Origin: Natrialba hulunbeirensis JCM 10989
GTDB lineage: Archaea > Halobacteriota > Halobacteria > Halobacteriales > Natrialbaceae
Direction of reading: 5' to 3'
Length of the DNA: 64,000 nucleotides
Assembly: GCF_000337575.1 (NCBI RefSeq)
Contig: NZ_AOIM01000034.1
Coordinates: forward strand, 78,860-142,859
Each line of letters begins with the position of its first letter. Position 1 is the first letter of the stretch. This document shows, in pieces, positions 1 to 64,000 of this stretch. The notes beneath the pieces are model-generated. The model saw only the letters and a program-made list of their open reading frames with translations. It was not told the origin of the DNA and did no database searches. Position numbers and translations under genes: made by a program.

Positions 1-386
1 AGGACAAGATCGAACTCGACCGCGTCGTTGAGGTCGTCCGCACTCTCCCGACCCAGAGCAAACTGGTCCTGTTCTCGATCATCCTTCTGGAAAAGAACGG
101 TGTGCACAGCATCAACACGGGCGAGGTGTTCAACATCTACAAGCGCCTCTGTGAGGAGATCGATGCGGATGTCCTCACACAGCGCCGTGTGACGGATCTG
201 ATCAGCGAACTCGACATGCTCGGAATCGTCAACGCTGTCGTCGTCTCGAAGGGACGCTACGGCCGAACGAAGGAGATCAGCCTCTCGGTGCCGATCGACG
301 AGACGGAGGCGGTACTGCTCTCTGATTCCAGACTTTCGGATATCGACGATATCCAGCCGTTCGTGCAGGCACGGTTCGAGAACTGA
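1..386 (+). CDS. Orc1/Cdc6 replication initiator, C-terminal part
   Basis: The reading frame is already open at base 3 and runs about 127 codons to TGA, so the gene begins left of the window and the AAA+ ATPase core is missing. What remains looks like the winged-helix DNA-binding domain of archaeal ORC1-type proteins: a helical stretch (VVRTLPTQSKLVLFSII), a linker with YKRLC, then VTDLISELDMLG and the basic wing SKGRYGRTKEISL. These proteins bind origin recognition boxes and load MCM. I see no origin recognition boxes or AT-rich unwinding element in the 106 bp that follow, so any origin would lie to the left. The protein ends with a short acidic tail. The domain is recognised by its overall pattern and not by a single diagnostic motif, and which Orc paralogue it is cannot be decided. 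Confidence 0.8.
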   Translation, partial: DKIELDRVVEVVRTLPTQSKLVLFSIILLEKNGVHSINTGEVFNIYKRLCEEIDADVLTQRRVTDLISELDMLGIVNAVVVSKGRYGRTKEISLSVPIDETEAVLLSDSRLSDIDDIQPFVQARFEN

Positions 387-492
387 CCGCAAGCGCGTCC
401 CTGTTCTGTTCTATCCTATCCTGTCTGATCCAGGTTCCCACTCGCTCGGCCTGTCCGAAGGAGGGATATCTCCGGACTCGCTTTCCCCCAGT

Positions 493-957
493 ATGCAGCG
501 ACGAACGGTCCTCGCGGGACTCGGTAGCCTCCCCGGTATTCTCGCGCTGAGTGGCTGTCTTTCCGACGATCACGACGGTGAAATTGAGGAGTTCGAACGC
601 GGCGAGATCGAGATCACCATCGACGACGAGTCGATCGAGTCGATGGACAAGATCCAGGCCGAACACGCCGACAACGACTCGATAGATTTCCACCTCCACG
701 AGTTCGACGACTACTGGTACATGGAAGGCGAGGAACGGGTGACCGTCGCGGAGGGATTTAACCTCCTCCCGCATTTCGAGTACGAGCGCGTCGACGATTC
801 GAACGTGGTGACGTTCGACGGGACGGTGTACGACGACCGCGATTCAGAGACGACGATTGCAGTCGAAGTCGACGGCGAGGCGGTTGATCCAACGGCCCAC
901 GAACTCACCGACCGTGAGGCACTGGTACTCGAGATCGAGTCCGGCAAGAACGACTGA
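493..957 (+). CDS. Small Tat-type lipoprotein of unknown function
   Basis: A 154-residue protein with a twin-arginine signal at the N-terminus (QRRTVLAGLG) and a lipobox ending LSGC, so Cys22 is the probable lipidated residue and the mature protein sits on the outer face of the membrane. The remaining 130 residues are acidic and predicted to be beta-rich, alternating short hydrophobic strands with Asp/Glu runs. There are no cysteines after the lipobox and no enzymatic motif I recognise. The start is an ATG directly before the signal peptide. It follows the orc gene by 106 bp and is convergent with the signal peptidase gene, so it is probably a single transcription unit. Many haloarchaeal genomes carry unrelated small lipoproteins of this build; its ligand or role cannot be inferred. 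Confidence 0.85.
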   Translation: MQRRTVLAGLGSLPGILALSGCLSDDHDGEIEEFERGEIEITIDDESIESMDKIQAEHADNDSIDFHLHEFDDYWYMEGEERVTVAEGFNLLPHFEYERVDDSNVVTFDGTVYDDRDSETTIAVEVDGEAVDPTAHELTDREALVLEIESGKND

Positions 958-1030
958 TTGCGTCTTGGTTTGAACGACCGGCTGTGGTCTGTTTCTGTCC
1001 GAAATTCCTGAGCGGATGTTCCTGTCCGAA

Positions 1031-2104
1031 TTACGTCCTGGACCGGTGTGCTGCAGCCGCGACTCCAACGCCAGCGCTGGCAGCAACACCGATCCCGGCG
1101 TTGCTCATCTGATCAAGCATTGCACCGTCGATCAGTCCTGTCGCACCGGGTGCGATCGGGCCGAGCATACCGCCGAAGAATTCGTCGAACGCGAGGCGGA
1201 TGTGGCCGAGCCACGGGATGCGGAACATCGCCTTGCCGGTCACCCAGTCGGGATGGACGATCGTCGTCGCGGCTCCGCCCTGGTACTGGTCGTAGCCGTT
1301 GTTGTTGTCGCCCATCGTGACGAACCCGTCGTGTGGCGCTGGACAGGTCCGAACCTGGTTGCAGGTTGCGCCGCCGACGATTTCCTCGTCTGCCTTCGTG
1401 TCGACCCAGTTTTCGCCTTCGTCGACCCAGAAGTGTGCCCGGTGTATCACCGGTGTCTGTCCTGGGTCGCCATCAGGCATGAAGACGATTACGTCTCCCG
1501 GCTCACCGAACTTCTCGTGGCCGCCGTTCTGGCCGTTCTCGAGTGTCACCACACCGGTCTCGCCGGCGGGGTCGTCGCCGACGAAGCGGTCATCGTCGAC
1601 GACGAAGATGAGATCGCCGCGTTCCATGTTCGGTTCCATGCTGCCGCTCTCGACGGCGACCAACGGTGGCCAGATCCCACTCACAGCGAACAACAGGAGG
1701 CCGATCGCGGCGACGATCGCGACACTGCTCAGAATGTCTCTGATGATGACGACTGATCCATCGTTCGAGCGCAGAAACCAGCGGATAACGCCGTCGTCTT
1801 CGATAGTCACGCGGTCGTCGCGCCGGCCGGTGTCACTCGCGACAGCGGTTGGTTCGACCGCTTGATCGTGTTCACTGGCGTCCTCGCGGTGGGTTGGTTC
1901 CCGTTCTGTGTTGGTACTGGTCGAGTCAGTCGGGGCGTCGGTGTCTGACTCGGGGGTTTGGTTGGTGTTGTGATCGCGATTGCCTTTGTGTTCGTCTCCG
2001 TCTCCGTTTTTGTCTCTGTCTTCGTAATCGTGATCGCGATCGTGATCGCGACGTCGGTCACCAACATCGTCGTCAGTCCCACCGGGATCAGGGCCGCTCA
2101 TCAT
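1031..2104 (-). CDS. Signal peptidase I (archaeal Sec11 type) with His/Asp-rich N-terminus
   Basis: Membrane-bound peptidase that removes Sec and Tat signal peptides. The protein has 357 residues. Residues 1-105 are very hydrophilic and rich in Arg-Asp-His repeats, then Asp/Thr. One membrane helix covers about 115-145. The catalytic domain follows, with the nucleophile Ser155 in ESGSMEPNM, His221 in VIHRAHF and Asp266 in VTMGDNNN, which is the Ser/His/Asp set of archaeal and eukaryotic-type enzymes. A second weakly hydrophobic, Gly/Ala-rich segment lies at the C-terminus. The family is usually 180-300 residues; the excess here is the N-terminal tail, which would be cytoplasmic. Two ATG codons in tandem at 2099-2104 make the start slightly uncertain. 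A paralogue at 14560-15402 is interrupted by a stop codon, so this copy may be the functional one of the two. Confidence 0.93.
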   Translation of the reverse strand: MMSGPDPGGTDDDVGDRRRDHDRDHDYEDRDKNGDGDEHKGNRDHNTNQTPESDTDAPTDSTSTNTEREPTHREDASEHDQAVEPTAVASDTGRRDDRVTIEDDGVIRWFLRSNDGSVVIIRDILSSVAIVAAIGLLLFAVSGIWPPLVAVESGSMEPNMERGDLIFVVDDDRFVGDDPAGETGVVTLENGQNGGHEKFGEPGDVIVFMPDGDPGQTPVIHRAHFWVDEGENWVDTKADEEIVGGATCNQVRTCPAPHDGFVTMGDNNNGYDQYQGGAATTIVHPDWVTGKAMFRIPWLGHIRLAFDEFFGGMLGPIAPGATGLIDGAMLDQMSNAGIGVAASAGVGVAAAAHRSRT

Positions 2105-2229
2105 CCCGCTTTTTGCTGGGGGCTACAATCAACCTTCTGCTCAGTCGAACCACGTGAAGTCGCCCAGATCTGGCCCGAGTTCGTTCTGGATTCGCTATCC
2201 TTTTCCCCCAGGTCACGAATACGACTCGT

Positions 2230-3774
2230 GTGCCACTCGAGGGGCCGGCCCGAATCGTCAGCGAACTTACGAGCCGCGGCTACAACGCTGAGCGCGAAGC
2301 AGTGACCCATATCGCCGCGGCGGACCAACCCGCGGCCGTCCTCGAACAGGTCGTCGAGGGGATGCCCGACGATGCGTTGGTCGTTCGAACGGATCACGTC
2401 GAAGCCGTGCTAGCGGCTGGCGAAGACCCCTCCGTTTCAACTGGAGATCCTCCTGCAGATCAGTACGACACTACGGGATCAGTTCCAGCTGAAACAGGGG
2501 GGTCTGTATCGGCCCCAACCTCCGACTCGGAGCCCAACGCGCAGATCGAACGCAACAGCGATCCTTCGCTTCGCTCGCTCGAAATCGACGGCGACATGAC
2601 CGGTGACAGTACGGGAACCGGCGAGTACGAGGACTTCGTCGCCGTCTTCCGTGACCGACTCGAGCGCCTCGGCGGGAAGCTCCGCGGTCGGGTCAACCAC
2701 CGGCCCGCGACGGCCATCCAGTCGATGCCGGGCGGCAGCGAGGCGGGAATGGTCGGGCTGGTCAACGACATCCGCTCGACGGCGAGCGGCCACTGGCTGA
2801 TCGAACTCGAGGACGCCACGGGTACGTTCCCGTGGCTGGTGATGAAAGACCGCGAGTTCGCCGATATGGTCGACCAACTGCTCTGTGATGAGGTGCTGGC
2901 GATGGAGGGAACTCTCTCGGACGACGCAGGCATCGCCTTCGTCGACTCGATGTACTTCCCGGACGTGCCGCGTACGCACGAGCCGTCGACGGCAGACCGC
3001 CACGTGCAGGCGGCGCTGATCAGTGATGTCCACGTCGGCAGCCAGGAGTTCATGGCTGACGCCTGGGACGCCTTCGCGGACTGGCTCTACACGGAGCAGG
3101 CCCAGCACGTCGAGTACCTGCTGATCGCGGGTGACATGGTCGAGGGCGTCGGCGTCTACCCGAACCAGGACGATGAACTCGACGTGGTCGACATCTACGA
3201 GCAGTACGAGGCCTTCAACGAGCGCCTCAAGCAGGTTCCCGGCGATCTGGACATCGTCATGATTCCCGGTAACCACGACGCGGTTCGGCTCGCAGAGCCC
3301 CAGCCTGGCTTTGACGACCGGCTTCGCGACATCATGTCCGCCCACGATCCACAGATCGTGAGCAACCCCTCCACCGTCACCGTCGAGGGCGTCTCTATTC
3401 TCATGTACCACGGCGTCTCGCTGGACGAGGTTATCGCCGAACTCCCCGAGGAGAAAGCGAGCTACGACGAGCCGCACAAAGCGATGTACCAGCTTCTGAA
3501 AAAGCGCCACGTCGCGCCGCAGTTCGGTGGTCATACCCGTCTTGCACCCGAAGAGGAGGACTTCCTCGTCATGGACGAGGTACCGGATATCTTCCACACC
3601 GGCCACGTCCACAAACTCGGCTTCGGAAAGTACCACAACGTGCTCGCGATCAACTCGGGCTGCTGGCAGGCCCAGACGGACTTCCAGAAGAGCGTCAACA
3701 TCAACCCCGATTCGGGCTTCGCACCGATCGTCGACCTCGATACGCTCGACGTAACGGTACAGAAATTCAGCTAA
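2230..3774 (+). CDS. polB: DNA polymerase D small subunit DP1 (3'-5' exonuclease)
   Basis: Small subunit of the archaeal replicative polymerase D, the proofreading partner of the large subunit DP2, which is not in this window. The 514-residue protein starts at GTG 2230. Residues 1-120 contain a helical N-terminal part followed by an acidic, Ser/Thr-rich linker. An OB-like domain lies around 150-250. The calcineurin-like phosphoesterase domain follows and carries the metal-binding motifs in order: SDVHVGS, AGDMVEG, PGNHDAVR, YHGVS, and GHVHKLG near the C-terminus. All expected Asp, His and Asn ligands are visible. It is transcribed alone, divergent from signal peptidase and convergent with the GNAT-like gene. 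The length fits haloarchaeal DP1. The GTG start is the first in frame after a stop and gives the expected N-terminal domain. Confidence 0.95.
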   Translation: MPLEGPARIVSELTSRGYNAEREAVTHIAAADQPAAVLEQVVEGMPDDALVVRTDHVEAVLAAGEDPSVSTGDPPADQYDTTGSVPAETGGSVSAPTSDSEPNAQIERNSDPSLRSLEIDGDMTGDSTGTGEYEDFVAVFRDRLERLGGKLRGRVNHRPATAIQSMPGGSEAGMVGLVNDIRSTASGHWLIELEDATGTFPWLVMKDREFADMVDQLLCDEVLAMEGTLSDDAGIAFVDSMYFPDVPRTHEPSTADRHVQAALISDVHVGSQEFMADAWDAFADWLYTEQAQHVEYLLIAGDMVEGVGVYPNQDDELDVVDIYEQYEAFNERLKQVPGDLDIVMIPGNHDAVRLAEPQPGFDDRLRDIMSAHDPQIVSNPSTVTVEGVSILMYHGVSLDEVIAELPEEKASYDEPHKAMYQLLKKRHVAPQFGGHTRLAPEEEDFLVMDEVPDIFHTGHVHKLGFGKYHNVLAINSGCWQAQTDFQKSVNINPDSGFAPIVDLDTLDVTVQKFS

Positions 3775-3829
3775 CGACTCGTTCCGGCGCGTGTGGCGCA
3801 TCTGACCGCACGCGATCCGTCAGCATCAG

Positions 3830-4276
3830 CTATGACGGCTCCAGTCGAAACCGAACCGTTTGCGCTCCGTCGAAGCGCGGTCCACGCCCCTCCCTCGTGA
3901 ATCCGAGTTCGTCGGCCGCCGATTCGATCGACTCGTTTTCGGGAGGGGCAAGCACCTCTACCGCCATCGACTCGCGCTCGGCGAACCGAACCGGCTCCGC
4001 CAGCAACTGTCGACAGGCCTCGCCTGTCCCATCGAGTTGTGTCACGTGCACCGTATTCTCGCGCGCATCAAAGCTAATGAAGCCGAGCAGGTCCTCCGGA
4101 TCCGAGCCGCCGTACTGCGAGCCCGAACTCGAGACGTCGGCGTTCGGATCGTGGCTGCCGTCCTCTGCGACGCGGACGGTGCGATCGTGGACGAGGTTTC
4201 GCATCACGTCGGTCGGCGAGTCGGCGATCGCCGCCAGCGCGTCCGCGTCGGCCTCGAGTGCGTCCCGTACGTTCAT
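3830..4276 (-). CDS. GNAT-like acetyltransferase domain protein
   Basis: A 148-residue protein starting MNVRDALEADADALAAI, the typical opening of a GCN5-related N-acetyltransferase (beta-1/alpha-1). Later come LLGFISFDARENTVHVTQLDG, split by an acidic insertion at about 38-65, and an FTREGRGPRF-type C-terminal strand. The acetyl-CoA loop (Q/RxxGxG/A) is not clearly present, so catalysis is uncertain. The open frame reads upstream for another 65 codons, but the start at 4276 is preferred because a TATA-like element (revcomp ATTTATATT near 4300-4308) lies about 28 nt upstream, matching a leaderless transcript. It is convergent with polB, 55 bp away. Substrate unknown. Confidence 0.75.
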   Translation of the reverse strand: MNVRDALEADADALAAIADSPTDVMRNLVHDRTVRVAEDGSHDPNADVSSSGSQYGGSDPEDLLGFISFDARENTVHVTQLDGTGEACRQLLAEPVRFAERESMAVEVLAPPENESIESAADELGFTREGRGPRFDGAQTVRFRLEPS

Positions 4277-4298
4277 CGGTGTGTGGTAAAGGCACCCA

Positions 4299-4308
4299 TG
4301 AATATAAA
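4299..4308 (-). promoter_or_regulatory. TATA box of the GNAT-like gene
   Basis: AT-rich element reading ATTTATATT on the minus strand, centred about 28 nt upstream of the ATG at 4276. Spacing and sequence fit a haloarchaeal leaderless promoter and decide the start codon. Confidence 0.65.
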
Positions 4309-4553
4309 TCCGTCCGCGATCTGCTCGATTCTCCCGCGTCTCAGGAAACTGGTTCGGCCGCGACGACCGACTCGAGAGCGGGTGACGTGGCCGACGATCG
4401 TTGATGGTCGAAAATGTGAATTCACCGACGACAGGGGACAGAACACCGGAAAAATACGTGGAAGGGAACACAGTTATCTGCTCGCTCTGGTAACGGAATC
4501 AGTATGAGCCACGCCACCGGTATTCGCTCGATTGGACGGAACGAGGTGCCCCT

Positions 4554-5732
4554 ATGCGCGTTGTAGCCAAGTTCGGGGGGACGAGCCTCGGTAGCGGCGA
4601 CCGTATCAATCGTGCCGCAAACTCGATCGCGGCCGCCGTCGAGGACGGCCACGAAATCGCCGTCGTCGCGAGCGCGATGGGATCGACCACTGACGAACTG
4701 CTCGACGAGATTTCGTTCGAGACGGACGAAGCCGACCGCGCTCAGATCGTGAGCATGGGCGAACGGACCTCCGTTCGGATGCTCAAGGCCGCGCTTTCGG
4801 CCCGCGACATCGACGCCCGATTCTTAGAACCCGGCAGCGAGGGCTGGCCGGTCGTCACCGACGAGTACGGCGAAGTCGACGTCGAGGAGACCAACGAACG
4901 CGCCCGAGCGGTCGCCGCGGAGATGGATGAGACTGTCCCGGTCATCACCGGCTTCCTCGCCGAAGGACCGGACGGCTCGATCACGACGCTCGGCCGCGGC
5001 GGCAGCGACACGACCGCCGTGATGATGGGCAAGTACATGGACGCCGACGAGGTCGTCATCGTCACCGACGTCGAAGGCGTCATGACTGGCGACCCACGGG
5101 TCGTCGAAGGTGCACGAAACGTCGGCGAAATCTCCGTCGACGAACTGCGCAATCTCTCGTTCCGCGGTGCCGAAGTCGTCGCACCCTCCGCGCTTTCCTA
5201 CAAGGACGAGACGCTCGACGTCCGCGTCGTCCACTACCAGCACGGCGACCTCCTCTCGGGCGGCACGAGCATCGAGGGCGAGTTCGAAAACCTCGTCGAC
5301 CTCCGCGAGCGCCCGCTCGCCTGCCTCACCGTCGCCGGCCGCGCGATCCGCAACGAACCCGGCATCTTCCACCACCTCTCGGCCGCGCTGAGCGAGAGCG
5401 ATGTCAACATCGACGCCGTCGCCAGCGGCATGGACTCGGTCACGTTCTACATCGACGAGGACGAAGCCGAACGCGCCGAGAACATCCTCCACCGCGAGGT
5501 CATCGCCCGCGACGAACTCTCGAGTGTCACCGTCGACTCACCCGTCGCCGTCATCCGCGTGACGGGCGGCGAACTCCCCAATCAGCCCGGCGTCATCAGC
5601 GAGATCGTCAACCCGCTCGCCGAGGAGCGCATCCACCTGCAGGACGTCATCACGAGTGCGACCAGCGTTGCGCTGTTCGTCGATTGGGACGACCGCGAGA
5701 CGACACTCGAGTTGACGCAGGATCTGTTCTGA
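4554..5732 (+). CDS. lysC: Aspartate kinase
   Basis: Phosphorylates L-aspartate to aspartyl-4-phosphate, the entry step to lysine, threonine and methionine. The 392-residue protein begins with the nucleotide-binding motif KFGGTSLGS. The kinase domain extends to about residue 235, including LGRGGSDTTAVMMGKYMDADEV and the TDVEGVMTGDPR loop. Two ACT-type regulatory domains follow at about 255-320 and 330-390, so feedback control by an end product such as lysine or threonine is likely. The start is the ATG at 4554, directly at the conserved N-terminus. No other gene of the pathway is adjacent. The upstream 277 bp hold no convincing gene. It is well conserved, and only the effector is open. Confidence 0.96.
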   Translation: MRVVAKFGGTSLGSGDRINRAANSIAAAVEDGHEIAVVASAMGSTTDELLDEISFETDEADRAQIVSMGERTSVRMLKAALSARDIDARFLEPGSEGWPVVTDEYGEVDVEETNERARAVAAEMDETVPVITGFLAEGPDGSITTLGRGGSDTTAVMMGKYMDADEVVIVTDVEGVMTGDPRVVEGARNVGEISVDELRNLSFRGAEVVAPSALSYKDETLDVRVVHYQHGDLLSGGTSIEGEFENLVDLRERPLACLTVAGRAIRNEPGIFHHLSAALSESDVNIDAVASGMDSVTFYIDEDEAERAENILHREVIARDELSSVTVDSPVAVIRVTGGELPNQPGVISEIVNPLAEERIHLQDVITSATSVALFVDWDDRETTLELTQDLF

Positions 5733-5749
5733 GGAGTCGGTTGGTTTCG

Positions 5750-5754
5750 TTTTT
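5750..5754 (+). terminator. T-tract after aspartate kinase
   Basis: Run of five T residues 18 nt after the TGA of the kinase gene, in otherwise GC-rich DNA. Archaeal transcription ends at such short U-tracts; support is sequence only. Confidence 0.35.
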
Positions 5755-5902
5755 CGGGTTCCGAAGGAGTGTTCGGTATCCTTCTGGGTGAGCGGTGCTG
5801 CGTACTCGAGTTGGGACGTGTGTTGCTCCGGTTGGGCTCGTTTTAGAGCCCCGTCGTTCAGTCTGGTCCCGTTTATTTACCTGTTAGTCTGCACAGTGGC
5901 TG

Positions 5903-6070
5903 CTACTGAGTCGTGCTACTGAGTTGCTGTAGCGAGTCTTCAGGCCCTACGAGGAGGCCAACGATCGAGAGCGCAAGTCCTGCGTACACCAGCAACCCAG
6001 CCGAGGGACCGAAAAAGGTCGCTGCCAGGACGAGATTCATTCCAACGAGTACGAACTTCAAACCTAACAT
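5903..6070 (-). CDS. 55-residue two-helix membrane protein
   Basis: A short gene reading MLGLKFVLVGMNLVLAATFF, then a GPSAG turn, then a second hydrophobic segment (LLVYAGLALSIVGLLVG) and a polar tail (PEDSLQQLSSTTQ) before TAG. Both hydrophobic segments are long enough to span the membrane as a hairpin. Support comes from the clean amphipathic layout and from a TATA-like element (minus-strand GATAAATTATT at 6095-6105) about 30 nt upstream of the ATG, as expected for a leaderless transcript. It is divergent from the tryptophanase-like gene. Small two-helix proteins of this type are common in haloarchaea and generally uncharacterised; no function is proposed. Confidence 0.7.
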   Translation of the reverse strand: MLGLKFVLVGMNLVLAATFFGPSAGLLVYAGLALSIVGLLVGPEDSLQQLSSTTQ

Positions 6071-6094
6071 ACGATCTCTCTTGACCCAATTGAC

Positions 6095-6105
6095 AATAAT
6101 TTATC
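6095..6105 (-). promoter_or_regulatory. TATA box of the 55-residue membrane protein
   Basis: Reads GATAAATTATT on the minus strand, about 30 nt before the ATG at 6070. It is the only strongly AT-rich stretch in the divergent region upstream of the tryptophanase-like gene. Confidence 0.6.
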
Positions 6106-6258
6106 TCTTCGTTGGCAGTACTCTCTGTGTCCACCCTGTGTAGCACGCTCACGATTCCGTTCATCAGTGTCCCTGTCTGGCCGTAAACGCACTCCTCGAG
6201 ACGAAAGCGAACACGAGGTTCCAGCTAGACTGAACACGCGTGGCGTTCTCGAGTCCTT

Positions 6259-7611
6259 ATGGTCGCATACAAATCGAAGATGGTCGAGCGAATCCGGCTC
6301 CCCTCTCGAGAACAACGCGAGCGAAATCTCGAGGCCGCCGGCTACAATCTCTTCAATCTCCCCTCCGAGGAGGTCTTCGTTGATCTGCTGACGGACAGCG
6401 GTACCGGCGCGATGAGCGACGCCCAGTGGGCCGCCCTGATCCGCGGTGACGAGTCCTACGCTGGTTCTCGCAGTTTCGAGGAACTCGAGGAGGCGGTCGC
6501 AGACGTGATGGGATTCTCGAACGTCGTCCCAACCCACCAGGGCCGCGGCGCTGAGAACGTCCTCTACGGGGCGCTCCTCTCGGCTGGCGATGTCGTGCCG
6601 AACAACACACACTTCGACACGACGCGCGCGCACATCTCGAATCAGGACGCTGACCCGGTCGACTGCCCGGTTGAGTTCGCCCACGATCCGGACGCCGACG
6701 AGCCGTTCAAGGGCAACTTCTCGGTCGAGCGCGCCCGTGCCGTCGTCGACGAGCACGGTGCCGAGCGCATCCCGGTCGTCGTCCAGACGATCACGAACAA
6801 CTCGGCGGCGGGCCAAGCGGTCAGCGTCGAGAACACCCGGAAGGTCCGCGAGTTCGCCGACGAGATCGACGCCACGTTCGTCATCGACGCCTGCCGATTC
6901 GCGGAGAACGCCTACTTCGTCAGCCAGCGCGAGGGGGAGTTCGGCGACGCCTCGATCGCCGACATCGCCCGCGAACAGCTCGGCTACGCCGACGCACTCG
7001 TGATGAGCGGCAAGAAGGACGGGCTGGTCAACGCCGGCGGCTTCGTCGCCACCGACGACGACGCGCTGTTCGAGCAGTGTAAGCAGCGCGCGATCCTCTA
7101 CGAGGGGTTCCCGACCTACGGCGGGATGGCCGGCCGCGACGTGGCAGCGATGGCCGTCGGCCTCCGCGAGGCCGTCGAGGACGCCTATCTCGAGGACCGC
7201 ATCGAACAGGTTCGCGAGTTCGGCGCACAGCTTGCCGCCGTGGGGGTACCGGTCTACACGCCGACCAGCGGCCACGCGGTGTACATCGACGCGGGCGAAC
7301 TCTTCCCCCACCTCGACGCCGCGGAGTTCCCCGGTCAAGTGCTCGCCTGCGAACTCTACCGTGAGGGCGGCGTGCGCGGCGTCGAACTCGGCAGCTTTGC
7401 GTTCCCGGACACCGACCGGCCGGAACTGGTCCGCCTCGCCGTTCCGCGACGCACGTATCACCGCGAGCACTTCGATCACGTCGTTGAGACTGCCGAGGCC
7501 GTCCTCGAGAAGCGCGAGACGGTCTCCGGACTCCAGCTCGCGAGCGATCCCGTGATGCCCGAGATCAGACACTTTACGGCGGAACTCGAGCCGGTCCCGT
7601 CCTCGCAGTAG
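6259..7611 (+). CDS. tnaA: Tryptophanase / tyrosine phenol-lyase family beta-eliminating lyase
   Basis: PLP enzyme cleaving an aromatic amino acid to indole (or phenol), pyruvate and ammonia; cytosolic. The length of 450 residues is near the family norm. Visible motifs: PTHQGRGAEN (residues 91-100, PLP phosphate region), a FDTTRAH loop near 119, FVIDACRFAENAYF around 207-220 with the PLP-pairing Asp210, and MSGKKDGLVNAGGF at 249-262, where Lys253 is the expected Schiff-base lysine. Specificity is mixed: the QGRGAEN and SGKKD segments resemble tyrosine phenol-lyases, while VELGSF near residue 380 resembles tryptophanases, where the lyases carry an arginine. Tryptophanase is the preferred call. 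The ATG at 6259 is the first in frame. No dedicated permease is adjacent. Ends with TAG. Confidence 0.88.
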   Translation: MVAYKSKMVERIRLPSREQRERNLEAAGYNLFNLPSEEVFVDLLTDSGTGAMSDAQWAALIRGDESYAGSRSFEELEEAVADVMGFSNVVPTHQGRGAENVLYGALLSAGDVVPNNTHFDTTRAHISNQDADPVDCPVEFAHDPDADEPFKGNFSVERARAVVDEHGAERIPVVVQTITNNSAAGQAVSVENTRKVREFADEIDATFVIDACRFAENAYFVSQREGEFGDASIADIAREQLGYADALVMSGKKDGLVNAGGFVATDDDALFEQCKQRAILYEGFPTYGGMAGRDVAAMAVGLREAVEDAYLEDRIEQVREFGAQLAAVGVPVYTPTSGHAVYIDAGELFPHLDAAEFPGQVLACELYREGGVRGVELGSFAFPDTDRPELVRLAVPRRTYHREHFDHVVETAEAVLEKRETVSGLQLASDPVMPEIRHFTAELEPVPSSQ

Positions 7612-7698
7612 CCGATTTGGCTCCGGTTCGCTTCGCGTTCCGTTTCGCAGTAGCCGATCAACTTCCTATAGAGAACTCAATACTTCTCGCAAAAATTA

Positions 7699-7706
7699 CT
7701 TATAAT
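7699..7706 (+). promoter_or_regulatory. TATA box of the CocE/S15 hydrolase gene
   Basis: CTTATAAT lies about 26 nt before the ATG at 7728. Earlier in-frame TTG (7716) and GTG (7725) codons are therefore less likely starts. Confidence 0.65.
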
Positions 7707-7727
7707 CGTACGTGATTGTCCCTGGTG

Positions 7728-9662
7728 ATGCCCAGAGATGACATTCCACATGATGGGGAGCCGAGCAAAAACGGACTCACACGCCGTGAGGCACTCGGAA
7801 CGTACGCCGCTGCCGGAATCGGCGCGGCGATGGTACCGGGAGCAGTCACCGCGACTGCAGCGACGGACGCCGACGGCCCTGTCTTCGAGGACGGACGCGC
7901 CCAACCCGTCTTCGCGGAGGACGACGTACTCCGCGAGGAGTTCTGGGTCGAAACGGAGACCGACACGACCGACACCGGCGACCTGGATCGGATTCACGTC
8001 GAAATCGCCAGGCCCGAGTCGACTGTAGACAGCGATGTCGCGCTACCGGTAATTATGGAGCCCAGTCCGTACTTCGGCGGGCTGGATATGAGCACGGCCG
8101 ACCTCTACGACGTCGACGTGTCGCTGTACGAACCGGATAAACCGGGTCGCGATAATCGGCCCCGAAGCGATACGTCGACCGAGCAGACGGTCGAGAGCGA
8201 CGACCTGACGGCGTTCAGCGGCAGTGCAACCGACTGGATCGGACCGAGCACGTACGAGGAGTACTTCGTTCCCAGAGGATTCGTCTTCGCGTACGCCTCC
8301 TCGCGCGGCACGCACAAGTCGACCGGTGCGAACACCTGTGGCGACGAACACGAGGTGAACGGCATCAAAGCCGTCGTTGACTGGCTGAACGGCCGCGCGA
8401 CGGCCTACGACTCCCGCTCCGGCGGCGACCCAGTCGAGGCCGAGTGGACGACCGGCAAAACCGGCATGATCGGCGCGTCGTACAACGGCACGCTGCCCAA
8501 CGGCGTCGCGGCGACCGGCGTCGACGGCCTCGAGGCCATCGTCCCCGAAGTCGCAATCTCCAGCTGGTACGACTACTTCAGAGCGAACGGCCACGTCGTC
8601 GCCCCCGGCGGCTGGCAGGGCGAGGACGCCTACCAGCTCGCCGCGTGGGTCACGACCCGGGAAGACCGGGAGGTCGCCGAACCCGTTCTCGAGCAGATCG
8701 AAGCCGACCAGGAGCGCGAGACCGGCAACTACAACGAGTTCTGGGACGCCCGCAACTACGTCACCGACGCCGACAACGTCGAGGCCGCCGTCCTCGTCAC
8801 CCACGGACTCAACGACGACAACGTCAAAACCAAGCAGTTCGCCCAGTGGTACGACGCACTGCGCGAGGCCGGCGTCTCGCGCAAGATCTGGCTCCACCAG
8901 GGCGGGCACTCGAGTCCACTCAGCCATCGGCCGGACGACTGGCTCGACGAGTTGAACCTGTGGTGGACGCGCTGGCTGTTCGGGGTCGAGAACGACGTGA
9001 TGGACGGACCGACGGCGACGGTGCAGCGTGAGGACGACTCCTGGACCACGTACGACGAGTGGCCGGTTCCGGGGACGAGCGAGGCCGAACTCAACTTCAC
9101 GCCGGGCGGCCGGATGTCGGGCGGGCTCACACTCGAGCACACGCGTGGCCGACCGGTCACCGAGACGGTCGTCGACCCAGCGGAACCGGACACGCCGGCG
9201 GACGACCTGATCGCGGCCGACGAGTCGGAACACCGACTGCTGTATACGACCGCACAACTCGCGGAGGACGTTCACCTGAGCGGTACGGTCGAACTCGACG
9301 TGCGACTCTCGTTCGACTCGGAATCGGCGAACGTGACGGGCGTGCTGGTCGATGTCGGACCGGACGGGGAGACCGAAATCATCAACCGCGGGTGGATGAA
9401 CCCGCAGAACCGAAAGTCGGACTCGGAGACGTTCGCCATCCATCCCGGCACGCCGTACCGGCTTTCGTTCGACCTCCAGCCGGACGATCACGTCTTCGCG
9501 TCGGATCACCGGATCGGTATCGCCGTCCTCTCGACGGACTACGACTTCACGCAGCGGCCGCCGGAGGAGAAAGAACTCACGCTCGACGTGAAACAGAGCG
9601 CCGCCCGGCTTCCGATCGTCGGCGGTGTGGATGCGCTGAGTGACGCGCTTTCGGACGACTGA
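7728..9662 (+). CDS. Tat-exported CocE/NonD (X-Pro dipeptidyl-peptidase S15) family hydrolase
   Basis: A 644-residue secreted or surface serine hydrolase. The N-terminus carries a twin-arginine signal (LTRREALGTYAAAG) followed by an Ala-rich cleavage region. An alpha/beta-hydrolase domain contains the nucleophile elbow GASYNG, a later HGLNDDNV segment with the acid residue, and HQGGHSSP with the catalytic His. From about residue 430 a jelly-roll C-terminal domain typical of PepX/CocE (LSGTVELDVRLSFDS) completes the architecture. Members cleave X-Pro peptides or acyl esters; the substrate here cannot be read from sequence. The start at ATG 7728 is chosen from the TATA box spacing. It ends 77 bp before a convergent gene, with a T-tract in between. 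Confidence 0.9.
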   Translation: MPRDDIPHDGEPSKNGLTRREALGTYAAAGIGAAMVPGAVTATAATDADGPVFEDGRAQPVFAEDDVLREEFWVETETDTTDTGDLDRIHVEIARPESTVDSDVALPVIMEPSPYFGGLDMSTADLYDVDVSLYEPDKPGRDNRPRSDTSTEQTVESDDLTAFSGSATDWIGPSTYEEYFVPRGFVFAYASSRGTHKSTGANTCGDEHEVNGIKAVVDWLNGRATAYDSRSGGDPVEAEWTTGKTGMIGASYNGTLPNGVAATGVDGLEAIVPEVAISSWYDYFRANGHVVAPGGWQGEDAYQLAAWVTTREDREVAEPVLEQIEADQERETGNYNEFWDARNYVTDADNVEAAVLVTHGLNDDNVKTKQFAQWYDALREAGVSRKIWLHQGGHSSPLSHRPDDWLDELNLWWTRWLFGVENDVMDGPTATVQREDDSWTTYDEWPVPGTSEAELNFTPGGRMSGGLTLEHTRGRPVTETVVDPAEPDTPADDLIAADESEHRLLYTTAQLAEDVHLSGTVELDVRLSFDSESANVTGVLVDVGPDGETEIINRGWMNPQNRKSDSETFAIHPGTPYRLSFDLQPDDHVFASDHRIGIAVLSTDYDFTQRPPEEKELTLDVKQSAARLPIVGGVDALSDALSDD

Positions 9663-9699
9663 CGAAGCCGATAGTCACCAGTCCGACGGCTCGGTTTGA

Positions 9700-9704
9700 T
9701 TTTT
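9700..9704 (+). terminator. T-tract between convergent genes
   Basis: Five T residues 38 nt after the hydrolase stop codon, within the 76-bp gap to the convergent 122-residue gene. A plausible intrinsic archaeal termination signal. Confidence 0.35.
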
Positions 9705-9738
9705 CGATTCCTTGATTAGTCGCTTCTCTCCCGTCTGC

Positions 9739-10107
9739 TTACCGGCTCGAGAGCAGTCCGCGCGCTCGGTCTCGGATACCCGGCTCCGGTTCTGGCTGGG
9801 AGCGACTCCGTAGCCCACGTTCTGCCGCGCTTCGGACCGCCTGCTTCGCCGCCGCGGATTCGGCAACGTCGAGCGCCCAGTCGGGAACCTGCGACTCGAT
9901 CTCCGAGCGCTTCTCCGCTTTGAGCTGACTGTACTTTCTGAGCGCGAGGCCGACGCCGATGAAGAGCCCGGCGTCCGTCAACTCCTGTCTGAACCGGTTC
10001 TTGTCGTCTCGCACCGCAATCGCTTTGATCAGCGAGAGGACGCCGATCGCGAGGTAGAGCTTCGACGTCTTCGAGGGGTCACCGCTGAGTATCCGTTGTA
10101 GGGCCAT
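9739..10107 (-). CDS. Hypothetical protein with one or two membrane helices
   Basis: A 122-residue protein. The N-terminal half has two moderately hydrophobic stretches (LYLAIGVLSLIKAIAV and AGLFIGVGLALRKY) separated by a charged loop. The C-terminal half is charged, helical and Arg/Ala-rich and ends in a flexible PEPEP-type stretch. It has no signal peptide or enzymatic motif. The start is the ATG at 10107, the first in frame. It lies 52 bp downstream of the thiamine-binding lipoprotein gene on the same strand and might be cotranscribed, but there is no functional link. Function unknown. Confidence 0.75.
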   Translation of the reverse strand: MALQRILSGDPSKTSKLYLAIGVLSLIKAIAVRDDKNRFRQELTDAGLFIGVGLALRKYSQLKAEKRSEIESQVPDWALDVAESAAAKQAVRSAAERGLRSRSQPEPEPGIRDRARGLLSSR

Positions 10108-10159
10108 GCGCGGCGACGTACCACGCTCGCCGTCTTAAAACTGCACCGAGTTCTCTGTC

Positions 10160-11326
10160 TCAATCTCCGATTTCGTCGTCCCAGGTCTCGAGCCAGGTCG
10201 CGAACTCCCCCTCCAGGTCGTCGTAGGTGTGCGTTACTGCCTCGGCTGGCTCCTGTGAGTTCTCGAGGAACGTCGCATCGAGATCGACGTACTCGTCTTC
10301 GACGGCGGGGAACTGCGCGTTTCGCGTCGCGAGCTCGGCCTGTGCCGTCCGGGAGAGCAGGAGGTCGACGAACTCGTAGGCGAGGTCCGGCTGCGTCGCG
10401 TCCGCAAAGATCGCAGCGCCCTCCGTACTCTGATACCCTGTGTCGTTGAGCGACGCGATCTGGTGGCGTTGCATGTCTCGGTCCGTCGCGGCCGCAACTA
10501 CCTGATCCGTCGAGTACGAGACCACCATCGGGCGCGCACCTTCGAGATAGGCGTCCCGATACGCGTCCGTCCAGCGCTCCTCGATGCGAACGCCGTTCGC
10601 CTGCAACTCTTCCCAGAAGGAGAGCATGCCAGAGCCGGACCCGAACTCCGCGACCGTCCACAGGAAAAACGCCTGCCCCGGATTCGACACGCGCGGCTCC
10701 TGTGCGAGTAACGTGTTCGCATACGTCGGCTCGAGGAGGTCCTCGAACGTCTCGGGTGGGGACTCGAGTACCGTCTCGTCGTAGACGAGCGAGAGGTAGC
10801 TGGTGCCCACAGGGAGTACGCGGTCGCGCGGGTCGTCGAAGGCGAGATCGGACTGGATTCGGTCGGCGTGCTCGAGTCGGTCGCGCTCGAGCGATTTGAA
10901 CAGTCGCGTGTCGCCGTGGGCGTCGAGCACGGAGTCCACGAGTGCGAGTTCGCTCGCGGTGAGGCCGAGGATGACGTCGGTGTCGATGTCGGCGTCGAGA
11001 CGGGCGCGCTGGATGTAGTGTTCGATGCCGGATTCGGGGACGGTCCACTCGATTTCCTCCTCGAACTCCTCTTCGACAGTTTCTCGGAACCAGTCGCCGG
11101 CGGGGTTGGGGGCCTGCTCGGGATTGGGACCGGTATCAGTATCGGTATCGGTATCAGGTCCGTGGTCTGAGCCGGTTGCAAAGGAAGTGTAGGTCGCGAC
11201 CCGCAGCGGGCCCGTTTCGGCGGCGTGTTCTTCGTTCTCGCCGTTGCGGGTCAGACAGCCGGCGAGTGTGGCGACCGAGCCGCCGCCGACGCCGCGGACG
11301 AACGTCCGTCGGTCCATTAGTCGCAT
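10160..11326 (-). CDS. thiB: Thiamine-type ABC transporter substrate-binding lipoprotein
   Basis: A 388-residue periplasmic-type binding protein anchored outside the membrane. It has a twin-arginine motif (DRRTFVRGVGGG) and lipobox (LAGC). After a short Asp/Thr repeat linker (DTDTDTDTG) the fold begins with LRVATYTSF, the signature opening of TbpA/ThiB proteins. Later motifs fit family-1 binding proteins for thiamine or iron: DVILGLTASELALVD, VLPVGTSYLSLVYDE, VSYSTDQVVAAA and YEFVDLLLSRTAQ. Thiamine is the best guess. No permease or ATPase for it lies in the window, so partners must be elsewhere. Two ATGs (11326 and 11317) could start it; a CTTAAG element near 11345 supports 11326. Confidence 0.82.
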   Translation of the reverse strand: MRLMDRRTFVRGVGGGSVATLAGCLTRNGENEEHAAETGPLRVATYTSFATGSDHGPDTDTDTDTGPNPEQAPNPAGDWFRETVEEEFEEEIEWTVPESGIEHYIQRARLDADIDTDVILGLTASELALVDSVLDAHGDTRLFKSLERDRLEHADRIQSDLAFDDPRDRVLPVGTSYLSLVYDETVLESPPETFEDLLEPTYANTLLAQEPRVSNPGQAFFLWTVAEFGSGSGMLSFWEELQANGVRIEERWTDAYRDAYLEGARPMVVSYSTDQVVAAATDRDMQRHQIASLNDTGYQSTEGAAIFADATQPDLAYEFVDLLLSRTAQAELATRNAQFPAVEDEYVDLDATFLENSQEPAEAVTHTYDDLEGEFATWLETWDDEIGD

Positions 11327-11494
11327 ATTATGCCGCGCGGGCTTAAGGTCCCTGCCCGCTCACAGAATCGATTTGCCGGTAGTCGATGCTTTCTGCGATC
11401 AGCGGTCCGGTAGTGGGGGTGTACGCCCCGAAACAGTCCGAAACTGCCTGGTTCGACCACAGCCATTTTTCTCGCTGCTCGTCGTTGGTTGCCT

Positions 11495-12280
11495 ATGAGT
11501 CGTGGCCGAACCGTCGTCAACGCGCTTATTGGGGCTGTCGTCGCCGTCGTCCTCTCGTTCATCCCTTTCTCGACGATCATCGGGGGTGCAGTCGCCGGCT
11601 TTCTCGAGGGACCGGAGACGAGAGACGGCGTCCTCGCCGGCGCACTCGCCGGTGCGGTTATGTTCGTCCCGATTATCGGAATCGCCTTCGTCTTCCTCGG
11701 GTTCTTCGGCTTTGGCTTCGGCGTCGCTGCCGTCCCGTTCGAGGGCTTTGTCGTCGTGCTTGCCTTCTTCGGGTTGCTCTCGACGGTCGTCTTGCTCTAC
11801 ACCGTCGGCCTCTCGCTGCTCGGGGGTGTCATCGGGTCGTACCTCGCCCGCGAGTTCCCGTCGGCGCGACACCGGACGACCCAGACGATCGGAACGGAGC
11901 CGTCACGGCGCGAGGGGCGACGCGGTCGCCGCGTGCGTGCGCCACGGTCCTCGAGCGCTCCCGGCACGACAGGGTCGTCCACGAGACATCACGACCGAAC
12001 TGGCCGCTCACGGTCGCCTCCCAATGGGCCACCCTCGTCTGATCGATCGGATCGTTCTACTCGTCCCGACCGCTACGGATCTACAGCTACCGACCGACGC
12101 GCTCGCTCGGATGCGGGTCGCGATCACGACGCCGAAACTGCTTCTTCCACCGACATGACGGCTCCTGACCGTTCCGATCGAGAAGCGACACGATGGCGCG
12201 AGACCGACGAGGACACCGATGATACCAATACCGGGACCGATGAGTCGGGAGCCGGTGACGATGGTCCGAATGAGGCGTGA
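11495..12280 (+). CDS. DUF5518-like membrane protein with long hydrophilic tail
   Basis: A 261-residue protein. Residues 1-125 hold about four membrane helices with the pattern GAVVAVVLSFIPFSTIIGGAVAGFLEG, typical of haloarchaeal DUF5518 proteins, followed by FVPIIGIAFVFLGFFGFG and a last hydrophobic pair. Residues 130-261 are a disordered tail that begins Arg/Ser-rich and ends in Asp/Thr/Glu, with no motif. An in-frame TTG at 11489 is possible, but ATG 11495 gives the cleaner N-terminus (MSRGRT). It is convergent with the ABC permease gene only 19 bp away, with a T5 tract in between. The domain has no established function; a small-membrane channel or scaffold role would be a guess. Confidence 0.8.
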   Translation: MSRGRTVVNALIGAVVAVVLSFIPFSTIIGGAVAGFLEGPETRDGVLAGALAGAVMFVPIIGIAFVFLGFFGFGFGVAAVPFEGFVVVLAFFGLLSTVVLLYTVGLSLLGGVIGSYLAREFPSARHRTTQTIGTEPSRREGRRGRRVRAPRSSSAPGTTGSSTRHHDRTGRSRSPPNGPPSSDRSDRSTRPDRYGSTATDRRARSDAGRDHDAETASSTDMTAPDRSDREATRWRETDEDTDDTNTGTDESGAGDDGPNEA

Positions 12281-12288
12281 CTCGACAC

Positions 12289-12293
12289 TTTTT
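12289..12293 (+). terminator. T-tract between DUF5518-like gene and ABC permease
   Basis: Five T residues in the 19-bp gap between convergent stop codons. It is the only obvious termination signal for the upstream membrane-protein gene. Confidence 0.35.
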
Positions 12294-12299
12294 GCCCTC

Positions 12300-13643
12300 T
12301 CACTCGTACCGAAGCGCGTCGATCGGATCCGTTCTGGCCGCCCGCCAGGCGGGATAGAGCCCCGAGAGAACGCCGACGAGGATTCCCACGGCGACCGCGA
12401 GTGCGACGTACTCGTAGGGGTAGACGAGCGGAATATCGATGTACCACGCGCCGGCGTAGCCAACGGCGAGTCCGAGCACCGTGCCGAGGATGGCACCGAT
12501 AATTCCCAGGACCACCGCCTCCGTCAGGAACAGCCCCAGCACGTCCCGGTTCTGCGCACCGACGGCTTTCATAATCCCGATCTCACGGGTGCGTTCGGTG
12601 ACGCTGACCAGCATGATGTTCGCGATGCCGATCGAACCGACGACGAGTGAGATGGCCGCGATGCCGACGATGAAGTTCTGGAGCAGGTCGAGTATGTCCT
12701 GCAGTTGCTGGAGCAACTCGGTACTCGTCTGCATGGTGATCTCGAGGTCGTCGCCGAGCAACTCGCTCGCATCGGAGTCGCCGCTCTCGAGTACGGCCAG
12801 TGCGCTGTCGCGAGCCTGATCGATATCTCCGTCGTCGGCAGACGGTGCTTCGACGACGATCGCGAGGAATCGGGCATCCTCGGCGGTTGCCGGTTCGTCG
12901 TCATCGTCGTTGGCTGGATCAGCCTCGTCCGATCCACCGCCACCATCACCGTTATTCCCATCGCCATCACCGAATCCGGCACCGATCCCGTCCACCTCCT
13001 CCGTGTAGTAGGGATCCGTCGGCACGTACACCCGCGGCGACGGCTCGAACCCTTCGAACGGACTCAATCCCTCCGAACTGTCCGTGATTCCGACGACGGT
13101 CACAGACGTCTGCTCGCCGCCCTGCCTGACGATGGTCAACTCGTCGCCGACAGAAACGTTCTCCTCGAACTGGCCGGCAACTGCCGGATTGATTACCGCC
13201 TCGCGTTCGCCCATCTCGAACTGCCGGCCGTCGTCGATCGTATCTGGTCTGATGTACGGCGGCCCCGCGGCGATCAGCGCATCGCTCTGTGGCGTGAGCT
13301 CGCCGTCGGAGGCGAGCGCCTGCGTCGAAATCGGCATATAGCCGTAGGCCGCGTCGACGTCCTCGAGCTCGTCCACCTGCTCGAGATCGTCCTGCGTGAA
13401 CACCGGCTGCGCGCCGGCGAGCGGCCCGCCCTCTGTCTCTGGGTCGGCGGCCCAGCCGTAGAGATTCCGCTGATCGTCCGGGCTAATGTCGCCGAGCAAA
13501 CCGGCCTGCAGGCTCGCACCCAGCGTGACGAACGCGATCACCGCTGCAATGCCGATGATAATTCCAAGCGTCGTCAGCGCTGAGCGCAACCGGTGGCTCC
13601 CGATCGAGCGCCAGGCAAGCCGACCGAACTCGAGTGGGCGCAT
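12300..13643 (-). CDS. MacB-type ABC transporter permease
   Basis: A 447-residue permease of the MacB/LolC superfamily. An N-terminal membrane helix (ALTTLGIIIGIAAVIAFVTLG) precedes a large extracytoplasmic MacB core domain at about 45-320. That domain contains an Asp/Gly/Asn-rich low-complexity insertion around residues 205-245 (GDGDGNNGDGGGG). The FtsX-like C-terminal domain has three more helices: LLQNFIVGIAAISLVVGSIGIANIML, VLGIIGAILGTVLGLAVGYAG and YVALAVAVGILVGVLSGLYPAWRAAR. The end reads ARTDPIDALRYE, the classic coupling terminus. Its ATG overlaps the stop of the ATPase gene (TGATG), so the two are translated together. Such pairs export peptides, lipids or lipoproteins, or act as mechanotransmission complexes. 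No periplasmic adaptor gene is adjacent. Confidence 0.92.
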   Translation of the reverse strand: MRPLEFGRLAWRSIGSHRLRSALTTLGIIIGIAAVIAFVTLGASLQAGLLGDISPDDQRNLYGWAADPETEGGPLAGAQPVFTQDDLEQVDELEDVDAAYGYMPISTQALASDGELTPQSDALIAAGPPYIRPDTIDDGRQFEMGEREAVINPAVAGQFEENVSVGDELTIVRQGGEQTSVTVVGITDSSEGLSPFEGFEPSPRVYVPTDPYYTEEVDGIGAGFGDGDGNNGDGGGGSDEADPANDDDDEPATAEDARFLAIVVEAPSADDGDIDQARDSALAVLESGDSDASELLGDDLEITMQTSTELLQQLQDILDLLQNFIVGIAAISLVVGSIGIANIMLVSVTERTREIGIMKAVGAQNRDVLGLFLTEAVVLGIIGAILGTVLGLAVGYAGAWYIDIPLVYPYEYVALAVAVGILVGVLSGLYPAWRAARTDPIDALRYE

Positions 13644-14434
13644 CAGCTGTTCGCTCCGCTCGCCGATCCTGTGCGCTCGTCGTGGTCGTGGTCGGGGTCG
13701 TGGCCGTTGGTATGTCCAGCGCTCGACCGCGGACTCGCACCACTCTCGTCGAGCGCTTCGATCCGCTCGATCTGCCCGTCGAGCAGGTGGACGATCCGCT
13801 CTGCGCGCGATGCCACGTGGCGCTCGTGGGTCACGACGAGCATGGTTGTCCCGGCGTCGTGGAACTCGTCGAAGAGGTCGAGCACGTCGGCCTCAGTCTC
13901 GGTGTCGAGATTCCCCGACGGCTCGTCGGCCAGCACGATCGTCGGATCGTTCACCAGCGCACGGGCGAGGGCGACGCGCTGGCGCTGGCCGCCAGAGAGC
14001 TCGTTCGGCATGTGATCCATTCGATCGCCGAGTCCGACGCGCTCGAGTAACTCGCGTGCGCGGTCGTTTCGCTCGCCGCGACCGATCCCCTGAAAGAGCT
14101 GCGGCAGGGCGACGTTCTCGAGTGCGGTGAGCCGCGGCATCAGGTTGAACGTCTGGAAGACGAAGCCGACGGTCGTGCCGCGGAGGGTGGTCCGTTCGCG
14201 GTCGTCGAGTTCCCCGACGTCCTGTCCGCCGACGACGACGGTGCCGTCGGTGGGGGTGTCGAGACAGCCGACGAGGTTCATCAGCGTCGACTTGCCGGAG
14301 CCGCTTGGTCCCATGATCGCGGTGTAAGAACCCTCTGGAATCTCGAGGTCGACGCCGTCGAGCGCGTGGACGGGTTCGGCCAGCTGGTAGGTTTTACGAA
14401 CGTGTTCGAGGCTGACTGCAGTCCCCGTCGCCAT
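13643..14434 (-). CDS. MacB/LolD-type ABC transporter ATP-binding protein
   Basis: A 263-residue ATPase partner of the permease downstream. Walker A is GPSGSGKST, the Q-loop lies in TVGFVFQTFNLMPRLTALENV, the signature is LSGGQRQR, Walker B is IVLADEPSGNLD, and the H-loop is in LVVTHERH. The layout and the FNLMPRLTALENV segment are typical of the LolD/MacB subfamily, which contacts FtsX-like permeases. A disordered, Asp/His/Gly-rich tail follows residue 230. The frame is open for another 69 codons upstream, but MATGTAVSLEHVRKTY at 14434 is the conserved beginning. The upstream region is shared with the divergent broken signal peptidase gene. Confidence 0.93.
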   Translation of the reverse strand: MATGTAVSLEHVRKTYQLAEPVHALDGVDLEIPEGSYTAIMGPSGSGKSTLMNLVGCLDTPTDGTVVVGGQDVGELDDRERTTLRGTTVGFVFQTFNLMPRLTALENVALPQLFQGIGRGERNDRARELLERVGLGDRMDHMPNELSGGQRQRVALARALVNDPTIVLADEPSGNLDTETEADVLDLFDEFHDAGTTMLVVTHERHVASRAERIVHLLDGQIERIEALDESGASPRSSAGHTNGHDPDHDHDERTGSASGANS

Positions 14435-14559
14435 GGGTGTTCGACCACGGTGGGTGTGAAAAAGGTTCGCGGCGGTTGCAACGCCACAGATCGCGCGTTT
14501 CAGCCGATGGTGTTGAAAATACAAAACGTTGACTTGCCGTGGTCTCGGAGAGTACCTCG

Positions 14560-15402
14560 ATGAGCGACCGTCCCCGCTCTGATTCCCCCTCCGGTTCGGC
14601 GGCCGACTCGAGTACACACTCGCGTCCAGACTCGGGTCCATCTCCGAGCTCGGATTCGGATGCGCCCGCAGCCGACACTGCCGAGCCCTCGAGTACTCCT
14701 GACTCCCGCCCCAGTGACGGACTCGGTCGCTGGCTGCTCCGTTCGGACGATGCCCGTGCCGTTGCGTGCAGAGATGTCGCGAGCACCGTCGCCGTCGTCG
14801 GACTGATTGGCCTGTTGCTCGTCGCGTTCAGCGGCGTCTGGCCACCTCTGGCTGCAGTCGAGAGCGGGAGCATGGAACCGAACGTGGCCACCGGTGACCT
14901 CGTCTTCGTCGCCGACAGCGACCGGTTCGTCGGCAGCGAAGCCGTCGGCGAGACCGGCGTGGTCACTCGGGACGCCGCACTGACTGCTGATGGCACCCAC
15001 GTCCGGTTCGGCGAACCCGGTGATGTCATTGTCTTCACACCAGACGGCGATCCGAGCGCGACGCCGGTCATCCACCGCGCACACTTCTAGGTCGAGGAGG
15101 GCGAAAACTGGGCCGAGACGAAGGCGGACGCCGACGCGCTCGGTGACAGAACGTGTGCGGCGCTGCACTCGTGTCCGGCACCACACGACGGCTTCGTCAC
15201 GAAGGGTGATGCGAACAGCCTGTACGACCAGGTTGGGGGTCAGTACGCCGAGACGACCGTCGTCAAACCAGAGTGGGTCACCAGCAAATCCGTCGTCCGC
15301 CTCCCGTGGCTCGGCCAGGTTCGCGTCGCACTCGAGTCCCTGTTCGCGGTGACGACTACACCGCCGCTCGCTGGCTCCCAGTTCGTGGCGGCGTTCGGAT
15401 AG
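14560..15402 (+). pseudogene. Signal peptidase I paralogue interrupted by an in-frame TAG
   Basis: The first frame gives 176 residues ending at TAG 15088-15090. They include a Ser/Asp-rich tail, a membrane helix (VVGLIGLLLVAFSGVWPP), the nucleophile motif ESGSMEPNV and the His motif VIHRAHF. The same frame then continues for 103 codons to TAG 15400-15402 with clear similarity to the intact gene at 1031-2104 (VEEGENWAETKAD..., HSCPAPHDGFVT, PEWVTSKSVVRLPWLG). The stop replaces the Trp that follows VIHRAHF in the paralogue, a single TGG to TAG change. The Asp motif is also altered, from VTMGDNNN to VTKGDANS. Both suggest decay after duplication. An N-terminal fragment without the Asp region would be inactive. 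An upstream in-frame GTG exists at 14539. Confidence 0.85.
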
Positions 15403-15576
15403 TACCAGACTGTGGCTGATCGCGAGGTGTCTGCTCGACCTCGGCCGCGGTGTTCTGCGGGTAATGCGACCAGCGCAACAGCAGACAACGCGACCAGCGT
15501 GACAGTGGACACGCGACTAGCACGACACGAGATGTACAACGTTTTTCTCCTCGCCGCTCGCCTGACGAACCAGACC

Positions 15577-16284
15577 ATGAAGACCGAGGGCGGGAGCGAC
15601 ACGGCGAAGCGACACGCAGGCGAGCGCGCGGCCGACGCCGTCGAGGACGGCACCGTCGTCGGCCTCGGAACCGGCTCGACGGCCGCCTACGCGATCGAGG
15701 CCATCGGCCAGGCCGTCGCCGACGGTCTCGACGTTCGGGCCATCCCCACGTCGTTCCAGTCGCGCCAGCTGGCACTCGAGTACGACATTCCACTGACGAC
15801 CCTCGATGCGGTCGACGGGGTGGATCTCGCGATCGACGGCGCGGATCAGGTGGTCGACGATCCCGAGTCGGCCGCACACGGCGCGCTCATCAAGGGCGGT
15901 GGGGGCGCACACGCCCGCGAGAAACTCGTCGATGCGGCCGCAGACCGCTTTTTGGTCGTCGCCGATCCGTCGAAACTCACGACCGAACTCGACCGGTCGG
16001 TTCCACTCGAAGTGCTGCCGGACGCCCACACCGTCGTCGCCGAGCGCGTTCGCGAACTGGACGGCGAGCCAACGCTTCGTGACGCCGAGCACAAGGACGG
16101 CCCGGTCGTCACCGACAACGGAAATCTACTTCTCGACTGCGAGTTCGGCGCGATCGAGGATCCAGACGCGCTCGCGACCACACTCGCCTCGATTCCGGGC
16201 GTCGTCGAACACGGCCTGTTCGTCGGGCTGGCCGACGCGACCTACGTCGGCACGGACGACGGTGTGGACGTTCGGACGTACTGA
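15577..16284 (+). CDS. rpiA: Ribose-5-phosphate isomerase A
   Basis: Interconverts ribose 5-phosphate and ribulose 5-phosphate for nucleotide and aromatic precursor supply. The 235-residue protein has the RpiA signatures in order: VVGLGTGSTAAYAIEAIG (phosphate loop), AIPTSFQS, DLAIDGADQVVDD with the catalytic Asp pair, and the KGGGGAHAREKLVDAAAD segment with the catalytic Glu/Lys region. DNGNLLLDCEFG and a terminal FVGLADATYVGT strand follow. The frame is open 55 codons further upstream, but ATG 15577 places the start just before the conserved AKRHAGERAAD helix. It is adjacent to, and possibly read through from, the broken signal peptidase gene, with no functional link. Confidence 0.96.
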   Translation: MKTEGGSDTAKRHAGERAADAVEDGTVVGLGTGSTAAYAIEAIGQAVADGLDVRAIPTSFQSRQLALEYDIPLTTLDAVDGVDLAIDGADQVVDDPESAAHGALIKGGGGAHAREKLVDAAADRFLVVADPSKLTTELDRSVPLEVLPDAHTVVAERVRELDGEPTLRDAEHKDGPVVTDNGNLLLDCEFGAIEDPDALATTLASIPGVVEHGLFVGLADATYVGTDDGVDVRTY

Positions 16285-16286
16285 TC

Positions 16287-16730
16287 TCAGCGGTCGTTTG
16301 CTGGTCCGATTGTCTTCTCTCCGTTACCCTCCTCGACAGTCGCAGGCGCATCCGCCCGCCCAGCAGCCAGCGCAGCGACCAGATAGACCACACCAAGCGC
16401 ACGCGTGAGCGGCCCCACCCACGGCTTCACCTCGAGTTCGTCCGGATTCTCGTAGGCGACTCTGAGACCGAACTCGAGTGCCGACCGTGGCGCGAGCGCC
16501 ATCGCGAGGCCGAGGCCGGCCAGCAGTGGGCGAGCGAGTGCGGGCGGACCGCGTTTGCGGACGGCGGCCCACGTGAACACGAGCGCTTCGAGTCGAGCCA
16601 TCGGGATCGTCCACCGTCTGAGCCGGCCCTCACCGGGGTTTTCGAAGGCGATTCGCTCTGCAGCGCGGACGATGCGCCGCGGCGCGGCGAACTCGAGGAT
16701 GCCGATCCCGGTCAGGAGGTGACGGAACAT
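16287..16730 (-). CDS. Small membrane protein with two repeated helical modules
   Basis: A 147-residue protein. The N-terminal half ([38 protein letters not shown]) and the middle ([31 protein letters not shown]) share a pattern: a hydrophobic helix, a P-R/S segment, then A(F/Y)ENP. This suggests an internal duplication. A last helix ([14 protein letters not shown]) precedes a short polar tail. The frame continues upstream to 16997, but the ATG at 16730 gives the natural N-terminus and avoids overlap with the divergent isomerase. It ends 2 bp after the convergent rpiA stop. I do not recognise a function. Confidence 0.75.
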
Positions 16731-16908
16731 AGGCGGAATTCGACGGGAAGTGCCAAAAGCGTGTGTCTGGTGTGAGATACGAGTGGGCGGTCTGGTGGTG
16801 GTGAGAGTGAGAACGGATCGAACTCGAGACTCGAGGGCCCACACCTGCGCACCGAGAATGGACACCTTTTCAATACCGACACCCTCACCTTCGGATGGAG
16901 ACGATTCG

Positions 16909-17976
16909 ATGCCCGAAACATCCGACAGGAAAGACGACCACATCCGCATCATCGAGGAGGAAGACGTCGAGACGGCAGGCACCGGCTTTGCCGACATCGA
17001 CCTCGTCCACGAGGCACTGCCGGAGATTCACCGCGACGAAATCGACACTACGATCGAGCTGTTCGGGCACGAGTTAGCGGCCCCGATCGTCATCGAGAGC
17101 ATGACCGGCGGCCACCCCAACACGACCAAGATCAACCGCGCACTCGCCGAAGCCGCCCAGGAGACGAACATCGCCATGGGCGTTGGCAGCCAGCGCGCCG
17201 GCCTCGAACTCGACGACGAGGACCTGATCGAGTCCTACACCGTCGTCCGCGACGTCGCCCCCGACGCCTTCCTCTACGGCAACGTCGGCGCGGCACAGCT
17301 ACTCGAGTACGACGTGGAGGACGTCGAGGCGGCCGTCGATATGATCGACGCGGACGCGATGGCGATCCACCTCAACTTCTTGCAGGAAGCCGTCCAGCCT
17401 GAGGGTGACGTCGACGCTCGGGGCTGTCTCGCCGAAATCGGCCACGTCGCGAGCGACCTCTCCGTGCCGGTCGTCGTCAAGGAGACGGGCAACGGTATCT
17501 CGCGCAAGACCGCGAGTCGCCTCACCGACGCCGGCGTTGACGCCATCGACGTGGCCGGCCAGGGCGGCACCACGTGGTCCGGCATCGAATCCTATCGCGC
17601 CGCCGCCGTCGGCGCGTCCCGCCAGGAGAAGATCGGGCAACTGTTTCGCGCCTGGGGCGTCCCGACTGCCGTGAGTACATTCGAGTCCGCGTCGATGCAC
17701 GACTGTGTGATCGCAAGCGGCGGCGTCCGCTCGGGACTCGACATCGCGAAGGCAATCGCCCTCGGTGCTCGTGCGGGCGGTCTCGCCAAGCCGTTCCTCG
17801 GCCCGGCAGGCCAGGGCACCGATGCAGTCGTCGATTTGATCGAACAGCTCGAACTCGAACTGCGAACGGCGATGTTCGTCACGGGGTCGGCCTCCGTCGC
17901 TGACTTACAGGAAGCAGAGTACGTCGTTGGCGGCCGAACGAAGCAGTATCTCGACGAGCGCCAGCGTCGCCGGTAA
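16909..17976 (+). CDS. fni: Type 2 isopentenyl-diphosphate delta-isomerase (FMN-dependent)
   Basis: Converts IPP to DMAPP in the mevalonate-derived isoprenoid pathway that feeds archaeal ether lipids, carotenoids and dolichol; needs reduced FMN. The 355-residue protein has DRKDDHIRI at the N-terminus, [60 protein letters not shown], a [10 protein letters not shown] loop, then [28 protein letters not shown] for FMN phosphate binding. All are characteristic of type 2 enzymes. The ATG at 16909 is preferred over one at 16858, which adds a Pro/Ser-rich stretch without conservation. Transcribed alone, divergent from the small membrane protein. Confidence 0.95.
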
Positions 17977-18150
17977 GCGCTGACTCCTTTCCTCCCCTCT
18001 CGCGTCGTTATCTTGCTGGTTACTGACGGCCGTTTTCGGAACGTGATCGTTCAGTTGGTACTGATGCAGTGCCAGTGCCAGTACTAATATTCGTTCTCGT
18101 GTCAGTAGTTGTCCAGCCAACAAGCGTCAACGACTGTTACTGACAGTGAC

Positions 18151-18166
18151 AGCGATAGCTATCGCT
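18151..18166. repeat. Perfect 16-bp palindrome
   Basis: AGCGATAGCTATCGCT reads identically on both strands. It lies in the 230-bp convergent gap between the isomerase stop (17976) and the end of the histone-fold gene (18207). It may be a hairpin terminator or protein-binding site; no gene is otherwise visible in this gap. Confidence 0.6.
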
Positions 18167-18206
18167 CACCAGTGTAACGTACGAAAGAATTGTGGTAAAC
18201 GCTACC

Positions 18207-18374
18207 TTACAGGTCGCGCGGCTGGACCGTCTTTCGGTCGTTTGCCTCTGCGCGACGTGCAGCGTCTTCGAGGAGTTCGTCGACTTCCTCGTCGAGTGCG
18301 TCGTAGAAGTCCGAGGCGACGTTCTTGTCATCGAGCGCTTCCTTCACAGCAGCTTTGACGATAAGGTCTGCCAT
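18207..18374 (-). CDS. Single histone-fold (DUF1931-type) protein
   Basis: A 55-residue protein reading MADLIVKAAVKEALDDKN, then VASDFYDALDEEVDELLEDA, then ARRAEANDRKTVQPRDL before TAA. The sequence follows one histone fold without its last helix: a short helix 1 ending in a KEAL segment, a loop, a long central helix 2 (DFYDALDEEVDELLEDAARRAEAN), then loop 2 with the R-K-T-V-x-P-R-D-L motif that begins helix 3 in archaeal histones. This matches what is known as DUF1931-type proteins in haloarchaea. It is very acidic, as halophilic proteins are. A TATA-like element at 18401-18409 supports the start. Dimerisation or DNA binding is inferred, not shown. Confidence 0.85.
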   Translation of the reverse strand: MADLIVKAAVKEALDDKNVASDFYDALDEEVDELLEDAARRAEANDRKTVQPRDL

Positions 18375-18400
18375 ACGATGTAGCGATTTCCCTTTCCACC

Positions 18401-18409
18401 ATATAAATG
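18401..18409 (-). promoter_or_regulatory. TATA box of the histone-fold gene
   Basis: Minus strand reads CATTTATAT, about 30 nt upstream of the ATG at 18374, leaving a leader of at most a few nucleotides. Confidence 0.6.
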
Positions 18410-18487
18410 CTTTGGTTATTTACGGAAATACCGGGTCGTCAGCGGTTGCGACGCCCATTTCGGGGGGTCCGATCACCGGAAAGTATA

Positions 18488-18501
18488 TGACTTATGAGTC
18501 A
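18488..18501. promoter_or_regulatory. Inverted repeat TGACT-TATG-AGTCA
   Basis: A 5-bp inverted repeat with a 4-nt spacer, overlapping a TATA-like AGTATATGA, in the divergent region between the histone-fold gene and larB. It resembles an operator, but the promoter would start about 120 nt before larB, so the assignment is weak. Confidence 0.3.
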
Positions 18502-18632
18502 CGCGAACGGTCTTTCACCCGTTCGAGCGCATCGATTCTGCTCGCGCGCGCCGCTGGGTCCTCTCGCGCGCGGTTTCGACACCTCCCTCGTCGGTCCGAC
18601 GGATTCGAGTATCGCGGCCCCCCATCGAACGT

Positions 18633-19394
18633 ATGCGCGAACTTCTCGATGCCGTCGCCGACGGCACCCTCTCTCCCGAACAGGCCGAGGCCGAACTCAA
18701 TGGCTACGTCACCGGCGAGGCCGGCCGCTTCGACGCGGCCAGACAGTCACGACGAGGCATTCCCGAGGCGATCCTCGCCGAGGGCAAGTCCGCCGCACAG
18801 GTCGTCGCGCTCGCAGAGACCGCACTCGAGACGACCGACCGGGCGCTGCTCACTCGTGTCAGTGACGACCAGATCGACGCGCTCCGAACGGCGCTGGCCG
18901 ATTCCGCGCCTGATGCGACGATCGAGCGCCGTGGCACGACCGTCCGCGTTGTCGGCTCCGACTTCGATCAGCCGACACTCGAGGCGACTGTCGGTATCGT
19001 GACGGCCGGCACGGTCGACAAGCCAGTCGCCGACGAAGCCGAAATCGTCTGTGCAGACGCCGGCGCAACGATCGACCGGGTGGACGACGTTGGCGTTGCG
19101 GCCCTCGCACGGACACTCGATCAGGTCGAGCGCTTTCGCGACGCGGACGTCTTGATCGTCGCCGCGGGGCGGGAGGGTGCGCTGCCGACCGTCATCGCCG
19201 GTCTCGTCGATACGCCGGTTATCGCGGTTCCCGTCTCGAGTGGCTACGGTCACGGCGGCGACGGTGAGGCAGCCTTGGCGGGCCTGCTCCAGTCCTGTAC
19301 GGTGCTCTCGGTCGTCAACATCGACGCCGGCTTCGTTGCTGGCGCACAAGCGACCCTGATTTCGCGCGCGATCCATGGGGCTCAAGACTACTAA
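18633..19394 (+). CDS. larB: LarB, nicotinate adenine dinucleotide carboxylase/hydrolase
   Basis: First enzyme of nickel-pincer nucleotide synthesis; carboxylates the pyridinium ring of NaAD and releases AMP. The cofactor serves lactate racemase-like enzymes. The 253-residue protein has a helical N-terminal region (LSPEQAEAELNGYV, then RRGIPEAILAEGKS, a LarB hallmark). An AIRC/PurE-like domain starts around residue 115 with TVGIVTAGTVDKPVADEAE, followed by DVLIVAAGREGALPTVIAGLVDTPVIAVPVSSGYG. The C-terminus contains LLQSCTVLSVVNIDAGF with the probable catalytic cysteine. No larA, larC or larE is visible nearby. The ATG start directly precedes the conserved helix. Confidence 0.92.
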   Translation: MRELLDAVADGTLSPEQAEAELNGYVTGEAGRFDAARQSRRGIPEAILAEGKSAAQVVALAETALETTDRALLTRVSDDQIDALRTALADSAPDATIERRGTTVRVVGSDFDQPTLEATVGIVTAGTVDKPVADEAEIVCADAGATIDRVDDVGVAALARTLDQVERFRDADVLIVAAGREGALPTVIAGLVDTPVIAVPVSSGYGHGGDGEAALAGLLQSCTVLSVVNIDAGFVAGAQATLISRAIHGAQDY

Positions 19395-19511
19395 GGTTGT
19401 TCGTACCAAAAGATAATCTCAGTAGTGACAAACTGCATAACTCGTTCTAGGAAGGATTTTTATTTCTTCTACGAATAGTACTGGGTGCCGGTGAACTCGC
19501 CGGTGTAACCC

Positions 19512-19661
19512 ATGCCCAAGTGTGACCACTGCGACGCGCACGTTTCCGAACGGTTCGCGCGTGTCTTCGCCGACGCACACGGCGAAATCCGCGCGTGTAT
19601 TAGCTGCTCGGCCAATGCGGGGATCGCTGAAGCCTCACGCGAGCGTGCCCGTCAATTATAG
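19512..19661 (+). CDS. 49-residue zinc-finger mini-protein
   Basis: A gene too short for most callers. It reads MPKCDHCDAHVSERFARVF, an acidic turn, then IRACISCSANAGIAEASRE and RARQL before TAG. Two CxxC pairs (Cys4/Cys7 and a pair near residues 29-32) form an obvious zinc knuckle, and the C-terminus is an amphipathic helix. The layout matches haloarchaeal one-domain zinc-finger mini-proteins, some of which affect swarming or biofilm formation; the specific role of this one is unknown. Start ATG at 19512; a T-rich TTTTTATTTC lies about 55 nt upstream. Confidence 0.82.
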   Translation: MPKCDHCDAHVSERFARVFADAHGEIRACISCSANAGIAEASRERARQL

Positions 19662-19828
19662 TGCCAACCGACCCGACCCGCTACGAACTGCACACCTCAA
19701 CTGACGACTCCGTACTCGGACGAGGTCCTTTTTGTTGCGTGTTGCCATCTCCTGTATGAGTTGTTGTCCAGCGTTTGCCAGCGTTCTCGGCCCCGTCGTT
19801 GATCCTCGCTGCTCGAGTCACAGGAATG

Positions 19829-19836
19829 TTTATTTG
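19829..19836 (+). promoter_or_regulatory. TATA box of the 140-residue membrane protein
   Basis: TTTATTTG centred about 28 nt before the ATG at 19860, consistent with a leaderless transcript. Confidence 0.6.
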
Positions 19837-19859
19837 CAGACTGGACAAACCTTCTCGAA

Positions 19860-20282
19860 ATGAGGCAGACAGTCGACCCCGACTTCGAGTTCGACCGCAG
19901 ACCCGTGCTCTGGGGCGCGATTGCAGTCGTGATCCTGGGGTTCGCCGTGAACTTTCTCCTGAACCGACCGCTGTGGCTCGTTCTGGTCGCGCTGGTCGGT
20001 GGCGGTGTCGCGGCCGCACGGAGTGACTTCTACGAGGTCCCGGCCAACAACGGCGCCGTCGCAGCGGTCCTCGGGACGCTCGCGCTGATCCCGTTTCTGG
20101 CGTTCGCACGCGTCTCCTGGTTGTTCGGTATCGAGGGCAGCGGCGATACGCTGTTTCTCTCGGCCGTTCTCGGTCTCGCCTGGGTCGCCATCGTCCTCAT
20201 TGTGCTCGCGCCGCTCGGATACGTTGGCGGGATGCTCGTCGATATGATCCGCCGCCGGATCGGCGGACCGATCGGCTACTGA
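19860..20282 (+). CDS. Four-helix membrane protein (DUF5518-like build)
   Basis: A 140-residue protein. After a polar start (MRQTVDPDFEFDRRP) come four hydrophobic segments: LWGAIAVVILGFAVNFLL, LWLVLVALVGGGVAAA, AAVLGTLALIPFLAFARVSW and LFLSAVLGLAWVAIVLIVLAPLGYVGGM. A short basic tail (IRRRIGG) follows. The second helix ends before a conserved-looking SDFYEVPANNGAVA turn, similar to the gain-of-glycine turn of DUF5518 proteins such as the one at 11495. No catalytic residues. The start is fixed by the TATA box 28 nt upstream. Probably monocistronic; function unknown. Confidence 0.78.
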   Translation: MRQTVDPDFEFDRRPVLWGAIAVVILGFAVNFLLNRPLWLVLVALVGGGVAAARSDFYEVPANNGAVAAVLGTLALIPFLAFARVSWLFGIEGSGDTLFLSAVLGLAWVAIVLIVLAPLGYVGGMLVDMIRRRIGGPIGY

Positions 20283-20463
20283 TCGCGACGTGGTTCGTCC
20301 ACTCCAGCCACTGCGTTCGTGCAGTTCAAGCCACTGCGTCCAACTTTGGGTCGGGTACACAGCCTCACTCTCTGTCCTGTTCTACAGTCTTCGCTTATCC
20401 ATCACAGCCACCCGGTCAATCCGATAGCATCCTTTTTCGGCCCCGTTTCCCTACACTCGTCCG

Positions 20464-20862
20464 ATGTCGGAGCCAGACGCCACAGGTCACTCTGCCGGTG
20501 GGGGACAGTCGGAGAGAAACGGGACCAGCACCGACACCGGCACCAACCCCGACCCCGACGCCGGCACCGAACCCGACCCCGACACCGGCACCGAACCCGA
20601 CACCGAAGCCGCCGACGGCCGCCACATCGTCTACGTACTCGAGTGCACCGACGGCTCGCTCTACACCGGCTATACGACCGACCTCGAGCGACGGGTCGCC
20701 GAGCATAACGCGGGCGAGGGCGCGAAGTACACCCGCGGGCGAACGCCGGTCGAAGTTTGCTATCACGAACGCTACGAGACGCGCTCGGCCGCCATGTCTC
20801 GTGAGTACGAGATCAAGCAGTTGACCCGCACACAGAAGGTGCGACTCGTTGGCCTCGAGTGA
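20464..20862 (+). CDS. GIY-YIG endonuclease-domain protein with disordered N-terminus
   Basis: A 132-residue protein. Residues 1-50 are low complexity, with tandem TGTxPDPD-like units rich in Thr, Asp and Pro. Residues 53-132 form a complete GIY-YIG domain of the short UvrC/SLX1-like type (YhbQ family). YVLECTDGSLYTGYT gives the two strands and the Tyr pair, DLERRVAEHNAG the catalytic Arg, and AAMSREYEIKQLTR the metal-binding Glu helix. Such stand-alone domains are structure-specific nicking enzymes or of unknown role. The repeat-rich N-terminus is typical of halophile linkers, and a downstream start cannot be ruled out. Confidence 0.88.
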   Translation: MSEPDATGHSAGGGQSERNGTSTDTGTNPDPDAGTEPDPDTGTEPDTEAADGRHIVYVLECTDGSLYTGYTTDLERRVAEHNAGEGAKYTRGRTPVEVCYHERYETRSAAMSREYEIKQLTRTQKVRLVGLE

Positions 20863-21046
20863 GGCCCCGATTGTGGCGCACTTCGAGTACGGGAGTCGGT
20901 CGCCACAGGGGGGTTCGAAGAACAGGCATGAACCGGTCGGATCTCTCTGGGAATCCACCGGCAAGCGTTCTTTGCCCGCGGCTACTGCCTACCGGCGAAC
21001 GGCGTTCGAACTGCTCCGCTATCGACGCAATTGTGTCTTCAGATAG

Positions 21047-21054
21047 TATTTATC
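21047..21054 (+). promoter_or_regulatory. TATA box of the 358-residue protein gene
   Basis: TATTTATC centred about 28 nt before the GTG at 21078. This favours the GTG over the in-frame ATG at 21105. Confidence 0.55.
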
Positions 21055-21077
21055 TCCATCTCTCCGAAAAATAGATA

Positions 21078-22154
21078 GTGGCGGTTGCTGTCCGTACGAA
21101 CGATATGGACATTGACGATCTCAAACAGCCGGAGTATACTGGCGAGAATCGCTGCCTACCGTGTACGCTGGTCAACCTGGCGATTGCCGCGGTTGCTGGC
21201 TGGCTCGTCGCTCGGAAACACAGGGCCGCCGGCATCCTCGTGCTTGCCGTCTCGACTGCGATAATCTACTTTCGTGGCTATCTCGTCCCCGGGACGCCGA
21301 CGTTAACCAAACGGTATCTGCCGGCGGACGTGTTACGCCTGTTCGGCAAGGAGCAAGACCCCGAAATCGCCGGCGGGTTCCAGGGCGTCGATGCCGGTAC
21401 GGTCTCGAGTGGAGCCGATGTCGACTCGATGGCCAACGAGCAGATCGGCATCGACACCACTGACGCTCACGCTGGCGTTGACACGACCGACCCGGACGAC
21501 GCTACCGTCCACTTCGATCCGATGGTCGAGCCGCCCGGCCCCGACGCAACGGTGCAGTCTGAACCGCCGGCTCACTATGTCGACGGCGACGATGACGGTG
21601 ATGGCGACGACGACGGTGGTTCCGATCCCGAAGCCATCGACCTCGAGGCGTACTTCCTCGAGCACGAGGTCATCGAGCCCTGCGAGGACATCGATGACCT
21701 CTGTCTCACCGCAGCATTCGACCGGGTCTGGTTCGACGAAATCGACGCCGTTGACGTGGAATCCATCGAGCGTGCCGACATCGTCGAGGCGTTCGACTTC
21801 GAGGCTGACCTCGACGAGTTGGATCTCGAGCCCCGCGGCGACGGCCTGGTCCTCCGTGCAAACCGCCAGGCCGTTGGACGGTGGCCGTCCAGGACGGCGT
21901 TACTCGCCGATGTCGCCGCGAGTCGCACCCTCGCGGAGTGGATGCCCGACTGGGACACACACGACCCGCAGATGAAGGGCGAGATCTGTAACGCGCTCCG
22001 AATGTTCTTAGAGGAGTGTCCGACCGGCGGCGATGTACACATGACGGAGGAGGTTGTCGAGTCCTGTTGTACGTCCCACGACGTGATCGCCGTGATCTGC
22101 GAGAAGTCGGGCGATCGGCTGTTCGAGCATCGCTTCGACGCGGCCGAGGCCTAA
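21078..22154 (+). CDS. Haloarchaeal membrane-anchored acidic protein of unknown function
   Basis: A 358-residue protein. A CLPC pair (NRCLPCTLVN) directly precedes one or two membrane helices (LVNLAIAAVAGWLVA and AAGILVLAVSTAIIYF) at about 25-75. An acidic linker at 100-190 contains a DGDDDGDGDDDGG run. A C-terminal domain at about 195-355 has CEDIDDLCLTAAF, SRTLAEWMPDWD, CNALRMFLEECPTGG and ESCCTSHDVIAVICEKSGDRLFEHRF. The many cysteines could bind metal or form disulphides. I do not recognise an enzyme family. The GTG start at 21078 is chosen on promoter spacing. Confidence 0.8.
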   Translation: MAVAVRTNDMDIDDLKQPEYTGENRCLPCTLVNLAIAAVAGWLVARKHRAAGILVLAVSTAIIYFRGYLVPGTPTLTKRYLPADVLRLFGKEQDPEIAGGFQGVDAGTVSSGADVDSMANEQIGIDTTDAHAGVDTTDPDDATVHFDPMVEPPGPDATVQSEPPAHYVDGDDDGDGDDDGGSDPEAIDLEAYFLEHEVIEPCEDIDDLCLTAAFDRVWFDEIDAVDVESIERADIVEAFDFEADLDELDLEPRGDGLVLRANRQAVGRWPSRTALLADVAASRTLAEWMPDWDTHDPQMKGEICNALRMFLEECPTGGDVHMTEEVVESCCTSHDVIAVICEKSGDRLFEHRFDAAEA

Positions 22155-22269
22155 TACGGACTGCCGTATCGACGTCCCGATTCGACCGTAGCCGTATTGC
22201 AGTTGGGCCGGCAATGACGTCCAGTAAACAGTCTGTGTCGCGTTCGTCTCGTGTTGAACCGGTCGTCGT

Positions 22270-22863
22270 TCAATCGTCGTCGGCCGCCCGCGTCGACGTG
22301 ACACTGGGATCGATGAACGCGTACTCGGCGAGGTTCTGCCCGAGCTTTTCTACCCGCTCTTGCAGGTCGGTGTCGCGGAACCGACGCCCGTCAATGGCGT
22401 CGGGGTCGTTCTCGAACTTCGCCTTTGCGTTGCGAAGACCAACCTGGTGGGGCAGGACCCAGCCGTGGACGCCCCGCACCGTGATTCGGAGGTGGTCGAG
22501 CGTCGAGCCGTAGCTGCCGCCGCCGGCGGTCGCGAGCAGGCCGACGGTGGTGTCCTCGTACTCATCCCAGCCGCAGTAGTCGTGGAAGTTCTTCAGTGCA
22601 CCCGAGTACGAGCCGTGGTAGACCGGCGTGCCGAGGGCGACGGCGTCTGCCTCCCGCACGAAGGCTTTCACCTCCTGTTCGTCGCCCTGCTCGTCGACGT
22701 CGGGATCGTAAAGCGGCAGGTCGTACTCGCGGAGGTCGAGCAGCGTCGTTTCGGCACCGGCCTCGGCGGCTGCTCGCAGGACGTACTGCAGTGCGGTTCG
22801 CGTGTAGCTCTCCTCGCGAAGGCTTCCGCTGACTGCGAGGACGGAGGGTGTGGAGCGGCTCAT
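22270..22863 (-). CDS. NADPH-dependent FMN reductase family protein
   Basis: A 197-residue flavodoxin-fold protein. It opens VLAVSGSLREESYTRTAL, the phosphate-binding loop of the SsuE/ArsH/YieF family. LREYDLPLYDPDVD follows, then the FMN contact ADAVALGTPVYHGSYSGALKNFHDY and VGLLATAGGGSYGSTLDHLR. Members reduce FMN or quinones with NAD(P)H and often help in redox stress or supply reduced flavin. It starts at ATG 22863; the open frame continues upstream without conservation. It is divergent from the phosphohexomutase gene. The physiological acceptor is unknown. Confidence 0.9.
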   Translation of the reverse strand: MSRSTPSVLAVSGSLREESYTRTALQYVLRAAAEAGAETTLLDLREYDLPLYDPDVDEQGDEQEVKAFVREADAVALGTPVYHGSYSGALKNFHDYCGWDEYEDTTVGLLATAGGGSYGSTLDHLRITVRGVHGWVLPHQVGLRNAKAKFENDPDAIDGRRFRDTDLQERVEKLGQNLAEYAFIDPSVTSTRAADDD

Positions 22864-23023
22864 TGGTTGAGGTAACGTGAACTGGCCCAATGTGCGTGTC
22901 GCTTCGATGTGCGTGTAACCCACGTACCGGCCCGTCTGTACAGTTACCCGTGCTGCAAGTCTATCGTCTCGACCAGTGGACTGCAGCGTCGCTTTTTTCG
23001 CATCCGGCAGTGAGTCCACGCCT

Positions 23024-24460
23024 ATGGACGCCATCACGTTCGGCACCGACGGCTGGCGAGCGACACTCGAGACGTTCACGACGCCGCGCGTCCGCATGGT
23101 CGGCCAGGGCGTCGCGACGTACCTCACCGATGAGGGTTGGGACGCCCCCGTCGTCGTCGGCTACGACGCCCGCGAGAGTTCCCGCGGATTTGCTGAAGAA
23201 CTCGCCAGAGTGCTGTGTGCGAACGGCTTCGACGTGCTACTCCCCGAGCGAGACTGCCCGACGCCGCACGTGGCCCACGCGATCGTCGAGCGTGACCTTG
23301 CTGGCGGCCTCGCGATCACTGCCTCGCATAATCCCCCGGAGTACAACGGTGTGAAGTTCATTCCCCACACCGGCGCGCCGGCACTCCCCGACGTCACGGA
23401 CGCGATCGCCGACCGTCTCGCGGAGCCGGACCCGCTTCCCGACTCCGAGCACGGCTCCGTCCGGGAGGTTGATCTCGCGACGCCACACGCCGACGCGGTG
23501 TTCAATCTCGTCGGGTCGATCACTGAACGCGGCGAGGGCGATCCCGATCCCACCCTCGACCTTGGCGAAACAGACCTGACCGTCGCCTACGACGCCATGC
23601 ACGGCAGCGGCCGCGGCGTCACGGACGCCGCCCTCGAGCGCGCTGGCCTCACCGTCGAGCGCCTGCGCTGTGAGCGCGACCCCGACTTCGGCGGCGGCGC
23701 ACCCGAACCGGCCGCAGAGCACCTGACCGACCTGATCGATTCGGTTACCGACCCCGACAGCGCACCTACCCTCGGTCTCGCAAACGACGGCGACGCCGAC
23801 CGACTCGCCGTCGTCACACCCGCCCGCGGCTATCTCGACGAGAACCTCTTTTTTGCCGCGCTGTACGATTTCCTCCTCGAGTCCGACGCCGGCCCGGCGG
23901 TCCGCTCGGTCTCGACGACGTATCTCATCGACCGCGTCGCCGAGGCGCACGACGAGGCCGTCCACGAGGTCCCGGTCGGCTTCAAATGGGTCGCCCAGGC
24001 GATGGCCGACCACGACGCCCTCGTCGGCGGCGAGGAGTCCGGCGGCTTCACCGTTCGCGGCCACGTCCGCGAGAAGGACGGCGTCCTCGTCGCGCTGCTC
24101 GCAGCCGCCATGCACGCCGCGGAACCGATCGACGACCGAGTCGACCGACTGCTCGAGGCCCACGGGACCGTCGTCCAGGACAAGAGCAGCGTCGACTGTC
24201 CCGACGAGGAGAAGGCGCGCGTGCTCGGTGCACTCGAGTCGGAAATCCCTGAAACCGTCGCCGGCACGACGGTTGCGGACGTGAACACCGCGGATGGATT
24301 CAAGCTGCTACTCGAGGACGGTTCGTGGCTGCTCGTGCGCCCGAGCGGGACGGAGCCCGTGTTGCGAGTCTACGCCGAGGCCGAGACGGACGACCGCGTG
24401 GCGACGCTGCTCGACGCTGGCGAGTCATTGGTCGAACCGCTCGTCGAGTCACACGGCTGA
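23024..24460 (+). CDS. Phosphoglucomutase/phosphomannomutase family enzyme
   Basis: Alpha-D-phosphohexomutase of 478 residues; moves phosphate between C6 and C1 of hexoses for sugar nucleotides used in glycosylation. Motifs in order: FGTDGWRA at the N-terminus, the phosphoserine loop ITASHNPPEYNG with Ser101, the Mg-binding NDGDADR around 251, the sugar-specificity loop GGEESGG near 345, and the C-terminal phosphate-binding RPSGTEPVLRVYAE. All four domains are complete. ATG 23024 is preferred over an in-frame start 16 codons upstream because the conserved ITFGTDGWR begins there. Whether glucose, mannose or glucosamine phosphate is the substrate is undecided. Confidence 0.94.
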   Translation: MDAITFGTDGWRATLETFTTPRVRMVGQGVATYLTDEGWDAPVVVGYDARESSRGFAEELARVLCANGFDVLLPERDCPTPHVAHAIVERDLAGGLAITASHNPPEYNGVKFIPHTGAPALPDVTDAIADRLAEPDPLPDSEHGSVREVDLATPHADAVFNLVGSITERGEGDPDPTLDLGETDLTVAYDAMHGSGRGVTDAALERAGLTVERLRCERDPDFGGGAPEPAAEHLTDLIDSVTDPDSAPTLGLANDGDADRLAVVTPARGYLDENLFFAALYDFLLESDAGPAVRSVSTTYLIDRVAEAHDEAVHEVPVGFKWVAQAMADHDALVGGEESGGFTVRGHVREKDGVLVALLAAAMHAAEPIDDRVDRLLEAHGTVVQDKSSVDCPDEEKARVLGALESEIPETVAGTTVADVNTADGFKLLLEDGSWLLVRPSGTEPVLRVYAEAETDDRVATLLDAGESLVEPLVESHG

Positions 24461-24546
24461 GCGATTGGGCCGGTGACCAGTCAGCCGGTGGGCTGGTTGC
24501 GTGTTCCGGGCTTGCACTTACCGGCTCGGTCGTCGATGAGTCGGAC

Positions 24547-24957
24547 ATGGACAATCGACGCGAGGACGCCGCCTACACCGAGTTAGATCCGGACACTTGG
24601 CACCAGAACGACGAGGGGAGCTACTACATCGACTGCCCCGAGTGTGGCTCGGCGGCGACGCTGATGAACGTGGTTCAACACGGCCGCTGTAACGGCTATC
24701 TCGACCAGCGAGCGGGAGAGACCGAACTCGACGAGGAGGCGATGGGCTGTACGGCGACGCTCTGGTTCGAACTCGGATATGTTTCGAATCCGGAATCTGA
24801 GGACGAGGCGACGGCTGGCGACGATGTAGCCGCTGATGGTAACGCGAGGGCTGCTGAGGACGACACAGAGACGAGCATCGAGTCTGACGAGGGAGTCCCA
24901 GCAGAGGGAGAACCGGTGGGAGCGGAGGGAACGGTAGACGAAGATCAGGAAAACTGA
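24547..24957 (+). CDS. Small acidic protein with CPECG zinc-ribbon-like motif
   Basis: A 136-residue protein starting MDNRREDAAYTELDPDTW. The core at residues 20-80 contains YYIDCPECGSAATL, HGRCNGYLD and MGCTATLWFELGY, giving four cysteines that could form one zinc site plus short strands. The C-terminal 50 residues are an Asp/Glu/Ala/Gly tail. There is no signal peptide. The stop codon lies inside a 9-bp tandem repeat array (24953-24997), so the length of the C-terminus may vary between strains. Function unknown; a nucleic-acid or protein-binding ribbon is possible. Confidence 0.8.
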   Translation: MDNRREDAAYTELDPDTWHQNDEGSYYIDCPECGSAATLMNVVQHGRCNGYLDQRAGETELDEEAMGCTATLWFELGYVSNPESEDEATAGDDVAADGNARAAEDDTETSIESDEGVPAEGEPVGAEGTVDEDQEN

Positions 24958-24997
24958 ATTGACTGAATTGACTGAACTGACTGAACTGGTTGAACTG
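24953..24997. repeat. Five tandem copies of a 9-bp unit
   Basis: The unit ACTGAAYTG is repeated at 24953, 24962, 24971, 24980 and, with two changes, 24989. It spans the stop codon of the zinc-ribbon-like gene and the gap to the convergent cysE. Slippage here would be silent or only alter the tail. Confidence 0.9.
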
Positions 24998-25010
24998 AGT
25001 CTCCAAATCG

Positions 25011-25523
25011 TCAGTCGTCAATTCGCCGCGCCGGCACACCGACCACCGTCGTACCCGGTTCGACATCGTCGGTGACGACCGAACCAGCACCGACAGCCGC
25101 CTCTTCACCGATCGTAATATCACCGAGTAGCGTCGCGTTCGCGCCGATTTTCACGCCGTCCTCGACCGTTGGATGTCGCTTGACCGGCTCGTTCGTGTCG
25201 CCGCCGAGGGTGACGCCGTGGTACATGTGTACGTCGTCACCGACTTCGGCGGTCTCGCCAATGACGACACCCATCCCGTGGTCGATCGTAACCCGCCGTC
25301 CGACCGTCGCGGCGGGATGGATTTCGACGCCCGTCAGGAGTCGAACGAGATGCGACAGGAGGCGGGCGAGCAGCCGAAAGCCGCTATTCCAGAGCCGGTG
25401 AGTGACTCGGTGTCCCCAGACGGCGTGGACGCCGGGATAGGTGAGCGCGACCTCGAGACACCGGCGTGCGGCCGGGTCCCGGTCGCACATCGCCCGCGTG
25501 TCCTCGCGTAGTCGTCCGATCAT
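25011..25523 (-). CDS. cysE: Serine O-acetyltransferase
   Basis: Makes O-acetylserine from serine and acetyl-CoA for cysteine synthesis. The 170-residue protein is the short form lacking the long N-terminal helical domain of the E. coli enzyme. A brief helical region precedes the left-handed beta-helix: [44 protein letters not shown], with the catalytic His in [44 protein letters not shown] and VGVPARRI follow. The hexapeptide repeat pattern is continuous. No cysteine synthase gene is adjacent. The ATG at 25523 is the first in frame and gives the expected opening. Confidence 0.93.
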
Positions 25524-25815
25524 CTCCCACTTGCCTCCCTGCTGTCGGGACGACGCTGATGCTCACTCCGTTGGCCGCCCGCTGTCGCTGGCGTGTACCA
25601 TCGACAACACCGGCGTTCGACGTATCGTGGTCGATTCCTGCCGGTACACGCGCGGTCGCCGGAGACAACCATACGCCACCATATATCGGTACCCTGCCTA
25701 AAAGGTTCGATTCGGCTGCTCTTCGGGGCCGTGTACCGCTTCTCACAGTTGGTCCTATCCACCTACACGGTACCTGCTCTCTCGTCTGCACCGCGTCGAT
25801 TCCACACTACTTCGA
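25524..25815. other. Intergenic stretch without a supported gene
   Basis: Open frames exist on both strands but none has a recognisable domain or promoter. It contains a TATA-like ACCATATATCGG near 25677, too far from the cysE start (about 155 nt) to be a leaderless promoter. Confidence 0.5.
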
Positions 25816-26484
25816 TTACTTTCCTCGTGCGAGCCGACTCCCAATCCGATCCGGGAGTCCCGCCTCCTCGACTGCCTCTTGCACCGCCTCTACGTCGTAC
25901 TCGACGCGATGCGTCTCGACGGTCATCGCCGCCAGGTCCACGACCGCATAGCCCGCTCGCGGATCACCATCTCGTGGCTGGCCGACGCTCCCCGGATTGA
26001 TCACGATCCCCTCCGCGAAGCGTTCGACCCCCTGTACGTGCGTGTGACCGAGCACCAGCACGTCTTCCTCGTCGAGCAACTGCGCCGAGAACTCCTCCGG
26101 ATACGTATACCGCGAGTAGCGTTGTGGATCATCTGGATGCCCGTGGACCAACTTGACGCGCCCGTCGCACTCGAGTCGCTCCGTCGGCAATCCCTCGAGC
26201 CACGCGCGCTGGTCTGCTGTTAGCTGGTCGCGAGCGTGCTCGACGCCCGCCCGCGCCATTCCGTTGAATCGGAACGGGGTCTCGCCAGCGACGGCGGCGT
26301 CGTGGTTCCCGAGCACGGTCGGGACGTCCCGCTTGTGCAACTCGTCGACGCACTCTCCTGGCCAGGGGTTGTAGCCGACGACGTCGCCGGCACAAAGGAG
26401 TTCGTCGACCGGCGGCATGTCCGCGAGGACCGTCTCGAGAGCGACCCGATTCCCGTGGATGTCCGAGATGAGACCGACCTTCAT
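25816..26484 (-). CDS. YfcE/MJ0936-like metallophosphoesterase
   Basis: A 222-residue calcineurin-like phosphodiesterase. The dinuclear-metal motifs are complete and in order: LISDIHGN, CAGDVVGYNPWP, VLGNHD, KLVHGHPDD and VLGHTHVQG. The short, cap-less form matches the MJ0936/YfcE group, which hydrolyses phosphodiesters such as bis-pNPP and perhaps cyclic nucleotides in vitro. Its cellular substrate is unknown. The ATG at 26484 (MKVGLISDIHG) is preferred over the upstream GTG at 26493. It follows purO on the same strand with an 83-bp gap, so cotranscription is possible. Confidence 0.92.
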   Translation of the reverse strand: MKVGLISDIHGNRVALETVLADMPPVDELLCAGDVVGYNPWPGECVDELHKRDVPTVLGNHDAAVAGETPFRFNGMARAGVEHARDQLTADQRAWLEGLPTERLECDGRVKLVHGHPDDPQRYSRYTYPEEFSAQLLDEEDVLVLGHTHVQGVERFAEGIVINPGSVGQPRDGDPRAGYAVVDLAAMTVETHRVEYDVEAVQEAVEEAGLPDRIGSRLARGK

Positions 26485-26567
26485 AGCTGTCACTCACCAT
26501 TCACTGTCGCGAGACAGTTGTAGGTTGCTCACGCAGCGCACAATAGACACAGTCGGGCAGCGCCGCC

Positions 26568-27164
26568 TTAGTCCCCGTTCTCAATCGCCGTCTCGAAGCC
26601 GTCCTCGGTTCGGACGACCCCCGCCGCACACACCGCGTGTTCGTACTCGAGTGCATAGCTCTCGCTGGCTGCGTCCGCGGCGCTCTCGGCGTCGAAGTCG
26701 ATCGGCTCCGGTGCGTCCTTCTCGTAGGTCGCCACGAGCGTTGGCTCGTCGACGGTCTCGACGAGCAGTGCGTCCTTTCGGACGGTTCCGATCAGTGCCT
26801 CGCCGTCATCAGTGATCGTCGCCGCGATCCGTGGCGTGTCGTAGTCGTCCTTCTCGTAGTCGAGTGCGAGCAGACTCTCCGCGAGTGCGTCCCGTGCCGG
26901 GTAGCCTAACTCGAGTTTCTCCGCGATTGGGTCGACGTGCGAGCCGTTACCGAAGGCGACCGTCTCGCCGGTCGGTGTTTCGACGACGCGCAGGCAGTTG
27001 TAGGAGACGTACGGGTTGTCGGTGTCCGGCGCATCCTCGGTCGGACCGACGGTCAGTGCCTCAGCATCGTCTCGCGCAGTGATTGCTCGGTTCGGGAACG
27101 ACCGTGAGGAGACGCGGTACGCGCCACCCTCCGGGCCAACGACGACGAATCGTCCGACGTACAT
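26568..27164 (-). CDS. purO: Archaeal IMP cyclohydrolase PurO
   Basis: Closes the ring of FAICAR to IMP, the last step of purine synthesis; PurO replaces the PurH cyclohydrolase in archaea. The 198-residue protein starts [22 protein letters not shown], with FPNR and a long conserved [28 protein letters not shown] segment. [11 protein letters not shown] and the C-terminal [11 protein letters not shown] strand complete the family pattern. The length fits the known enzymes. The ATG at 27164 is the first plausible start. The FAICAR-forming enzyme is not in the window. Confidence 0.95.
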
Positions 27165-27250
27165 ACTCGAGTATGCTTGGGTTGGGAGAATAGTGGTGTC
27201 GGTTCGCGATCACACGAGTAGCGTACTCCCATCCGCTTTCCGTCTGCGGG

Positions 27251-27259
27251 TTTATATTA
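27251..27259 (+). promoter_or_regulatory. TATA box of the homing-endonuclease-repeat remnant
   Basis: TTTATATTA centred about 26 nt before the GTG at 27281. The promoter still looks intact although the gene is broken. Confidence 0.6.
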
Positions 27260-27280
27260 GATGCTGGAACGAACGGAGGT

Positions 27281-27535
27281 GTGACTACGGAAGACGAATG
27301 TATCGAGGCACTCCGGGAGGCTGCCGAACGACTTGGTGAGTCGCCGACGAAGGCACAGTACGAGGAACTCGGGCTGACACCTGCCTCTGCGACGATCATT
27401 CGAACGTGTGGTGGCTAGAACGACGCGAAGGAACGGGCCGTACTCGAGACATCGTACTCGAGAGGGTCTCGAGTAAGACCGAAGCCAGACGATATTGAAC
27501 TTCTCAAGGAACGTCCTGGGATGCACTCTCTGTGA
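27281..27535 (+). pseudogene. Homing-endonuclease-associated-repeat protein, truncated by TAG
   Basis: GTG 27281 opens 45 codons (TTEDECIEALREAAERLG, then ESPTKAQYEELGLTPASATII, then RTCGG) ending at TAG 27416-27418. This is the homing endonuclease-associated repeat found in haloarchaeal proteins with a C-terminal HNH-type domain. In those proteins, as I recall the family, the CGG is followed by W-N-x-A-K-x-x-A-G-L. Here the frame reads stop-N-D-A-K-E-R-A-V-L-E, so the Trp codon TGG appears mutated to TAG. The frame stays open for 38 more codons (with PKPDDIEL) to TGA 27533-27535, and then any nuclease domain is missing. The gene is thus both stopped and 3'-deleted, directly beside tRNA-Gln. 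Confidence 0.7.
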
Positions 27536-27634
27536 CTCACGTTGTCTCGCTCATCTGAGTTCGTAACACTCTAATACGAACCCCAACTACAGACTGGTAC
27601 GACGTTGGTAGCCGACACCGGCGGCGTCATGTCA

Positions 27635-27707
27635 AGTCCATTGGGGTAGCGGCCAATCCTGAAGCCTTCTGGGGGCTTCGACCCTGGTTCGAATCCAGGA
27701 TGGACTA
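27635..27707 (+). tRNA. tRNA-Gln (anticodon CTG)
   Basis: A full cloverleaf can be folded by hand in 73 nt. The acceptor stem is AGTCCAT with ATGGACT, all seven pairs matching. The anticodon stem is AAGCC with GGCTT around the loop TTCTGGG, giving anticodon CTG. The T-arm is CCTGG-TTCGAAT-CCAGG, and the discriminator base is A. The D-arm GGGGTAGCGGCCAATCC has a short stem. There is no intron, and the 3' CCA is not encoded (ACTACTT follows), as usual in haloarchaea. Confidence 0.95.
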
Positions 27708-27716
27708 CTTCTCACA

Positions 27717-27765
27717 TTTCAACTCGAGTTCACTCGGAGTCTCTTCTCCGGGTCTCCAGTTGAAA
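27717..27765. repeat. Nested inverted repeat downstream of tRNA-Gln
   Basis: Outer arms TTTCAACT (27717-27724) and AGTTGAAA (27758-27765) are perfectly complementary. Inside lie CGGAG (27735-27739) and CTCCG (27746-27750). The element could form a two-part hairpin ten bases after the tRNA. It may act in termination or be the scar of an integrated element. Confidence 0.45.
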
Positions 27766-27842
27766 CGAAGGGGTCTGGTCAGGTATCTCACCCAGTGACG
27801 ACGAAGCAGGTCGCGAGTGCTATTGGCGTCGACCCCAACGGC

Positions 27843-27850
27843 TATAATTC
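27843..27850 (+). promoter_or_regulatory. TATA box of the rhodanese lipoprotein gene
   Basis: TATAATTC centred about 25 nt before the ATG at 27871; a leaderless promoter. Confidence 0.6.
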
Positions 27851-27870
27851 GCGGACGTGTTCCCTAAATT

Positions 27871-28605
27871 ATGAAGAGACGAACGCTTCTCCGAGCGACT
27901 GGTGGCGCGGTTCTCGGTGGTTCGGTCGGTCTCGCTGGGTGTCTAGACCAGTTTTCGGATTCCGAATCCGGCGATACCGACTCTCACGACTTCCCGGCGG
28001 ACTACGAAACCGAGACGTTCGACGGCCAGACCGTCCCGTTCGCACCGCTCGAGGACGTCGCTGAGTGGTGGGAGAACGACGAGGCCCGATTTGTCGACGC
28101 GCGGACCCAGGTGCAGTACGACGAGGCCCACATCGAGGGTGCCGTCTTCAGCCCCTCACCGGACGGACTGGAATCGGCCGACCCGGTTGCAGAGTGGGAC
28201 ACTGACACGCGAATCGTCACCTACTGCGTCTGCCCGATCGCACAGGCGGGCCAACGAGCGGCGACACTTCTCGATAACGGCTACACGGACGTCTACGGCC
28301 TTGCAGACGGATTCAACCCCTGGCGCGAGAACGGCTACCCCGTTGAGAGCAACGACGGCCAGGCGTCGCTGTCGACCTACGAAATCGAGGGCGAGACGGA
28401 CCCCGCGGACGCCGGCGAGTACGCACTCGCGGTCCATCCCGAGACCGGCCAGCGCGAAGCCAGCCGTATCGACGCGGACGGCGGGTACGAACTGTCGCTG
28501 CACTTCGTCGACGTTCCCGACTCGTCGCTACTCGAGTTGCGGACGCCAAGCTACGAACTCGAGGGGACGATCGAGGAGTTCTCGTCGGCGACTGTTCAGG
28601 TCTGA
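27871..28605 (+). CDS. Rhodanese-domain Tat lipoprotein
   Basis: A 244-residue exported lipoprotein: a twin-arginine-like start (MKRRTLLRATGGAVLGG) and lipobox (LAGC, Cys24). The rhodanese domain covers about 55-155, with ARFVDARTQVQYDEAHIEGAV and the active-site region IVTYCVCPIAQAGQRAATL. The loop contains two cysteines (CVC) and is longer than the usual CxxGxR, so sulfurtransferase activity is not assured. GYTDVYGLADGFNPWRENGYPVE is the typical end of a rhodanese domain. A C-terminal beta domain of about 85 residues is unassigned. It may handle sulfur or thiol redox chemistry outside the cell. Confidence 0.88.
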   Translation: MKRRTLLRATGGAVLGGSVGLAGCLDQFSDSESGDTDSHDFPADYETETFDGQTVPFAPLEDVAEWWENDEARFVDARTQVQYDEAHIEGAVFSPSPDGLESADPVAEWDTDTRIVTYCVCPIAQAGQRAATLLDNGYTDVYGLADGFNPWRENGYPVESNDGQASLSTYEIEGETDPADAGEYALAVHPETGQREASRIDADGGYELSLHFVDVPDSSLLELRTPSYELEGTIEEFSSATVQV

Positions 28606-28615
28606 GTCTGCGTCG

Positions 28616-30025
28616 TCACTGCTCGCGCGGTTCCGTTTCCTCACTGGTCGCGTACGCACCCGCACGCTCGAGTACCCCTCGCTTTCGGAGCACGCTGGGC
28701 GTACGACAGATACCGGGTGCGCCGGTAGCCTGCGGGACGGTGCAGTTGTTGCAGCTATCACAGAGGACGCGTGGCGCGGTATTCTCGTCAATAAGAGTGG
28801 AATCCACGTCGATATCAAGCAGCCGCGCACCGAGTCGGGGTTCGGCGTAGAACGGCCGAGCCATGCCGACCATATCGCATGCAGGCTCGGTCTCCTGCCC
28901 GGATTCGACGCCTCCGTTCTCCTCGTCCGCGCCGAGCAATCGATCCATCTCAGCGCGCTCTCGAATCCCACCTTCTGCGAGTACCGGAATCGACACCGCC
29001 TCGCGAACCCGTCGGCAAAACTCCTCGTTCCAGGCTGGCTCGAACCCGTACTGCAGCGACTGGACCCAGTTTGCGAGCGAGACGAGTCGTCGTCGTGCAG
29101 GCCCACCGAAGGCCGCGTCGTACGCCTCCTGTAAGTTGTCGTTTGCCCATGCTCGCTCCGGGTATTCGCCACGCACGATACTCATATCCCAGACGACCGA
29201 TGTCTGGACCGGCACCACGGCGTCGTAGCCGATCCGCTCGAGTCGGCGCGCAATTTCGACGCCGTCCGAGAGCGAGAGTTTCCGCCGAACGATCGGCGGG
29301 GGTGGTGCGGGCGTCTCTGCTGGCACCTTGGTTACGACTGGAACGTCGCCCGCCCGCTCACGAATTTCGTCGTGGACCAGCGCGAGGAACTCGAGTCGGG
29401 CCTCGGGCGAGCCCCCAAACTCGTCGTCGCGGCGGTTGTAGAACGGCGAGAGGAACTGCTGGATGATCCCCATGTTCGCTGCGGCGAGGTGGATGCCGTC
29501 GTAGCCCGCATCGACGGCGGACGCGGCCGCGCGGCCGAAATCCGCCGCGAGGTCATACACCTCGTCGGTCGAGAGCACATGCGGGTCGTACGAGAGAAAC
29601 CCGAGTCGGTCGAGCAGGCGCAGCTGCCACGGTGGTTGTGACACCGCTAGTTGCTCGAGATCAGGATGCTTGGCGCGATACTCGGCATTCCAGGTCTCCA
29701 TGCTCCGAAGGCCGCCGTGCTCGAGTTGGATGAAAATCCGACCACCGTGGTCGTGAATCCGGTCGGTCAGTCGCGACAGCCGTGAGACGAACGCGGGGTC
29801 GTGCACGCGAGTCATCCCTGGTGCAGCGCACCCGCCCTCGCCGCGAACGATGGTTGCACCCTGGAAAATGAGGCCCACTCCCGACGCTGCGGCCGGCTCG
29901 AGGTCGTCGATCAGCGCGTCGACTGCATCAGGGCCGTTGCCCGCGCACTCGAGTAGCGGCGCGCGGTAGAGCCGGTTGGGGATCGTCACGCCGCCGATGG
30001 TGAGGGGGTCCTCGAGGGTGGCCAT
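28616..30025 (-). CDS. NADH:flavin oxidoreductase / Old Yellow Enzyme family protein
   Basis: A 469-residue FMN enzyme. The TIM-barrel begins PLTIGGVTIPNRLYRAPL, followed by FIQLEHGGLRS, AASAVDAGYDGIHLAAANMG, then QQFLSPFYNRRDDEFGGSPEARLEF, the OYE/dienoyl-reductase signature. IPVLAEGGIRERAEMDRLL and MVGMARPFYAEPRLG make up the FMN phosphate site. Near the C-terminus there is a cysteine cluster (CDSCNNCTVPQATGAPGICR) similar to the 4Fe-4S binding part of 2,4-dienoyl-CoA reductase-type proteins, but the NADPH domain of those is absent. Substrate unknown. It starts at ATG 30025 and is convergent with the rhodanese gene, 10 bp apart. Confidence 0.9.
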   Translation of the reverse strand: MATLEDPLTIGGVTIPNRLYRAPLLECAGNGPDAVDALIDDLEPAAASGVGLIFQGATIVRGEGGCAAPGMTRVHDPAFVSRLSRLTDRIHDHGGRIFIQLEHGGLRSMETWNAEYRAKHPDLEQLAVSQPPWQLRLLDRLGFLSYDPHVLSTDEVYDLAADFGRAAASAVDAGYDGIHLAAANMGIIQQFLSPFYNRRDDEFGGSPEARLEFLALVHDEIRERAGDVPVVTKVPAETPAPPPPIVRRKLSLSDGVEIARRLERIGYDAVVPVQTSVVWDMSIVRGEYPERAWANDNLQEAYDAAFGGPARRRLVSLANWVQSLQYGFEPAWNEEFCRRVREAVSIPVLAEGGIRERAEMDRLLGADEENGGVESGQETEPACDMVGMARPFYAEPRLGARLLDIDVDSTLIDENTAPRVLCDSCNNCTVPQATGAPGICRTPSVLRKRGVLERAGAYATSEETEPREQ

Positions 30026-30129
30026 CTGTGTTGGTAACGGCGGTTCAACGGGGATGGATAAGAGTGTGCTGTCGGTTTGTCGGTTTTCGGTTGCGTGTAC
30101 CGGTTGGGGACGATCTCCGTGTGCTAGTG

Positions 30130-30657
30130 CTACTTCTCGACTTCGAGCAACGCCACCCGCTCACGAACCAGTGCCCCGAGCGAGGCGTCCGTCGCGGCGC
30201 GTTCGGCGCCGGTGATGTCGAAGAACGATTGCAAGGTTTCCTCGTCGGTGTCGTCGAGCGTCGGTTCGGGCTCGACGAACGTCTCGAGTTCGGTGATCGC
30301 CTCGCGGGCGGCCTCGAGGTCGCCGCGTCCGTTCTCCGTCGACCCGGCGTGGTCGATGAGAACGACGGCGCGAGTCTCGCCCTCGCTGACGCCCATCTCG
30401 AGTGCCTGGTCGATCTGCCGTCGGCCCGCGGCATAGAGCAGTATCTCGACTGCCCGGTCGCGAGCGACGTTCTCGCCGCGGTCGATCGCACGGTCGGCGA
30501 ACTCGACGGTTCGCTGGAGGTGTTGCTGGCCGGCGACGTATCGTGCGTCGAAGGCCTGTATCGTCACGCCGTGGCGCTCGCTGATCTCGCCCAGGTCGGT
30601 GACGAACGCATCGAGGTCGTCGACTGCGAGGCGGCACTCGAGTAGCTCCGGGTCCAT
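30130..30657 (-). CDS. cgi121: KEOPS complex subunit Cgi121
   Basis: A 175-residue homologue of Cgi121/TPRKB, the KEOPS subunit that binds the Bud32 kinase and the tRNA CCA end during t6A37 synthesis. The N-terminal half (ITIQAFDARYVAG-like segment, then HLQRTVEFADRAIDRGENVARDRAVEILLYAAGRRQIDQALEMGV) is the most conserved, ending in a GETRAVVLID strand. The C-terminal third is acidic and variable. The ATG overlaps the hel308 stop (TAATG), so the two are translationally coupled. Kae1, Bud32 and Pcc1 are not in the window. Confidence 0.9.
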   Translation of the reverse strand: MDPELLECRLAVDDLDAFVTDLGEISERHGVTIQAFDARYVAGQQHLQRTVEFADRAIDRGENVARDRAVEILLYAAGRRQIDQALEMGVSEGETRAVVLIDHAGSTENGRGDLEAAREAITELETFVEPEPTLDDTDEETLQSFFDITGAERAATDASLGALVRERVALLEVEK

Positions 30658-33080
30658 TAGAAATCACCCAGGCTGGATTGGTTGTCGTCGGCGTCTGTGT
30701 CTGTGTTTGTGTCTGTGTCGCCCTCAGTAGCGTCTCCACCGGTGCTCGGTTGGTCGCCACTCGAGTTGGCCGACTCCGACCCGGAGCCGCCCTCAACCGG
30801 AATCGGCTCGACGCCGTCCATCGACGGATCCTCGCGGCCGGCGTTCTCGAGGATGTTCTCGGCCGTCTTCTTGCCCTTGAGCACGTGCAGGATGACGCCC
30901 TTGTCCGCGGATCGGAGGGCTGCGGGCTCTTCGATGCCGGCCGCGTAGAGCCGCCGGGCGCGCTTGCGACCAATGCCGCTCACCGAAACGAGCTCGAGTA
31001 GTTCCTCGCCGACGCCGTGTTCGACGCGGGCGCGGGCCTCGCGGACCGCGACGGCCCACTCGCTGCCGATTTCGCTCGCGAGCGACTCTGCCGCGCCGAG
31101 CAGCCACTCGGCGGTGTCGATCTTGCCGCGGAGGTCGCCTGGGCCGATCTTGTACCGTTCGGTGATCTGTTCCTCGTCGTCCTCGGTCGCCCAGTCCTCG
31201 AGTAGCTTACCGGTCTTGAGGGCGGCGAGCCAGTCCTCGAAGCGCTCTTCCTCGAACTCGCTGGGTGCGTCGCCGAGCAGTTCGCGCTCGCGTTCGTAGT
31301 AGAGTTCGCCGAACTTCTCGTCCTCGCCCGAGCGCAGGTAGAGTTCGTACATGTCTGGCGTGCGCGAGACGAGCTGGTAGAGCCCGAGGGCCGTCGGGCG
31401 CTCGTCGGCGTCCTCGAGTCCGTGGACGATTTCGGCGGCGCTCATCGGGTCGAGGTAGAGCCGTGAGACGGTGTGGCCGAGGCTGGTGGCCTCGAGGTCC
31501 TCTTCTTGACCGGTTGTGCCCCCGCTGTCACCGCCACCACCGCTGTCGGCCAGATCGGCCGCCGACGTGAACGCGCTCGCCGCGTCTGCCTCGCTGTTGA
31601 GCGTATCCTCGGGACCGCCGCTGCGCTCGATAAAGTCGTTGCGCTCGAGATAGCTCAACACGTCGTCGGTCACCCGCTCGAGCCGTCCCCCCTCGCTCGA
31701 CTGGCTCGCGTAGAGCGTCGCCTCGAGGAACTCGAGTAACCCTTCGCGTGTACGAGCGAATCCGGAGGCGATGGTCGCGAGGACGTGCGTCCGAAGCGCT
31801 GGCTCTGCGGCCAGCTTCGAGCGGACTGGCTCGGGGTCGGCCCAGACGTAGCGGTCGAACAGCTCCTGACTCTCGTCGTGGCTCTTTGCGAGCAGGACGG
31901 CCTCGCCGTAGGGGTCGAGACCGGGGCGACCTGCCCGGCCCATCATCTGGTGGACCTCGAGCACGTCGAGCGGGGCCATCCCACCCGCGCTCGGGTCGAA
32001 GCGCCGCCAGTCGCGGACGATGACGCGCCGGGCCGGCGTGTTCACACCGGCGGCGAGCGTCGGCGTTGCGGAGATGACCTTCAGCAGTCGATCACGGAAG
32101 GCGTCCTCGACCAGACTGCGCTGGGTACTCGAGAGGCCTGCGTGGTGGAACGCCGAGCCGCGCTCGACGCAGTCGGCGAGGTCCTGACTCGTCTCGGTGT
32201 CGCTGTCCTCGCGGATCTCGGTGGCCAGTGCTTCCAGATCGCTTCGCTCGCCGGCGGTCAGTTCGCGACTCGAAACCTGTCCGAGCCTGCGCGCCGCGGC
32301 CTCGGCGTTTCGCCGGGAGTTGACGAACACGAGCGAGGAGCCGCCCTCCTGAAGGATGTCGCGGACGAGTGCGGCTTCCTGCTTTTCGCCGGCTTCGACG
32401 GGAACCTCCCGCGTCTCGCCGTCGTCGAAGTTGAGTGCGTTGCCGTAGTGGACGCCCATCTGGAGGTCGATCGGCCGCCAGTCGGTGTCGACCAGCTCGG
32501 CGTCGAGCCAGTCGGCGAGTTCGTCCGCGTTGCCGACGGTTGCAGAGAGTGCGACGACCTGCAGTTGCGGGTTGAGCCGCCGGAGTTTGGCGAGGGTCAC
32601 CTCGAGTGTCGGGCCGCGGTTTCGGTCGTCGATCAGGTGCACCTCGTCGCTGACGACGCAGGTCAGGTCGGAGAGCCAGTCCGCGCCGTTTCGCACGAGT
32701 GAGTCAACCTTCTCGCTGGTCGCGACGATGATGTCTTTCGTGGCGAGCCACTCGCTGGTCGACTCGTAGTTGCCGGTGGCGACACCGGTCGTAACGCCGA
32801 ACTCCTCGTAGGCGTCGAACTCGGCTTTCTTCTCGCTGGCCAGGGCTCGCAGCGGGACGATGTACAGCGCCTTCCCGCCGCGCTTTACGGCGGAGAGCAT
32901 CGACAGCGCGGCGATCATGGTCTTGCCGCTGGCGGTGGGGACGGCGGCGACGAGGTTCTCGCCCTCGGTCGCACCGGCCTCGACGGCCTCGGCCTGCGGC
33001 GGGTAGAGCTCCTCGATACCCTGCTCCTGGAAGTGCGAGCGGGTACCGGGCGGGAGCCCCGACAGCTCCTCGACGTTCAT
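30657..33080 (-). CDS. hel308: Hel308 superfamily 2 DNA helicase
   Basis: An 807-residue 3'-5' helicase that acts on stalled replication forks. N-terminal [16 protein letters not shown] is the Q-motif, Walker A is AVPTASGKT near residue 50, and motif II is [24 protein letters not shown], the second RecA domain with [15 protein letters not shown], and MMGRAGRPG as motif VI follow. Downstream come the winged helix, the ratchet domain with an acidic insertion rich in Gly/Ser/Asp, and a HhH domain ([20 protein letters not shown]). The last 60 residues are a disordered [10 protein letters not shown] tail ending SLGDF, which resembles a PIP-box-like tail only loosely. The frame is open 213 codons further upstream, but the conserved start [12 protein letters not shown] is at 33080. 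Confidence 0.96.
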
Positions 33081-33386
33081 TACCCGTGATTGGCGCGTCT
33101 TTCGGTTTAAACTGTCGTCTCTCGAGCCGGCATCGGTCTCGTCGGAGTGCTGTCGTGAGTAGTGAGTGACGCGTACGCTTGTGCTCTCTCCCCGAGCCGC
33201 CGTGCTTGTCCCAGTACGGAAACCGTGGCTCGTGACCCGACTGACTCCAGCGAGCATGACGAGACCCGGATTCACCACCTCGAGTGTACGGTCGTCATTC
33301 CAACGCTGGGTGAGATTCGTTCCGACGACGTCGGGAGCAGTCTCAGCCGGCGATAGACCGATCCCTGTGGCCGCTGTACACGGTGT
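33081..33386. other. Divergent intergenic region hel308 / usp
   Basis: Long frames cross this 306-bp gap, including an upstream extension of the hel308 frame, but none shows a domain. No clear TATA element lies 27 nt before either start codon. I see nothing else in it. Confidence 0.5.
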
Positions 33387-33818
33387 ATGGTCGATCCAGC
33401 CACTGTTCTCGTTCCGACGCTCGGCCGCCCTCGCGAAGACGACGCCCTCGCTTACGCCCTTGAGACGTTTCCCAACGCCAACGTGAGACTTCTGGCGATC
33501 GTAACACCGCTCGATGCGCGGATGAGCGAGGGCAGCGTTCTCGAGCGCGCTGACGAGCGAACAGCCGAAGCGCGCGAGCGCGCAGCTCGTTTGCTGGCTG
33601 TAGTCGACGAGTCGGCGGGCGACCGGGTCGAAATCGACAGCACAGAGGGGCAACCCGGCACCGTCGTTCCGAAGTACGCGACCGACCACGATGTCGATCA
33701 CGTCGTCATGTACGGTCACGATACCCGATCGAGCGGTCTCGTCGCTCGATTTCTCGGCCGTGGCGTCGCGACAACAGTGATCGAACGAACCTCACAACCG
33801 GTAACAATTCTCCAGTGA
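33387..33818 (+). CDS. UspA-family universal stress protein
   Basis: A 143-residue single USP domain: [20 protein letters not shown] opens strand 1 and helix 1, [11 protein letters not shown] forms strand 2, [38 protein letters not shown] forms the C-terminal part. The ATP-binding G-x2-G-x9-G(S/T) motif is altered: it reads G-H-D-T-R-S-S-G then GRGVA, without the classical final Gly-Ser/Thr. Nucleotide binding is therefore uncertain. Many haloarchaeal genomes contain dozens of these. The ATG at 33387 is the natural start; 87 bp separate it from the convergent PiT gene. Confidence 0.9.
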
Positions 33819-33905
33819 ACCGGGAGCGGTCTCGAGTGTGGCCGACGTGTTGCTCTCGAGTTGGTTCAAGCGTGGCCGACCTGATCGCTCGCGAGCCGAG
33901 CGTAC

Positions 33906-35114
33906 TCAGCTACCGATCGCGAACGCGAGTGCCTGATAGAGCCCGTAGCCGACCACGATCGAACTGCCGAGTGTCAGCAGCCAGAACGTCACCGTAACGC
34001 CGATTTTTCGACGGGAGACGCCGGCCGATCCCGCTGCCAGCCCGCCGCCGATGACACCCGAGAGGATGATGTTGTTGAGCGAGATCGGGATACCGAGTGC
34101 GATTGCGAGTTGTGCGATTATGAAGCCGGGAACCAGCGCGGCAATCGAGCGCCGGACGCCGAGTTGCGCGTACTCCCTGGAGGTCGCCTGCAATAATCGT
34201 GGTGCAGCCATCCAGGCACCGGCGAGAATGCCTGTCGCCCCGATCGAGAGCAGGACGATCCCCGGTAGGCCGAGTTCGACGCGAAAGAGGTTCTCGAGCG
34301 GCCCGGTTGCGAGCCCGACCTGTGAGCCCCCTGAGGAGAACGCAACGATTCCGCCGAGGACGAGCAGAAACGAGCGAATACCGTCCTCGACGGAGACGCG
34401 GACTCGCCTTCGGACCCAGTAAAACCAGAGCGCACCGACGGCACCCGTCACGATGAGGACTCCAACTGTCACGTCTGCGACGAGGGTCGGGCCGCCGCCG
34501 ACCTGCTGGGAGATGAAGCGCGCAAGCGTTCCCTGATCGGCAACCGGATCCGGGATAACCCCGAGACGGACGTTCGCGACGATTGCGCCGACGATTCCCG
34601 CGAGCAGCGGAACGCCAACCGTTTCTGGGATCTCTTCGCGCCTGAGCGTGACTGCGGTCGCATACGCCAACCCACCCGACATGAACGGGACCATGATCCA
34701 GAACGTTCCGAGTCGCTGGTAGGTCGCCATCGCCGGATCGCCGCCGAGTGAGAGGCCAACACCGACCATTGCACCCGTCGTCGCGAATGCAGCAGGGATC
34801 GGATAGCGAGTATAGATTCCAACGGCCATAAAGCCCGCTGCGGTGAGCAGTCCCGCAGTTGCGGCCAGCGGTGTGATCGCGACGCCGTCGATCAGATCCG
34901 CACCAACGGTTTCGGAGATGCTTCCGCCCTGCATGAGCGCTCCCGCCGCGGCGAGCACGCCGATGACGAACGCGGCTTGCATCGTCGAAATAGCGTTCGC
35001 ACCGATTGCAGGTGCAAACGGCGGTGAGTTGCTGTTCGCACCAAGCACCCACGCCATAAACACACAGGTGAGTACGGCAAACCCGACCAGCAGGGCGAAC
35101 GACGGTGCAACCAT
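33906..35114 (-). CDS. PiT-family inorganic phosphate transporter
   Basis: A 402-residue permease with about 10-11 membrane helices. The duplicated PiT signature is visible: the N-terminal copy in MAWVLGANSNSPPFAPAIGANAIST (with G-A-N), and the C-terminal copy in VAFSSGGSQVGLATGPLENL and ISLNNIILSGVIGGGLAAG. These correspond to the GANDVANA repeats of PitA/Pho-4 transporters but are diverged, so the coupling ion (H+ or Na+) cannot be stated. The frame is open 22 codons upstream, but MVAPSFALLVGFAVL at 35114 begins the first helix. No regulator such as PhoU is adjacent. Confidence 0.88.
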   Translation of the reverse strand: MVAPSFALLVGFAVLTCVFMAWVLGANSNSPPFAPAIGANAISTMQAAFVIGVLAAAGALMQGGSISETVGADLIDGVAITPLAATAGLLTAAGFMAVGIYTRYPIPAAFATTGAMVGVGLSLGGDPAMATYQRLGTFWIMVPFMSGGLAYATAVTLRREEIPETVGVPLLAGIVGAIVANVRLGVIPDPVADQGTLARFISQQVGGGPTLVADVTVGVLIVTGAVGALWFYWVRRRVRVSVEDGIRSFLLVLGGIVAFSSGGSQVGLATGPLENLFRVELGLPGIVLLSIGATGILAGAWMAAPRLLQATSREYAQLGVRRSIAALVPGFIIAQLAIALGIPISLNNIILSGVIGGGLAAGSAGVSRRKIGVTVTFWLLTLGSSIVVGYGLYQALAFAIGS

Positions 35115-35262
35115 CCGTTCACCGACGTTCGACGACGCGACTGAAAAGAATATGCACTCCGTGGAAATCGGCGCGTTCACACGAGTTGTTCGTTCCCGTG
35201 GCAGTCAGTCGTCGTGTGACAAAGGCCGCATCGGTGCCAGAAACGAACGACGCGACCAGCAC

Positions 35263-36180
35263 TCAGACGGGCATATGTGGCCCCAGAATCGCGACGACAA
35301 CCGCGAGGGCGGCGATGACACCGGTTCCGTGGATAACGAGTCGCCGTCGCCACGCCGAGAGCGGTCGGCCGAGACGCTCACCGACCTCATCGAGTACCAG
35401 CGAGAGCACGCGGCCGCCGTCGAGTAGCGTTACCGGTAGCGCATTGAGCAACCCGAAGTTCGCGCTCAGGAGGGCCGTCCAGAACGCGAGGTTCGTCACG
35501 AGACCCAGCGCGGCGATCGACTCTGCAGTTGGTGGCACACCGCCGGTGACCGCCCAGCCGAAGTACAGCATGTAGGCGTCCATCGCGGTTCCAGTGGCGG
35601 GCGCGAGCAACACTGCCAGTGCGACGGCGGCGACGACCAGGTTGTTCGCCACGCCCGCGGCGAAGACGCGGAGCCGGCTCCGTCTCGAGGCTGTATCCAG
35701 TTTCTCACCGGGGAGGACGTACGCCGCGAGGGGGACGACGCCGAACAGGAGTGCGATGCCGGTCTCCTGCAACGGAATTTCCTCGCGCCGGCAGGCGATT
35801 GCGTGTCCGAACTCGTGGGCCACCGTCGCGATCACGAGCGCGGCGATTACGGACGGCGCGGCGGCGAGCGGCATGAACGCGTTGATGCCCGGAATCGCGA
35901 TCGTGTTCTCGGGTGCGTTCAACGCAGTAGGCTCTGGCTGCTGGAGCGCCAGCCACGCTCCCGTCAGGACGAGGCCGAGCACCGCGACCTGACACGCGAG
36001 CAGTAGCCCGATCGAGCAGTCGTGCCATCGGTCCCACCCCGGCCGTTCGGCCAGTGTGTCCAGTCGCTCGCTCCCGCCGCTTCGGTGGAGATACAACACC
36101 CCTGCACCGATCTTCACCTGTCGCGGGAGCCGCTCGTTGATCCGCTCCTCGAGACCATCGATCCTGGACCGTACTGACAT
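35263..36180 (-). CDS. Site-2-protease-like M50 metallopeptidase
   Basis: A 305-residue intramembrane zinc protease. After a short polar N-terminus and one helix (GLLLACQVAVLGLVLTGAW) comes the zinc motif VATVAHEFGHAIACRREE (HExxH as HEFGH). Helices follow with VAAVALAVLLAPATG, and the third zinc ligand lies in LLNALPVTLLDGGRVLSLVLDEV (N-x4-LDGG). The order is right for group I/III S2P proteins. No PDZ domain is visible. Targets may be membrane-bound regulators or lipoproteins. It is divergent from the zinc-ribbon gene, about 170 bp away. Start ATG at 36180. Confidence 0.92.
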   Translation of the reverse strand: MSVRSRIDGLEERINERLPRQVKIGAGVLYLHRSGGSERLDTLAERPGWDRWHDCSIGLLLACQVAVLGLVLTGAWLALQQPEPTALNAPENTIAIPGINAFMPLAAAPSVIAALVIATVAHEFGHAIACRREEIPLQETGIALLFGVVPLAAYVLPGEKLDTASRRSRLRVFAAGVANNLVVAAVALAVLLAPATGTAMDAYMLYFGWAVTGGVPPTAESIAALGLVTNLAFWTALLSANFGLLNALPVTLLDGGRVLSLVLDEVGERLGRPLSAWRRRLVIHGTGVIAALAVVVAILGPHMPV

Positions 36181-36352
36181 GTTTCGTGGTCGAACACTAC
36201 GTTCTTAGCCACTCTATATAACAGTTGACCTGAATGACACGCGTTTCGGGACGTGAGGATGTTCGACCACTAGCTTCTATGGGCGTGCAGCGCCGAGCGT
36301 TCGGCACCGACACTGACACTGCACTCGTGCTCGGATCCGCACCGATGATGAC

Positions 36353-36580
36353 ATGAAACCAGTCTACTTCTGCGCCCGCTGCGGCGAGGAACTCTCGCGC
36401 ACCGTCGAGGAGTGCCCACACTGTGGCTACTGCCCGAAATCGATTGCCTGGCGGACCGGCGTCGGCGCACTCATCTTCGGCGGTGCGCTGACGCTCGTCT
36501 CACCGCCGGTTGGACTCCTCGGCGTCTTCGCTGGTAGTCTCGCGATCTGTGGGAGTTACCTGCTCTCGCCTGCGGAGTGA
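36353..36580 (+). CDS. Zinc-ribbon membrane mini-protein
   Basis: A 75-residue protein. Residues 1-27 form a zinc ribbon: YFCARCGEEL, then EECPHCGYCPK, with two CxxC knuckles plus one extra Cys. Two membrane helices follow (GVGALIFGGALTLVS and VGLLGVFAGSLAICGSYLLS). This cytoplasmic ribbon plus membrane hairpin build is common in haloarchaea and of unknown role. The ATG at 36353 directly precedes the ribbon. It is convergent with the methyltransferase gene, with about 36 bp between the stops. Confidence 0.85.
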   Translation: MKPVYFCARCGEELSRTVEECPHCGYCPKSIAWRTGVGALIFGGALTLVSPPVGLLGVFAGSLAICGSYLLSPAE

Positions 36581-36616
36581 CTGGCTGTTACCGTTCGTCT
36601 GGTCACTGTTTGTCTG

Positions 36617-37459
36617 TCAGTATTCGACGGCCGTTTTCCCCTTCTTGTTCTCTTTCTCCAGAACCGCACGGTAGTGCTCACTTTCCGGCGACCTGAGTAC
36701 GTCTGCCACCACCCACGGCGTTCCAGTCGCTGCCTCCCGCAGCCGTTCCGGTGAACACAGCAGAAACTGCAGCGTTCGACCCACCTCACGACATCCGTGG
36801 TGCGTCGGCGTTCCACCACTAGATTCGATTTCGCGCTCGAATTCGAAGTGAAAACACCGGTGGGCAATTCCCTCTCGCGGATCCGATCTGTAGCCGAGGA
36901 ACGACTCGTCGAGCCGCGTCGGGTCGTAGTTATCGACGACGGCGATCCCTGACTCGTGGCTGACGCGATCGAATTCCTCGAGGATCGCACGAACGCCGGC
37001 GAGCGACCGACCGAGGCCGAGCTGGGTCCCCACGGCGTGTACCGCACCCACCGAATCGGTGGCCACCGGCAGGGTGTGCATGTCCCCGACGCATACCCGC
37101 TCGCACCCGCGCTCACGGGCTGTGCTGATCGCGTTCGGACTCACGTCGACGCCGATCACCTCGACGCCGCGGTCGGCCCACCACAGGAGGTGCGTTCCGG
37201 CACCGCAGCCCACGTCGAGAATCGGCTCGTGGTCGGTGAGCCGCTCGAGGATCTCGACCGTCTCAGTCTCCCACGAACTCGAGTCGCTGAAGTAGAACGA
37301 GGCGACGGATCCGTCTTGCACGTCTCCGCCGTCGCGATAGGTGAGCCGTCCTGGGTCATCGTGCAGGTGTGCGAGCATCGCGCGACCAAGCGGATCGGGT
37401 ACCCCACGGCCCTGCTCACGTTCGTGAGCTGACCGCGACGATGAGTTGTTCCGTGACAT
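36617..37459 (-). CDS. Class I SAM-dependent methyltransferase
   Basis: A 280-residue protein. Motif I is ILDVGCGAGTHLLWWADRG at about 78-96, motif II EVIGVDVSPNAISTARERG, then GDMHTLPVATDSVGAVHAVG and a long C-terminal domain with FFHFEFE-like strands. The SAM site is complete. After motif III the sequence is not typical of ubiquinone or Trm11 enzymes, so the substrate is open: small molecule, lipid or protein. The first 30 residues are polar. The ATG at 37459 is the first in frame. It is divergent from the ferredoxin gene. The C-terminus ends in a basic EKENKKGKTAVEY. Confidence 0.87.
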   Translation of the reverse strand: MSRNNSSSRSAHEREQGRGVPDPLGRAMLAHLHDDPGRLTYRDGGDVQDGSVASFYFSDSSSWETETVEILERLTDHEPILDVGCGAGTHLLWWADRGVEVIGVDVSPNAISTARERGCERVCVGDMHTLPVATDSVGAVHAVGTQLGLGRSLAGVRAILEEFDRVSHESGIAVVDNYDPTRLDESFLGYRSDPREGIAHRCFHFEFEREIESSGGTPTHHGCREVGRTLQFLLCSPERLREAATGTPWVVADVLRSPESEHYRAVLEKENKKGKTAVEY

Positions 37460-37544
37460 ACAACAATTGACGCCACAGCCGATACTAAATATACAATGAC
37501 ATATGGTCTCTGGTACCGCCAGTCATACTGGTCGACCGCTAACG

Positions 37545-37550
37545 ATTTAT
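37545..37550 (+). promoter_or_regulatory. TATA box of the ferredoxin gene
   Basis: ATTTAT centred about 27 nt before the ATG at 37574, pointing to a leaderless transcript and excluding the longer upstream frame. Confidence 0.6.
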
Positions 37551-37573
37551 CACGATCCACCCAAGTGCCGTCC

Positions 37574-37819
37574 ATGAAAGTCGAATTCGACGAGGACACC
37601 TGTATCGGGATGTACCAGTGTGTCGCCGAGTGGGACGGCTTCACGAAAGACAAGTCGAAAGGAAAAGCGATTCTCGAGGACAGCGAGGAGGTCGAAGACG
37701 GCGTTTTCGTCCGCGAGGTGCCCGAAGACGCGGAACTGGACGCGAAGTTCGCCGCTCGCACGTGCCCCGTCGACGCGATTCGAATCTACGACGACGACGG
37801 CGAGCAACTCATTCCCTGA
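37574..37819 (+). CDS. Three-cysteine ferredoxin
   Basis: An 81-residue acidic electron carrier. MKVEFDEDTCIGMYQCVAEWD carries Cys10 and Cys16 in a C-x5-C arrangement; the third Cys is in ARTCPVDAIRIYD. With only three cluster cysteines in the CIGxxxC...CPVDAI pattern, it is most like 3Fe-4S or mixed-ligand ferredoxins of the actinobacterial Fdx-1 type, rather than the plant-type 2Fe-2S ferredoxin typical of halophiles. Possible partners are P450s, desaturases or oxidoreductases; none is adjacent. The start ATG 37574 is backed by the TATA box. Confidence 0.9.
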   Translation: MKVEFDEDTCIGMYQCVAEWDGFTKDKSKGKAILEDSEEVEDGVFVREVPEDAELDAKFAARTCPVDAIRIYDDDGEQLIP

Positions 37820-37851
37820 TCGATCGCTCTTTTCGACGCAGTCGCTCCGAT

Positions 37852-38526
37852 TCAGCTACTGACGAGTTCCGCGATGCCATGCAGGTCTTCGACCTCGTAC
37901 GTCGGTTCCACTCCCAGTTCGACCGCACGACAGTGGGGGCGGCGAACGAAGACGGACTCGAGTCCCGCTCGTTCTGCGGCGAGGATATCGCTCTCACTGT
38001 CGCCGATGTAAAGTGCTGACTCGGCGGAGACGGACAGATCGTCCAGTGCACGCTCGAGGTAGTGCGTGTTCGGCTTCTTCAGGCGAAGGCTCTCGATGGT
38101 CATCTCGCGACCGTAGTAGGTATCGAAGAACGGGCCGAGTTCGAAGTGTTCCAGGACGAACTCGATGGTGCTGTGGTGGTTGTTGCTCACGACGCCGCAG
38201 CTCGCCTCCGTTGGAAGATCGGAAATCGCGGCGACATCGTCGTATCGCGTTCGGGTGCCGTCCCTGAACTCGGCGAACTGGGAATCCTCGTCGTGGCGCT
38301 CGCGTGCCGCCCAGAACGCCGCTGGCTCGAGGTCGTACGCCGAGCAAACCTCGTGGAGCGTCTCGGTCGTCACGCCGTTGACGATAGCGTTGACGTGCTG
38401 GCGGTCCGGGTCCTCGACGCCGACCGCACGAAAGGCGTCCTGTGTGGCCTCAGTTTGCGTTTCCACTGGCGGCGGCTCGACGAGCACACCGTCGCTGTCG
38501 AAGAACACGGCGTCGTATGCTGTCAC
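37852..38526 (-). CDS. HAD-superfamily hydrolase (phosphatase)
   Basis: A 224-residue HAD subfamily IA protein. Motif I is FFDSDGVLVEP (nucleophile Asp, here DSDGV), motif II is CGVVSNNHHST, motif III has the Lys in RLKKPNTHYL, and motif IV is YIGDSESDILAAERAG. A helical cap at about 18-90 lies between motifs I and II. The DSDGVLVEPPP start resembles haloarchaeal phosphoglycolate/haloacid-type phosphatases, but the substrate is not determinable. It begins with GTG at 38526. It is convergent with the ferredoxin gene. Confidence 0.9.
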   Translation of the reverse strand: MTAYDAVFFDSDGVLVEPPPVETQTEATQDAFRAVGVEDPDRQHVNAIVNGVTTETLHEVCSAYDLEPAAFWAARERHDEDSQFAEFRDGTRTRYDDVAAISDLPTEASCGVVSNNHHSTIEFVLEHFELGPFFDTYYGREMTIESLRLKKPNTHYLERALDDLSVSAESALYIGDSESDILAAERAGLESVFVRRPHCRAVELGVEPTYEVEDLHGIAELVSS

Positions 38527-38685
38527 GCGCTAGTGGTATTCTGAACGGGTAGGTTACCGTTTCGGTCGGGAAGACGAACGCGGTGAGAAAATCGGTCGCG
38601 GTTGTCCGTGGTCCGATCCGGCTGATCCGAATCGAGAGCGGTTCGCAACTCTCGCAGCTCTCCAGTTCTCGTCGTGTTGAGCCGA

Positions 38686-39600
38686 TCAGGCGATCTTGTC
38701 GTACTGCTCCGAGAGCTTCTCGGCGGCCTCGCCGAGCTGGTTGCGCTCGTACTCCGTGAGGTCCCACTCGACGACTTCCTCGACGCCGTTCGAGCCGAGT
38801 TTGACGGGGACGCCGAAGGCAGTGTCCTCGTGGCCGAACTCGCCCTCGAGTGTGACGCTCGCTGGCAGCACTTCGCCGGTGTCGCGGAGGATGGCCTCGA
38901 CCATGTGGCCGACGCCGGTCGCTGGTCCCCACTCCGTCGCCCCCTTCTTCTCGATGACGTTCATCGCGGAGGTCTGGAGTTCTTCCAAGAGTTCGTCCTT
39001 CTCGTCGTCAGTGAACTCGAGATCCTGGCCGTTGACGCGGACCTTCGAGAAGACCGGGACCTGCGCGTCGCCGTGCTCGCCAAGGATGGTCGCTTCGACG
39101 TTCTGGATGGGAGCGTCGTAGCGCTGGGAGATCACGTAGCGGAAGCGGGCGGAGTCGAGTCGGCCGCCGAAGCCGATTACCTTGTCGCGTGCGCGGTCGC
39201 CCGCCTCGTAGAGGTGGCGATTGAGCAGGTCGACTGGGTTCGACGTCGTGACAGTGATGAAGTCGTCGTTGTACTCCGCGATCGAGGAGCCGATGTCCTC
39301 CATAATCGGCGCGTTGTCGCCCGCGAGGTCGATTCGCGTCTGTCCTGGCTGGCGCGGGATGCCGGCCGTGATGACGACGACGTCCGAGCCCTCGGTGGCC
39401 TCGTAGCCGCCCTGGCGGATCGTAGTGTTCGAGTCGTAGGCTGCGCCGTGGTTCGCGTCGGCGGCCTGACCGATCGTGTCGTCTTCCTTGTCCGGGATGT
39501 CGACGAAGACGAGTTCGTCTGCGATGTCCCGAAGCGCGATGTTGTACCCTGCGGCGGCCCCGACCGTTCCGGCCGCGCCGACCACGCTAACTTTCGTCAT
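38686..39600 (-). CDS. mdh: Malate dehydrogenase (LDH-like, halophilic)
   Basis: NAD-dependent malate/oxaloacetate dehydrogenase of the TCA cycle. The length of 304 residues matches the known Haloarcula enzyme closely. [22 protein letters not shown] is the Rossmann loop, and [21 protein letters not shown] contains the NAD-selecting Asp. [13 protein letters not shown] holds the substrate-specifying Arg (malate rather than lactate), [16 protein letters not shown] follows, and [15 protein letters not shown] contains the catalytic His. The surface is strongly acidic. The frame extends 51 codons upstream, but [11 protein letters not shown] at 39600 is the correct start. It is divergent from the LOG-like gene. 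Confidence 0.97.
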
Positions 39601-39793
39601 ACCACGTAACGATCCGCTTGCCCCTGCGTTAAATCCGTCGAATCCCGCTCTTCTCGCACGACCTGACGATATTTCTATCGACGACTGTCGAACTCCGGTG
39701 AACGTGGACCCATCATCGTACTCACCTTCGTCGCGCAGCAGGGACAGAGACACACCCCGAACCGATATGAGCCAGCGCTACCGTCTCATCCAC

Positions 39794-40243
39794 ATGCGAG
39801 TGAGCGTTATCGGCGGCGGAACGATCACGAACGACGAAGCCGACCGCGCCGAGGCAGTCGGCCGCGAACTCGGCCGGCGCGGCCACACGGTCGTCTGTGG
39901 CGGTCTCGGCGGGACGATGGAAGCCGTCTGCCGCGGTGCAAAAGACGCGGACGGGACCACCATCGGCATCCTCCCTGGCGACCGCCGGACCGCCGCAAAC
40001 GAGTACGTCGACGTCCCGATCGCAACCGGCCTCGCCCACGCCCGGAACGCACTCGTTCCGATGAACGGCGATGCGGTCATCGCGCTCTCCGGCGGCGTCG
40101 GCACGCTCTCCGAAATCGCTTTCGCTGGCATCTACGGCCGCCCTATCGTTGGCCTCGAAACGCACGAGATCGACGGGTTCGAGATCGAGACCGTCGAGAC
40201 ACCCGCGGCCGCCGTCGATGCCGTGGAGGCGGCACTCGAGTGA
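39794..40243 (+). CDS. LOG/TIGR00725-type nucleotide-binding Rossmann protein
   Basis: A 149-residue protein: MRVSVIGGGTITNDEADRAEAVGRELGRRGHTVVCGGLGGTMEAVCRGAKDADG, then IGILPGDRR, NEYVDVPIATGLAHARNALVPMNGDAVIALSGGVGTLSEIAFA. The GGLGGTMEAV and SGGVGTLSE motifs are those of the TIGR00725 group related to LOG (PGGxGTxxE) phosphoribohydrolases. In LOG enzymes the second motif holds the catalytic Glu; here it is GGVGTLSE, with the Glu retained. Function could be nucleotide or nucleoside 5'-monophosphate hydrolysis, unproven. ATG 39794 begins the first strand; the longer upstream frame is spurious. Confidence 0.88.
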   Translation: MRVSVIGGGTITNDEADRAEAVGRELGRRGHTVVCGGLGGTMEAVCRGAKDADGTTIGILPGDRRTAANEYVDVPIATGLAHARNALVPMNGDAVIALSGGVGTLSEIAFAGIYGRPIVGLETHEIDGFEIETVETPAAAVDAVEAALE

Positions 40244-40354
40244 CCCTGTCGCGACCCGATTCCTGACTCGTTGTACGACAGGCACCATTGGTACCCGCTA
40301 CCGCCGCCTCACCGAATCGGTACCGGCTTTGTGCATCCCATCCTCGGCTCACCT

Positions 40355-40795
40355 ATGACTGATTCGAGCACTGCCGACGCCACTGCTGATCCGTACTCCA
40401 TCCGCGAGGAACTCCCTACCCCCGAGACGTTCGCCACGCTGCGTGAGGCCGCCGACATGCCGCCGCGCTCCCGCGAGGGCATCGAACAGGGGCTCCCCAA
40501 CTCCGTCTACGGCGTAATCGTCGTCCACGAACCGTCGGGCGAGACGGTCGGTATGGGTCGCATCGTCGGCGACGGCGGCACCGTCTACCAGATTTCGGAC
40601 ATGGCCGTCCACCCCGACCACCAGCGCCAGGGACTCGGCACGCAAATTATGACCCAACTCGAGTCCTACCTCGAGACGGAAGCGCCGCCGTCGGCGTACG
40701 TCAACCTCATGGCTGACATCGACGGTTTCTACGAGTCGTTCGGCTACGAGGAGACGCGACCGGCGTCGAAGGGGATGTATCGGCGGACGGAGTGA
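40355..40795 (+). CDS. GNAT family N-acetyltransferase
   Basis: A 146-residue single-domain acetyltransferase. YGVIVVHEPSGETVGMGRIVGDGGTVYQISDMAVHPDHQRQGLGTQIMTQLESYL contains strand 4 and the acetyl-CoA pyrophosphate loop QRQGLG. SAYVNLMADIDGFYESFGYEETRPASKGMYRR is the typical end, with the tyrosine/phenylalanine helix. The first 20 residues are Asp/Thr/Ala-rich linker. Similar bacterial proteins acetylate spermidine-like or small amines; the substrate is unknown. ATG 40355 is preferred; the frame is open further upstream but unconserved. Confidence 0.92.
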   Translation: MTDSSTADATADPYSIREELPTPETFATLREAADMPPRSREGIEQGLPNSVYGVIVVHEPSGETVGMGRIVGDGGTVYQISDMAVHPDHQRQGLGTQIMTQLESYLETEAPPSAYVNLMADIDGFYESFGYEETRPASKGMYRRTE

Positions 40796-40852
40796 CAGTT
40801 TGTCGAGTCCGCCTTCGCAGCTTTTTCGACGGATGCCACCGTTCTAGTGGGT

Positions 40853-41593
40853 ATGAGTGACTTCGATAAGGAGGCCGAGCGCGAGAAGCTTCGGGAGAAG
40901 TACGAGCGCGACAAGGAAGAGCGACAGGCCACTCAGCGCATGAGCGACCTGCTGCTCAAGGGGGCGACGATGACGAACTCCCACTGTGGCACCTGTGGGG
41001 ACCCGCTGTTTCAGGAGAACGGCACGACGTTCTGTCCGAGCTGTCACGGCAATCCGGACGCTGTGCAGGGGACCGAACTGGAGGCGGACGCGGCCGAAGC
41101 GGATGCAGCCGACGATGCTGCAACCGACGAGAGCGCGCCCGAGGCCGGGACCGGGACCGGGACCGGGACCGAGACGGACGAGCAAAACTCCGCCGCTGAC
41201 ACGTCCGTGACGACTGACCGCGCCACTACCGACGCGACAACCGACCCCAACAGCACGTCTCAGCCGTCGAGCGAGACTGGTTCGGACCGTGCGGATGAGG
41301 GCCGGTCACGGCCAGCGCCGCGGTCGCAGTCGCAGCCTCAGTTGCAGCCCCAGAGTCAGACCCAGCCCGACCCACAGTCACCACCCCGTCGCGAGGAGCC
41401 GACATCGGCCGGCAGTGTCGACACGAACACCACTGACGACAGCGCCGGCGACCGCTCCGCCGCCCGCGACTCGCTGACGCGTGCACTCGAGAAGTTCGCC
41501 GCCGAGGCGGCGGCCACCGACGACCCGCGGTACGCGAAAGAGTGTCTCGAGGCAGCCCGCGAGGCGAGTGAGGCGCTGGAATCGCTTCGCTGA
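40853..41593 (+). CDS. SSSCA1-family zinc-ribbon protein with long acidic linker
   Basis: A 246-residue protein. Residues 1-70 have DKEAEREKLREKYERDKEERQATQRMSDLLLKGATMTNSHC, a charged helix followed by a conserved LLLKGATM turn, then CGTCGDPLFQENGTTFCPSC. This is the Sjogren syndrome/scleroderma autoantigen 1-type zinc ribbon that archaea share with eukaryotic p27. A GTGTGTGTETD repeat and a Ser/Gln/Pro/Thr-rich disordered region occupy about 75-200. The C-terminal 45 residues form a helix (SLTRALEKFAAEAAATDDPRYAKECLEAAREASEALESL). Function unknown; the ribbon suggests binding of RNA or protein. Confidence 0.85.
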   Translation: MSDFDKEAEREKLREKYERDKEERQATQRMSDLLLKGATMTNSHCGTCGDPLFQENGTTFCPSCHGNPDAVQGTELEADAAEADAADDAATDESAPEAGTGTGTGTETDEQNSAADTSVTTDRATTDATTDPNSTSQPSSETGSDRADEGRSRPAPRSQSQPQLQPQSQTQPDPQSPPRREEPTSAGSVDTNTTDDSAGDRSAARDSLTRALEKFAAEAAATDDPRYAKECLEAAREASEALESLR

Positions 41594-41658
41594 GGTCGGC
41601 TGTCGTTGCTGTTGTTGTCGCTGTCGCGACTCGCGACGCCACCGACGACAGATCGCGA

Positions 41659-43788
41659 TCAGGAGAACCCGAGGAACTGCCGGTCGTCCGTTTGCTCTGT
41701 GACCGCCGGATACAGTATCACGAAGTTTCCCTCGGTAAGCCGTGCGATTCGCGCTGGCAGTGTCTGGAGTTCCGGATGCCACCCCGCATCCGTTCGACGC
41801 GAACTCATACAGACGATCAGGTCGCCCGCCTCTCCCGCGCTGTGAAGTGAGTCGGACAACTCGTTCCAGTTCGCGACCGTGTCGAATTCCACTGTGTGCT
41901 CTGGTGTAACGCCCTCCATCAACCGCTCGAACTGCGCTGATTCCTCGCCAACCACAACGGCGTGAATCGGCGCTCCCGTCTGCTCGGCAACGAGCGCCAC
42001 CGTATGCAACGCTTCGGCGATGCCATCGTTGCGAGCCACACTCGGCGGGAGCACGAGCACGATCCGCTGTGTGGTATTGAGTCGGTCTCGAATCCGCGCG
42101 ACAAGTGCGAGCTGCGTCGTTCGTCGGAGCACCTGGTCGATCACGTGGCCGAACACTCGCTGTGTCCGCGCACGAGCACCATCCCAGCCGATCACCAGTG
42201 TCGTGATGCGATTGTCGACCGCCGAGCCGACGATGCCCGAGGCGACATTGTGGTTTACTCGAGTGTGCGTCTCGAGTGGCACCGCTGCAGCCACGGTCTC
42301 GTCTGCCAGCGTCTCGAGTCGCGTCTCCGAATCACCGACTGCGGCGGCGGTCTGCGTGACGGTCCCGGGGCGGACGACGGTGGCCGCGTGGATCGGCTCG
42401 TCGGCGCGTTCGTCGCGGATCGTCATCGCGAGTTCGAGCAGCGAGCGGGGGTCTCTCGAGTCGTGTGCTACTGGGACGAGAATTCGCTGTGGGGCCGTAG
42501 CTGGATCGTACGGTTCGCGCTCGCGCGCACGAGCGATTTCTGTGCCGAATCGCTGGACGAGCGCGGGGCTAAACAGGCTGACGACGAGAATCATCACCAC
42601 GACGCCGTTGATCATGTGCTGGTCGAAGCCGCCGACGCCGGCGTCGAATCCGATCTGGACGATCGCGAGCGCCGCCGCGGCCTGGCCGACGGAGAGGCCG
42701 AACATGCTGTAGACTTCGTTACGGTCGTAGTCGTACAGCCGGCCGGTCACCCACGCGGCGAGATACTTCGTAGTGACGACCATCCCGAGCAGCGAGCCGG
42801 CGATGAGGAGCGTTTCGGTCCCCTCGAAGAAGACTCGCGCATCGACGAGCATGCCGACTGACAACAGGAAGAACGGGATGAATAGCGCGTTGCCGACGAA
42901 TTCGATGCGGTTCATCAGCGGCCCAGTTTCGGGGATAAGGCGATTGAGCGCCAGTCCGGCGAGGAACGCGCCGATGATGTGCTCGACGCCGACGAGTTCG
43001 GCGAGGATCGCACAACCGAAGAGGACGGCGAGGACGAACAGGTACTCGAAGTAACTCTCCTCGCTGTGGATCCGAAAGAACCACCGTCCGAGCCGCGGCA
43101 CGACGAGCCAGACGCCGACGAAGAACACCGCGAGTCCGGCCGTTAACTGCACCCAGAACGCGGCGTCCAGCTCACCGCCGACTGCGGCGATCACGACTGC
43201 AAGGACGAGCAGCGCCAGCGTGTCGGTTAGAATCGTCCCGCCGATCGTCGCCGTGATCGCCTCGTTCTTCGCGATTCCAAGCTGGGTAACCACCGGATAC
43301 GCGAGCAGCGTATGAGAGGAGAAGATCGCCGCGAACAGCGATGCAGCAGCAACGGACAGGTCAAGTACTGCGACGCCGACCACGGTACCCACAGCCTGCG
43401 GAATCGCGAACGAGAGCAGTCCGAAGACGATGCTCCGGTCTCTGTACGCGACGAACTGCGCGAGGTTGATCTCGAGTCCGGCGATGAACAGCAGGTAGAT
43501 CAGGCCGACCTCGCCGAGCACCTGGATCGTCTCGCCGCGCTCGAGAAGGTGGAGTCCGTTCGGGCCGATCATCGCGCCGACGAGGATGATGCCGACGATG
43601 CCCGGCAGCCGATACCGTTTGAGGACGAGCGGTGCGATCAGGAAAATCGCCACTGCGAGCCCGAAGATTGCAACGGGGTCGTCGAACGGGAGTGTCACCG
43701 CTACGGAACCCTCGAGCAACCCCGTCAGCGGTGACTCTCCGACAGTCGGCGACGCTGCCGACAAGGCATCTGATTCAGCGGGTGACAC
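41659..43788 (-). CDS. Kef-type cation/proton antiporter with two USP-like domains
   Basis: A 709-residue CPA2 transporter. About 12 membrane helices span residues 40-410; the helix-5/6 region reads LFIAGLEINLAQF and AAIFSSHTLLAYPVVTQLG, as in K+ or Na+/H+ exchangers of the Kef/GerN group. The C-terminal cytoplasmic part consists of two USP-like units: RILVPVAHDSRDPRSLLELAM at about 435-560 and RIVLVLPPSVARNDGIAEALHTVALVAEQTG at about 570-695. There is no TrkA-N domain. Regulation through nucleotide or stress signals is an inference. It starts at GTG 43788. Confidence 0.92.
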   Translation of the reverse strand: MSPAESDALSAASPTVGESPLTGLLEGSVAVTLPFDDPVAIFGLAVAIFLIAPLVLKRYRLPGIVGIILVGAMIGPNGLHLLERGETIQVLGEVGLIYLLFIAGLEINLAQFVAYRDRSIVFGLLSFAIPQAVGTVVGVAVLDLSVAAASLFAAIFSSHTLLAYPVVTQLGIAKNEAITATIGGTILTDTLALLVLAVVIAAVGGELDAAFWVQLTAGLAVFFVGVWLVVPRLGRWFFRIHSEESYFEYLFVLAVLFGCAILAELVGVEHIIGAFLAGLALNRLIPETGPLMNRIEFVGNALFIPFFLLSVGMLVDARVFFEGTETLLIAGSLLGMVVTTKYLAAWVTGRLYDYDRNEVYSMFGLSVGQAAAALAIVQIGFDAGVGGFDQHMINGVVVMILVVSLFSPALVQRFGTEIARAREREPYDPATAPQRILVPVAHDSRDPRSLLELAMTIRDERADEPIHAATVVRPGTVTQTAAAVGDSETRLETLADETVAAAVPLETHTRVNHNVASGIVGSAVDNRITTLVIGWDGARARTQRVFGHVIDQVLRRTTQLALVARIRDRLNTTQRIVLVLPPSVARNDGIAEALHTVALVAEQTGAPIHAVVVGEESAQFERLMEGVTPEHTVEFDTVANWNELSDSLHSAGEAGDLIVCMSSRRTDAGWHPELQTLPARIARLTEGNFVILYPAVTEQTDDRQFLGFS

Positions 43789-43925
43789 TGGCCGCTGTTA
43801 TCGTCTACGGCAATGACCGTAACCGGTTCGCGTGCATGTGCCCGCTGCCCACTCGGTACGGCCGGTCATCGGCCCGGTTCGAATCACTGGCACTCCACTG
43901 GAACAGCTACCGTTTTGGACGCGTG

Positions 43926-46427
43926 CTAGCCTGGTCCGGTGTACTCGCTGCCGATAACCTCCCGCATTCGTTCAGCAGTCACCTGTCCGACGCCGTCGGC
44001 CGCCTGCAACTCGTCTTCGGTCGCGATCATCACCGCTTCAACCGTGCCGAACTCCTCGAGTAGCGAGCGTGCGGTCACCGGCCCAATCTCGGCGATCGAG
44101 GAGACGACGTACTCCTGTTGCTCAGCCAGCGTCTTCGACTGCTTCTCGCCGTGGACCGAGACCTCGCGGTCTGAAAGCTCCTGTTCTCGGCCTGCGATTA
44201 CTGCGAGCAGTTCTGTCGTCTCGTCCTCGCCTTCGGTCCGGAGCACACTCGCACCAAAGTCGACGGCCAGACTCGAGAGTGCCCCGCGAATCGCGTTCGG
44301 GTGGATGTCCCGCTGTTCGTACAGGCCGTCGCCCTCGACGACGACGATGGGGCGGGCGTAGTGGCGGGCCATCGCACCGACCTGCTCGAAGACGGAGCGG
44401 TCACCGCCGACCAGCGAGTCGACGAAGTCGGCGACGGACTTGCGTTCGACGACGACGCGATCTGAAAGGACGTAGTCGCCCACGTCGAGCGTCTCGAGTC
44501 GGACCTCGATCTCCTCGCGTCGGGAGAGGTCGCGGGCGATGTTGGCGTCCATCTCGCGCTGGTCGGCGACGATCTCGATCGCGTCGCCCTCGGCCGACGG
44601 CTCGTGCGTTTCCACGTTGTCGGCCTCGCTGTCCGATTCGCCGTCCGCCGTTTCCTCGTCATCGTTGCCAGCCTCGAACTCCTGCAATCCTGGCTGTGGC
44701 GAACCCCCTCCGCTTCCACTGGAAGAGTCGGAGACTGCGTCGGGATCGTTCCCGTTTTCGTCTACTTTCACTTCGCTGTCTTTCTGGCCGTCGGCGTCGG
44801 TGCTGGCGTTGGCTCCGTCGGTACTCGAGTCCCCACCGAAATCGGCGAGCGACTGTTGGGACTCGTCGAGTTCGTCGGCGAGGTCGTCGGCCATCCCCTT
44901 TAGCTCGCGCAGTTCGGACTCCATCTCTTTCTCGCGGCGCCGAGAGATCCAGAAGTAGGCCTCGTCGCGGGTGTCTTCGGCCATGAGGACGACGACGCGA
45001 CCCTCGGACTGGCGGCCGGTCCGGCCCTTGCGCTGGATGGATCGAATCGCCGTCGGGACCGGTTCGTAGAACAGCACGAGGTCGACTTCGGGCACGTCGA
45101 GGCCCTCTTCGGCGACCGACGTGGAGACGAGCACCTCGAACTCGGCGGCGCGGAACTCGTCGAGCACTTCCTGTTGCTGTTTCTGCGTCATGCCGTCCGA
45201 GCCCTCGCGGTCACCCTGCCCGACGAAACGCTTCGCGTCGAAGCTATCCGAAAGGAACGCCGTCAGCGCCTCCGCCGTGTCTCGGGACTCGGTGAAGACG
45301 ATTACGCGCTCGCCGCCCTCGAGTCCGAGCGTCTCCGCGAGGAGCATCCGCGTCTTGCGGTACTTGGGGTGTAACTCGTCGAAGCTCTCGGCTTTCCGCA
45401 TAGCCTCGCGAACGCGCGGGTCCGAAACCATTCGCTGGCTGGCCTTCGAGGCCCCCGAGGAGCGAGCCTGGTTGCGTTGGCGGTCGAAGTACCGCCGCAG
45501 GGCCTCGACGCTCTGGGTTTCGACGAGCGTGACCGCCTGGCGGAGCTTCATCACCTCCGCGTGGACCGACATCCCCTTGAACCCCTCCGACTGGTCGTTG
45601 TTGATCAACTGCTGTAACTCGGCGCGCATCCGGTTCAGGTCCTTCTGGGACTGGTCGGGCTGGGTCGACTTCGCGACGCCCAGTTCTTTGAGTTTCTCGA
45701 GTCGATCCGTGATCACCTCGTTCAGCGCGTCGCGGATCTCCAGCACCTCGTCGGGGAGGTCGATTCGTTCCCACTCGACCTCCGTGTCGTGGGTGAACTC
45801 GTCGACGTCGGCGTCCTCCTCGGTCATCACCTCGACTTCCTGCAGGCCGAGGTTCTCACAGACTTCGAGGATGGCTTCCTCGTCGCCGCCGGGCGAGGCC
45901 GACATCCCCGTCACGAGCGGGTCTGCCGCGTCCGTGTGGTAGCGCTCGGCGATGTAGTTGTACGCGTAGTCGCCGGTCGCGCGGTGGCACTCGTCGAACG
46001 TCAGGTGAGTCACGTCGGCGAGCGAGATCCGGCTCCCGACGAGGTCGTTTTCGATCACCTGCGGGGTGGCCATCACGACCGTCGCCTCCTCCCACAGTTC
46101 GGCGCGGTCGTCCGGGCTCACGTCGCCGGTGAAGACGACGATTTCGTCGTCGGGAATCTGGAGCGCTTCGCGGTAGAAGTCGGCGTGTTGCTGGACGAGC
46201 GGCTTCGTCGGGGCGAGCATCAGCGACGTGCCGCCGACCTCGTCGAGTCGCCGCGCCGTCACGAGCAGGCTCACGGTCGTCTTGCCGAGACCCGTCGGGA
46301 GACAAACGAGCGTATGACCGTTCGCGGCGGTCCCGGCGAGTTTCAGCTGGTAGAGACGGCGCTCGAGAAAGTCGGACTCGAGTAGCGGGTGATCGATCGA
46401 GGGCGGCTCCTCGTCCTGGGCTGCCAT
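43926..46427 (-). CDS. hef: Hef helicase/nuclease (XPF/FANCM-type)
   Basis: Archaeal fork-structure helicase plus nuclease, 833 residues. SF2 helicase: the Q-like segment FLERRLYQLKLAGTA, Walker A LPTGLGKT around 41, motif II DECHRATGDYAYN, MSASPG as motif III, then VLVSTSVAEEGLDVPEVDLVLFYEPVPTAIRSIQRKGRTGR as motifs V-VI. A charged linker of about 80 residues, rich in Asp, Ser and Gly, lies at 535-610. ERCC4 nuclease: IVADQREMDANIARDL, VGDYVLSDRVVVERKSVADFVDSL with the ERK catalytic triad. Two HhH motifs end the protein (IAEIGPVTARSLLEEFG and ADGVGQVTAERMREVIG). The start MAAQDEEPP is at 46427; the 64 upstream codons are AT-rich and spurious. Confidence 0.96.
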   Translation of the reverse strand: MAAQDEEPPSIDHPLLESDFLERRLYQLKLAGTAANGHTLVCLPTGLGKTTVSLLVTARRLDEVGGTSLMLAPTKPLVQQHADFYREALQIPDDEIVVFTGDVSPDDRAELWEEATVVMATPQVIENDLVGSRISLADVTHLTFDECHRATGDYAYNYIAERYHTDAADPLVTGMSASPGGDEEAILEVCENLGLQEVEVMTEEDADVDEFTHDTEVEWERIDLPDEVLEIRDALNEVITDRLEKLKELGVAKSTQPDQSQKDLNRMRAELQQLINNDQSEGFKGMSVHAEVMKLRQAVTLVETQSVEALRRYFDRQRNQARSSGASKASQRMVSDPRVREAMRKAESFDELHPKYRKTRMLLAETLGLEGGERVIVFTESRDTAEALTAFLSDSFDAKRFVGQGDREGSDGMTQKQQQEVLDEFRAAEFEVLVSTSVAEEGLDVPEVDLVLFYEPVPTAIRSIQRKGRTGRQSEGRVVVLMAEDTRDEAYFWISRRREKEMESELRELKGMADDLADELDESQQSLADFGGDSSTDGANASTDADGQKDSEVKVDENGNDPDAVSDSSSGSGGGSPQPGLQEFEAGNDDEETADGESDSEADNVETHEPSAEGDAIEIVADQREMDANIARDLSRREEIEVRLETLDVGDYVLSDRVVVERKSVADFVDSLVGGDRSVFEQVGAMARHYARPIVVVEGDGLYEQRDIHPNAIRGALSSLAVDFGASVLRTEGEDETTELLAVIAGREQELSDREVSVHGEKQSKTLAEQQEYVVSSIAEIGPVTARSLLEEFGTVEAVMIATEDELQAADGVGQVTAERMREVIGSEYTGPG

Positions 46428-46602
46428 TGGCGGCGGCTTCGACGCGGGTCCGGTTAAGGATTGAGAAAGCGAGGTGAAAGTAAATCTATTTTGAAGCCAC
46501 ATATTGTAGCCTGATTGATCGCGCCATATCTCCTGAAATCTGGTGTACGACTTTAATATGGATAATGTGGATAGTAAAAACACATATCTAAAACTACTCA
46601 AA

Positions 46603-46610
46603 ATTATATC
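46603..46610 (+). promoter_or_regulatory. TATA box of the S1 protease gene
   Basis: ATTATATC centred about 30 nt before the ATG at 46636, inside a strongly AT-rich stretch. It favours this start over the one at 46543 or 46669. Confidence 0.55.
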
Positions 46611-46635
46611 TGTGTACATCTGTATGCTTGTCTGT

Positions 46636-47874
46636 ATGGCAGATTGTATTAATCAGAAGTTAAGACGAATGGGACGACGACGGTTTCTCAGCACTGTGGC
46701 CGGTCTCGGTGTTTCAGGGGCTGCTTTGAACTTTCTCACAAAGGACGCTGTAGCCTCGGTTGATCTTGATGACGAGGTACCTCGCCTGTCGAAACTTCGT
46801 CACACGAATCACGAAGCGGTGCTTCGCCGTGAGGAAAAGCCGCAACGTGAACCGATTTTCTATACGATTCCCCGAGACGAGTGGGCTGTCGTTGAAACTG
46901 CACACGATGCTGCCGCTCAAGTCAACAGCTTGTTGGAAGCAGAGGGAGCCAGCGACGGGGTAACTGCGGGTGTGACGACTGTCACGCGGGGCCATCATTC
47001 CCAGAAAGCCGTCATCGTGAAGCGCACTGTCAACCGAGGGGAGGAGGAAACAATCGAACCTACCCCTTCCAAAGAGAAATTGAGGGGAATGCTCCCTGAT
47101 ACAATATCTGGGACTGCCGGGGATGGTAATTATCGGAGAACGATTGATGGTATTCCGATCACAATTGAGACGGAGCAACTGTCTCTCTCTAGTCAGACCC
47201 AGGACACATCTAGTGGCCCTGGAAACTACTATAATCACGAGTACCGACCTGTTCCAGGGGGGTCGGTTCTTCAATGGGGAGATGCTGCGAGCTTTCAGTA
47301 TGGCTCAGGAGGAACGCCGGTGCATGACGGAAGCAACAATGACTATAATCTTGTGACCGCTGGCCACGTGATTAAGGACGAGGATATGTACCAACCGGCA
47401 ACTGACGACGATCAACATATTGGTTCCCGAATGGACGACAAACATGACGATCCCGGCACGCCAGAGCCAGCATTCGACGCTGGTGTCATTGATCTTGACA
47501 CAGATACGTACCATCAGTTCGCTGGGGCCAGTGGTGACGATACTTATTGGGACGATGTCCACATCTTCGGTATTGTCGGTCGAGATGAACTTGTTGACAA
47601 CGAGAACAGTGACTACAGTCTTCGAAGACGAGGTGCGAGAACAGGTATGGAATCCGGAACGCTCAACGAGGTCTACGACGACCACCATGCATTCGATACA
47701 TCTGCAGACGAAGATGACGGCGACTCAGGGGGGCCCCACTTCATGCGCGAATACAACTCTGGTCTCGGAATCTACGAAGCATATATTGCGGGAATTCATT
47801 ATGCCGGGAACACAAAAATGTCCCGTGCAACGATGATGAGCGCCATTGAATCAGAATACTCGGTTGCAGTCTGA
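46636..47874 (+). CDS. Tat-exported chymotrypsin-fold (S1) serine protease
   Basis: A 412-residue secreted protease in an AT-rich patch. The signal (RRMGRRRFLSTVAGLGVSGA) carries the RR-x-F-L Tat motif. Residues about 40-200 are likely a pro-region. The catalytic domain has the triad in the right order: His244 in LVTAGHVI, Asp281 in PAFDAGVIDLD and Ser364 in DDGDSGGPHF, with the GDSGGP oxyanion segment complete. Only a few cysteines, all in the signal, so no disulphides. The protein uses more Asn, Ser, Ile and Lys than its neighbours. The stop overlaps the next ATG (TGATG), indicating an operon with the lipoprotein. The substrate is unknown. The AT-richness suggests horizontal acquisition. 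Confidence 0.88.
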   Translation: MADCINQKLRRMGRRRFLSTVAGLGVSGAALNFLTKDAVASVDLDDEVPRLSKLRHTNHEAVLRREEKPQREPIFYTIPRDEWAVVETAHDAAAQVNSLLEAEGASDGVTAGVTTVTRGHHSQKAVIVKRTVNRGEEETIEPTPSKEKLRGMLPDTISGTAGDGNYRRTIDGIPITIETEQLSLSSQTQDTSSGPGNYYNHEYRPVPGGSVLQWGDAASFQYGSGGTPVHDGSNNDYNLVTAGHVIKDEDMYQPATDDDQHIGSRMDDKHDDPGTPEPAFDAGVIDLDTDTYHQFAGASGDDTYWDDVHIFGIVGRDELVDNENSDYSLRRRGARTGMESGTLNEVYDDHHAFDTSADEDDGDSGGPHFMREYNSGLGIYEAYIAGIHYAGNTKMSRATMMSAIESEYSVAV

Positions 47875-48500
47875 TGGCTTTGGGTCGTCGCCGGTTTTTG
47901 GCTTCCGGTGGTGCAGCGATTGGCAGTGTGTGTGCCGGATGTTCGATGCCCTCACAGACGGATAACCGGAAATACATGATCGGAATGGATACTGGATTGG
48001 AGCTTACGGACGTTTCTAGCCACAAAGAAGCCGACGTTCGATTTGAGGCCGAACTGTGCCACGGAACGATCGAGACGCCACCGGAGATCGAGTTCCGACT
48101 GACAAATACCGGCTTTCCCCGCCAGTTCTTTTTCGGAGCGAAGCCGCCGTTTACAGCGGTACTAAGCGAGGAGGGAACTCTCACGCTCATTCCTGAAGGT
48201 GACGGTACTTATGTAGGGCCAGTTGATCCAGATGGTCCCGAACGCCCGGCAGAGTTCATCCCCGACTCCCCCAACGAGGGATGCTGGCGGGCGCTGGGAA
48301 CACCACTCAAGGTGAGCATCGGGAAAGCGATACCGCTGGATCGCGATGAGACGATTTCGGTTCGCTACACCGTGCTCGTGTCGGCCGATCACGACGTAGC
48401 GTGTCCACCGAACGGCTCTCATCAGGTGACAAGCAGGTTCTCGATTGGGACAGTTCAGGAGAACGTACACGAGGCGACAGCCACACTGCACGTTGGCTAA
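47874..48500 (+). CDS. Tat lipoprotein coupled to the S1 protease gene
   Basis: A 208-residue lipoprotein whose ATG overlaps the stop codon of the protease gene. The signal has GRRRFLASGGAAIG and a lipobox ending AGC with Cys23. The mature part is a beta-rich domain with ETPPEIEFRLTNTGFPRQFFFGAKPPF and IPLDRDETISVRYTVLVSADHD, which look like Ig-like or BsuPI-like strands. One conserved-looking internal segment contains two cysteines (EGCWRALG and DVACPPNG) that could form a disulphide. I recognise no known family. Because of the coupling it may be an inhibitor, anchor or chaperone of the protease; this is inference only. Confidence 0.85.
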   Translation: MALGRRRFLASGGAAIGSVCAGCSMPSQTDNRKYMIGMDTGLELTDVSSHKEADVRFEAELCHGTIETPPEIEFRLTNTGFPRQFFFGAKPPFTAVLSEEGTLTLIPEGDGTYVGPVDPDGPERPAEFIPDSPNEGCWRALGTPLKVSIGKAIPLDRDETISVRYTVLVSADHDVACPPNGSHQVTSRFSIGTVQENVHEATATLHVG

Positions 48501-48681
48501 CGACGATACGAGAGTGGAAATTCGAGTCGGTTCGAATTTCGGTATCGGCAGGGGACTCTCTGTGGTCGTCATCGCGAACAAACTTCGACGATTTCATCGA
48601 TTCGAACTGTCTCGAACGAACGTCCGCCGTATTATCCCTATTTCCAACATGTGACACGAGTGGCACGCAAGGTGCCCTCGG

Positions 48682-49275
48682 ATGCCCGAACACGACATCG
48701 AGTCGCTGACGCCCCGTGAGCGCGCCCGAATTATCAAGTCTGCCGTCGCACCGCGCCCCATCGCCTGGATCAGTACAACGAGTGCCGATGGCGTCGACAA
48801 CCTCGCACCGTTCAGCAGTTACAACTACATCTCTTCCGCGGAGCCTGTCGTCCTCTTCAATACCCCGTACGCAGAGAGCGGCGAGCAGAAGGACACGCCA
48901 CGAAACGCACTCGAGACGGAGGCGTTCGCGGTCAACGTCGTTCCCGAGGCGCTGGCTGAGCAGATGGACACGACCTCCGCTGATCTCGATCCTGACGAAA
49001 ACGAGTTCGAGTTCGCCGGCGTTGAGCGGGCCGACTGCGAACGAATCGACGCGCCGCGAGTCGCGGACGCGACGGTCACGATGGAGTGTACGCTATACGA
49101 TTCGTTGCACGTCCGCGACCGACTCGTGATTCTGGGTGACGTCGAGTACGTTCACGTCGACGAGTCGGTGCTGACGGACGGGCAAATCGACGCCGCGAAG
49201 ATCGATACGGTGGCTCGCCTCGGCGGGCCCTACTACACCGACAGCGAGCCGATCGAACTCGAGCGCCAGTTCTGA
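48682..49275 (+). CDS. Flavin reductase-like FMN-binding protein
   Basis: A 197-residue protein of the flavin reductase/DIM6-NTAB family (split-barrel FMN fold). LTPRERARIIKSAVAPRPIAWISTTSADGVDNLAPFSSYNYISSAEPVVLFNT is the diagnostic N-terminal half, with the APRPIAW and NLAPFS flavin contacts. DTPRNALETEAFAVNVV and the C-terminal MECTLYDSLHVRDRLVILGDVEYVHV complete it. Such proteins bind FMN and transfer electrons to monooxygenases or have unknown roles. ATG 48682 begins the protein after a 180-bp gap that holds no gene. No oxygenase is adjacent. Confidence 0.9.
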   Translation: MPEHDIESLTPRERARIIKSAVAPRPIAWISTTSADGVDNLAPFSSYNYISSAEPVVLFNTPYAESGEQKDTPRNALETEAFAVNVVPEALAEQMDTTSADLDPDENEFEFAGVERADCERIDAPRVADATVTMECTLYDSLHVRDRLVILGDVEYVHVDESVLTDGQIDAAKIDTVARLGGPYYTDSEPIELERQF

Positions 49276-49303
49276 TTTCGTCCCATCTTCTGATTCTCAC
49301 GCG

Positions 49304-50479
49304 CTATCCCTCTGGCAACCAGTAAACGAGCACCATCGCACCGACCGCAAGGACGGCCAGCAGGATGTACCCCTCGTTGAAGAAGCCGCGGTCGGCGAGC
49401 GCGCCGAACAAAACCGGACTCGCCGCGCCGATGGTCATGTAGAACGTCCGCAGGAAGCCGAGCCCTGTCCCCTTCATATCCGCCGGAAACGCCGCTGTCA
49501 TGTACGTCAGCGTCATCGTTCCGTAGCCGAGGATACTGCTGAGGAGGATGGTGCCGCCCACGATCGGCCAGAACCCCTCGAGGAACGGCAGCGCGGCGAG
49601 TGCGAACGCGATGACCCCGAGCACGGCCGGCAGCGAGCGGCGGATGCCAAACCGGTCGTACAGATTCCCCGTCACCGGCTGGACGACGATGCCGAGCGCG
49701 AAGAAGGCGCTGAACAGTCCTGTCGCGACCGCCGGCGAGAAATCCTTGATCTCGATCAGATACGTCGGGTAGAAGCCCGTAAACGCCTGCCAGATGCAGT
49801 AGGTGAGGATCTGGATCGCCGTGACGACGATAATCGCTCGCCGGCGCAACTGGACGGCGACGTAGCGGACCGTCTCGAGTGACATGCTGTCGACCGCGCT
49901 CGACTCGCCGGAGGTTCGGTTCGGGACGACGAGCCACAGAAAGAAGGCGGCGAGCCCGAAGAGGGGGACGGCGAGGCCGAAGCCGAACTGCCAGGCGAGT
50001 GTTGCTGCAATCGCGCCGGCAACGAGTGGGAGAACGGCGTTGCCGACCTCGCCCGCGGCCATCGTGATGCCAATCGCGGTGCCGTCGTTGTCGGGGAAGA
50101 CGTCGGAGAGAATGGTGAACCGGGCGACGCCGTAGAGCGCCGTTCCGAAGCCGAAACAGGCCGTCGCGACGAAGACGATCGGTGCCGAATTGGCGACGGC
50201 GACGAGCCCGAGCGTCGCTGCTGAAATGACTGTGCTCACGACGAGCACGTTCCCCTCACCGAGTCGATCAGCGAGGATACCACCCGGCAGCTGTCCGAGC
50301 GCGTACGCGAGCCAGAGCACGGTCAGCAGGAAGCCGGCCGTCGTCAGATCGAGGCCGTACGATTCCTGCAGATAGGGAAGCAACACCGGGTACGCCAGGC
50401 GAACGCCGATCGAGAGAAACCAGCCGGCGGCAACGGCGGCAAGGATCTTGCCGCGCCTGCCGGTCAGAAACGTTCTCAC
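49304..50479 (-). CDS. MFS transporter
   Basis: A 391-residue major facilitator with 12 predicted helices. After a basic start (VRTFLTGRRGKILAAVAAGWFLSIGVRLAYPVLLPYL) the loop 2-3 motif reads GQLPGGILADRLGEGNVLV (G-x-L-A-D-R-x-G). Helix 4 follows, and the second half has FGIRRSLPAVLGVIAFALAALPFLEG. The sequence resembles sugar-phosphate or oxalate/formate-type exporters but without a specificity call. The frame is open 61 codons upstream to 50662. GTG 50479 is preferred because the basic cytoplasmic N-terminus and helix 1 begin there. It is convergent with the flavin reductase gene. Confidence 0.87.
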   Translation of the reverse strand: MRTFLTGRRGKILAAVAAGWFLSIGVRLAYPVLLPYLQESYGLDLTTAGFLLTVLWLAYALGQLPGGILADRLGEGNVLVVSTVISAATLGLVAVANSAPIVFVATACFGFGTALYGVARFTILSDVFPDNDGTAIGITMAAGEVGNAVLPLVAGAIAATLAWQFGFGLAVPLFGLAAFFLWLVVPNRTSGESSAVDSMSLETVRYVAVQLRRRAIIVVTAIQILTYCIWQAFTGFYPTYLIEIKDFSPAVATGLFSAFFALGIVVQPVTGNLYDRFGIRRSLPAVLGVIAFALAALPFLEGFWPIVGGTILLSSILGYGTMTLTYMTAAFPADMKGTGLGFLRTFYMTIGAASPVLFGALADRGFFNEGYILLAVLAVGAMVLVYWLPEG

Positions 50480-50697
50480 GCTCGATAACGATTCGGACCG
50501 AAACAGGTGTGCCACAGTCTGGCTCAGCCGTTGGCTTTCGTTGCCTATGATAGCATCTGTACGGTACGATGTTGCCGATATCGATACTCGAACTTGCTGG
50601 TGCTCCACTCGATGCAGTTCCAACACCAGCCCGCTCCTCCGACACTGCATGCCACCGACCAACGCTTTTGTTGCTCCTTCCCGTACATCGTGATACT

Positions 50698-50832
50698 ATG
50701 TGCCACTGCTTCGACGAAGTCGACGACCTGTCCGAGACGAAACGTGAGGCAATCCGCGCCGAACACAGTATCGACGAACTCCGGACGGAGTACTCCGCCG
50801 ACGAACTCGAGAAACTCGGCGTCAGTGCCTGA
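50698..50832 (+). CDS. 44-residue conserved-looking acidic mini-protein
   Basis: A small gene reading MCHCFDEVDDLSETKREAIR, then AEHSIDELRTEYSADELEKL and GVSA. The CHC pair at the N-terminus (Cys2 and Cys4) plus an amphipathic, acidic helical body is suggestive of a small regulator or metal-binding peptide. The frame reads upstream to 50569, but the start at ATG 50698 is natural. I recall similar short MCHCF-starting haloarchaeal proteins but cannot name the family. It is convergent with the carboxypeptidase gene, 51 bp apart. Confidence 0.7.
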   Translation: MCHCFDEVDDLSETKREAIRAEHSIDELRTEYSADELEKLGVSA

Positions 50833-50883
50833 ATCGGTTCGCTACGCCAACAATAGTCGCCGAGCCACTGATCCTGTCGCGGC

Positions 50884-52410
50884 TCAGCCACTCTCCTCAG
50901 CGATCGCTGTTACGAGTTCGTCGACCCGCGGTGACGCGCCGTTGGCTCGCTCGCCCGTCAGATTCGCCGCGAGCACCGCGAAACTCGTCGCCGGTTCGCC
51001 GTCGTCTTCAATAACGCCCGCGAGACACGTCACGCCCCGAAGCGAGCCGGTTTTGGCTCGAATCGTTGCGTCGACGTCCCCGAGTCGGTTCCGAAGCGTG
51101 CCGTCCTCGCCGGCGACTGCCATCGTCCCGTAGAACTCCTCGCCCCAGTCGGCGTCGAGTGCCCACTCGATCATCGAGACCGCGTCGCGCGCCGAGGCGA
51201 GGTCGTGTCTGGACAGTCCGGAGCCATCGCGAATCTGTGGCGTCTCCGCACCGGCCGCCGCGAGCGTCTCGTCGAGATACGACTCCCAGACCGACCAGGA
51301 GCCGTTTCCGGTACCCTCGCGCTCGTAGGCCACCGTTCTGGCGATGTTCTCCGCAACCATGTTGTACGACCAGTGGTTGAGTCCCTCCGCGATGTCGGAC
51401 AGCGGTACCGACTCGTGAGTCGTCACCTCTTCCGTGAACTCGATCGGCTCGTCGCTGATCTCGATTTCGGGTTCCGGACCGCCGCCACCCGGCGTGATCT
51501 CGACACCCTCGTCCGCGAGCGCCCGCGCGAAGACTCTCGCAGCGTGCTCGTTCGGCGTCGCGACCGGAACCGACGCCGTCGCCTCGTCGTCCGGCACCAT
51601 CCGCCCGTTCACCTCGGCGGTATTCGTCCAGTGGTTGGGCGTCGTTATCGTCACGAACCGGTCGCTGTCGACGCACTCGAGTTCAATCTCGACATCAACG
51701 AGCCCCGAGTCGGGTTCGACCGTGTGCTCGAACTCGCAGTCGTCGCCCTGCCGGGAGACCGTTACCTCGGCCTCGTTGTGGTTGACGACGAACGCCGAAC
51801 TCTTCGAGCCGTACGTGTTCACCGCGTCGCCGAGCGTCCACCCCGGCGGGTACTCGCCGTCGTCGAACGCGGAGACGTCGACGACGAGCCGATCGGTGAC
51901 GCGCTCGATGCCGGCGTCGGCGACGGCCGCCGCGAGTGCTTCGAGGTCCGACGCCGTGAGGTCCGGATCGCCGCTGGCGACGACACCGAGCGATTCCACG
52001 ACGCGCTGATTTCGGCGGTCGCCGACGACGCCGACAGTCGTCTCGTACCGATAGTCGGGGCCGAGTTCGTCGAACGCGGCCGCAGTGGTCAACAATTTTG
52101 TCGTCGACGCTGGCTGGACGGGTCGTTCCGACCCGCTGTCGGCGATCACGTCCCCGGTTTCGATGTCGCGTGCGAAGACGCTGATCGCCGCCTGATCGAG
52201 GTGGTCGAACACGTCGCCGGCGTCGACCGGTGGCCCCTGTTGGGTTTGCTGACTCTGCCCGGCTTGCTGCTCCTGGTCGCTTTCCTGTGTCTGTTCTTCC
52301 TCCGCCTCATCCGCGGCGCTGGCCTGACTCCCCGCTACCAGCCCCGTAACTGCTGTGAGTCCCGTTGCCTGTACGAATCGCCGTCTATCGAGCGTGAGCG
52401 CGCTGAACAT
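50884..52410 (-). CDS. dacB: PBP4-type D-alanyl-D-alanine carboxypeptidase (peptidase S13)
   Basis: A 508-residue exported protein. The Tat signal is LDRRRFVQATGLTAVTG; a Gln/Glu/Ser-rich linker follows to about 65. All three penicillin-binding motifs are complete: SxxK as Ser102-T-T-Lys105, SxN as Ser348-Tyr-Asn350, and KTG as Lys453-Thr-Gly455. DGSGLSR, another PBP4 hallmark, lies near 396. A large insertion domain between the first and second motif is typical of class C1 PBPs. Haloarchaea have no murein, so the substrate is unlikely to be peptidoglycan; a different peptide bond or lactam is conceivable. The start at 52410 is supported by a TATA box and palindrome upstream. Confidence 0.9.
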   Translation of the reverse strand: MFSALTLDRRRFVQATGLTAVTGLVAGSQASAADEAEEEQTQESDQEQQAGQSQQTQQGPPVDAGDVFDHLDQAAISVFARDIETGDVIADSGSERPVQPASTTKLLTTAAAFDELGPDYRYETTVGVVGDRRNQRVVESLGVVASGDPDLTASDLEALAAAVADAGIERVTDRLVVDVSAFDDGEYPPGWTLGDAVNTYGSKSSAFVVNHNEAEVTVSRQGDDCEFEHTVEPDSGLVDVEIELECVDSDRFVTITTPNHWTNTAEVNGRMVPDDEATASVPVATPNEHAARVFARALADEGVEITPGGGGPEPEIEISDEPIEFTEEVTTHESVPLSDIAEGLNHWSYNMVAENIARTVAYEREGTGNGSWSVWESYLDETLAAAGAETPQIRDGSGLSRHDLASARDAVSMIEWALDADWGEEFYGTMAVAGEDGTLRNRLGDVDATIRAKTGSLRGVTCLAGVIEDDGEPATSFAVLAANLTGERANGASPRVDELVTAIAEESG

Positions 52411-52433
52411 AGCCCGGCCTCGAATGGGCGATG

Positions 52434-52444
52434 CTAATTACTAA
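52434..52444 (-). promoter_or_regulatory. TATA box of dacB
   Basis: Minus strand reads TTAGTAATTAG, centred about 29 nt upstream of the ATG at 52410. Confidence 0.5.
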
Positions 52445-52453
52445 CCACCACAC

Positions 52454-52465
52454 CTAGCATGCTAG
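52454..52465. promoter_or_regulatory. 12-bp palindrome upstream of dacB
   Basis: CTAGCATGCTAG is perfectly palindromic and sits at about -44 to -55 of dacB, directly upstream of its TATA element. This placement fits a regulator site; no regulator is identified. Confidence 0.45.
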
Positions 52466-52613
52466 TTGGTAACGAATACAGTCACGAAACGTAACTGCTC
52501 GTGCTCGAGACGAACGGGGAGCAGAACAACAAAATCCGACACAATTCAGACCGGACGAACCCGATTCAGGCAGAGCAGAGCGCCCGTCAGACCGGGACGA
52601 ATCCGAACCAGAT

Positions 52614-53204
52614 TCAAATCGGGACGAACTCGAGTACAACCCACGCGAGCACGCCGGCGTAGATCGGAATCGTCAGGTTGTCGTCGACGATGAAATCGCC
52701 AATCTGGACCTTCACGCCGTCGGCGATGGTCGCGCCGAGGGCGGCCGCGAGGACGGCGAGCGGGGTTTCATACAAGAAGGGCGCGGCGATGATCGCACTC
52801 ACGACGAACATCGTGACGAGGACCTTCGTGCTCTTGACCCGCCGCAGCGTGTTATCCGAGACAGCGCCGCTGATCGGATCGCCGACCGCGAGCATCAACA
52901 TCGCCGGCAGCGCGATTTCGGGCTGGAAGAGCAGGACCACGATGGTCATACTCACCATGTAGTAGCCGTAGCCCGCGAACTGGTCCTGTTCGTAGTCGCG
53001 GGTCAACTTCTCGTAGATCCAGAGGTCGAGTCCGACGTTCAGTCGGACGAACTCGAGTGCGATCGTGCCAACGGCGAGGACCGTCATCAGGACGCCAAAG
53101 CGTTCCCAGGTGAGGCCGAGGTCGAGGTAGGTTGCGAGCAGATAGAGGGCGACCAGGCCGGCCCCACTCGAGTGGACGAGCCGTCGTTTGAGTTCGTCGG
53201 CCAT
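52614..53204 (-). CDS. Dolichol kinase-like membrane protein
   Basis: A 196-residue membrane protein with about six helices. MADELKRRLVHSSGAGLVALYLLATYLDL, then LEFVRLNVGLDLWIYEKLTRDYEQDQFAGYGYYM, and IALPAMLMLAVGDPISGAVSDNTLRRVKSTK are the segments shared with CTP-dependent dolichol/phytol kinases and CdsA-like proteins; the GDP-x-SG block is the likely catalytic site. In haloarchaea such a protein would make dolichyl phosphate for N-glycosylation of S-layer proteins. Start ATG at 53204; the frame continues upstream without homology. Ends in EFVPI. Confidence 0.85.
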   Translation of the reverse strand: MADELKRRLVHSSGAGLVALYLLATYLDLGLTWERFGVLMTVLAVGTIALEFVRLNVGLDLWIYEKLTRDYEQDQFAGYGYYMVSMTIVVLLFQPEIALPAMLMLAVGDPISGAVSDNTLRRVKSTKVLVTMFVVSAIIAAPFLYETPLAVLAAALGATIADGVKVQIGDFIVDDNLTIPIYAGVLAWVVLEFVPI

Positions 53205-53643
53205 CGTTTCGTCTCTGTTTCTCCCGTCGGAGGTGGTGACCTTCAGTGCGTCGGTTACGTCCAACCGTTTGCGCTGCGTGGGCCGCAGAGCGATCGCACT
53301 CGGCAAACTGGTGATGAAAAGCCCTCCTCCCTCCGTTTCAGCCCGTACGGGCCTCCACATCGGTCGTCGGCCCGCTCGCTTGGCCTCCGGCCTCGCTCAC
53401 GGATTCAATCTTGCTCTCGAGGCGGTTCCGACACTCGCAACCGTTTTTGTTCCGTTGCTTCCTCTTACGGACTGCCACTGTCGTCCCTCGTTCTCGGTGA
53501 CCTCGAGTTCGGCCTCGTTCTGCGGGGGAAGACGCCGACAGCGATGGGGAAGCCTCTGGCTCGAGGGTGAGAGATCCTCGTCCCACACCGATTACATGCC
53601 AAAGTAGGTATTATTTTACTGTCGGTTCTAGAACAGTTACAAA
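53205..53643. other. 439-bp intergenic region with a GC palindrome
   Basis: No gene is convincing, although a plus-strand frame of 139 codons (53188-53607) runs through it. It holds the perfect palindrome GCCCGTACGGGC (53341-53352) and GC-rich stretches such as GGCCTCCGGCC. The end contains the promoter of the next gene. Confidence 0.5.
53609..53618 (+). promoter_or_regulatory. TATA box of the 143-residue membrane protein
   Basis: TATTATTTTA centred about 30 nt before the ATG at 53644. Confidence 0.6.
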
Positions 53644-54075
53644 ATGAGTTCGACCGTGTTGCGTGCGGTGTTTCCGGATCGCCCGCCGACGAAAATCGAT
53701 GTCGTCTCAGGAGGCCTCGCTGGTGGCCTCGCACTCCTTCACGGAACCTGGCCCGCTCCGGGTAACGGGTTACGCTGGGAGTGGATTGCGCTCGGGTTCG
53801 TCCTCGGTGCAATCGTACTGGGACCGGTCGCACAATCGCCGGTCGGGAAGCGGATCGGGACGATGGCTCGCGATCTCAGCATTGCCGCCCGTCTCGTCGT
53901 GATGGCGATCGTCATCACAGTGACGCTCGTACTCGCTACTGTCGTTTTTCCAGACGTGATCTTTCGCAACGTCTCCATCGGTATCCTCGCAGTGATCCCG
54001 TTCTACGTCGTCGGACACGTTGCCGTCGCCAGAGAACTCGGCGGCTGGAAGCCAGCGTCGGAGTCAGACTCGTAG
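53644..54075 (+). CDS. Membrane protein of unknown function
   Basis: A 143-residue protein with about four hydrophobic segments: VVSGGLAGGLALLHG, WEWIALGFVLGAIVLGPVAQSPV, LVVMAIVITVTLVLATVVFP and VSIGILAVIPFYVVGHVAVARELGGW. There are short polar termini. No motif. The start is supported by the TATA box 30 nt upstream. It is convergent with the glycyl-tRNA synthetase gene, 88 bp away. Function unknown. Confidence 0.78.
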   Translation: MSSTVLRAVFPDRPPTKIDVVSGGLAGGLALLHGTWPAPGNGLRWEWIALGFVLGAIVLGPVAQSPVGKRIGTMARDLSIAARLVVMAIVITVTLVLATVVFPDVIFRNVSIGILAVIPFYVVGHVAVARELGGWKPASESDS

Positions 54076-54163
54076 GCCCCTGTTCTCCGATCGCTGTCTC
54101 CGTTCCTCCTGTCGTTCCTGTTCTCCCGTTCCGCTATGCCGCTACCGACTCCCGCTGTTTCCG

Positions 54164-55999
54164 TTAGAGTTCGTCGAACTCGAGTTCCCCCGCTCGAAGA
54201 TCCGCCATGATCTCTGGCAGTTCCGACACCGGCAGTCGCGTCTGGTCCGTGGTGTCCCGTTCGCGGACGGTTACGGTGGTCTCCTCGTTCTCGAGTGTCT
54301 CGTAATCCACGGTCACGCAGAACGGCGTGCCGACCTCGTCCTGGCGGCGGTAGCGCCGACCGATGTTACCCGAGTCGTCGTAGGTCACCGAGAGGCCCAC
54401 GTCCCGGAGGTTTGCGACGATTTCGTCGGCGGTGGCCTCGAGTTCGTCGTCGTTCTGCAGCGGGAAGACGCCGACGAAGGTGGGCGCGACTTCGGGATCG
54501 AGCGCGAGGTAGGTGCGCTCCTCGCCGTCGACTTCGTCCTCCGCGTAGGCGTGGTGGAGGACGGTGTAGACGAGCCGGTCCACACCGAAGGAGGGTTCGA
54601 CGACGTGTGGTACGATGTGCTCGCCGGCCTCGGTCTGTTCCTCGACTGCGAAGCCGGTCTTCTCGACGGGAATCTCGTGGTGCTCGCCCTCGAGTTCGAT
54701 CTCGATGCTGTCACTCTCGAACGCATCACGGTCTCGGCCGGCGAGGGACTCGAGTTCGGAGACGACGGCCTGGGCGTCGCCGCCGAACTCGGGACCCAGA
54801 TAACTCATGTCGGGGTCGACGGTTGCGCGCTCGACGGTCTTCGGTTCGTCGTACTGCCGGAAGACGGTAAAGCGGTCCTCGGAGTACTCGGCGTGCTTCG
54901 AGAGGTCGTAGTCGCTGCGGTAGGCGAAGCCGGCCATCTCGATCCAATTCCCGTCAATCTCACTCTCGGCGTCCCAACAATCTGCTGCGTAGTGCGCGCG
55001 CTCACCGGAGAGATGCTGACGGAACCGGAACCGGTCCATATCGACGCCGACGGCGTCGTACCACGGTTTCGCGACGCCGAGGAAGTACGCGACCCATTCG
55101 TCACCGATGATGCCCTTGTCGACGGCCTCGCCGATGGTCGTCTCGATCTCTGCACCATCGTCGGCGTTCTGTTCGCTGGCCGGGTAGAGCGTTACCTCGA
55201 CGTCCGCGACCGCTTCGAGGTCCGGTTCGTCCTCCTCGGGATCGACGAAGTACTCGAGTTCGGCCTGCGTGAACTCCCGGGTGCGGATGATCGAGCGCCG
55301 TGGGCTGATCTCGTTGCGGTAGGCGCGGCCGATCTGGGTGACGCCAAAGGGGAGCTGATTCCGGGCGTACTCCTTGAGTCGCGGGAACTCGACGAAGATG
55401 CCCTGTGCGGTCTCGGGGCGGAGGTAGCCGGGCTGGGAGTCGCCGGGGCCGATGTTCGTCGCGAACATGAGGTTGAACGTTTCGACGGCCTGGCCCGCCA
55501 GCCCCGCACCGCAGGAGGGACAGACGAGTTCGTACTCGGCGATGACCTCCTCAACCTCCGGGATGGGGAGGCTCTCGGCGTCCTCGTACTCGGTGTTATC
55601 TTCGACGACGTGGTCCGCGCGGTGGCTCTCGCTACACTCCGGACACTCGACGAGCATGTCGTCGAAGCCATCGAGGTGGCCCGAGGCTTCGAAGACGGGT
55701 TCGGGCATGATCGTCGGCGCGTCGATCTCCATGTTGCCCTCGGCGACGGCGAAGCGGTCGCGCCAGGCGTCCTCGACGTTGCCCTTCAGCGCTGCGCCCT
55801 GGGGACCGAAGGTGTAGAAGCCGCCGACGCCGCCGTACGCGCCCGACGATTGGAAGAAGTAGCCCCGGCGCTTTGCGAGTTCGACGAGTTTCTCGCTCGT
55901 CTGTTCGTCTGCCGCGGCTGCTTCTATCTCTGCGTCCGTCTCCGCAGTTGCCGCTGTCTCTGCATCCGTACTCGCCGTGTTCTGCTGTTGTTCACTCAT
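54164..55999 (-). CDS. glyS: Glycyl-tRNA synthetase
   Basis: A 611-residue class II synthetase of the archaeal/eukaryotic homodimeric type. Residues 1-30 are an Asp/Glu/Thr tail. LVELAKRRGYFFQSSGAYGGVGGFYTFGPQGAALKGNVEDAWRD is the conserved N-terminal block with the active-site GxxGF. MVECPECSESH plus LVCPSCGAGL give a zinc-like four-Cys insertion. RPETAQGIFVEFPRLKEYARNQLPFGVTQIGRAYRNEISPR holds motif 2, EPSFGVDRLVYTVLHHAY motif 3, and the C-terminal anticodon domain follows with PTFVGVFPLQND. The start ATG at 55999 overlaps the upstream CBS gene by 8 bp (ATGAGTGA), pointing to translational coupling. Confidence 0.97.
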   Translation of the reverse strand: MSEQQQNTASTDAETAATAETDAEIEAAAADEQTSEKLVELAKRRGYFFQSSGAYGGVGGFYTFGPQGAALKGNVEDAWRDRFAVAEGNMEIDAPTIMPEPVFEASGHLDGFDDMLVECPECSESHRADHVVEDNTEYEDAESLPIPEVEEVIAEYELVCPSCGAGLAGQAVETFNLMFATNIGPGDSQPGYLRPETAQGIFVEFPRLKEYARNQLPFGVTQIGRAYRNEISPRRSIIRTREFTQAELEYFVDPEEDEPDLEAVADVEVTLYPASEQNADDGAEIETTIGEAVDKGIIGDEWVAYFLGVAKPWYDAVGVDMDRFRFRQHLSGERAHYAADCWDAESEIDGNWIEMAGFAYRSDYDLSKHAEYSEDRFTVFRQYDEPKTVERATVDPDMSYLGPEFGGDAQAVVSELESLAGRDRDAFESDSIEIELEGEHHEIPVEKTGFAVEEQTEAGEHIVPHVVEPSFGVDRLVYTVLHHAYAEDEVDGEERTYLALDPEVAPTFVGVFPLQNDDELEATADEIVANLRDVGLSVTYDDSGNIGRRYRRQDEVGTPFCVTVDYETLENEETTVTVRERDTTDQTRLPVSELPEIMADLRAGELEFDEL

Positions 56000-56843
56000 A
56001 GAGTGCCTCCAGAATATCCACGTCACAGACGATGCCGACGAGTTGCTCGCCCGTCACCATCGGAATCTGCTCGATGTCGTTGGTGATCATCTGCTGTGCG
56101 GCCTCCTGAATCGTCTTCTCGGTCGAGACCGTCACCACGTCGTCGCTCATGAACTCCCGGACGGGACCGTTTGGAATCTCGATGTCCCGCGTCGGGAGGT
56201 AGCGACTGCCGACGCCCTTGATCCCTTCCCAGGACCACTCCGAGTCCTGATCCGGGAAGTTGTTCCCCGTCTCTTCCTCGCCCTCGACGATGCGGGCAAC
56301 CTCGATGATGTCGACCTCCGTCAAGACACCGCTCATTCCACCCTCGTCGTCCAGCGCGACCGTGTAGGGAACGTTCGCGTACGACAGTTCGCGCTCGGCG
56401 ACCGGCAGCGGAGCGCCCTCGTAAGTCGTGTTCACGTCCTCACTCGCGTAGCCGCCGACGGTGTCGTCGGTCTCCTGATCGCCCGTCGCGATCGCGTGGA
56501 TCACGTCCGTCACTGTGATGATCCCCTCGAACTCGCCGTCGACGACCGGAACGCGGCGCGCGCCTTCCTCGACCATCGTTCGGGCGACCTCCTCGAGTCC
56601 CCTCTCGCGCGTCGTCGTCGGCACCTCGTCCATCAACATGACCAGCTGGTCCTCGTCGGGCTGTTCGATTAGCGTATCTCGAGAGACCAGTCCGCGGTAC
56701 TCGGGGCCGTTGTCCGTCGGTTTTACGACCGGCACTGACGAGAACGACCGCTCCTGAAGGTACTCGAGTACGTCCGAGCGAGTGCCTGGCAGGTCGACGG
56801 TTACCACGTCCTCGCGGGGTGTCATCGCGTCGGCTACGTTCAT
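55992..56843 (-). CDS. Four-CBS-domain protein
   Basis: A 283-residue protein made of two CBS pairs: MTPREDVVTVDLPGTRSDVLEYLQERSFSSVPVV, ARTMVEEGARRVPVVDGEFEGIITVTDVIHAI, GGMSGVLTEVDIIEVARIV, and MSDDVVTVSTEKTIQEAAQQMITNDIEQIPMVTGEQLVGIVCDVDILEALYE. Each unit has the (V/I)PVVD-G-x-(I/L)-x-G-(I/V)-x-T/V-x-x-D pattern. CBS pairs bind adenine nucleotides or SAM and regulate partners; none can be named here. The TGA overlaps the start of glyS, so it is the promoter-proximal gene of a two-gene unit. Confidence 0.92.
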   Translation of the reverse strand: MNVADAMTPREDVVTVDLPGTRSDVLEYLQERSFSSVPVVKPTDNGPEYRGLVSRDTLIEQPDEDQLVMLMDEVPTTTRERGLEEVARTMVEEGARRVPVVDGEFEGIITVTDVIHAIATGDQETDDTVGGYASEDVNTTYEGAPLPVAERELSYANVPYTVALDDEGGMSGVLTEVDIIEVARIVEGEEETGNNFPDQDSEWSWEGIKGVGSRYLPTRDIEIPNGPVREFMSDDVVTVSTEKTIQEAAQQMITNDIEQIPMVTGEQLVGIVCDVDILEALYE

Positions 56844-56948
56844 GTCCCTACAGTAGGGCAAAAATGAGTATAAACCCAGTGTTTCGTGCGCCCGCGTTCG
56901 GCGCTCGTGTCAGTCCGTTTGTGTCTTCTGAGAGGTCGATTCGACGCG

Positions 56949-56956
56949 CTTATATG
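56949..56956 (+). promoter_or_regulatory. TATA box of the 53-residue gene
   Basis: CTTATATG centred about 27 nt before the ATG at 56979. Together with the spacing it validates a gene too short for length filters. Confidence 0.65.
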
Positions 56957-56978
56957 TCTTGGATTGTCACTCTCTACC

Positions 56979-57140
56979 ATGGTGTCGAAACCCCACACCA
57001 CAGCGGCAGACGAGACGGTCGTCGGCTCGATCGATTCGACGGATTCGAGCGACGAGTACGTCATTGCGGATATCTCGGCCGACGACGCATGGCTCTCCAT
57101 GCGAGCGGACGAGGCAATGACACTTCCGGCGTGGCGATAG
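56979..57140 (+). CDS. 53-residue haloarchaeal mini-protein
   Basis: A small gene: MVSKPHTTAADETVVGSIDS, TDSSDEYVIADISADDAWLS, then MRADEAMTLPAWR. A beta-rich, acidic core ends with a well-defined DAWLSM(R)ADEA-LPAWR tail, which looks like a conserved signature. I recall similar short proteins in many haloarchaea, but none with known function. The start is fixed by the TATA box. It is divergent from the CBS/glyS unit and well spaced from the next gene. Confidence 0.78.
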   Translation: MVSKPHTTAADETVVGSIDSTDSSDEYVIADISADDAWLSMRADEAMTLPAWR

Positions 57141-57216
57141 GGGGGTTTCACTGTTCGACACGGTGGGGGCCTGTCGGGCTGCAGTGGCGTACAAGCGGGC
57201 GCTTCGTTCGCGTCCG

Positions 57217-57369
57217 CTACTTCTTAGCTATCGTAAAAACGTCTTTGAGCTTGCTTTGTTTCGCCTCATCAAGGTGCTCGCCGAGAATCTCTTTAGCGTC
57301 GTCAGGTCGTGATGGACTTTTTTCGTAGGCTTGAGTACAAAAATTCGAGTTTTCGGAGAAACGTGCTAT
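57217..57369 (-). other. Open in-frame extension after the lipoprotein stop; possible coding remnant
   Basis: Directly behind the TAG of the lipoprotein gene (57370-57372) the same frame continues for 50 codons before TAG 57217-57219. It reads FSENSNFCTQAYEKSPSRPD, then DAKEILGEHLDEAKQSKLKD and VFTIAKK. The last 25 residues look like a real helical C-terminus with Lys/Glu alternation. It may be the end of a former gene, or the frame is open by chance. No start codon or domain supports it as its own gene. Confidence 0.3.
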
Positions 57370-58422
57370 CTAGTATATCTCCTCTTGGAGACATAGCACT
57401 GGAACGACCGACGTGTCGTCTCGCTCCGGGAATGTTACCGTAACTTCGGCAGATTGGGGCGTCGATTCGACGACTGTTTCGAAGTCCACCTGGGGTCCCC
57501 AGTTCTCACCCGATCCATACTCGATTTCACCCTCGTTCGAATACATTGTTGTATGACGGACGACGGGGGTGACAGCGACCTCGCTCTCGGATTCCGTCCA
57601 GTCAACGGCTTCTTCGTGATCGAAGAACCCGTCCGTGACCGCATCCGGTTCAACGTCGATCGCGGTTTCCCTCTCTTCGGCTCCATCTACCGTCGCCTTC
57701 ACGATACCCTCTTCTTCAAGGAGCGTTTGGACGTGATCTATAGTGGCGCTCGTTGCCTGTCTTGTGCTCCATTCGTCAAACGCCATCTCTTTCGTCTCTC
57801 CTGTTTCGGTCTCGATGGAGACACGATTGTCGTCCCCAGAATGTTCGTACTCTTGGTCGGGAGCCGCTTCAATCGAAACGGGGGGTGCTTCACCGAGAGC
57901 CAAAGCACGTTCGGTGGTCCCAGCATCTTCGCCGTCAACCTCCACACTCACTGTCTCGGGGATTCCGGCCATCTCATCGGTGATACGGAGGACTAATCCA
58001 TGATAGGCCAAATCGTGGTCTCCTGCGTCTGGAGAGACGGTCTCTACGATTGCATGGATACCGGACTCCGTGCGATCCATCGCCGCCAGTTCTAACCGAT
58101 GCGGACTTGACCACAACCCTGCCAAGATAGCTACAAGATATGAATTGTTGAAATCCGTCTCGTTGATAAACGCATCTACATCCCCGTGCTGTTCTAGCCG
58201 AGCTTCGGCTGCCGCTCTATCGGCAAGAACCGTCTGGTAGGATGACGGTGTGCTTGATAGACCGCTTGCCAGTTCGGTATCCGCAAGGGGAGAGGCCCGG
58301 TAGAGAGACTCAACGGACATCCCGACAGGGTTCTCTGATCCAGTCTCTTCTCCTCTACCCAAGCAACCTATTACCCCGAACGAAAGGAGCGACGACGTTG
58401 CGAGGAGTTTCCGACGCTTCAT
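57370..58422 (-). CDS. Lipoprotein of unknown function in AT-richer DNA
   Basis: A 350-residue exported protein. MKRRKLLATSSLLSFGVIGC gives a Tat-like RR-K and a lipobox with Cys20. The mature part starts with a polar stretch, then a domain with SYQTVLADRAAAEARL, INETDFNNSYLVAILAGLWSSPHRLELAAMDRTE (an EF-hand-free, mixed fold) and VEVDGEDAGTTERALALGEAP. The last 130 residues are beta-rich with SEVAVTPVVRHTTMYSNEGE. It resembles the lipoproteins of unknown function seen in haloarchaea. The ATG at 58422 is preferred over GTG 58425. Base composition is more AT-rich than the flanks, similar to the S1 protease patch. Confidence 0.8.
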   Translation of the reverse strand: MKRRKLLATSSLLSFGVIGCLGRGEETGSENPVGMSVESLYRASPLADTELASGLSSTPSSYQTVLADRAAAEARLEQHGDVDAFINETDFNNSYLVAILAGLWSSPHRLELAAMDRTESGIHAIVETVSPDAGDHDLAYHGLVLRITDEMAGIPETVSVEVDGEDAGTTERALALGEAPPVSIEAAPDQEYEHSGDDNRVSIETETGETKEMAFDEWSTRQATSATIDHVQTLLEEEGIVKATVDGAEERETAIDVEPDAVTDGFFDHEEAVDWTESESEVAVTPVVRHTTMYSNEGEIEYGSGENWGPQVDFETVVESTPQSAEVTVTFPERDDTSVVPVLCLQEEIY

Positions 58423-58595
58423 CACGGGAAATTAATATCACCACACACAAATATCTTCTTCAAGCACAAATATCGATTTTACAGTCGTAATCGTCCCAGT
58501 ATGGCGCTCGCGACATGATCTCTTACGGTGAGTCGCCTCGTTTAGTGATTTACCAGAGCCCAACATTTAGTACACCGTCGTTGATGTCGTAGTCG

Positions 58596-59189
58596 ATGGT
58601 CGATCATCAGCGCACAGATAGCCGACGTGACGGCGGTCGAACTGGCGGAAATCGACCGCGAAGATCTGGCGTCGGCCCTGGTCCCGGCCCCGGCCCCGGT
58701 CCCGGACCCAGAACCAACTCCGGAACCGGACTCGAGTCCACGTCTGACTCCCGGTACTCGATCGCGTCGTTGCTCTCGTCGCTCGTCCCCAGACCGCTCG
58801 CTCGGCGGGCGATTTCGGTGTCGGTGACGAGCGACCGCGACGTCTACGCGCAGGACGAAGCCGTCTCGTTCACCGTCGCGTTCCGCAATCGACTCCCGGT
58901 TTCGGTTGCCGTACCCACGCCGCGCCGTCGCCGCTGGGGCTGGTCTGTCGACGGTGAACTCGAGGCGAGCGACGAGCGCCGCTATCTTCAATCCGCCCCC
59001 TCCACGTTTCGGTTCAGCGCGGGCGAGCGAAAGGAGATCCGCGTAACCTGGAACGGCCGCTTCGAGCGGACCGCGGGTCGCCACGAGTACGTCGTCCCAG
59101 ATCCGGGCGAGTACGAGATTCGGGCGTTCATCGCGACCAGGGAGGGCCGCTACCAGCCGAGCGATTCGACTGTTGTCCGAATTCGATGA
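58596..59189 (+). CDS. BsuPI-like beta-sandwich protein with Gly-Pro repeat
   Basis: A 197-residue protein. Residues 1-75 are polar and contain an alternating GPGPGPGPGP run, then a Ser/Arg stretch. Residues 75-197 look like one beta-sandwich: ISVSVTSDRDVYAQDEAVSFTVAFRNRLPVSVAVPTP, WGWSVDGELEASDERRY, then FRFSAGERKEIRVTWNGRFER and VPDPGEYEIRAFIATREG. This is the build of the intracellular proteinase inhibitor BsuPI family. Whether it inhibits a protease is unknown. There is no clear signal peptide. ATG 58596 is the first in frame. Confidence 0.75.
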   Translation: MVDHQRTDSRRDGGRTGGNRPRRSGVGPGPGPGPGPGPRTNSGTGLESTSDSRYSIASLLSSLVPRPLARRAISVSVTSDRDVYAQDEAVSFTVAFRNRLPVSVAVPTPRRRRWGWSVDGELEASDERRYLQSAPSTFRFSAGERKEIRVTWNGRFERTAGRHEYVVPDPGEYEIRAFIATREGRYQPSDSTVVRIR

Positions 59190-59802
59190 CCGATTCGCGA
59201 AGGCGGGTGTACTCGAGTACAGTAGTACAGTGTGTCGAGCGTGACGTGTACAGAATCGAGCGCACGGGAGTACGAACGTCGACCGCATCCCACGATCAAT
59301 TGCTATGGGAGACGAACCGAGAGTGGAGGGGTGAGAGCGCAGCGAACAGAGCGAGGGTGGAGACCGACCGGAGGGGAACCGGACTCCAGCGGTTCAGCCG
59401 GCAGTTTCGGAGTTCTGCCGCTTTATCCGGTGAGGAAGCCACCCGGCGGGATGCGCGTCGATGGACGTCCATCTTCGTCGGCGTTGGTATCGTCACCGAA
59501 CTCCGGGGAGTGTCGGATGGTTCGTCGAGCCTTTGCGACCGTGCGGTTACAGGCGGCAACCGTAGCGAGGATCTTACTCATACATGAGTTAATAGTGCCG
59601 TCGGCCACATAAGTATTTATGAGATGGAAGATCATGTGTTTCTCGTCCGTGTATCTCTGCTTCTCGTGAACGAAGACTGGTGTTTAGTGCGTAGATAGGG
59701 CTCAATACAGTTGTTCTACAGTTACTATTTTTGGAGTGAATGGGGAATCATGATATGTGTGAATTGTGAGTAGTGCTCGCCACACTGCCAGCTCCACCCA
59801 AC
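59190..59802. other. 613-bp region without a supported gene
   Basis: Several frames of 60-130 codons exist, none with a domain. The best short candidate is a minus-strand frame of 52 codons from ATG 59581 (MSKILATVAACNRTVAKA, then RRTIRHSPEFGDD). It is preceded at 59609-59622 by the near-palindrome CATAAGTATTTATG, which is TATA-like but about 36 nt away. The right half (59620-59800) is AT-rich. It may contain the end of the dpp transcript. Confidence 0.4.
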
Positions 59803-61308
59803 TCACCGCTGTAAATGACAGGCAGTGAAATGCGACTCGCCGCCGTACTCCGGCTCAATCTCGTAGGCCGGTCGCTCTCGCGCACAGATACTCTGCTCGG
59901 CAAAGGACTCGAGTAGCAACGTCGTCGCAGAGTTCCAGGCGACCACTCGCGACTGACCGCCGCCGGCAGTCGCCTGTCCGCCGTCGGTGGCCGTCTCACC
60001 CTGCTGTCCCGCCTGCGTCACCTCGGCGGCCGACTCGTGATCCGTCGCGACGAGTTCGATAGCCTCCTCGACGATTCGGCCGGGTTCGCCCTGCGGGAGC
60101 GTCCCACCGAAGAAGTCGGCGCGCAACTCGGCGGCCGTCATCGGCTCGAACGTCCGCCGCTTGACCGCCCGCATGAACGCTCGCGTCTGTGCCCACTCCT
60201 CGTCGGTCCACTCGTACGCCTCCGGCGCGATCAGGCGCGGACACCGCGTCCGGAACCGACACCCTGAGGGTGGATCGACCGGGCTCGGCACCTCGCCCTC
60301 GAGTACCCCCCGCGCGCCAGTTTCCCGGGGGTCGGGAACCGGGATGGACTCGAGTAGCGCCTCGGTGTAGGGATGCTGCGGGTTCTCAAAGAGTTCCTCC
60401 TTGTCGGCGAGTTCGACGATGTTCCCGAGGTACATCACCGCGACCCGGTCGGAGATGTGGCGGATGACAGAGAGGTCGTGGGCGATGAAGAGGTAGGTAA
60501 GTCCAAACTCGTCCTGCAGGCGCTCCATCGTGTTCAGTACCTGCGCCTGAATCGAGACGTCGAGCGCGGAGACGGGTTCGTCACAGACGATGAAGTCCGG
60601 GTTGACCGACAGCGCGCGGGCGAGGTTGACCCGTTGGCGCTGGCCGCCCGAGAAAGCGTGGGGATACCGATTGTAGTGGTGGGGGTCGAGGCCGACGCGC
60701 TCGAGGAGGTCCTTCGCTCTGGCCTCCCGTCCTTCGTCGTCGAGCATCCCATGGGCGTGCATCGGTTCCTCGATGATTTGCCCGATCGTCAGCCGCGGAT
60801 CCAGCGAGGCCTGCGGATCCTGGAAGATCATCTGGATCTCCGAGCGCTTCGTCCGCAGATCCTCGCCGCTGAGCGTCGCGAGATCCTCTCCCTTGAACGA
60901 GATCCGTCCTGCGGTCGGCTCCAGCAGCCGGAGGATCGTCCGACCGAGCGTGCTCTTTCCACAACCCGACTCGCCGACGAGGCCGAGCGTCTCGCCGCGG
61001 CGAATGTCGAAGGTCACGTCGTCGACGGCCTTGACTCGCTCCTCGCCCACGCTGATCGGCGGGAACTGGCTCGTATCGACGGAGACACCCGAGAACAGGC
61101 CGGAGCTCTGGTCGAAGTATTTTTTCAACCCCTCGATCTCGACGAGCGGTTCGCCGTAGGGGACGGTCTCGCCGGACATCTCCGAGCCGAACTGGCCGGC
61201 CTCGCTGGCGAACTGACCGGCGTCGCTGGGGGTGTCGGTATCGGTGCTGGCGTTGGCGTTGGTGTCAGCACCGGTGCCAGTATCGGTCCCCGACGTACGC
61301 TCACTCAT
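59803..61308 (-). CDS. dppF: Dipeptide/oligopeptide ABC transporter ATP-binding protein DppF
   Basis: A 501-residue ATPase of a peptide importer. A polar Thr/Asp/Gly-rich N-terminus (STDTDTPSD) reaches residue 60. Walker A is GESGCGKST, the Q-loop is in [13 protein letters not shown], the signature FSGGQRQR, Walker [13 protein letters not shown], and the H-loop [10 protein letters not shown]. Then the oligo_HPY part with [13 protein letters not shown]. About 110 further residues at the C-terminus are unusual in length. The start ATG 61308 overlaps the stop of dppD by 8 bp (ATGAGTGA). It is the last gene of the operon. Confidence 0.93.
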
Positions 61309-62461
61309 CGTGTTCACCTCCGTCGGTCCGTTCGCTCTCGCCGCGGCCACCGTCGGTCGCGCTCGCGGGCGTCTGCTGGTCGGCTCCGGCACCGTTCTCG
61401 ATCGGGACGCTCTCCTCGTAGTCCGAACCGAAGACGTCGTGTTTGATGCAGGCGGCGCGGTGTGGGTAGCCCTCGGCGCGTGCGACCTCCCTGTTCTCGG
61501 GATGGATGCGCTTGCACGCTTTCCGGGCGTCGGGACAGCGCGGGTGGAACCGACAGCCCGACGGCGGGCTGATCGCCTCCGGCATTACGCCTGTGATCGG
61601 GTCGAGTTCGTCGACGGTCCGGTCGGGCCGCGGCATCGAGTCCAGCAGCGCGTCGGTGTAGGGGTGTTTGGTGTCGTAGAACAGTTCGTCCACCGGCGCT
61701 TGCTCGACGATTTCGCCGAGGTACATCACGTTCACGCGGTCGCAGATTTCGGCGACGACGCCCATGTCGTGGGTCACCCAGATGAAGCTCGTATCGTACT
61801 TCTGCTGGAGTTCGTCGACCAGGTCGATGATCTGGCCCTCGACGGTCACGTCGAGCGCCGTTGTCGGCTCGTCGGCGATGATGAGACTCGGTTCGCAGGC
61901 CAGCGCCATCGCGATGAGCACCCGCTGGCGCATCCCGCCGGAGAACTGGTGGGGATACTCCTCGTAGCGCTCCTCGGGATCGGGAATGCCGACCTCGCGA
62001 AGCATGTCGATCGCCTCCTGTCGTGCCGCACCGTTTGACAGATCGCGGTTGAGTTCGATGAACTCCCGGAGCTGACTACCGACGGTGAAGACGGGGTTGA
62101 GCGACTCCATCGGATCCTGAAAGATAACGGCGATCTCGTTGCCCCGGATACGCGTGCGCACTTCCTCGTTCGTGAGCATGTCCTCGCGCTCGCGGAGTTC
62201 GCCGTCGGGGCCCTCCTCGAGTCCAAAGATCGTTTCGCCCTTGTAGGTAATCTCACCGCCGACGATCTCCCCGGGTGACTCGATGAGCCGAAGGAGACTC
62301 ATCGAGGCGACGCTCTTGCCGGCCCCGCTCTCGCCGACGAGGCCGACGATTTCGCCCTCGTAGACCTCGAAGGAGATGCCGTCGACTGCCCGCACGGTTC
62401 CTGCGTCCGTGAAGAACTGTGTCTTGAGGTCCTCGACGCGAAGGAGTGGTTCTGCGCTCAT
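61301..62461 (-). CDS. dppD: Dipeptide/oligopeptide ABC transporter ATP-binding protein DppD
   Basis: A 386-residue ATPase, second of the pair. [28 protein letters not shown] opens the domain. Walker A is GESGAGKS, the Q-loop [16 protein letters not shown], the signature FSGGMRQR, Walker [13 protein letters not shown], and the H-loop [11 protein letters not shown]. The oligo_HPY segment contains [15 protein letters not shown] and the Cys pair in [14 protein letters not shown]. The C-terminal 50 residues are acidic and variable. ATG 62461 begins at the conserved N-terminus. It lies 61 bp downstream of dppC. Confidence 0.94.
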
Positions 62462-62522
62462 GGGTGGGGTGGTGTTGTCATCGTCGGTGTCGTGGGTTAC
62501 TCGTGATCGGTTCGGTAGTCGG

Positions 62523-63524
62523 TCAGTCGTCGATTCGCGGATCGAGCGCGTCCTGCAGGCCGTCACCGAACAGGTTGAATCCCATAATCGTGATCAGGAT
62601 TGCAAGGCCCGGCCAGATCGAGAGCCAGACGTTCGAGTGCATGTAGCCGTGTGAGACGTTGAGCATCTGTCCCCAGTCCGGCGTCGGTGGCTGTGCACCG
62701 TAACCGAGGAACGAGAGGCCGGCGACGATGAGAATCGTGACGCCGATCTGGAGGGTTGCATAGACCAGCACAGGCGCGAAGCTGTTCGGAATCACGTGTC
62801 TGAGGATGATGTTTCGGTTCTTCACACCCGACGCCTTCGCGGCCTCGATGTAGTCCATCTCGCGCACCGAGAGTACCTCGCTGCGGATGATCCGGGCGAA
62901 GACGGGGATGAACGTGATTCCGACGCCGATGATCGCGTAGGTAATATCCGGTGTCCCGCCGCTGACGAACACCGTGAAGACGATGATGAGGATCAGCGGG
63001 GGGATCGCGTAGACGGTTTCGACCATCCGCATGAGCACGTCGTCGACCCGGCCGCCGTAGTATCCGGAGACCGCTCCAATGAGCGTTCCGCCGACGAAGC
63101 CGATCAGCGTCGAGGCGATGCCGACGCTGACGGACACCTGTGCGCCGTAGACGATTCTGGTGAAGTAATCGCGGCCGCTCGGATCGGTGCCAAGCGGATT
63201 ACTCAGTGAGCCATCGGCGTGAAACGCCGGTGGAACGTTCTCCTCTCCCTGTCCCGGTGGTGGAATCCGCTCAGGATGATCGAAGATCGGGAGCGCCTCG
63301 GCGAACGTAAAGTCCGACACGGCACCGAAGGTGAGCCGCGAGAGGTTGCTGTCGATCATCGTGTACGCCGAGATCAGCAGGACGATTGCGACGACGTATA
63401 GCCCCCATCGCGCGGTCGTATCCTGCATCACCTTCGCGAACGTGTAGCGCCAGCCGAACTTGGCTTCGACGTCCTCCGGTGGGCCGCCGGATCGATCTCC
63501 CATCTGGCCTTCACCGATTGCCAT
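62523..63524 (-). CDS. dppC: Dipeptide/oligopeptide ABC transporter permease DppC
   Basis: A 333-residue permease. An N-terminal OppC-type helix (LYVVAIVLLISAYTM) is followed by an external loop with HPERIPPPGQGEENVPPAF and LGTDPSGRDYFTRIVYGAQVSVSVGIASTL, the DppC hallmark. The transmembrane core ends with the coupling EAA loop REMDYIEAAKASGVKNRNIILRHVIPNS and a last helix (GPGLAILITIMGFNLFGDGLQDALDPRIDD-type end). ATG 63524 is the first in frame, and the protein begins MAIGEGQMGDRSGG. About 100 bp separate it from dppB. Confidence 0.94.
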   Translation of the reverse strand: MAIGEGQMGDRSGGPPEDVEAKFGWRYTFAKVMQDTTARWGLYVVAIVLLISAYTMIDSNLSRLTFGAVSDFTFAEALPIFDHPERIPPPGQGEENVPPAFHADGSLSNPLGTDPSGRDYFTRIVYGAQVSVSVGIASTLIGFVGGTLIGAVSGYYGGRVDDVLMRMVETVYAIPPLILIIVFTVFVSGGTPDITYAIIGVGITFIPVFARIIRSEVLSVREMDYIEAAKASGVKNRNIILRHVIPNSFAPVLVYATLQIGVTILIVAGLSFLGYGAQPPTPDWGQMLNVSHGYMHSNVWLSIWPGLAILITIMGFNLFGDGLQDALDPRIDD

Positions 63525-63624
63525 GCTTAGTCACCTCCTGTGGTGGTGTCGCTGTTCCGAACACTGTTCAGACCAGTTCCCAGGTCGCTTCCATCGCCGA
63601 GCGTGGTACTAATTCCTCGCATGG

Positions 63625-64000
63625 TCAGTCACGATCTCCGTAGGTCACTCGAGGGTCGATGTAGGCGTAGGAGATGTCCGTGATGATCACGCCGATGACG
63701 AACATCGTCCCGATCACGATCGTGATTCCCATGATTAGCTGGTAGTCGAGACTCTGGATCGCCTCCAGGAACAGCCGCCCGATCCCGTTGATGTTGAACA
63801 CGTACTCGATGAGCACGGCACCGCCGAGCGCCGTCGAGAGGTTGAGTCCAACGATCGTGATGATCGGCAACTGGGCGACCTGGAAGGCGTGCTTTCGCAG
63901 GATCGTCCGCTCCGGAACGCCGTACGCTCGCGCGAGTTTGACGTACTCCCCCTGCAGCGACTCGATCATCTGCGTGCGCTCGACGCGCATCAGCGTCGCC
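63625..64000 (-). CDS. dppB: Dipeptide/oligopeptide ABC transporter permease DppB, C-terminal part
   Basis: The frame enters from the right edge, so the N-terminal part and start codon lie outside. The visible 124 residues contain the EAA coupling loop QGEYVKLARAYGVPERTILRKHAF, two membrane helices (LPIITIVGLNLSTALGGAVLIEYVF and GITIVIGTMFVIGVIITDISYAYID) and the conserved end DPRVTYGDRD. It is the first gene of the visible operon (B-C-D-F). The periplasmic binding protein gene is expected further right. Confidence 0.92.
   Translation of the reverse strand, partial: ATLMRVERTQMIESLQGEYVKLARAYGVPERTILRKHAFQVAQLPIITIVGLNLSTALGGAVLIEYVFNINGIGRLFLEAIQSLDYQLIMGITIVIGTMFVIGVIITDISYAYIDPRVTYGDRD

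Follow-up and report, generated by a model that had tools for sequence, protein, structure and literature searches.

A haloarchaeal family of trypsin-fold proteases recurrently linked to lipoproteins, and a possible protease-inhibitor cassette in Natrialba hulunbeirensis

Between hef and a flavin reductase gene, Natrialba hulunbeirensis JCM 10989 carries two overlapping genes, one for an exported trypsin-fold protease and one for a probable lipoprotein. Why should a secreted protease be encoded together with a membrane-anchored protein, and does the arrangement recur elsewhere? To our knowledge, few haloarchaeal extracellular proteases besides subtilases have been characterised, and we know of none among them with a genetically linked membrane-anchored controller. 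The locus was analysed within a 64,000-nucleotide stretch of contig NZ_AOIM01000034.1, hereafter called the window, and compared with related loci in other haloarchaeal genomes. The coordinates of its features are collected in Table 1.

An AT-rich insert between hef and the flavin reductase gene

The hef gene lies on the minus strand and starts at 46427, and the flavin reductase gene begins at 48682, with two open reading frames between them. A preliminary description of this DNA had called the whole interval (46428-48681) AT-richer than its surroundings. The composition agrees with this. The GC content of the segment is 0.523, against 0.635 +/- 0.027 in 1-kb windows, and GC3 is 0.50 for the protease gene and 0.60 for the lipoprotein gene, compared with approximately 0.79-0.85 for the flanking genes. 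Codon adaptation is similarly low (0.425 and 0.484, respectively; window median 0.68, lowest other gene 0.457), so that GC content and codon bias, which the description had proposed to compare with the flanks, are far from the genome average. The limits of the patch, however, had to be redrawn. When positions 43001-51000 were searched by blastn, the flanks aligned with those of two congeners (G001 and G003) at 91-93% up to 46484 and again from 48682; up to 46484 the alignment identity is still 93%, and the insert starts at 46485. In both congeners, a 61-bp spacing between hef and the flavin reductase gene replaces the 2,197-bp segment. Since the flanks are aligned with just these 61 bp between them, the two genes arrived or departed as one 2.2-kb unit, and from its composition we infer a gain here rather than a loss in the congeners.

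The vehicle of the segment was also considered. Terminal repeats and a target-site duplication were looked for at the ends of 46485-48681 and none were found, and a transposon was dropped as a candidate for want of terminal repeats. Scans of viral contigs with the lipoproteins gave no homologues, and a six-sequence protease profile matched none of these contigs, which leaves a viral origin of the cassette unsupported. The genes of the segment matched no known anti-phage defence system among the PADLOC models. Elsewhere in the window, a second AT-rich dip (57000-58500, GC approximately 0.54) holds a minus-strand open reading frame of 351 aa (57370-58425) with a codon adaptation of 0.457 and no Pfam match.

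Table 1. Features of the inserted segment and its two genes (positions in the window)
Feature	Position	Strand	Basis
Accessory segment, AT-rich, 2,197 bp, holding both genes	46485..48681		blastn and composition
Tat-exported S1 (trypsin-fold) serine protease, predicted preproenzyme, 412 aa	46636..47874	+	ORF, Pfam, family profile against PDB
Twin-arginine signal region MADCINQKLRRMGRRRFLSTVAGLGVSGAALNFLTKDAVA	46636..46758	+	sequence; kept across the protease family
N-terminal alpha/beta domain, approximately residues 42-205, probably pro- or inhibitory	46759..47250	+	AF2 model, hhalign
Catalytic His244 (predicted)	47365..47367	+	invariant in family alignment A1
Catalytic Asp281 (predicted)	47476..47478	+	invariant in family alignment A1
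Catalytic Ser364 (GDSGGP; predicted)	47725..47727	+	invariant in family alignment A1
TGATG, protease stop overlapping lipoprotein start ATG	47872..47876	+	sequence
Probable beta-rich Tat lipoprotein of 208 aa from the haloarchaeal PPF/CW/C family (profile BsuPI-like)	47874..48500	+	ORF, family searches
Putative lipid-modified Cys23 (CAGC lipobox)	47940..47942	+	sequence; rule of PMC2945643

The protease and the overlapping lipoprotein gene

The protease gene probably starts at ATG 46636, with the open frame extending upstream to GTG 46543, and stops at TGA 47872-47874. The encoded protein comprises a twin-arginine signal, a separate domain of approximately 160 residues, and a trypsin-fold domain with the motifs TAGH, FDAGVID and GDSGGP. 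The preliminary description had predicted a Tat-exported protease with a complete His-Asp-Ser triad, and the triad is indeed intact: His244, Asp281 and Ser364, in the order His-Asp-Ser and with GDSGG around the serine, are invariant in 17 of 17 aligned relatives. On the single sequence, Pfam Trypsin scored 17.6 bits, under the cut-off, while the family profile matched streptogrisin B in the PDB (E = 8e-9). By its triad and profile homology the protein is an S1 (trypsin-fold) peptidase with predicted activity. It shares the catalytic domain fold and triad with streptogrisin B and alpha-lytic protease (VIA Z 5.8; the model is of low confidence). These are bacterial secreted S1 enzymes with pro-regions, and the window protease differs from them in its N-terminal domain and its Tat export. 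We know of no lipoprotein partner of either enzyme.

Structure prediction, proposed earlier for both proteins, was usable for one part only. The AF2 model of the protease has fair confidence for the N-terminal domain alone (residues 46-184, pLDDT 55-85), with the secondary structure b-b-a-b-b-a-b-b, whereas the lipoprotein model, at pLDDT 32, could not be used. A Foldseek search with the model of the N-terminal domain returned nothing significant. Stand-alone lipoprotein versions of this domain were matched to the protease N-terminal domains by hhalign at 98.2%. NAL1-type trypsin-like proteases, with a short N-terminal alpha/beta domain ahead of an S1 domain, may have a comparable layout: a structural alignment of the protease with NAL1 spans both domains, albeit with a non-significant score on a low-confidence model (VIA Z 4.1-4.7), and serves as no more than a lead. 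NAL1 is a plant protein with which the window protease gave no sequence match, and a PDB search with a NAL1-like outer relative of the protease found nothing.

As first described, the stop codon of the protease gene overlaps the ATG of the second gene. The product of this gene begins with GRRRFLASGGAAIGSVCAGCS. In haloarchaea, Tat lipoproteins follow a rule of a twin arginine and, within 12-21 residues, a LAGC-like lipobox (PMC2945643). Here (GRRRFL...CAGC-S), 16 residues separate the second arginine from the cysteine, no charged residue precedes the lipobox, and Ala at -2, Gly at -1 and Ser at +2 fit the rule; Cys at -3 is atypical. The product is therefore a probable Tat lipoprotein, as proposed. 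The accompanying claim that it has no known family did not stand, for its family is widespread in haloarchaea and has a BsuPI-like profile. Pfam found no match to the single sequence, BsuPI (PF12690) included.

When the family was aligned by hhalign with genuine haloarchaeal BsuPI, the score was 89%, with collinearity at TN.G, W, L.PGE and G.Y. Unrelated controls gave at most 5%, with unrelated families and reversed decoys at no more than 2% against the window family, and other sandwich partners of the proteases gave 31% and 7%. At the single-sequence level the likeness is weak: Pfam BsuPI matched 2 of 23 family members, with a best E of 0.0047. BsuPI/IPI of Bacillus subtilis (PF12690, PDB 3ISY) has an Ig-like beta fold, may be located at the cell surface and reportedly inhibits a serine protease, the subtilisin Isp1, although doubts about its status as an inhibitor have been raised and MEROPS has withdrawn its entry (PMC3901451). 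Because of this dispute, we left the window lipoprotein unassigned to BsuPI and say only that it resembles it. It differs from IPI in being approximately twice as long, in its CW and C motifs and in lacking a Pfam BsuPI match, and the target of IPI is a subtilisin (S8) while the window protease belongs to S1. Genuine BsuPI is common in haloarchaea, occurring at G000:C41:168539-168805 (L209) and in 56 of 116 class genomes, mostly in open frames of approximately 110-400 aa.

Recurrent linkage and apparent exchange of lipoprotein neighbours

Profile searches identified full-length relatives of the protease in approximately 27 of 391 class genomes belonging to several families, and the protease family is thus patchy. 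They include Halorussus halophilus, Halocatena salina, Natrinema thermotolerans, Halopiger djelfimassiliensis and Halorutilus salinus. N. hulunbeirensis itself has a paralogue on contig C41, followed by a gene for a beta-propeller lipoprotein. The divergence of profiles A1 and A2 made them unsuitable for scanning the collection; the six-sequence profile found 8 loci among genome contigs.

The neighbourhoods of 76 loci with either gene were compared, with genes called by a codon model and lipobox proteins marked by one regular expression. The next downstream gene encoded a lipobox protein at 18 of 37 non-redundant core protease loci, compared with 33 of 598 other genes (5.5%; odds ratio 16, p = 5e-12), and the upstream gene was not enriched (2/37). 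By a second uniform criterion, a lipobox ORF lay at most 300 bp downstream of 23 of the 37 core proteases and of none of 25 subtilase genes (p = 1e-7), a control that is effectively smaller than 25 because the subtilases include near-orthologues. The Cys at -3 of the lipoprotein keeps the window pair from matching the regular expression. Once this pair and others judged by inspection (L056, L058, L066, L160, L162, L172 and L174) were added, approximately 31 of the 37 core proteases adjoined a lipoprotein or window-type partner.

The window-type lipoprotein family was also searched for independently of the proteases. Core proteases have its members as neighbours in no fewer than six other genomes, compared with an expectation of 0.016 (p approximately 2e-14) under a uniform model, which sets chance adjacency too low since accessory genes gather in islands. 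The adjacent genes are co-directional in G358 and G202, convergent in G029 and G305, and divergent in G164 and G059; most members of this lipoprotein family adjoin no protease. The neighbourhood search, which had been suggested as a check on conservation, thus recovered homologues of both genes side by side outside N. hulunbeirensis, and taken with the counts above it shows that the protease family and its lipoprotein neighbours are recurrently linked. For a protease paired with a membrane protein, as the preliminary description proposed, the evidence of association is strong. The pair is not a fixed two-gene system, as partner families and orientations vary.

The partners at core proteases belong to more than one family: window-type beta-sandwiches, Big_14-like sandwiches (L161 and L071, weak matches), a second, small family whose members frequently lie in tandem (L056, L059, L158, L159 and L167), propellers (L061 and L063), and lipoprotein versions of the N-terminal domain of the protease itself (L068, L170, L173 and L181). 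Low-complexity linkers follow the lipobox in many of them. In the lipoprotein tree, protease-linked members are scattered, which forces at least four changes, and protease and lipoprotein distances are uncorrelated (Mantel r = -0.04, eight pairs), so partners have been recruited or exchanged repeatedly. With orientation varying and no co-divergence with the protease, the partners appear swappable, and a single ancestral protease-lipoprotein pair was dropped on account of the same tree and distances. The small second family was dropped as a protease-specific partner, as the proteins retrieved with its profile form a broad haloarchaeal family that also occurs without the protease.

Several further features of these loci were observed. 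L056 (Ods02 MAG contig, G095:C33) carries a duplicated cassette in the order protease, sandwich lipoprotein, small lipoprotein, protease, sandwich lipoprotein and three tandem small lipoproteins. Winged-helix regulators of the FilR1/HVO_A0261 type lie directly upstream of family proteases at L056:6056-6790, L059:1365-2087 and L062:6568-7317, the first identified by Pfam and the other two by similar sequence only. Transposase genes (IS66, DDE_Tnp_1) adjoin family proteases at L069, L070, L160, L161 and L162, which suggests mobile surroundings for some of them. Family proteases are truncated or split at L065:976-1518, L067:7646-8182, L027, L028, L031 and L032, pointing to fast turnover; some of these still adjoin a lipoprotein gene. 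In many haloarchaea (L095, L017, L021 and others), the N-terminal domain of the protease occurs as a lone lipoprotein with no adjoining protease.

Possible roles of the lipoprotein

The reading that we prefer, with a probability of about 0.5, is a horizontally mobile protease-plus-guard cassette consisting of an exported zymogen and a cognate inhibitor or immunity protein anchored at the surface. The protease would be synthesised as a preproenzyme and leave the cell through Tat in folded form, its N-terminal alpha/beta domain holding it inactive or aiding its folding. The lipoprotein gene would be read from the shared message by coupling at the TGATG overlap, and its product anchored at the outer face of the membrane. 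There, the BsuPI-like beta-sandwich lipoprotein may bind the protease and inhibit or restrain it on the producer's own surface, which would direct proteolysis to outside substrates while protecting that surface. The protease would thereby be controlled in cis by its N-terminal domain and in trans by a lipid-anchored protein. Across haloarchaea, the protease family would retain a lipoprotein neighbour while the kind of lipoprotein changes, copies of the N-terminal domain included.

By analogy, the best reading would be a protease with its cognate inhibitor, for which the Bacteroides C10/Bti operons and staphopain/staphostatin may serve as models. In Bacteroides, C10 proteases (Bfp/Btp) are exported with a pro-region, and the adjacent gene, a few bp away and co-transcribed, encodes a staphostatin-like inhibitor (Bfi/Bti); some of these inhibitors are predicted lipoproteins, their identity is 15-26%, and their genes lie upstream or downstream of the protease (PMC3462683). 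The likeness extends to the exported protease, its pro-region and the adjacent gene, with co-transcription here presumed from the overlap. The Bacteroides systems are bacterial cysteine proteases with staphostatin-like inhibitors, in contrast to the archaeal S1 serine proteases described here, whose partners have several unrelated folds and a putative inhibitory role. We would file the cassette as a form of protease-inhibitor cassette with a hardly described family of proteases. In the open-access literature searched, no description of the protease-lipoprotein association was found, and the searched passages of a haloarchaeal protease review and of the Natrialba magadii genome paper mention neither trypsin-like proteases nor a protease-linked lipoprotein inhibitor.

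The lipoprotein might instead be an anchor, chaperone or activator that tethers the protease at the surface or frees it from its N-terminal domain. Genomic linkage fits any partner role, the TGATG overlap suggests matched amounts, and the propeller and Big_14-like partners have typical binding or scaffold folds; propeller lipoproteins, as beside the own-genome paralogue, do not look like inhibitors. We nonetheless infer inhibition from the sequences and favour it over mere anchoring, because copies of the N-terminal domain, easier to understand as trans-acting pro-domains, fill the partner slot and because one of the frequent partners has a fold reminiscent of a serine-protease inhibitor. In addition, the partner families have no common binding feature such as a dedicated anchor would need. 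An anchoring, chaperoning or activating role is less probable, clearly second to inhibition.

The same genes could serve polymorphic antagonism among haloarchaea, with the exported protease turned as a weapon on cells nearby, and the lipoproteins, which are exchangeable and sometimes arrayed in tandem (L056, L059 and L167), serving as immunity proteins of the producer's surface; we regard this as doubtful. Rather improbable is that the lipoprotein is a substrate, released or matured by the protease as part of surface remodelling or of a signalling relay: there has been a suspicion that BsuPI-like proteins are competing substrates rather than inhibitors (PMC3901451), and the partners are varied, many with linkers past the lipobox, yet lipoprotein copies of the N-terminal domain would be left unexplained. 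Chance co-location of two unrelated accessory genes in variable islands, overlap included, would suit their AT-richness and patchiness, the transposases at some loci and the Mantel r of -0.04, but is strongly disfavoured by six further adjacencies against 0.016 expected and by 18/37 against 5.5% for any lipoprotein, with 0/25 at subtilases.

If the guarded-protease reading is true, dozens of unannotated haloarchaeal lipoproteins would gain a testable role, and the N-terminal domain of the protease would be a candidate trans-acting inhibitor. Haloarchaea would also gain a genome-hopping protease/guard cassette, possibly used in cell-cell competition.
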